A DNA stretch of 18,116 nt from positions 1 to 18,116 of the forward strand of contig JAOUGB010000007.1 in NCBI GenBank assembly GCA_029857875.1. The letters are read 5' to 3'. This DNA is from Desulfobacteraceae bacterium. Lineage in GTDB: Bacteria; Desulfobacterota; Desulfobacteria; Desulfobacterales; UBA11574. Of the stretch, positions 1 through 18,116 are shown in pieces. The notes below the pieces were generated by a model. The model worked only from the letters and a program-made list of their open reading frames with translations. It was not told where the DNA came from and searched no databases. Position 1 is the stretch's first letter. Each line of letters begins with the position of its first letter. The position numbers and the translations under genes were made by a program.

Positions 1-117
1 TCCTTCTGAATTGTAAAGCCGGGCTAATTATAGATGAAAATTGCGGATCAGAAAATTTGAAAATAGCGAATATAACCTTTATAACTGGCGCGCTGTTTTT
101 TCGAAGATGGGTGACGG

Positions 118-612
118 CTACCGAATCACCGGAATATTTCTGTAAAGTTGTGAAATAGCGGCGGTGTCAAATTTGTTCTCTACCTGGTAGAATCTGGCAA
201 CTTTTCGGCCGGACAGCACCTGGCCTTTTTTTTCCTTCAATATTTCAGCAATATATAAACCGGACTCATCACCCGTAAAGATCAGCGCCTGGATGCGAAT
301 GGAGGTATCGGCTTTCTTGAGGGTCTGGATGCGTGCAGCGAATGAATCGTCACCATTGGGCAATACGGCAATACGGCATGTTTCAGCGGAATGGACTTTA
401 AATAAACCGCTGATAACGATTTCCTCGTAGGGACTGCCGACAAATTCATGAGCCGGTCCAAATGCGGTGCCCTGAATAGCCGATATTTGCACATCGCTTC
501 CAGGAGCCGTTTGCCCTGTTCCACTTTTGTCCCCAGTCAACCGGGTGGATACGCAAGAGTAAAGAATAATGAGGGATAATGCCAGAATAAAACGCAAGAT
601 ATTTCTTTTCAT
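118..612 (-). CDS. Truncated phospholipase D-like lipoprotein
   Basis: Encodes 164 residues. The first 20 form a lipoprotein signal peptide: KR, a hydrophobic stretch, then a lipobox ending LYSC with Cys20 as the lipidation site. Residues about 88-130 (DDSFAARIQTLKKAD, then TGDESGLYIAEILKEKK) resemble the opening strand and helix of the phospholipase D/cardiolipin synthase fold, where a residue range is followed by an exported-PLD style 'GDESG' segment. Proteins of that family are usually 400-500 residues and carry two HxKxxxxD motifs; none is present here, so the catalytic part is missing and the last 35 residues match nothing I recognise. GAGG seven bases before the ATG supports this start. 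No enzymatic activity is expected. The family assignment is by pattern memory, moderate certainty; the lipoprotein call is firm. Confidence 0.6.
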   Translation of the reverse strand: MKRNILRFILALSLIILYSCVSTRLTGDKSGTGQTAPGSDVQISAIQGTAFGPAHEFVGSPYEEIVISGLFKVHSAETCRIAVLPNGDDSFAARIQTLKKADTSIRIQALIFTGDESGLYIAEILKEKKGQVLSGRKVARFYQVENKFDTAAISQLYRNIPVIR

Positions 613-742
613 TTCTATACCTCTATCGTCAATAGTAAAGTAAATCAGGTCGCATTTTTTAATCCAATTAAATCATGAATATAAGTCCACATAGTTCTTC
701 AATTTCTTCCCACACTTGAAATTTTTCTTCAGGCGCAGGGCT

Positions 743-1483
743 TCACGCCCCATATCCCACAGGCAAGACGAGCAGGGGTTCATGGGACCTGCTTATCTTC
801 ATGACCCGAATCAAATCATTGTCATGAAAAGCACCCACGATCCCGGCTCTAAGACCAAGGGCCTCCGCCTGGAGAAAGATATTTTGCCCTACATGACCGG
901 CCTCGATCATAGCATACCTTTCTCCCCTGGTACCGTACTTGCTTGTAATCCGGCTATATTCTGAAGTGATCACCAGGTTTAGGGGGGCTCTGGCCATCCA
1001 CATTTGCGAGAGCGCTGTCCTGGCCACATCCTCTCTAAGGTCCCCTTCTGTGATCAACAATGCAGCATGTTTATGAGGATCATAATGATAGATACCCGCC
1101 TTTAGTCCTTTCACGCCATTATCACCCACTACCGCATAGACATCCAAAGGGTATAAAGCTCCGGCAGACGCAGCCGACCGTTTGTAGCCCCTATCCTCGG
1201 TGACACCCTGTGCAGCCCAGAAAATCTGTGAAAGCTGTTCCAGGGTTAAAGGTTTTGATAGATATGACCGAATGGTTCTACGATGTTTAATGGCCTCCTC
1301 AACAGAGACCTCTCCTTTTAATCTGGGTTTAGGTAATTTCATCTGCCGCTCCATCCTCCCATTCGTGCCATCTACCTTTTTGGCTATGGCCTTTTTGATA
1401 GAGAAAAAAGGCATAATAAAAAATGCCATAAGATAGTTGGTAATGTTTTTTAAAATCTCTCTTCTTGTAAGATAGCTCAGCAT
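743..1483 (-). CDS. Tat-exported SagB-type nitroreductase family protein
   Basis: A 246-residue FMN-dependent nitroreductase-fold oxidoreductase of the SagB/ThcOx-like branch. Supporting segments are HRRTIRSY (start of the fold, FMN phosphate contact region), SAGALYPLDVYAV, and IEAGHVGQNIFLQAEALGL, then a GIVGAF turn. I place the start at the ATG at 1483 rather than the TTG at 1513: AAAAGG sits six bases upstream, and the protein then opens with TRREILK, close to the Tat consensus S/T-R-R-x-F-L-K, followed by a hydrophobic stretch and an AIA cleavage site. The enzyme is therefore probably periplasmic and exported folded with its flavin. The substrate is unknown. The broken FMN-binding lipoprotein gene lies 104 bases upstream in the same direction, suggesting a former extracytoplasmic redox pair. 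Confidence 0.85.
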   Translation of the reverse strand: MLSYLTRREILKNITNYLMAFFIMPFFSIKKAIAKKVDGTNGRMERQMKLPKPRLKGEVSVEEAIKHRRTIRSYLSKPLTLEQLSQIFWAAQGVTEDRGYKRSAASAGALYPLDVYAVVGDNGVKGLKAGIYHYDPHKHAALLITEGDLREDVARTALSQMWMARAPLNLVITSEYSRITSKYGTRGERYAMIEAGHVGQNIFLQAEALGLRAGIVGAFHDNDLIRVMKISRSHEPLLVLPVGYGA

Positions 1484-1516
1484 GTGATGCCTTTTGATAC
1501 TAAATAAGGCCAAAGC

Positions 1517-1556
1517 TTGAATTGTGAATTATAGTGGCATCTTTTTCACTTTTGAA
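1517..1556. repeat. Dispersed imperfect palindrome, copy 1
   Basis: A 40-base imperfect inverted repeat: TTGAATTGTGAA at one end, and TTCACTTTTGAA, close to its reverse complement, at the other, around a GTGGCATCTT core. Related copies lie at 5233-5269 (opposite orientation) and 8370-8408. It sits in the spacer between the nitroreductase and the FMN-binding remnant. Confidence 0.7.
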
Positions 1557-1587
1557 ACTTTGATACTGTTCCCTTCTCTTGTCTTAC

Positions 1588-1944
1588 TTATCTTGCCATT
1601 TGTATGGCATCATCTACTGCGTTCATAATGGCTGCGCTACTAGCGGTAGCTCCTGAAACCGCATCAACCTTTGTGGATTGTTCATCAATAATTCTATGAG
1701 GAATAATATTTTCTGCGGCTCTGCCTTTCCAATTGCGATGTTCTAGCAAACTAATATTTGTGATTCGTTGATTTTAAATCGTAACTCTGGCTAAAACTTT
1801 TACGGGTCCAACCTTAGCTTTACCATCATAAGTGCCATCTTTCAGGCTATTTTTAAAGATCGGCCCCCCGACGATTTTCGCAGCAGCACATCCAATAATT
1901 AGTGACAAGGTTAATAATAACGGCAATACGCTTCTTAGGACCAT
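1588..1944 (-). pseudogene. FMN-binding domain lipoprotein with an in-frame TAA
   Basis: Reading from the ATG at 1944 gives a lipoprotein signal (LPLLLTLSLIIGC, Cys19), then KDGTYDGKAKVGPVKVLARVTI, a TAA at 1776-1774 (codon 57), and the same frame continues NQRITNISLLEHRNWKGRAA to VDAVSGATASSAAIMNAVDD and a TAA at 1590-1588. DGTYDG near the start and SGATASS near the end are hallmarks of the small FMN_bind domain of NosR/RnfG-like proteins, where the Thr of SGAT carries covalent FMN attached by ApbE. The frame after the stop is fully preserved, so one substitution (for example GAA to TAA) explains the break. AAGGGG is well placed before the ATG. It is either a recent pseudogene, a base-call error, or a read-through product; without read-through the flavinylation motif is lost. 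No selenocysteine is implied, since the stop is TAA. Confidence 0.85.
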
Positions 1945-2450
1945 ATTTTCCCCTTATTATTTGCAGGTGGAGAGGTTCTCATATCTATTTCCAATACGCA
2001 TAAGATTCTCAAATGTCAATATTTCACAATCGTTTCGTATATCCCCAAGCATCATATAAACTTATGTACACGCCACACGTCCCCGGATATCCTGAGTTGT
2101 TTGGTGTGGGAACCTGAGTTATAATTTGAATTTCGTACCCTTAATTTTTAGCAACGCCAATACAGTGTAGCAGGCTGGAAAATTATTATAAGATAAAATC
2201 ATATAAATGCGATGGGTAAATAGAAAAAAGCCACATGAAGTTATATAAGGCACAAAGAGGATGTAACATACAGATATCCATATGTTATTTTAATATAAAG
2301 ATTTCTTTATATTTTGGTGCCGACCGATAATGCACCAATGAGATATTTTACCTTAGAAAAATTATTTCAACCTGCGAAATACAAGGCTTTCTATCAATAT
2401 TGGGGTGCGAAACTTGAGTTATAATTTTATGTACGTTCTACGGGCCAAAG
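1945..2450. other. AT-rich spacer with direct repeats and hairpins
   Basis: No convincing gene. It holds two diverged direct repeats (2101-2127 and 2400-2427, sharing TTGG-GTG, GAA and TGAGTTATAATTT), a 22-base near-palindrome at 2265-2286 centred on GATATC, a perfect 9-bp hairpin at 2292-2313 (AATATAAAG with loop ATTT) and a 7-bp hairpin at 2314-2338 (TTGGTGC/GCACCAA). Two short words, ATAAACTTATGTAC (2056-2069) and GCCACATGAAGT (2230-2241), recur in the same order beyond the other end of the helicase gene. It looks like a remnant of a small mobile or repeat element. Confidence 0.5.
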
Positions 2451-4103
2451 TTAAGAATGTCCCCTAACTACACAGTTTTTTCTCGTTTTTTTCTCGTTTT
2501 CGGCAAATTTGGCACGTATTTTTTTACCGTCCAATGTCACGTCTTTAAGGGATTTAAGGACTTTTTTTGCCACGCTTTTTTCAACATCAAAGAATGAAAA
2601 ATCTTTTTTGAGTTCGATCCGGCCGAGTTTTCTTGATGATATGCCCGATTTGTCGCAGACCAGGCGGACGATGGCGCCTTCTTTAAGTTTGTCCAGGCGG
2701 CCGATATTCAAGAAAAATCGCTGGATATTGCTTGCGAGGCGGTGTTCGGCTTTATCTGCCTTTGTTTGGCGTTTTTTGACTCTCACGTTGATGTCTTCGG
2801 CTCCGCGGTAGTAATCGAGAAAGCGGTTGAACTCGGCTGAGACGAATCGACGGATCAATTCTTCCTTACTAAGAGCGGAAAGGGTTTCAAGCACCGGGGT
2901 AAGGTAATTATCGATTTCTTTTTTGTTGACCTCCGTGGAAACCAGTCGATCCACCATTGCGTAAAGCTGCTTTTCGCAAACAGCGCGGCCGCAGGGGATT
3001 TTTTTATACTCGAACCGAATGCCGCTTGTAGATTCCAGTTCTTTGATCCGTCTGACTTCTCTGGTGTTTACCAATACGATGGATACGCCTGATTTACCCG
3101 CCCGGGCCGTTCGACCGCTCCGATGGGTGTAACGTTCTGGTTCATCGGGGAGATTGTAATTGATGACGTGGGTGATGTCGTCCACATCCAGACCCCGTGC
3201 GGCCACATCGGTGGCCACCAGCAGTTGGAGAGTCTGTTCCCTGAATTTTTTCATCACCTGATTTCGTTGCATCTGGGACAGGTCGCCGTGCAGCGGTTCT
3301 GCATTGTAACCGTCTTTCATCAGCTTGTCGGCCACCGTCTGGGTTTCCATGCGCGTACGGCAGAAAATGAGGCCGAAGATATCGGGGATATAGTCGATCA
3401 TCCGCTTGAGGGCCGAGTACCGATTTTTTTCTTTGATGACATAACAGCCGTGAGAGATGTTTTCAGCGGCTTTGTTGGGCGAGCCGGCGGTGATAGTTAC
3501 CGGACGGGTCATATAGGTGTCGGCGATTTTCGCCGCGGCATCCGGCATGGTGGCTGAAAAAAGCCAGGTTCGCTTGTCGGCGGGGGTCCGTTCCAGAATG
3601 TCGTCGATATCTTCCTGAAACCCCATGTTGAGCATTTCATCGGCTTCATCCAGGACCGCATAGGCCACTCTTCCCAATTTGATGGCCTTTCGGTTGATCA
3701 GATCCAAAAGTCGTCCGGGCGTGGCCACGATGATCTGAGCCCCTTTTTTTATCAGGGTGATCTGGTCCCGAATATCGGCCCCGCCGTAAACGGCGGCAAT
3801 ACGTGCGTTCGGGATTTGTCGGGCAAACAGTTTCAGGTCGCCGGTGATTTGAAGGCAGAGTTCCCGCGTGGGGCAAAGGATCAGTCCCTGGGGGTTTTGT
3901 GATTTAAAATCAATTAGCTGGATCAGGGGTAGGCCGAAGGCGGCGGTTTTTCCCGTACCGGTCTGGGCCAGGCCGATGACATCGGTGTCGCCTGTTAGCA
4001 ACCGGGGGATGGCCTTTTCCTGAATCTGGGTGGCATGTTCAAACCCGAGTTGCTCAATGGCCCGGATGATTTCGTGTTTTAATCCAAAAGAAGAAAAATT
4101 CAT
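2451..4103 (-). CDS. deaD: DEAD-box ATP-dependent RNA helicase (DeaD/CsdA type)
   Basis: A 550-residue RNA helicase that unwinds structured RNA using ATP, usually in ribosome assembly and mRNA turnover, often cold-induced. The full motif set is visible: Q motif region (GFEHATQIQ, about 20-28), motif I AQTGTGKT (46-53), Ia PTREL (78-82), Ib TPGR (128-131), II DEAD (152-155), III SAT (183-185), motif V region VATDVAARGLDV (about 296-307) and VI HRSGRTARAG (327-336). Residues about 450-535 (FFLNIGRLDKLKEGAIVRLVC onward) match the DbpA-type RNA-binding domain, which supports DeaD/CsdA over RhlE or SrmB. AGGAA upstream supports the ATG at 4103. The extreme C-terminus (VVRGHS) is encoded by sequence that runs into the neighbouring repeat region, so the natural stop may have been displaced. 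The gene stands alone, with a terminator-like hairpin in its leader. Confidence 0.95.
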   Translation of the reverse strand: MNFSSFGLKHEIIRAIEQLGFEHATQIQEKAIPRLLTGDTDVIGLAQTGTGKTAAFGLPLIQLIDFKSQNPQGLILCPTRELCLQITGDLKLFARQIPNARIAAVYGGADIRDQITLIKKGAQIIVATPGRLLDLINRKAIKLGRVAYAVLDEADEMLNMGFQEDIDDILERTPADKRTWLFSATMPDAAAKIADTYMTRPVTITAGSPNKAAENISHGCYVIKEKNRYSALKRMIDYIPDIFGLIFCRTRMETQTVADKLMKDGYNAEPLHGDLSQMQRNQVMKKFREQTLQLLVATDVAARGLDVDDITHVINYNLPDEPERYTHRSGRTARAGKSGVSIVLVNTREVRRIKELESTSGIRFEYKKIPCGRAVCEKQLYAMVDRLVSTEVNKKEIDNYLTPVLETLSALSKEELIRRFVSAEFNRFLDYYRGAEDINVRVKKRQTKADKAEHRLASNIQRFFLNIGRLDKLKEGAIVRLVCDKSGISSRKLGRIELKKDFSFFDVEKSVAKKVLKSLKDVTLDGKKIRAKFAENEKKTRKNCVVRGHS

Positions 4104-4162
4104 AAATGCTTTCCTGGTGTTGGCCGGGGTAAACCGTGCCGGTCATGTTTCTTAAAAGACAC

Positions 4163-4199
4163 AAAAAGCCGCCTCGGCACGTTTGCCGGACGGCTTTTT
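4163..4199. terminator. Strong terminator-like hairpin in the deaD leader
   Basis: AAAAAGCCG (4163-4171) pairs with CGGCTTTTT (4191-4199); an inner 6-bp stem (4174-4179 with 4184-4189, one G-T pair) closes a CGTT loop. There is a T run on both strands, so it could terminate in either direction. On the minus strand it lies 60-100 bases before the helicase start and about 250 bases after the YdjM-family gene. It is either that gene's terminator or an attenuator of the helicase. Confidence 0.75.
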
Positions 4200-4320
4200 T
4201 TCGTTTTCGGTATTGAATCCGGTGATATTGCCAAGGGACATTGCTATATCCGCCGGATTAATTTTAATATGGATGTCTAATATCGTTTGTTTTGAATTTA
4301 ATCAATCTTTTTATTGGGGC

Positions 4321-4379
4321 GAGCGGAATTAATCCCAACAATCAACTTATAAACTTATGTACGTACCCCAATTCCGCTC
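4321..4379. repeat. 10-bp inverted repeat in the spacer upstream of deaD
   Basis: GAGCGGAATT (4321-4330) and AATTCCGCTC (4370-4379) are perfect inverted copies separated by 39 bases. The loop contains ATAAACTTATGTAC (4349-4362), also found at 2056-2069, and GCCACATGAAGT follows at 4391-4402, also found at 2230-2241. The rest of the 4104-4447 spacer shows no gene. Confidence 0.6.
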
Positions 4380-4447
4380 AATTATCAGACGCCACATGAA
4401 GTCTTTTACAATGCTATTCGTGGTGCACTTGCAACTAGAATTGACCT

Positions 4448-4990
4448 TTATTTCAACCTCTGAAAGCTATCTTTATGGAATGTTAAATCACGTCCTTTAT
4501 ATCTTCTTATCAATCTGACAAGTATTATTGAACTTGCACTTCCTATTATGATTCCGACGTCTTGGAATCCTTGAAAAAATATTGAAGTCAAAACATCACC
4601 CCAGCCACTATATCCGGAACTCCAACTAACCTCAAAAGGCCAAAAAAGGGAAACAGGTGAACTCGTAAAGAAAAAATCTGCTAAAATATGTGAAAGAATT
4701 ATCAAAAAACAAATTCCAAACTTCATCCTTGGAATTTGAGATGAGATCTTCCATGCTCTTGATGCAAGGAATCCCATAATCAAAGCAAAAATTAAGCTAT
4801 GAGTCGGGCCACGATGAAAAGCGTTTCCATTCCATTTTACAAGAAGACCGACAATAACGTCAAAATCAGGCATATTGGCAAGAATAGTTAGAAAAATAAT
4901 TATTTTTAAACGACTTGGCGCAGAATTATTATTGTTACTCAGTTCGTGGGTGGCTAACCCAATGGCAGTATGTCCCATAGGTAATGGCAT
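4448..4990 (-). CDS. YdjM-family (PF04307-like) inner-membrane metal-dependent hydrolase-like protein
   Basis: A 180-residue membrane protein of the 'LexA-binding, inner membrane-associated putative hydrolase' (YdjM) family. Diagnostic motifs are GHTAIGLATHE near the N-terminus, NMPDFDVI (about 39-46), HRGPTHS (about 59-65) and SHILADFFF (about 99-107). The conserved His and Asp residues in these motifs are those thought to bind metal. About four hydrophobic segments are visible. GAGG eight bases upstream supports the ATG at 4990. The length is typical. The cellular role of the family is poorly defined; members are induced by DNA damage in enterobacteria, but I see no clear LexA box here. It appears monocistronic, with repeat-rich spacers on both sides. 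Confidence 0.85.
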   Translation of the reverse strand: MPLPMGHTAIGLATHELSNNNNSAPSRLKIIIFLTILANMPDFDVIVGLLVKWNGNAFHRGPTHSLIFALIMGFLASRAWKISSQIPRMKFGICFLIILSHILADFFFTSSPVSLFWPFEVSWSSGYSGWGDVLTSIFFQGFQDVGIIIGSASSIILVRLIRRYKGRDLTFHKDSFQRLK

Positions 4991-5232
4991 AATAAAGACC
5001 TCATAAAAATCAACGTTTCTTGCTCTGTTTATTTCGATAAAATTGGATAAAAGCAGTTTCTATCCAAAAACTATGCCAAACCAATCATTCGATTAAATAG
5101 ATTATTAATTCAGTTGGTTATAATTAGACTCAAGCTTAGAGGCAAAAAAATGGGGACATAATTATTGTGGAATTCATTTCACAATCTAACTCGTTTTACA
5201 TACTATTGGGGCAATATAATTGGTGTCGTGTA
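4991..5232. other. Spacer without recognisable gene
   Basis: AT-rich DNA between the YdjM-family gene and the repeat block. TGGGGACATAATTATT near 5151 resembles sequence often seen beside REP-associated transposases and their relics; this is an impression only. I see no ORF with a ribosome binding site. Confidence 0.3.
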
Positions 5233-5269
5233 TTGAATTGTGAATAAGATGCCATTATTCACTATTCAA
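5233..5269. repeat. Dispersed imperfect palindrome, copy 2 (inverted)
   Basis: 37 bases. Its reverse complement reads TTGAATAGTGAAT, then AATGGCATCTTATTC, then ACAATTCAA, matching the copies at 1517-1556 and 8370-8408 but three bases shorter at the core. It directly abuts the large hairpin element at 5270-5465. Confidence 0.7.
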
Positions 5270-5465
5270 CGGGCTGTTGCCCAAACAAAAATCTCTTTGA
5301 GCGCTCATTGAAACGTTTTTTATCCATAAATCTTGGCGAAGTGAAAGAAAAGCGATTCCAACTGTTTGAGCCCCAAGGGCGAGTTTTGGAATCGCTTGGA
5401 ACGAGCCTTAGATTTATCAAATAAACGTTTCGGATCCAGCGAAAAGTGATTTGGGCAACAACCCG
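5270..5465. repeat. 196-bp long imperfect hairpin element
   Basis: The ends are inverted copies: CGGGCTGTTGCCCAAA (5270-5285) against TTTGGGCAACAACCCG (5450-5465), one mismatch. Further in, AAACG plus ATAAATCT on the left meets AGATTTATCAAATAAACGTTT (about 5410-5430) on the right, and GCGATTCCAA (about 5352-5361) meets TTGGAATCGC (about 5386-5395). The whole element could fold into one long interrupted stem with a short GC-rich apex. It has no ORF and resembles a MITE or other non-coding mobile element. Confidence 0.7.
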
Positions 5466-5508
5466 TCAAGATTTGACACCCTTTGGCTTAAATCAAGTAT
5501 TAATAATT

Positions 5509-5964
5509 TCAGGCTATCTGCAACTCGGAAGTGCAAAAGGCACAACGTGATGCATTGATTGATATTGTCGAGAAACATTTGGGACACTCTTTAGTTGTCG
5601 GTTCCTCTGGAGGTACTTCTTCTTCTCTTTTGAGCTTGTTAATCCCTCGAATAAGTATGAAAACGGCAAAGGCAACTATCAGGAAACTGATCACCGTATT
5701 AATAAAAATGCCGTAATTTATAGTAACAGCACCGGCCTTCTGAGCCTCAGCCACAGTAGCAAAGGTGCCGGCAACCGCTCCCTGTTTGATAACGAGAAAA
5801 AGGTTGGAAAAATCTACATTGCCAAGTAGCAAACCGATTGGCGGCATAATAATATCGTCAACCAGTGATTTTACTATGGTACCGAAAGCAGCACCAATTA
5901 TGATACCAACGGCCATGTCGACAACATTTCCCCTCATGGCAAATTCTTTAAAATCTTTTAGCAT
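5509..5964 (-). CDS. mscL: Large-conductance mechanosensitive channel MscL
   Basis: A 151-residue homopentameric inner-membrane channel that opens under membrane tension and releases solutes on hypo-osmotic shock. The N-terminal amphipathic helix and first pore helix are typical ([24 protein letters not shown], then a DDIIMPPIG turn), followed by a periplasmic loop and a second membrane helix ([18 protein letters not shown]). After the usual cytoplasmic helix the protein carries a C-terminal zinc ribbon: CPKC and CAFC pairs about 11 residues apart. Such tails occur in some MscL proteins of other bacteria. AAGGAGG six bases before the ATG gives a very strong ribosome binding site. It is a single gene; no regulator is evident. 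Confidence 0.96.
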
Positions 5965-6512
5965 TTTTCTCCTCCTTTTCCATCGATCGACTTTGATCAG
6001 AAGAATCGATCAAGATTTGTTGTAAACACTCCAAATTTGACTGCTTAGTACAGAATGGTTTTATAACATTTGTATGAAATTCAGCAATAACCATGCCAAT
6101 ACAGTATTATTGTATAACTAATAGTAATTTTAGAATATTATCTTCAATATAATCAAACAAATGTATCATTATTAGAGAAATACATGTGACATTCCTGTAT
6201 CACGATACACAAACTCGAATATTAGAAATATCAAACTCCTTTTGATCTTTTTCCATGAATATTAACAAGGATGATAGGGAGTTCTTTGGAATAATTAAAA
6301 ACAGGGCATCAAATGAGTCAACACCCATTATTAATGTTTTGATTTGTGGATGGGATTTATATATTGCTCAACGAAGCCCTACCTTTTTATGCGGTTTCTC
6401 CAAGTGATTTTGTTTGGGTACGATATACAATTTGCCAATCCAATATTCCGCTACTTCATGCTTAATAGAAACTTATAATTAAAGGGATGTCCCGAAAATC
6501 TCGCCGTAATTC
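5965..6512. other. AT-rich spacer, one doubtful short ORF
   Basis: About 550 bases. The only ORF of note is plus-strand 6255-6407 (50 codons, containing INVLICGWDLYIAQRS), which has no ribosome binding site and resembles no family I know; it may be a gene remnant or chance. A small inverted repeat ATACA/TGTAT lies near 6091-6107. No structured RNA is recognised. Confidence 0.3.
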
Positions 6513-7622
6513 TCAGGAATCCATCGATACGATGAGATCCCGATAAAGTTCAGCTGCCCATTGGACTTGGTTAAAAGAGACCGACTCCTCCGGAGCGTGA
6601 GCCATTTGCAGCTGACCCGGCCCGAGCAAAATGGGCTTCACCCCGGAGATCCATAATCGATTTGCGTCGGAATGACTGGAAAACGCCCGAGGGGTCCAGG
6701 CCAACGAACGCTTTTTGTACAGGTTCTGCAAGGATTCTACCACGGGTCCCTTTTCCGGAAGTTCATAACCGTCATGTACTGTCACAAAGCGAATGGTGGC
6801 ATTATTCTGTGGATTATTCTTACGGATTCGGTCAACAATTTGTTCCAGATCCACGGAAACATCACCGATAGGAGAATGGGGCGGAAGGTGAACATCCAGC
6901 CAGACTTCACACCAGTCAGGTACGGCAAAACCCACATGGCTGCTCAAAAGATCCCGGATATTGTAAACTCCTTCGGAACGACGTTCAACCATATATCGCG
7001 AAACCTGCATCAGCAGCCCTAGCATGTTTTCAACGGGGTTTCGGCTTCGGTCGGCCAGAGAGGCATGCAGCCTTTTGCCTCGGGTACAGATTTGTATCTC
7101 CATGTACCCATAATGACTTAGACATGGACGAAGATCTGTGGGTTCAGCGACCAGAGCCCAAGGAAAATAAAATTCCTCGACCAGACGCTCGATTCCGTCA
7201 CCCTCTTCCTCCTCCCCAACAACCAATGCCAGGGCCACGGGCAGTCGTGTAAATCCGGCTTCCCAGACACTCAGGTAGGCTTCCACCATGGCGGCGCAAC
7301 CGCTTTTCATATCAGCGGTGCCAAGGCCCTTAACCTGATCCCCCGTTTCCTGATAACCGTAGTTATCAAGATCGTATGCCACCACCGTATCCAGGTGGCC
7401 GATAAGTGCCAGCTGGACATCGATACCCGGCGGCATCACCACCAGATTGTATCGACTGTCATCTACAAACTGGCGTATCACCGGAAGATGATGCCTTTTC
7501 AAATAGCCATACACATAAGAAAGAACTTCTTCTTCCTTGCCGGACGGACTGTAAATATCTACGAGTCGGCGCAAAAGCCGGCGCAGGCGCCGGGGCTGAA
7601 TCTGGCCATTTGGTTTATTCAT
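6513..7622 (-). CDS. M20-family metallopeptidase/deacylase
   Basis: A 369-residue cytoplasmic zinc hydrolase of the ArgE/DapE/peptidase M20 type. It should remove an acyl or amino-acid group from an amide. The catalytic set is complete: GHLDTV (His76 ligand, Asp78), GTADMKSG (Asp104 bridging ligand), GEEEEGDG (catalytic Glu137/ligand Glu138), AEPTDL (Glu160 ligand), and a C-terminal His342 in MAHAPEESV. The central dimerisation domain is present and the length is normal. The start at 7622 is 21 bases after the stop of the GNAT gene; no good ribosome binding site is visible, so translation may be coupled to it. The substrate cannot be read from sequence. The pairing with an N-acetyltransferase suggests opposed acetylation and deacetylation of related small molecules, but that is inference. 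Confidence 0.88.
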   Translation of the reverse strand: MNKPNGQIQPRRLRRLLRRLVDIYSPSGKEEEVLSYVYGYLKRHHLPVIRQFVDDSRYNLVVMPPGIDVQLALIGHLDTVVAYDLDNYGYQETGDQVKGLGTADMKSGCAAMVEAYLSVWEAGFTRLPVALALVVGEEEEGDGIERLVEEFYFPWALVAEPTDLRPCLSHYGYMEIQICTRGKRLHASLADRSRNPVENMLGLLMQVSRYMVERRSEGVYNIRDLLSSHVGFAVPDWCEVWLDVHLPPHSPIGDVSVDLEQIVDRIRKNNPQNNATIRFVTVHDGYELPEKGPVVESLQNLYKKRSLAWTPRAFSSHSDANRLWISGVKPILLGPGQLQMAHAPEESVSFNQVQWAAELYRDLIVSMDS

Positions 7623-7643
7623 GGTTACATGAATTTGGCGGTG

Positions 7644-8180
7644 TTATGTCCGCCCATTTTCTTTCTTTTTCTTCATTTGCCGACGGAGGTCGGACAGATT
7701 GAGGCTCAAGTATATGTGTTGCTGTGGACTTCCGAATCCCATATCCCGAAAAAAATAAAGCGCCGGCAGATTGTCTGCTTCGGTGTCCACCTGCAACATG
7801 CGAACGCCGTTTTCGACCATAAGATCCATAAAACTCTTGAAAAGCTTTTTCGCAATACCTTGTCTCTGGTATTCGTGTTCGACACCCAACCAATGGAGGT
7901 GCCCATACTTCCAAGCAGAGCCGCTTTTACTGATGGTCAATCCCAAGGCAAAACCTATAATCGTATCATCCGTCTCGGCCACCAGACAAAACTCGGGATC
8001 GGTCTGGAACAGGGAAACAACTTCATACTCATCCCAAGTTCGGTAAAGATTGGGTACTATACGGGCCGTGAAGAGTTTTTCACCCAGATGGAATACCCTG
8101 GCGATGTCGTCAATCTTCATCTCACGGATGGTTAAGTTGATTCGTTCCTTTTTTTGATTTAGATTTTCATCGTTTTCCAT
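7644..8180 (-). CDS. GNAT-family N-acetyltransferase
   Basis: A 178-residue acetyl-CoA-dependent N-acetyltransferase. The core acetyl-CoA binding motif is EYQRQGIAKKLF (about 110-121; Q/R-x-x-G-x-A), preceded by HLHWLGVEHE and followed by NLPALYFFRDMGF, the typical C-terminal part of the fold. It resembles RimI-like single-domain GNATs, though the acceptor is unknown. The C-terminus is strongly basic (RRQMKKKKENGRT). It is the first gene of a likely two-gene operon with the M20 hydrolase. An AGGAGG lies upstream of the ATG but at the long distance of about 14 bases. On the minus strand, TATAAT occurs at 8236-8231 as a possible -10 box, with no clearly spaced -35. Confidence 0.88.
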   Translation of the reverse strand: MENDENLNQKKERINLTIREMKIDDIARVFHLGEKLFTARIVPNLYRTWDEYEVVSLFQTDPEFCLVAETDDTIIGFALGLTISKSGSAWKYGHLHWLGVEHEYQRQGIAKKLFKSFMDLMVENGVRMLQVDTEADNLPALYFFRDMGFGSPQQHIYLSLNLSDLRRQMKKKKENGRT

Positions 8181-8290
8181 AAAGGACTAATGGCTCCCTC
8201 CTGTCTTGTAATATCGTTCATATAGAGCTTATTATAATTTGGCAACTCAAGTCAATAACCACCCCTAAAAGGGTCTTCAATAAAAAATTA

Positions 8291-8319
8291 TTCACCGCAA
8301 AGTCGCAAAAATCGCAAAG
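8291..8319. repeat. Short CGCAAAG-type direct repeat array
   Basis: Three near-copies of CGCAAAG/CGCAAAA spaced by two to three bases, introduced by TTCAC. The same kind of word array occurs in spacers of many environmental bacterial genomes, as I recall. The rest of 8181-8422 is non-coding and also holds palindrome copy 3. Confidence 0.5.
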
Positions 8320-8369
8320 TTTTTGGTTTTTCTTTTTTGCTTTTCCTTGTGTGTAAATGGAGTCAAAGA

Positions 8370-8408
8370 TTGAACTGCGAATTGTAGTGGCATCTTATTC
8401 ACAATTGC
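8370..8408. repeat. Dispersed imperfect palindrome, copy 3
   Basis: 39 bases: TTGAACTGCGAATTGTAG, then TGGCATCTTATTCACAATTG. It has the same orientation as copy 1 (1517-1556) and shares its TAGTGGCATCTT core. It ends 14 bases before the stop of the solute-binding protein gene. Confidence 0.7.
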
Positions 8409-8422
8409 TGTGTTTCTTCATT

Positions 8423-9223
8423 TTAAGGTAACTCACCAATCCATGAGCCGCCGGAAAGCCACTTTTCACCCATTTCTTTTAATTGGCCACTACCTTGAAG
8501 AATGTTCATAAAATTCTGTACCCAGTTGATCAACAGCGTATCTTCGGTCATGGCGATGCCCAGTGGTTCAAAGGTAAGGGGCGACCTCCCTGCTATCAGT
8601 CCTTTATCTTGATAGCGGTAAGCCGTCAGTGCACAAAAATAATAATCAGCTACAATGACATCGATCTTACCTTTGAGAAGAAGATCAATTGCCTCTTCGT
8701 AGGAATTGGTAAAGATCAATTTTGCCTTGGATATTAACGTTTCGGCAAATTTCTGACTGGTTGAATTCTTCAGAGCGGCAACAGTAACCTCCGGTGTATC
8801 CAATCCCTTTGCCTGTTGCAAGGCAGCATATTTCTCGGCCACAGCCAGGATTCCCTTTCCAGAAACATAATACGGACCCACGAACGCTACCTTTTGATTA
8901 CGCTTCGGAGTTATGGTCATGCCCGACAGGATCATGTCTACCTGGCCTGCTTCGAGGGCCGGAAGAAGCCTGGCAAATGGCATTGAAACAAATTTTATTT
9001 GAACACCCATTGCTTCAGCCATTGCCCTCGAAATGTCAGCATCCAGTCCGATGATCTCGCCTTTTTTGGTGGTGGCTGTCATCGGCGGCTGTGCACCGCT
9101 TGTGCCAACCACCAACTCTCCTTTTTTCATGATACGATCCAGAGCAGGACCCGCCGAGGCAGCCATAGCAAACATCAAAGACAACACAGATAATAAAGCA
9201 ACGGAAACCAATGTTTTTTTCAT
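8423..9223 (-). CDS. Extracellular solute-binding protein family 3 (amino-acid ABC type)
   Basis: A 266-residue periplasmic binding protein. The ATG at 9223 has GGAG seven bases upstream and opens a clean Sec signal peptide (MKKTLVSVALLSVLSLMFA, cleavage after ASA), so it is preferred to the longer frame from 9247. The mature protein shows the SBP_bac_3 pattern: GELVVGTSGAQPPM, GEIIGLDADISRAMAEAMG, a FARLLPALEAGQVDMILSG segment contacting ligand, then TPKRNQKVAFVGPYY. The hinge, the second lobe (LLLKGKIDVIVADYY) and the C-terminal helix are all present. The ligand is probably a polar amino acid. No permease or ATPase gene is nearby, so it is an orphan binding protein that may feed a transporter elsewhere or act in sensing. 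Confidence 0.9.
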   Translation of the reverse strand: MKKTLVSVALLSVLSLMFAMAASAGPALDRIMKKGELVVGTSGAQPPMTATTKKGEIIGLDADISRAMAEAMGVQIKFVSMPFARLLPALEAGQVDMILSGMTITPKRNQKVAFVGPYYVSGKGILAVAEKYAALQQAKGLDTPEVTVAALKNSTSQKFAETLISKAKLIFTNSYEEAIDLLLKGKIDVIVADYYFCALTAYRYQDKGLIAGRSPLTFEPLGIAMTEDTLLINWVQNFMNILQGSGQLKEMGEKWLSGGSWIGELP

Positions 9224-9247
9224 CGAACTTCTCCTGTTTTGATTCAT

Positions 9248-9382
9248 TTAAAGGTTAATTCCATAAAATGTATGGCCATCCCTCAGATTCTCACGGGTCG
9301 CTATGGCACTCAGGCTGCTGTCGGGCCGTCGACCGGTGGCAGCATAATACGGGTGTTGGCCTTTTTCATCGAAAATTTGTGA
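9248..9382 (-). pseudogene. Possible 3' remnant of a gene upstream of the binding protein
   Basis: A 44-codon open frame with no start codon runs into a TAA 24 bases before the binding-protein ATG. It reads FDEKGQHPYYAATGRR and onward with coding-like codon choice, and a stop bounds it upstream. It also holds an imperfect hairpin near 9316-9344. I do not recognise the protein; it may be a leftover of an operon partner or chance. 9383-9480 shows nothing firm. Confidence 0.25.
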
Positions 9383-9481
9383 TTACAGCCAAGTTATCAT
9401 AAACTTCGGGTGTTCGTAGATGCTGATTTTGTTATATCTAATAACTTTTGGTATGCACCAAGGGCTTCCCGAAGTTCTTCT

Positions 9482-9515
9482 TTTAATCAAGGATCAAGAT
9501 TTGCCCCAATCACTT
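9482..9515. repeat. REP-like dispersed sequence, copy 1
   Basis: TTTAATCAAGGATCAAG is followed by TTTG and, after six bases, by AATCACTT. The same arrangement recurs at 12953-12988. The end overlaps the stop codon of the small basic gene. Its style recalls repeats found next to REP-associated tyrosine transposases; no transposase is present here. Confidence 0.6.
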
Positions 9516-9605
9516 TTTCTTTTCCTGCTTCTCCTTGCGTTTTTCTTTAATGGTTTTTGTCGGCTTCTTTTTCACATCCTTTTTGGTGTCTCTTGACTTT
9601 CCCAT
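9510..9605 (-). CDS. Small very basic protein, 31 residues
   Basis: The protein begins MGKSRDTKKDVKKKPTKTIK and ends EKQEKKK. About half of its residues are Lys or Arg; there is no Cys, His or aromatic residue, so it is probably disordered and likely to contact nucleic acid. AGGAGG six bases before the ATG is a near-perfect ribosome binding site, the best argument that it is real despite its size. Tiny proteins with a similar 'MGKS..KK..KKKP.KT.KEKR' style occur as unnamed hypotheticals in other proteobacterial genomes, as far as I recall. The function is unknown. Its leader contains a perfect 9-bp inverted repeat (9651-9718). Its stop codon lies inside a REP-like sequence. Confidence 0.8.
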   Translation of the reverse strand: MGKSRDTKKDVKKKPTKTIKEKRKEKQEKKK

Positions 9606-9650
9606 TTTTTTCCTCCTGAGTAAAGCATTGACGTATCAGCCCCCAAATTA

Positions 9651-9718
9651 CAAGGGTTTAAGGCGTTCATTTACAGGGTACAAGGAGCAAAGCTGTTGTG
9701 AACCGGTGAAAACCCTTG
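9651..9718. repeat. 9-bp inverted repeat in the leader of the small basic gene
   Basis: CAAGGGTTT (9651-9659) and AAACCCTTG (9710-9718) are perfect inverted copies around a 50-base interior. ATTACAAGG follows or overlaps both arms and GTACAAGG lies between, so the block is also internally repetitive. It begins 46 bases upstream of the ATG at 9605. It could be a leader RNA structure or a recombination-site relic. Confidence 0.5.
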
Positions 9719-9858
9719 ATTACAAGGTAGGTAGATTATCATTGGCTTTCCCAAATGGCAAATAAAATGAAGACCAAAATGAAAAATTTGTGGCTCTTTC
9801 ATGCGAGGATCAAAAAGAGGAGGACAAAAAAATGGACCCAAAATTTGTTCTCTTGATA

Positions 9859-10274
9859 TCAGTTTGACGACGCGTAGAAGAGATACCATTTCCCCTTGAT
9901 CCTGCGATATAGTCTCTTCTCTTCGGGCCCGCAGGACCCGTAATTGCCTCGTCAATGCTCTCGACGCAGGACAGATCTTCTTCACTGTAAGCATATCCCT
10001 TTATACAGCCGCCCGGGCCGAACAAGTCCTGGAACCATACCTCGTACAAAACCAGTTTCGGTTCCGTGGACCGAACTAAGACTCGACTGATCCCGAGTGA
10101 TGATAATAATTTCTGATTCTCCGGATCTGAATCGAGCTTTGAAAACAACTCTTCATTGTTCTCGAAGCCCGTAATCAACTGCTCGTCACTCGGGTAGGGA
10201 GGAGACGAGGAACCGCAGCTCGAAAATATCGAAATCATCAGTAACAGGCTCACTCCGACAACGATTGTTTTCAT
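9859..10274 (-). pseudogene. Lipoprotein of unknown family with a one-base frameshift near its C-terminus
   Basis: The ATG at 10274 has AAAGGA six bases upstream and opens a lipoprotein signal with lipobox IFSSC (Cys20), followed by a Ser-rich linker and about 100 residues with FENNEELFSKLDSD, VLYEVWFQDLFG and IKGYAYSEEDL. At about 9923-9930 (the CGGGCCC run) the frame is lost: as written it continues for 40-odd low-complexity residues to 9810, but one base later the other frame reads PEEKRLYRRIKGKWYLFYAS and ends at a TGA at 9861-9859. That second reading looks like a genuine protein end. A single missing G would join SIDEAITGPAG to it. It is either a frameshift mutation or a sequence error. 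I cannot name the family; an extracytoplasmic, membrane-anchored location is well supported. Confidence 0.75.
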
Positions 10275-10625
10275 GCTTTTTCCTTTATTCGGCATCATGA
10301 TTAAATATGTAGTCATTCACATTATAAACGAATTGAAATTATAATAATTCCCTATAATATCAGACAAATCGGGCAGGTTGAAACCAAATATCCTCATTTC
10401 TGGAAATAATGGCAGATACCAGATATTTTGGTTCACCCAAAATCTTTAAATTTCAGAATATTACCCGAACCTTCTTTGAGCTGGTGATACACAGTTTATA
10501 ATCTCCGTTGTGTTACCTCACTTGCAAACAAACAGTGTCAAAACCTAAATAGTTAATAAGATGGCAACTTCAATTCATAATCCAAGCTTTGACTCTGTTC
10601 CGCACAGAAATTTGATACTGCAATG
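10275..10625. other. AT-rich spacer without gene
   Basis: About 350 bases between the frameshifted lipoprotein and the repeat lipoprotein. There is a loose inverted pair CAAATATC/GATATTTTG near 10387-10433. No ORF with a ribosome binding site and no convincing terminator were seen. Confidence 0.4.
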
Positions 10626-10889
10626 TTATCTTCTTGATGGCAGCGGTGTCGGCCTGGGCGGGCGGCTTGGCGGGCGGCTTGGCGGACGGCTTGGCGGTCT
10701 TGAAGGCGGATGCTGTGGCGGCCGGTAATGCGGTGGCCTGTGGTGATGATAGTTGTGATGATAATATCCCCAGGACGTACCATAGTTAACGCTCACACCG
10801 TAATAGGAGCTGGTTGGAGCACAGGCTGTTATCAGCGCAAACACGAGACCCATAATACAAGCAAATATATTGGTAATATATCGTCTCAT
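10626..10889 (-). CDS. Short lipoprotein with His-rich and PPSR repeat region
   Basis: 87 residues. A lipoprotein signal ends in LITAC (Cys23). The mature part has a Tyr/His-rich segment (YYHHNYHHHRPPHY) and then four perfect PPSR repeats (residues 61-76, 12-base DNA repeat at 10662-10709), ending PTPLPSRR. The histidines could bind metal; the Pro/Arg tail is extended and cationic and might reach the outer membrane or peptidoglycan. Both are inference. The start lies five bases after the stop of the VOC lipoprotein gene, whose last codons supply the GGGAGA ribosome binding site, so the two genes form an operon. Low-complexity tails of this type vary in copy number. No known family is recognised. 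Confidence 0.75.
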   Translation of the reverse strand: MRRYITNIFACIMGLVFALITACAPTSSYYGVSVNYGTSWGYYHHNYHHHRPPHYRPPQHPPSRPPSRPPSRPPSRPPRPTPLPSRR

Positions 10890-10894
10890 TGCGA

Positions 10895-11821
10895 TTATTC
10901 TCCCATGGATGACGCGCCAGGCAGTTGTTGTAGACCAAATACAGCCCCATTTGGATCTGAAATGATTGCAACCATTCCTTCTCGAACCCTTTTATCAGGC
11001 TCAATCAACAGGATACCTCCCAATTGTTTGGCTTTATCAGAAATGGCCATAACGTCCTCAACTGCAATATACGGAACCCAATTCGGTTTAACATCGTCCA
11101 CGGGTATCTTAACCATTCCCGCCAGCGGCTGTCCATCTTTGACCAGTAAGCAGTATTTTGAGTCGCTTTTGACATCCACCAATTTTTGTTCGTAACCAAC
11201 CAGTAAATGATAAAACTTCAGCGCGGAATCCATATGCGAAGTCCATAATTCACTTCCCATCCATAAGTTCTCCATCACTCCTTTGTCCGGTGGATCACCA
11301 CCCAATACAGTTATCATGGCAAACACCGCACCCTGCGGATCTTTTACCACAGCGACACGCCCCCTGTTTGGCAACTCTTTTGGTCGCATATAAATAATTC
11401 CATTGTTTTGTTCCACAAGCTTCGTTGATCGATCCACATCCTCCACCGACACATAGCTAAGCCACTTGGACTTGCGAGCCTTATTTTTTTTCCGGTTTAT
11501 CTGAATAGCATTCGCAATTGGGATCCCTTCCCGAATGATCGTATTGACTAACTTTCTCCCGGATTCAGCAGGGTAAAAAGACCAGCCAAATAATTCTTCA
11601 TAAAAATGGCTGGCGATTTGCAAATCATGCGTGAACAAATCAAACCATACAAATTTTCCAACAAGGCGCAGATTTGTGGGCTCCGGAGTTAACCTTGGTA
11701 CGACAACTTGCTGCTTTGAACAGGCACTAACTCCCATCATCATGAAAAATACCATGACAAATACCCAACAAAACTTAGTTTTACTGAACAATGCGCTGCT
11801 ATTCTTATTAGTGATCAGCAT
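10895..11821 (-). CDS. Double VOC-domain (glyoxalase/bleomycin-resistance fold) lipoprotein
   Basis: 308 residues. The N-terminal signal ends in a GVSAC lipobox (Cys34), placing the protein outside the cytoplasmic membrane. Two VOC repeats follow: the first from KFVWFDLFTHDLQIASHFYEE (about 55) to DPQGAVFAMI, the second from LWTSHMDSALKFYHLLVGYE (about 190) to SDPNGAVFGLQQLPG (about 300). The paired 'DPxGAVF' ends are diagnostic. VOC proteins bind a metal and act as lyases, dioxygenases or drug-binding proteins; I cannot assign a substrate, and most members are cytoplasmic, so the lipoprotein anchor is unusual. GGAG eight bases before the ATG supports the start. It is the first gene of an operon with the PPSR lipoprotein. 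Confidence 0.88.
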   Translation of the reverse strand: MLITNKNSSALFSKTKFCWVFVMVFFMMMGVSACSKQQVVVPRLTPEPTNLRLVGKFVWFDLFTHDLQIASHFYEELFGWSFYPAESGRKLVNTIIREGIPIANAIQINRKKNKARKSKWLSYVSVEDVDRSTKLVEQNNGIIYMRPKELPNRGRVAVVKDPQGAVFAMITVLGGDPPDKGVMENLWMGSELWTSHMDSALKFYHLLVGYEQKLVDVKSDSKYCLLVKDGQPLAGMVKIPVDDVKPNWVPYIAVEDVMAISDKAKQLGGILLIEPDKRVREGMVAIISDPNGAVFGLQQLPGASSMGE

Positions 11822-11960
11822 GTCAATAACTCCGTATCTATTGTAAGTTGAGCGTTATTTCGCAAAATCGTATGCACGTGTATTATGGTTTATCAAAGCA
11901 ACTTTAACACGGTAAAGTCATCTATTCACGTTTTTAGAATATTCGGATGGATGGTATTAA

Positions 11961-12815
11961 TCAGAAACTTCTCAGAAACTTTTCTGCTTCTGATTCCAAA
12001 TCATAAACATCCGCCATAATTGAAATAAAATTGCCTGAAGACAACTCAAGGGTCTTCTCAGCTACTTCTTTTATCCTGTTTTTACAGGATTCGTTTAATC
12101 CACCTGCCGACAACGTTGCAAGAAGATTTCCTAAGGCGATTACTGTCTGAAAATCTGATCCTTGCTTAGATATATGGATTAGATTATGATATCTACATGC
12201 ATCCTCGATTTTGCCAGGCAGTCTCCAATGATGACATAGCAGAGAGCCTATGTAAGAACTGGTAGGTAGTTTATAATGTTCTTCTGCTTCTGAGAATAAA
12301 CAACCATCTTGTTCACAATACCGTTTGAGCTCCTTGTAATGCTCAGGGAAAAATTTAATATATACCAACTTACCAATATCATGGAGTATGGATGCTGTCC
12401 ATAACTCTTCAGGATCTAAGTAACTATAAAATCTCTTAGCCAAATACTTCGTGGTTAGAGCTGTAAAGAAAGAGTGGTACCAATAGTTATTAAGCTCTTT
12501 CTTTTCTTTGATTCCTATTGCATTAACAACACCGACAGAAATCACAATCCGTTGAATAACACTAAATCCTAAATATGCAACAGCATACTTCACATTTGAA
12601 GTAGTTTTGGGAAGTGAGTAATATGCACTGTTAACAACCGCTAATACTTGGGCAACCAGCGCTGGGTCTCCGGATATGATCTGTGCTATCTTTGTGCTGT
12701 CTGTTGCTTCGTCTTGCATCATTCCCTGAATACGTATCACTGCTTCAGGCAGTGAAGGTAGGCTGCAATGCTCACGAAGAAATGTTTTTGGGTCGATCTC
12801 TATTGGTTTTAACAT
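11961..12815 (-). CDS. HDOD domain signalling protein
   Basis: 284 residues, nearly all one HDOD domain, a relative of the HD phosphohydrolase fold that usually lacks enzymatic activity and acts as a scaffold in bacterial signalling. Visible segments are LPSLPEAVIRIQ, the helix run ISGDPALVAQVLAVVNSAYY, AVAYLGFSVIQRIV and ILHDIGKLVYIKFFPEHY, where an HD pair is retained. GGAGGAGG lies almost directly before the ATG at 12815. The gene lies 171 bases downstream of the PAS hybrid kinase on the same strand, so the two may be functionally linked, as HDOD proteins often accompany two-component genes. No output domain is attached. Confidence 0.92.
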   Translation of the reverse strand: MLKPIEIDPKTFLREHCSLPSLPEAVIRIQGMMQDEATDSTKIAQIISGDPALVAQVLAVVNSAYYSLPKTTSNVKYAVAYLGFSVIQRIVISVGVVNAIGIKEKKELNNYWYHSFFTALTTKYLAKRFYSYLDPEELWTASILHDIGKLVYIKFFPEHYKELKRYCEQDGCLFSEAEEHYKLPTSSYIGSLLCHHWRLPGKIEDACRYHNLIHISKQGSDFQTVIALGNLLATLSAGGLNESCKNRIKEVAEKTLELSSGNFISIMADVYDLESEAEKFLRSF

Positions 12816-12952
12816 GCCTCCTCCATTCTGTATATCATTGTTAAGGGGAGCACTCAGCTAACACTTTTATATTAATATTTCACCCTCAATTTTCCCGGCT
12901 TGCTCTATTTTGGTAAGGTAAAGACCGAAATCAAAGTTGTACAGCTTGCCAA

Positions 12953-12988
12953 TTTAATCAAGGATCAAGGTTTGATATTCAATCACTT
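12953..12988. repeat. REP-like dispersed sequence, copy 2
   Basis: TTTAATCAAGGATCAAG followed by GTTTG and, after six bases, AATCACTT, as in copy 1 at 9482-9515. It touches the stop codon of the hybrid kinase. Both copies thus sit at the 3' end of a gene in the same orientation. Confidence 0.6.
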
Positions 12989-15340
12989 AAAATTGTTGGT
13001 CTAAAATTTTTCTTATTTCCAATGACAGAATTTTATCATCGAATGGTTTCTGAATAAATCCATCACAACCACTAGATAATATCTTGCCTGCCTGGCCATC
13101 GATGCTATACCCACTTGAAAGAAGAACCTTTATGTCAGGATTGACAGCTCTAAGCTTGTCATAGGTATCTCCACCACCCATCTCCGGCATGACCATGTCC
13201 AAGATGACCATATCGATCTTTTTTTGATTAATTCTGTAAATTTCTATAGCCTCTTTTCCGCTCTTTGCAGTTAGAACCTCATAACCTAATTTTTCTAAAA
13301 CATCGCGGCCAACATCTATTATCATTTCCTCATCATCCACGAGCAGAACTGTCTCTGTACCCTTTAATATTTCTTTTTGTAGCATCTTTTCTTTAACTAT
13401 CTTTTTTTCAGATGCCGGCAGGAAAATGTTAAAAGTCGCCCCTTCACCTTCTCTACTGTATACATTGATAATGCCTCCATGACTTTTTATAATTCCATAA
13501 GCCGAAGCAAGCCCCAACCCCGTACCCCTACTCACCTCTTTTGTGGTAAAAAACGGATCAAATATTCTATGTTGAATGGTTTCATCAATACCAATACCGG
13601 TATCTGTGACAGAAATTTTTACATACCTGCCAGATTTCACTCCATATGGTTTAACATCGTTATCATTTAAAATAACATTTTCTGTTTGAAGATACAGCTC
13701 TCCAGTTCCGGACATGGCCTGCCAGGCATTAACATAGAGGTTTAAAATCACCTGTTCAATCTGAGACTGGTCTACTTCTACGGTCCAGATATCCGCTTGA
13801 CTTTTTTTGTGTATGGTAATCTCTTTTTTAGTTCTGCCAAACATGTCTGAGCTTTTATTGATAATTTCGTTCATGTCAGTCGGCTTGACTTCATATTTTC
13901 CACTTCTGGCAAAGCCCAGAAGTTGTTTGGTAAGATTTGCCGCATTCTTTATATAATCCTCTATTCTATTGAGGTATTCAAAATTGTGGTGATTAGAATC
14001 AATATCAAAAGATAATAGTGACGTGCATCCTTGAATGCCCATTAACAGATTATTAAAATCGTGAGCAATGCCTCCGGCCAGTGTGCCAACGGCCTCCATC
14101 TTCACGGCTTGTTGAAGTTGATTTTCCAGCTCTTTCTGTTCACTGATATCTCTTAAATTTATGACACTGCCCATGGGGTCTCCATCCTCGCTCATATAAA
14201 TGGCTCCGCTTATGCTCACAGGAATAATGCTTCCTTCTTTTGTGTAACGGCGAGTTTCAATGCCCGAAAAATTTTCTCCGGATAACACTTTATTGATCAT
14301 CATTTCGGTTTCCGGCCAAGCATCCGTTGGCACAAAAACATCCATTGACTTGCCAAAACATTCCTCTAATGTCCATCCAAAAACATTTGTGAAGGCTATA
14401 TTAAAGTAGGTTACTTTACCCTCCATATCGTAAACGACAACAGGGTCAGGATTTGCTTCCAGGACTATACGATATTTTTCTTCACTTTGTTTCAAGGCAT
14501 CCTCAATGCGCTTACGTTCAGTGATATCCCTTGCAACTGAAATCATGGCAACAACTTTTCCTTCACGAATTAAAGGGGCGGCACTAACTTCACCGAACTT
14601 CTTCGTTCCGTCCCTGGAAATAAACTCGTATTGAGACAGAGGAATCCGTTCTCCTGCAAGGACTTTCATCGTGTCAGAGAAAGCTTTTTCCAATGAATCC
14701 GGGTCAAGGACATCCAAATCCTGTATGTGCTTTCCGATCATTTCCTCGGGTTTGTATCCCAGTATCCTTTCTACAGAAGGAGATATATTTATAATCTTAA
14801 AATCAGGATTTGTTGAAAATATAACGTCAGATATATTTTCAAAGTATAGGCGGTGTCGTTCCTCACTCTGCTGCAACGCTTTTTCTGCCTGTTTACGTTC
14901 GGTTATATCCCGAAAACTCCATACACGTCCAGCAATTTTATCCTGTCGCATCAACGGACAAGAATAGCGTTCTAAAATCTGTCCGTTTTTAAAGAAGATC
15001 GTATCAAAATCTTCATCTGCTGAATTGTATAGTTCCTGAACTTTTGAGAGAAACGCCTCAGGATATAACAACTGATCTAAAACATACCTGAGCAAGTTCT
15101 TATCATCCCTGGTTTCGATGAGTTCATTTGGAATATTCCATATCTGTGCAAATCGTTCGTTAACAAGACTGACTTTTCCATTTTTATCAACGACATTCCA
15201 TCTACAGCTGATTCTATCGTTGCTTTTAGAAGTTCCTCGCTTTCCCGAAGTGCACTTTCAAGAGAACTTTGTTCAAGTAACTCTTTTTTAATTTTTTTAA
15301 TCCTTTGTTCCAATTCTTCGTAGGATGGTTTTTTTGCCAT
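12987..15340 (-). pseudogene. PAS-PAS-PAS hybrid sensor histidine kinase with receiver domain, one-base frameshift in PAS1
   Basis: The intended product is about 784 residues. It starts at the ATG at 15340 (GGGGGA seven bases upstream) with MAKKPSYEELEQRIKKIKKE, a coiled-coil opening, then three PAS domains ending RDITERK, RDITERK and RDISEQK. Next come a histidine kinase core with TLAGGIAHDFNNLL (phospho-acceptor His near residue 427), NLYVNAWQAM, DTGIGI and GTGLGLASAYG ATP-binding boxes, and a C-terminal receiver (LLVDDEE, ILDMVMPEMGG with phospho-acceptor Asp, QKPF). The frame breaks at about 15192-15195: ESAVDGM in one frame should continue VVDKNGKVSLVNERFAQIWN in the next, as if ATTG had lost one T. 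As written, the kinase would lack most of PAS1. There is no membrane segment, so it should be a soluble sensor. Either a recent mutation or a sequence error. Confidence 0.9.
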
Positions 15341-15422
15341 CAGAAAGTCCCCCACATGAAAAACAAATAAAAGGATTTGGCTTTACTGGAAATAATCCGT
15401 CTATGTTGAACCTTTGAACTGT

Positions 15423-15938
15423 CTACATTGCTTCATCAAACTCATCTCTGTATCTTACAATCCCAGAAACTCCTTTCATTACTGAATCTTTAAGAATCAT
15501 TGCCATAAATGCTTCATCTGGGATACCTTTCCATTGACTCTTTAAACCATATTTTGATGCTCGTTGAAACCCAAATCGTGGATAATACTTTTCATGGCCA
15601 AGCACGATAACAAACGGGCATGGCGTGTTACGAATAATTCGAAGACCTTCTTTTACAAGAATAGAACCAATCCCCTGATTTTGTAACTCCGGTAATACCG
15701 CCATGGGAGCAAGGCCCATTCCTTCAATAACGCCTTCCTGCGTTTCTATCGTTACGGGACTGAACATAATATGCCCCACTACTTTATTTTTTGAGATTGC
15801 GACAAGTGATAGTATTCTATTACATGATTTACGCAAATTATCGACGATACGCCCCTCTAAAAGTTGTCCAAACGCTTTATCGTTCAACAAGCGAACTTCA
15901 TCAATATCTATAGGTCGCTCAAAACGTACTTCAACCAC
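15423..15938 (-). CDS. YhbS-like GNAT N-acetyltransferase
   Basis: 171 residues of the GNAT fold, closest in style to the YhbS group. Evidence is VVGHIMFSPVTI, GLAPMAVLPELQNQGIGSILV (acetyl-CoA binding Q-N-Q-G-I-G loop), VIVLGHEKYYPRFGF, a strong YhbS-type signature, and FMAMIL near the end. The substrate is unknown; members of this group have been linked to acetylation of small amines, RNA or protein. The start is a GTG at 15938 with AGGA eight bases upstream; the nearby ATG is out of frame. It lies 82 bases upstream of the hybrid kinase on the same strand; co-transcription is possible but unproven. A 0.7 kb structured spacer precedes it. Confidence 0.9.
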   Translation of the reverse strand: MVEVRFERPIDIDEVRLLNDKAFGQLLEGRIVDNLRKSCNRILSLVAISKNKVVGHIMFSPVTIETQEGVIEGMGLAPMAVLPELQNQGIGSILVKEGLRIIRNTPCPFVIVLGHEKYYPRFGFQRASKYGLKSQWKGIPDEAFMAMILKDSVMKGVSGIVRYRDEFDEAM

Positions 15939-16039
15939 TGATTCATTCCTGTTTGATACAATAGTTTATTGTTATTTTAAAATTAAAGGTAGCTTGCCAA
16001 CACCTCAATATCATTTTAATTAAAGATATCGCGAAATTA

Positions 16040-16080
16040 AGCGGTATAGCCGCGTTTCATAAAATCGTTACACGATTTTA
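16040..16080. repeat. Two adjacent hairpins, one a perfect 9-bp palindrome
   Basis: GCGG-TATAG-CCGC (16041-16053) is followed by TAAAATCGT-TAC-ACGATTTTA (16060-16080), a perfect 9-bp stem with a three-base loop. They lie 100-140 bases upstream of the GNAT start on the minus strand. Possible operator or RNA hairpin; no T run on the plus side. Confidence 0.55.
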
Positions 16081-16142
16081 TTCCAGGTAAATGCTGCGTT
16101 TGCCCCCCAACCCTAAACCCCTGCGTGTCGGAGCGAAGCGGA

Positions 16143-16322
16143 GATCCCGGTTTTTTCGGGGTGGAGTGAAACGGAAATTTATCCGCCTCTGGAGGATCCC
16201 GCCTAACGGGGTCCTAACGAAGTGGACTTGTCCGCCGATGCACTGTGGAGGACTTGTCCGCCGATGCACTGTGGAGGACTTGTCCGCCGATCTTTGTGGG
16301 GGAGATCCCGTTATCGGGACCC
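16143..16322. repeat. Hairpin cluster enclosing a 26-bp tandem repeat
   Basis: Three related small hairpins share GATCCCG and CGGG arms: 16143-16163, 16194-16214 and 16303-16322. Between the last two lies a tandem repeat of 26-base units beginning GGACTTGTCCGCCGATG at 16224, 16250 and 16276 (third copy diverges after CCGAT). The block is much richer in G and C than its surroundings and shows no credible ORF. Confidence 0.7.
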
Positions 16323-16656
16323 AGTGAAATTTTTACCCCGCCCGCCCCGCAGGTAGTTTACTATCGTACTGGGATTAAACCGTTCTGTCTTTTTTGTTTT
16401 ACTGGAGCTCTGTAGTGAAGGGCAATGCCCATTTCACCGGGGAACCTTTGAACCCGTAAACGTCTATCTGTATTTTATACTTCTTTAATCACTGATCAAG
16501 AAAATAAACTTAAAATGTTAAGTGCCTGCTCTTCCTGTCCGGAAGGTGCGAGGGAACTCGCATTCCTACCGCGACCTATTACACATGGGAATAAAAATTT
16601 CAACTTTCTTTTCTCAAAAAAGATAAAAAGCAAACCAATGCCAATCGCTATAATAT
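16323..16656. other. Structured non-coding spacer before the riboswitch promoter
   Basis: No gene. It contains hairpins at 16415-16437 (GTGAAGGGCA/TGCCCATTTCAC, imperfect), 16531-16545 (CTTCC/GGAAG) and 16547-16562 (TGCGAG-GGAA-CTCGCA, perfect 6-bp stem with a GNRA-like loop). Confidence 0.45.
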
Positions 16657-16685
16657 TTGACTTCGTCTTCGAAATGTTCTATTAT
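16657..16685 (+). promoter_or_regulatory. Sigma70-type promoter of the riboswitch transcript
   Basis: TTGACT at 16657-16662, a 17-base spacer, then TATTAT at 16680-16685. Predicted transcription start is about 16692, just before the aptamer, which is the spacing expected for a leader riboswitch. Confidence 0.7.
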
Positions 16686-16700
16686 ACTATTTAATAATTT

Positions 16701-16793
16701 CACCAACGAAAGGGCAAAGCTGTCGAAAGGCAGTGACGCAAAGCCACGGGTCAAAAGCTCCAAGGGCCATGATAGCCGGGCTACCGAAGGTAC
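16701..16793 (+). ncRNA. Cyclic di-GMP-I (GEMM-I) riboswitch aptamer
   Basis: The class I c-di-GMP aptamer pattern is clear: AAGGGCAAAGC, then a CTG-t-CGAAAG-g-CAG stem with its GAAA tetraloop (about 16720-16733), the highly conserved GACGCAAAGCC (16735-16745), a second stem starting CACGGGTC, and the tetraloop-receptor side ending GATAGCCGGGCTACCG (about 16771-16786). It matches the known Vibrio Vc2 layout in order and spacing. P1 closure is only partly clear (ACC and CG near 16702-16709 with CG and GGT near 16785-16792). The aptamer lies directly after a promoter and about 110 bases before the start of the beta-barrel gene. Confidence 0.95.
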
Positions 16794-16797
16794 AAGT

Positions 16798-16839
16798 AAA
16801 CGCCTTCATACAATTGGGTACTAAGGCGTTTTCTATTTT
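16798..16839 (+). terminator. Intrinsic terminator of the riboswitch expression platform
   Basis: AAACGCCTT (16798-16806) pairs perfectly with AAGGCGTTT (16823-16831), followed by TTCTATTTT. It sits between aptamer and gene. GAAGG at 16786-16790, part of the aptamer's 3' end, could alternatively pair with CCTTC at 16803-16807 and prevent this stem, giving a plausible switch. Confidence 0.8.
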
Positions 16840-16903
16840 CAGAAGTTCATCGGCAAATGAGCTGACCCCCGTGGTGTATAGCCCAAACAAAAGGGAGGTT
16901 CAC

Positions 16904-17665
16904 GTGAAACGCATATTTTTGCTATTCATCTGTTTTTTAGCTGTTTTTGGTATTGTATTGCCGGTTTCTGCCTTTGAACTGGGCGCTCGAGGATACTACT
17001 GGTTTCCGGAACTGTCCGGCGTTATCCGCGTAGACGATGCCGGTATCGTTGGCACCGAGCTTGATTTGGAAGATGATCTGGGCGTTGACAATGAAAGCTA
17101 TCCGGTTATGGAAGTGTTTGCCGGAATAGGGAAACATCACCTCAGCTTGGCGTTTTACAACCTGGATTATGACGGCGACACCGTTCTTACAAAAGATATT
17201 TATTTTAATGGGGAGCTTTTCCAGGCAAATGAAAGGGTTATCAGTAGTCTGAAGTATGATAATTACGACGTTATGTATAGATATGATTTGATTGATCTGG
17301 AGAACTTTCTGGCCGGCGGTTCTTTGGGATTGGTTGCCAGGCTGATGGTATTTGACGGATCTGCTTCAATCGCTTCAGCAACCGTTACGACCAAAGAGGA
17401 TTTCACCGCACCGATTCCCATGGTAGGTGCCAATTTTCATGTGGGTATATTAAAAGATATTCTAGAAGCCCGGGTGCTGGTAACCGGTATCGGATATAGT
17501 GACAATACGGCTTTTGATGGTCAGGCTGAGATCTCTTTAACGCCGTTCCCGTTTCTGGACATTCACGGCGGCTATCGCTTTTTAAAAATTGATGTCGAGG
17601 AAGATGATGTGAAGCTTGATTTTGATAATTCCGGTTTATACGTGGCGTTAACTGTAAGTTTTTAA
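16904..17665 (+). CDS. Outer-membrane beta-barrel protein under c-di-GMP riboswitch control
   Basis: 253 residues. The GTG at 16904 follows GGGAGG by five bases and opens a Sec signal peptide (VKRIFLLFICFLAVFGIVLP, cleavage after VSA), so the longer upstream frame that runs through the riboswitch is rejected. The mature protein consists of alternating-polarity strands with aromatic girdles (LGARGYYWFPELSG, HHLSLAFYNLDYDG, YDVMYRYDLIDL, LDIHGGYRFLKIDVEE) and ends LYVALTVSF. A terminal Phe is the typical BAM-recognition signature of an outer-membrane barrel. About 8-10 strands fit the length. It is rich in Asp and Glu on the loops. I do not recognise a named family or function. Expression should respond to c-di-GMP, which governs surface attachment and motility, so a surface or matrix role is a reasonable guess. 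It is monocistronic, with a terminator hairpin 43 bases downstream. Confidence 0.88.
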   Translation: MKRIFLLFICFLAVFGIVLPVSAFELGARGYYWFPELSGVIRVDDAGIVGTELDLEDDLGVDNESYPVMEVFAGIGKHHLSLAFYNLDYDGDTVLTKDIYFNGELFQANERVISSLKYDNYDVMYRYDLIDLENFLAGGSLGLVARLMVFDGSASIASATVTTKEDFTAPIPMVGANFHVGILKDILEARVLVTGIGYSDNTAFDGQAEISLTPFPFLDIHGGYRFLKIDVEEDDVKLDFDNSGLYVALTVSF

Positions 17666-17708
17666 TATAATTTTAGCCTGATAACCTGATAATCTGATAG
17701 AGGATTTA

Positions 17709-17747
17709 TAAGCCCGTATGTGAAGCAATATTTCACACACGGGCTTA
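17709..17747 (+). terminator. Terminator hairpin after the beta-barrel gene
   Basis: TAAGCCCGTATGTGAA (17709-17724) pairs with TTCACACACGGGCTTA (17732-17747), one mismatch, seven-base loop. The stem is strong but the T tract after it is poor (AATTATTTG). Confidence 0.7.
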
Positions 17748-18055
17748 ATTATTTGAAATCATGCCATATGTTAAGGTAGTCAAGCCGAGTTATTCTGAAT
17801 TTTGATGAAAATCATTTGATTCAAGGAACATCCACAGTTTATCAGTGCTGAAATCTTTGGTTCTTACAAATGAAAACAAAATAGCCATAAAATAACAATA
17901 AAGAATTAGAACATATTTGCCCTGTAATACAAATAACAATCTTAATCATTGGATATGTTATCTTTCCAGCAAACCAAATATTAGTAAATGACAGATATCT
18001 CAATATCATTTTTTTTAATTCATGCAAAAGCTAAATTTGCTCCTGACAGCCTCTT
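17748..18055. other. AT-rich spacer without gene
   Basis: A minus-strand frame at 17842-18027 starts with TTG, has no ribosome binding site and reads as random hydrophobic sequence, so it is not called. Nothing else was seen. Confidence 0.4.
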
Positions 18056-18115
18056 TTAATCAAAAATAAAGGTATGCCCCCTACCCCTTTCGTCCACACC
18101 CAGGCTGATGGAAAC
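18056..18115 (-). CDS. Possible 3' end of a gene entering from the right edge
   Basis: Nineteen open codons end in a TAA at 18058-18056 and read VSISLGVDERGRGHTFIFD, which looks protein-like but is too short to identify. Whether a gene really lies beyond the window cannot be judged here. Confidence 0.25.
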   Translation of the reverse strand, partial: VSISLGVDERGRGHTFIFD

Positions 18116-18116
18116 T

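Follow-up and report, generated by a model that had tools for sequence, protein, structure and literature searches.

The window analysed here, a stretch of 18,116 nucleotides, corresponds to contig C94 of a draft genome of 3.46 Mb in 722 contigs, labelled G000 in the leader comparisons below. On its plus strand it carries a unit consisting of a sigma-70-type promoter (16657-16685), a c-di-GMP-I (GEMM-I) aptamer (16703-16788), an intrinsic terminator (16798-16839) and a gene for a TIGR04219-like outer-membrane beta-barrel protein (16904-17665). A Shine-Dalgarno sequence, GGGAGG (16893-16898), and a terminator-like hairpin 3' of the barrel gene (17710-17746, AAGCCCGT ... ACGGGCTT) were read directly from the sequence; the hairpin gave no match in the terminator pattern scan. 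The coordinates agree with those proposed in a previous sequence-only reading of this DNA, which had also described the unit as the only one on the plus strand, and indeed all other plus-strand ORFs of at least 80 amino acids overlap minus-strand ORFs. Of ten minus-strand ORFs tested in the window, nine gave a Pfam domain match. The observation of a riboswitch before a barrel gene is real, and the unit joins a known RNA class to a known kind of target. Elsewhere in the window, a PAS/histidine-kinase/receiver gene (12987-15355) may, as judged by eye, run through two frames that overlap (15077-15355 and 12987-15095), which could reflect a frameshift or an assembly error. The intergenic stretch upstream of the leader (16024-16640) is a mosaic of dispersed repeats. 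Segments around positions 1-83, 253-311 and 445-500, counted within this stretch, turn up again in the genus's five genomes, one of which has 41 matches.

A covariance-model search matched RF01051, the sole RNA family listed for the 18 kb window, to 16703-16788 (+) over the full length of the model (positions 1-87 of 87) with 83.5 bits and an E-value of 1.6e-15, well over the gathering score of 35 bits, and the GEMM-I aptamer recognised earlier by eye is thereby confirmed. The aptamer was placed in an alignment together with 23 further aptamers from the genus. As in Vc2 and Cd1 (RF01051), it is complete, with the GAAA tetraloop, GACGCAAAGCC and a G at the selectivity base, and as expected of a c-di-GMP-I riboswitch it lies in a 5' UTR that includes an expression platform, the terminator being situated between aptamer and start codon and kept in six leaders. 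The unit differs from Vc2 and Cd1 in its TIGR04219-like barrel target, in an extra conserved element between the terminator and the Shine-Dalgarno sequence, and in that the leader is found twice in the genome.

The barrel gene extends from a GTG at 16904 to a stop codon ending at 17665 and encodes 253 amino acids, with a signal-peptide-like start (approximately residues 1-23, by eye) and Phe as the last residue, both as previously noted. AlphaFold2 predicted approximately ten long strands (pLDDT 88.2, pTM 0.77), in line with the proposed beta-barrel. A homology search with NCBIfam showed that TIGR04219 matches residues 4-253 over profile positions 3-234, with 78.3 bits and an E-value of 5e-22, below the curated cut-off of 105 bits. 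Judged from this full-length homology and the predicted barrel fold, the protein is a divergent relative of TIGR04219 (OMP_w_GlyGly); the full-length match rules out an orphan family. The protein also shares the C-terminal Phe of the family and a GG near the C-terminus (DIHGGYR), which we take to be the motif behind the family name. Of the earlier description as a surface protein of unknown family switched by c-di-GMP, the GEMM-I aptamer and the predicted barrel are thus retained, while "unknown family" was too strong. Searches for solved structures related by sequence gave none, the four matches obtained at E-values up to 10 (E 1.7-2.2) being unrelated. The 50 structure matches listed for the barrel model include omptins (OmpT/Pla), among the top ones, as well as OpcA and Legionella porin I, which have a similar barrel size at 11-13% identity and do not indicate kinship. 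The omptin Pfam model was absent from the profile matches of the barrel (E-values up to 10 requested, with HMMER filters dropping most above ~0.1), and with this and the low identity an omptin protease is ruled out. In the model, a conserved D219-x-H221 comes after the short turn that connects strands 8 and 9; this turn would be on the periplasmic side, and for this reason the motif is not equated with a protease site.

Barrel relatives (E-values up to 0.001) were found in 94 of the 291 genomes of the order. Within the family, nine of 24 genomes have a barrel relative and 22 have a GEMM-I somewhere; presence or absence of GEMM-I at the barrels themselves was decided by scanning the loci directly. 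In the sister genome G294 of the same genus (Desulfobacteraceae bacterium isolate UBA11574, DNGT01000463.1), GEMM-I is located directly upstream of the barrel on one contig, in the same arrangement as in the window; the barrel gene there is interrupted by two Ns at an assembly gap, and its match falls into two parts. A metagenome homologue, P0064, from a search that gave homologues with 75-96% identity, is 84% identical to the window barrel and its first 52 residues match the translated G294 leader at 85%. The extended N-terminus of P0064 would thus be translated leader, which places its gene behind a GEMM-I leader as well.

No GEMM-I was identified before the barrel in the 29 loci L009-L037, the one match (12.5 bits, E 0.21) lying downstream of the gene. 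Two of 72 further loci have GEMM-I, L149 of G172 (78.9 bits) and L150 of G145 (65.8 bits), both picked because the leader DNA search pointed there and both also among the order-wide barrel matches; the remaining 70 held no convincing GEMM-I, with matches of 15.7 and 12.7 bits inside barrel genes. Another set of 30 loci, retrieved with the G172 barrel as query, yielded these two aptamers again and, apart from them, just two hits of 12.7 and 9.9 bits. Seven of the negatives are weak, with fewer than 300 bases of upstream sequence (L019, L026 and L029 in the first set; L161, L168, L210 and L217 in the second). Four matches at contig ends or on short fragments lie outside the 101 loci (G046:C373, G081:C23, G118:C463 and G253:C13), of which G046:C373 and G081:C23 are covered, with little or no upstream sequence, by L230 and L234 in the 30-locus set. 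The GEMM-I-led barrels of G172 (L149:1150-2174) and G145 (L150:1042-1892) belong to two other families of the order, and their proteins score 171.9 and 112.9 bits against TIGR04219, over the cut-off. In G186 (CP070768.1), two barrel copies (L050 and L051) both lack residues 100-183, with runs of N nearby in both loci; GEMM-I was found at neither locus, including L051, which is 84% identical to the window barrel over residues 1-99. A GEMM-I conserved before all barrel orthologues is ruled out, since most relatives examined are without it. The GEMM-I leader precedes barrels of the superfamily in at least two distant groups and is not general. In the open-access literature, we found nothing that joins a c-di-GMP riboswitch with an outer-membrane beta-barrel, nor anything on a GEMM riboswitch and an outer membrane protein in Deltaproteobacteria, and the available text of the open-access TIGR04219 papers contains nothing on riboswitches.

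In total, seven RF01051 matches were identified in the window's own genome. Their targets, taken by eye as the next sizable downstream ORF at a distance of 65 to about 500 bases, include the barrel gene, a membrane-protein gene referred to here as gene X, two response-regulator genes (PF00072), a flagellar rod protein (PF00460/PF06429) and a PEP-CTERM protein; one of the seven scores better as c-di-GMP-I-GGC and has no clear target. These targets fit the usual theme of motility and envelope functions. The suggestion that relatives of the barrel might stand under further GEMM-I leaders in this genome did not hold, as the genome has a single barrel match and the six remaining leaders stand before genes of other kinds. 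In one of the aptamers, located before a response regulator (L007:729-807, contig C129), there is one G fewer than in the corresponding L107, L096 and L104, so that the site taken to be Vc2 G20 is an A; this would predict a preference for cGAMP, or may be an assembly error.

A DNA search with positions 16640-16903 of the window revealed a second copy of the leader in the same genome (C344:4166-4425, 91% identical), standing before gene X, which is unrelated to the barrel. The same leader is present before X in G278 and G294, and the shared block of ~256 bp reaches from the promoter to the Shine-Dalgarno sequence with sharp borders. Gene X encodes 497 amino acids in G278, and searches of this copy against Pfam and NCBIfam at the chosen thresholds gave no match. 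On C344 of the window's genome (L003:472-1416 and L003:2-475), X is split in two frames, whereas it is a single open frame in G278 and G294. Over 16644-16899, identity is 92.6% between the two barrel leaders (G000_b and G294_b), 88.2-93.4% among the X leaders (G000_X, G278_X and G294_X) and 87.5-91.0% across the two kinds. Upstream of 16644, identity falls to 25-31 of 80-81 positions between barrel and X leaders and to 34 of 80 between the two barrel leaders, compared with 60-69 of 81 among the X leaders; the shared block thus starts just before the promoter and ends at the Shine-Dalgarno sequence. The slightly higher identity of like with like suggests, by a small margin, that the copying predates the divergence of G000 and G294. 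Of the 291 genomes of the order, 58 have X orthologues, most of these lying outside the 21 X loci scanned; GEMM-I is present at four of the 21 (the G278 locus itself, L129, together with L130, L151 and L152), L151 and L152 having been picked because the leader DNA search pointed there.

A relative of the block, from promoter to aptamer, is also found in the sister genome G260, before an apparent cyclic-nucleotide-binding protein (recognised by eye, not by profile). Here, a mobile-element-like insert of 141 bp with inverted ends (GAGACCTTTG...CAAAGGTCTC) is located inside the P3 hairpin of the aptamer (L100:1307-1447, G260:C77); the element is itself hairpin-like and may simply lengthen P3. Two G294 leaders have inserts at approximately the same place as each other, between the terminator and the anti-aptamer element described below (L046:3800-3950 and L094:1909-1946), one resembling the G260 element by eye and the other being a short palindrome.

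These related leaders were used to assess the remaining parts of the unit. The promoter, with a -35 TTGACT, a 17-nucleotide spacer and a -10 TATTAT, was recovered by pattern scan. Promoter-like matches in the scanned region were not above shuffles (5 found, 5.0 expected), and the promoter proposed earlier is supported by its conservation in the five barrel and X leaders, not by pattern frequency: 39-44 of 49 bases are identical in the ten pairwise comparisons, and just upstream the comparisons with a barrel leader drop to 25-34 of 80-81. The intrinsic terminator (AAACGCCUU / AAGGCGUUU, with a U-rich tail) has a stem of nine pairs (AAACGCCTT, 16798-16806, with AAGGCGTTT, 16823-16831), a 16-base loop and a T-rich tail in the DNA. 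The pattern scan, which allows loops of 3-8, found no terminator in the region. The hairpin is present in the folds of all five leaders, and 52 of 54 cells are paired across the six leaders that include G260, with no covariation, which upholds the terminator of the sequence-only reading.

Between these elements, a candidate antiterminator hairpin (16786-16807), in which GAAGGU (16786-16791) pairs with GCCUUC (16802-16807), shares bases with both the 3' end of the aptamer and the 5' arm of the terminator. It appears in the predicted nascent folds of three of the five leaders, and 34 of 36 cells are paired in six leaders, compared with 44-55% when the partner is slid. The support comes from conservation, not covariation: 500 of 500 column shuffles reach its counts, the changes across leaders are one-sided (U-G to C-G, G-C to G-U) with no pair altered on both sides, and G278 breaks two of the six pairs. 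A long antiterminator pairing GGUAC (16789-16793) with GUACU (16818-16822) is retained as a weaker alternative, with 32 of 36 cells paired when one further pair is included and a covariation score that 346 of 500 shuffles attain.

Which ligand is sensed, and in which direction, can be approached by comparison with characterised switches. Model position 11 of the window aptamer is a G, in the RF01051 match as well as in the alignment of genus aptamers, and since it is immediately followed by the model's two paired bases, we infer that this position corresponds to Vc2 G20. According to the available text of two studies, Vc2 G20 has its counterpart in G11 of Cd1 (PMC9262584) and an A20G change turns a cGAMP-selective GEMM-Ib switch c-di-GMP-selective (PMC6456294), so that the predicted ligand is c-di-GMP rather than cGAMP. 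The genome has five GGDEF matches, three of them over the cut-off. That the ligand is instead 3',3'-cGAMP is extremely unlikely; cGAMP variants are described from Geobacter (PMC6456294, available text) and from Desulfobacca (PMC9481103, available text), and the Geobacter GEMM-Ib switches share the fold class and outer-surface gene targets with the unit described here, but the window aptamer has a G where these have the A required at the position equated with Vc2 G20, and it is predicted to be an OFF rather than an ON switch.

The direction, on which the sequence-only reading made no statement, is suggested by the geometry. The terminator, starting at 16798, does not overlap the aptamer, whose last base is 16788, and the canonical P2/P3 aptamer coexists with the terminator hairpin in the folds of four of the five leaders. 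As far as the available text of PMC9262584 describes them, terminator and aptamer likewise coexist in the OFF switch Cd1, where an antiterminator competes, whereas the ON switch pilM has the opposite geometry, with the two mutually exclusive. When c-di-GMP is low, GAAGGU at the aptamer's 3' end would pair with GCCUUC and occupy the 5' arm of the terminator, and RNA polymerase would read through. Binding of c-di-GMP would lock the aptamer end and the P1 helix, the terminator would form and no barrel mRNA would be made. The final minimum-energy folds hold the terminator hairpin with or without a locked aptamer, and an OFF switch would thus depend on kinetics. The same riboswitch could act as an ON switch, with c-di-GMP stabilising the read-through fold and the barrel being made at high c-di-GMP. 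A barrel at the cell surface would be in keeping with sessile life, and in Geobacter sulfurreducens genes downstream of GEMM-Ib, including outer-surface cytochromes, are transcribed less after deletion of the cGAMP-making enzyme (PMC6456294, available text); however, terminator and aptamer have no arm in common here, unlike in pilM as presented in the available text of PMC9262584, and an ON switch appears unlikely, the OFF direction being clearly favoured from this analysis. Given the aptamer identity, the terminator, the geometry, the predicted barrel and the recurrence beside some relatives, the unit is probably a transcription-terminating OFF switch for one TIGR04219-related barrel gene, with c-di-GMP as the presumed ligand and the surface as the presumed location of the barrel.

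A second, translational layer is compatible with the OFF switch. After the terminator, the five barrel and X leaders contain an element CUGACC(U)CCCGUGG (CUGACCCCCGUGG in the window, 16862-16874), of which CCCGUGG (16868-16874) is complementary to CCACGGG of the aptamer (16744-16750) and ACCCCC (16865-16870), with one bulge, to the Shine-Dalgarno GGGAGG. The element could pair either with the aptamer, in which case the Shine-Dalgarno stays accessible, or with the Shine-Dalgarno once ligand has locked the aptamer, so that the terminator and translational control of read-through mRNA would be two stacked OFF layers. We regard this as a tentative addition. In its favour, 14-16 of 16 aligned bases (16862-16877) are identical in the ten pairwise comparisons of the five leaders, with the window's missing base treated as an uncounted gap, and this in spite of an insert just before the element in two of the five; CCCGUGG is present in all five and CCUCCC in four, the window having it minus one base. 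The duplexes are stronger than most dinucleotide shuffles, with p values for the anti-aptamer duplex of 0.01 (G000_b), 0.021 (G294_b), 0.005 (G000_X), 0.06 (G278_X) and 0.01 (G294_X), and for the anti-Shine-Dalgarno duplex of 0.093, 0.022, 0.003, 0.003 and 0.002, respectively; the five leaders are homologous close relatives, and both these p values and the conservation are weak and non-independent. Locking the aptamer in its own minimum-energy fold clearly lowers the predicted Shine-Dalgarno accessibility in the window (0.38 to 0.20) and in G278_X (0.29 to 0.01), but hardly alters it in G000_X (0.33 to 0.32) and G294_b (0.01 to 0.00), and for G294_X (0.07 to 0.00) the lock is not the true aptamer fold. 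Also against a second layer, the window is without one anti-Shine-Dalgarno base, as reflected in its p value of 0.093, and the sixth leader, that of G260, has neither CCCGUGG nor CCUCCC.

The duplication can be read in two ways. The leader could mainly be a copied promoter, the riboswitch being carried along without a selected role at the barrel; the 256-bp block is common to an unrelated gene of the same genome at 91% identity, and most examined barrel relatives have no such leader. This is very unlikely, as the aptamer has changed little (the two barrel leaders agree at 95 of 96 positions, and the barrel and X leaders of the window's own genome at 93 of 96) and GEMM-I also precedes TIGR04219 barrels in G172 and G145. 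Alternatively, promoter, riboswitch, terminator and Shine-Dalgarno sequence may constitute a portable cassette with two stacked OFF layers, duplicated in one piece in front of unrelated envelope genes within the genus, a proposal we consider speculative.

The newest point of this analysis is the duplicated whole leader before an unrelated gene, which together with the possible second layer is the part worth testing; the open-access literature gave nothing relevant on riboswitch duplication onto unrelated genes. It represents a natural case in which an entire promoter-riboswitch leader has been duplicated onto an unrelated gene. If the cassette is real, it would place unrelated envelope genes under one second-messenger threshold, and if the translational layer is real, one aptamer would drive two control layers on one mRNA. 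For the barrel group, which is widespread and has no assigned function in the libraries used, the GEMM-I leaders provide a tie to c-di-GMP signalling in some lineages.
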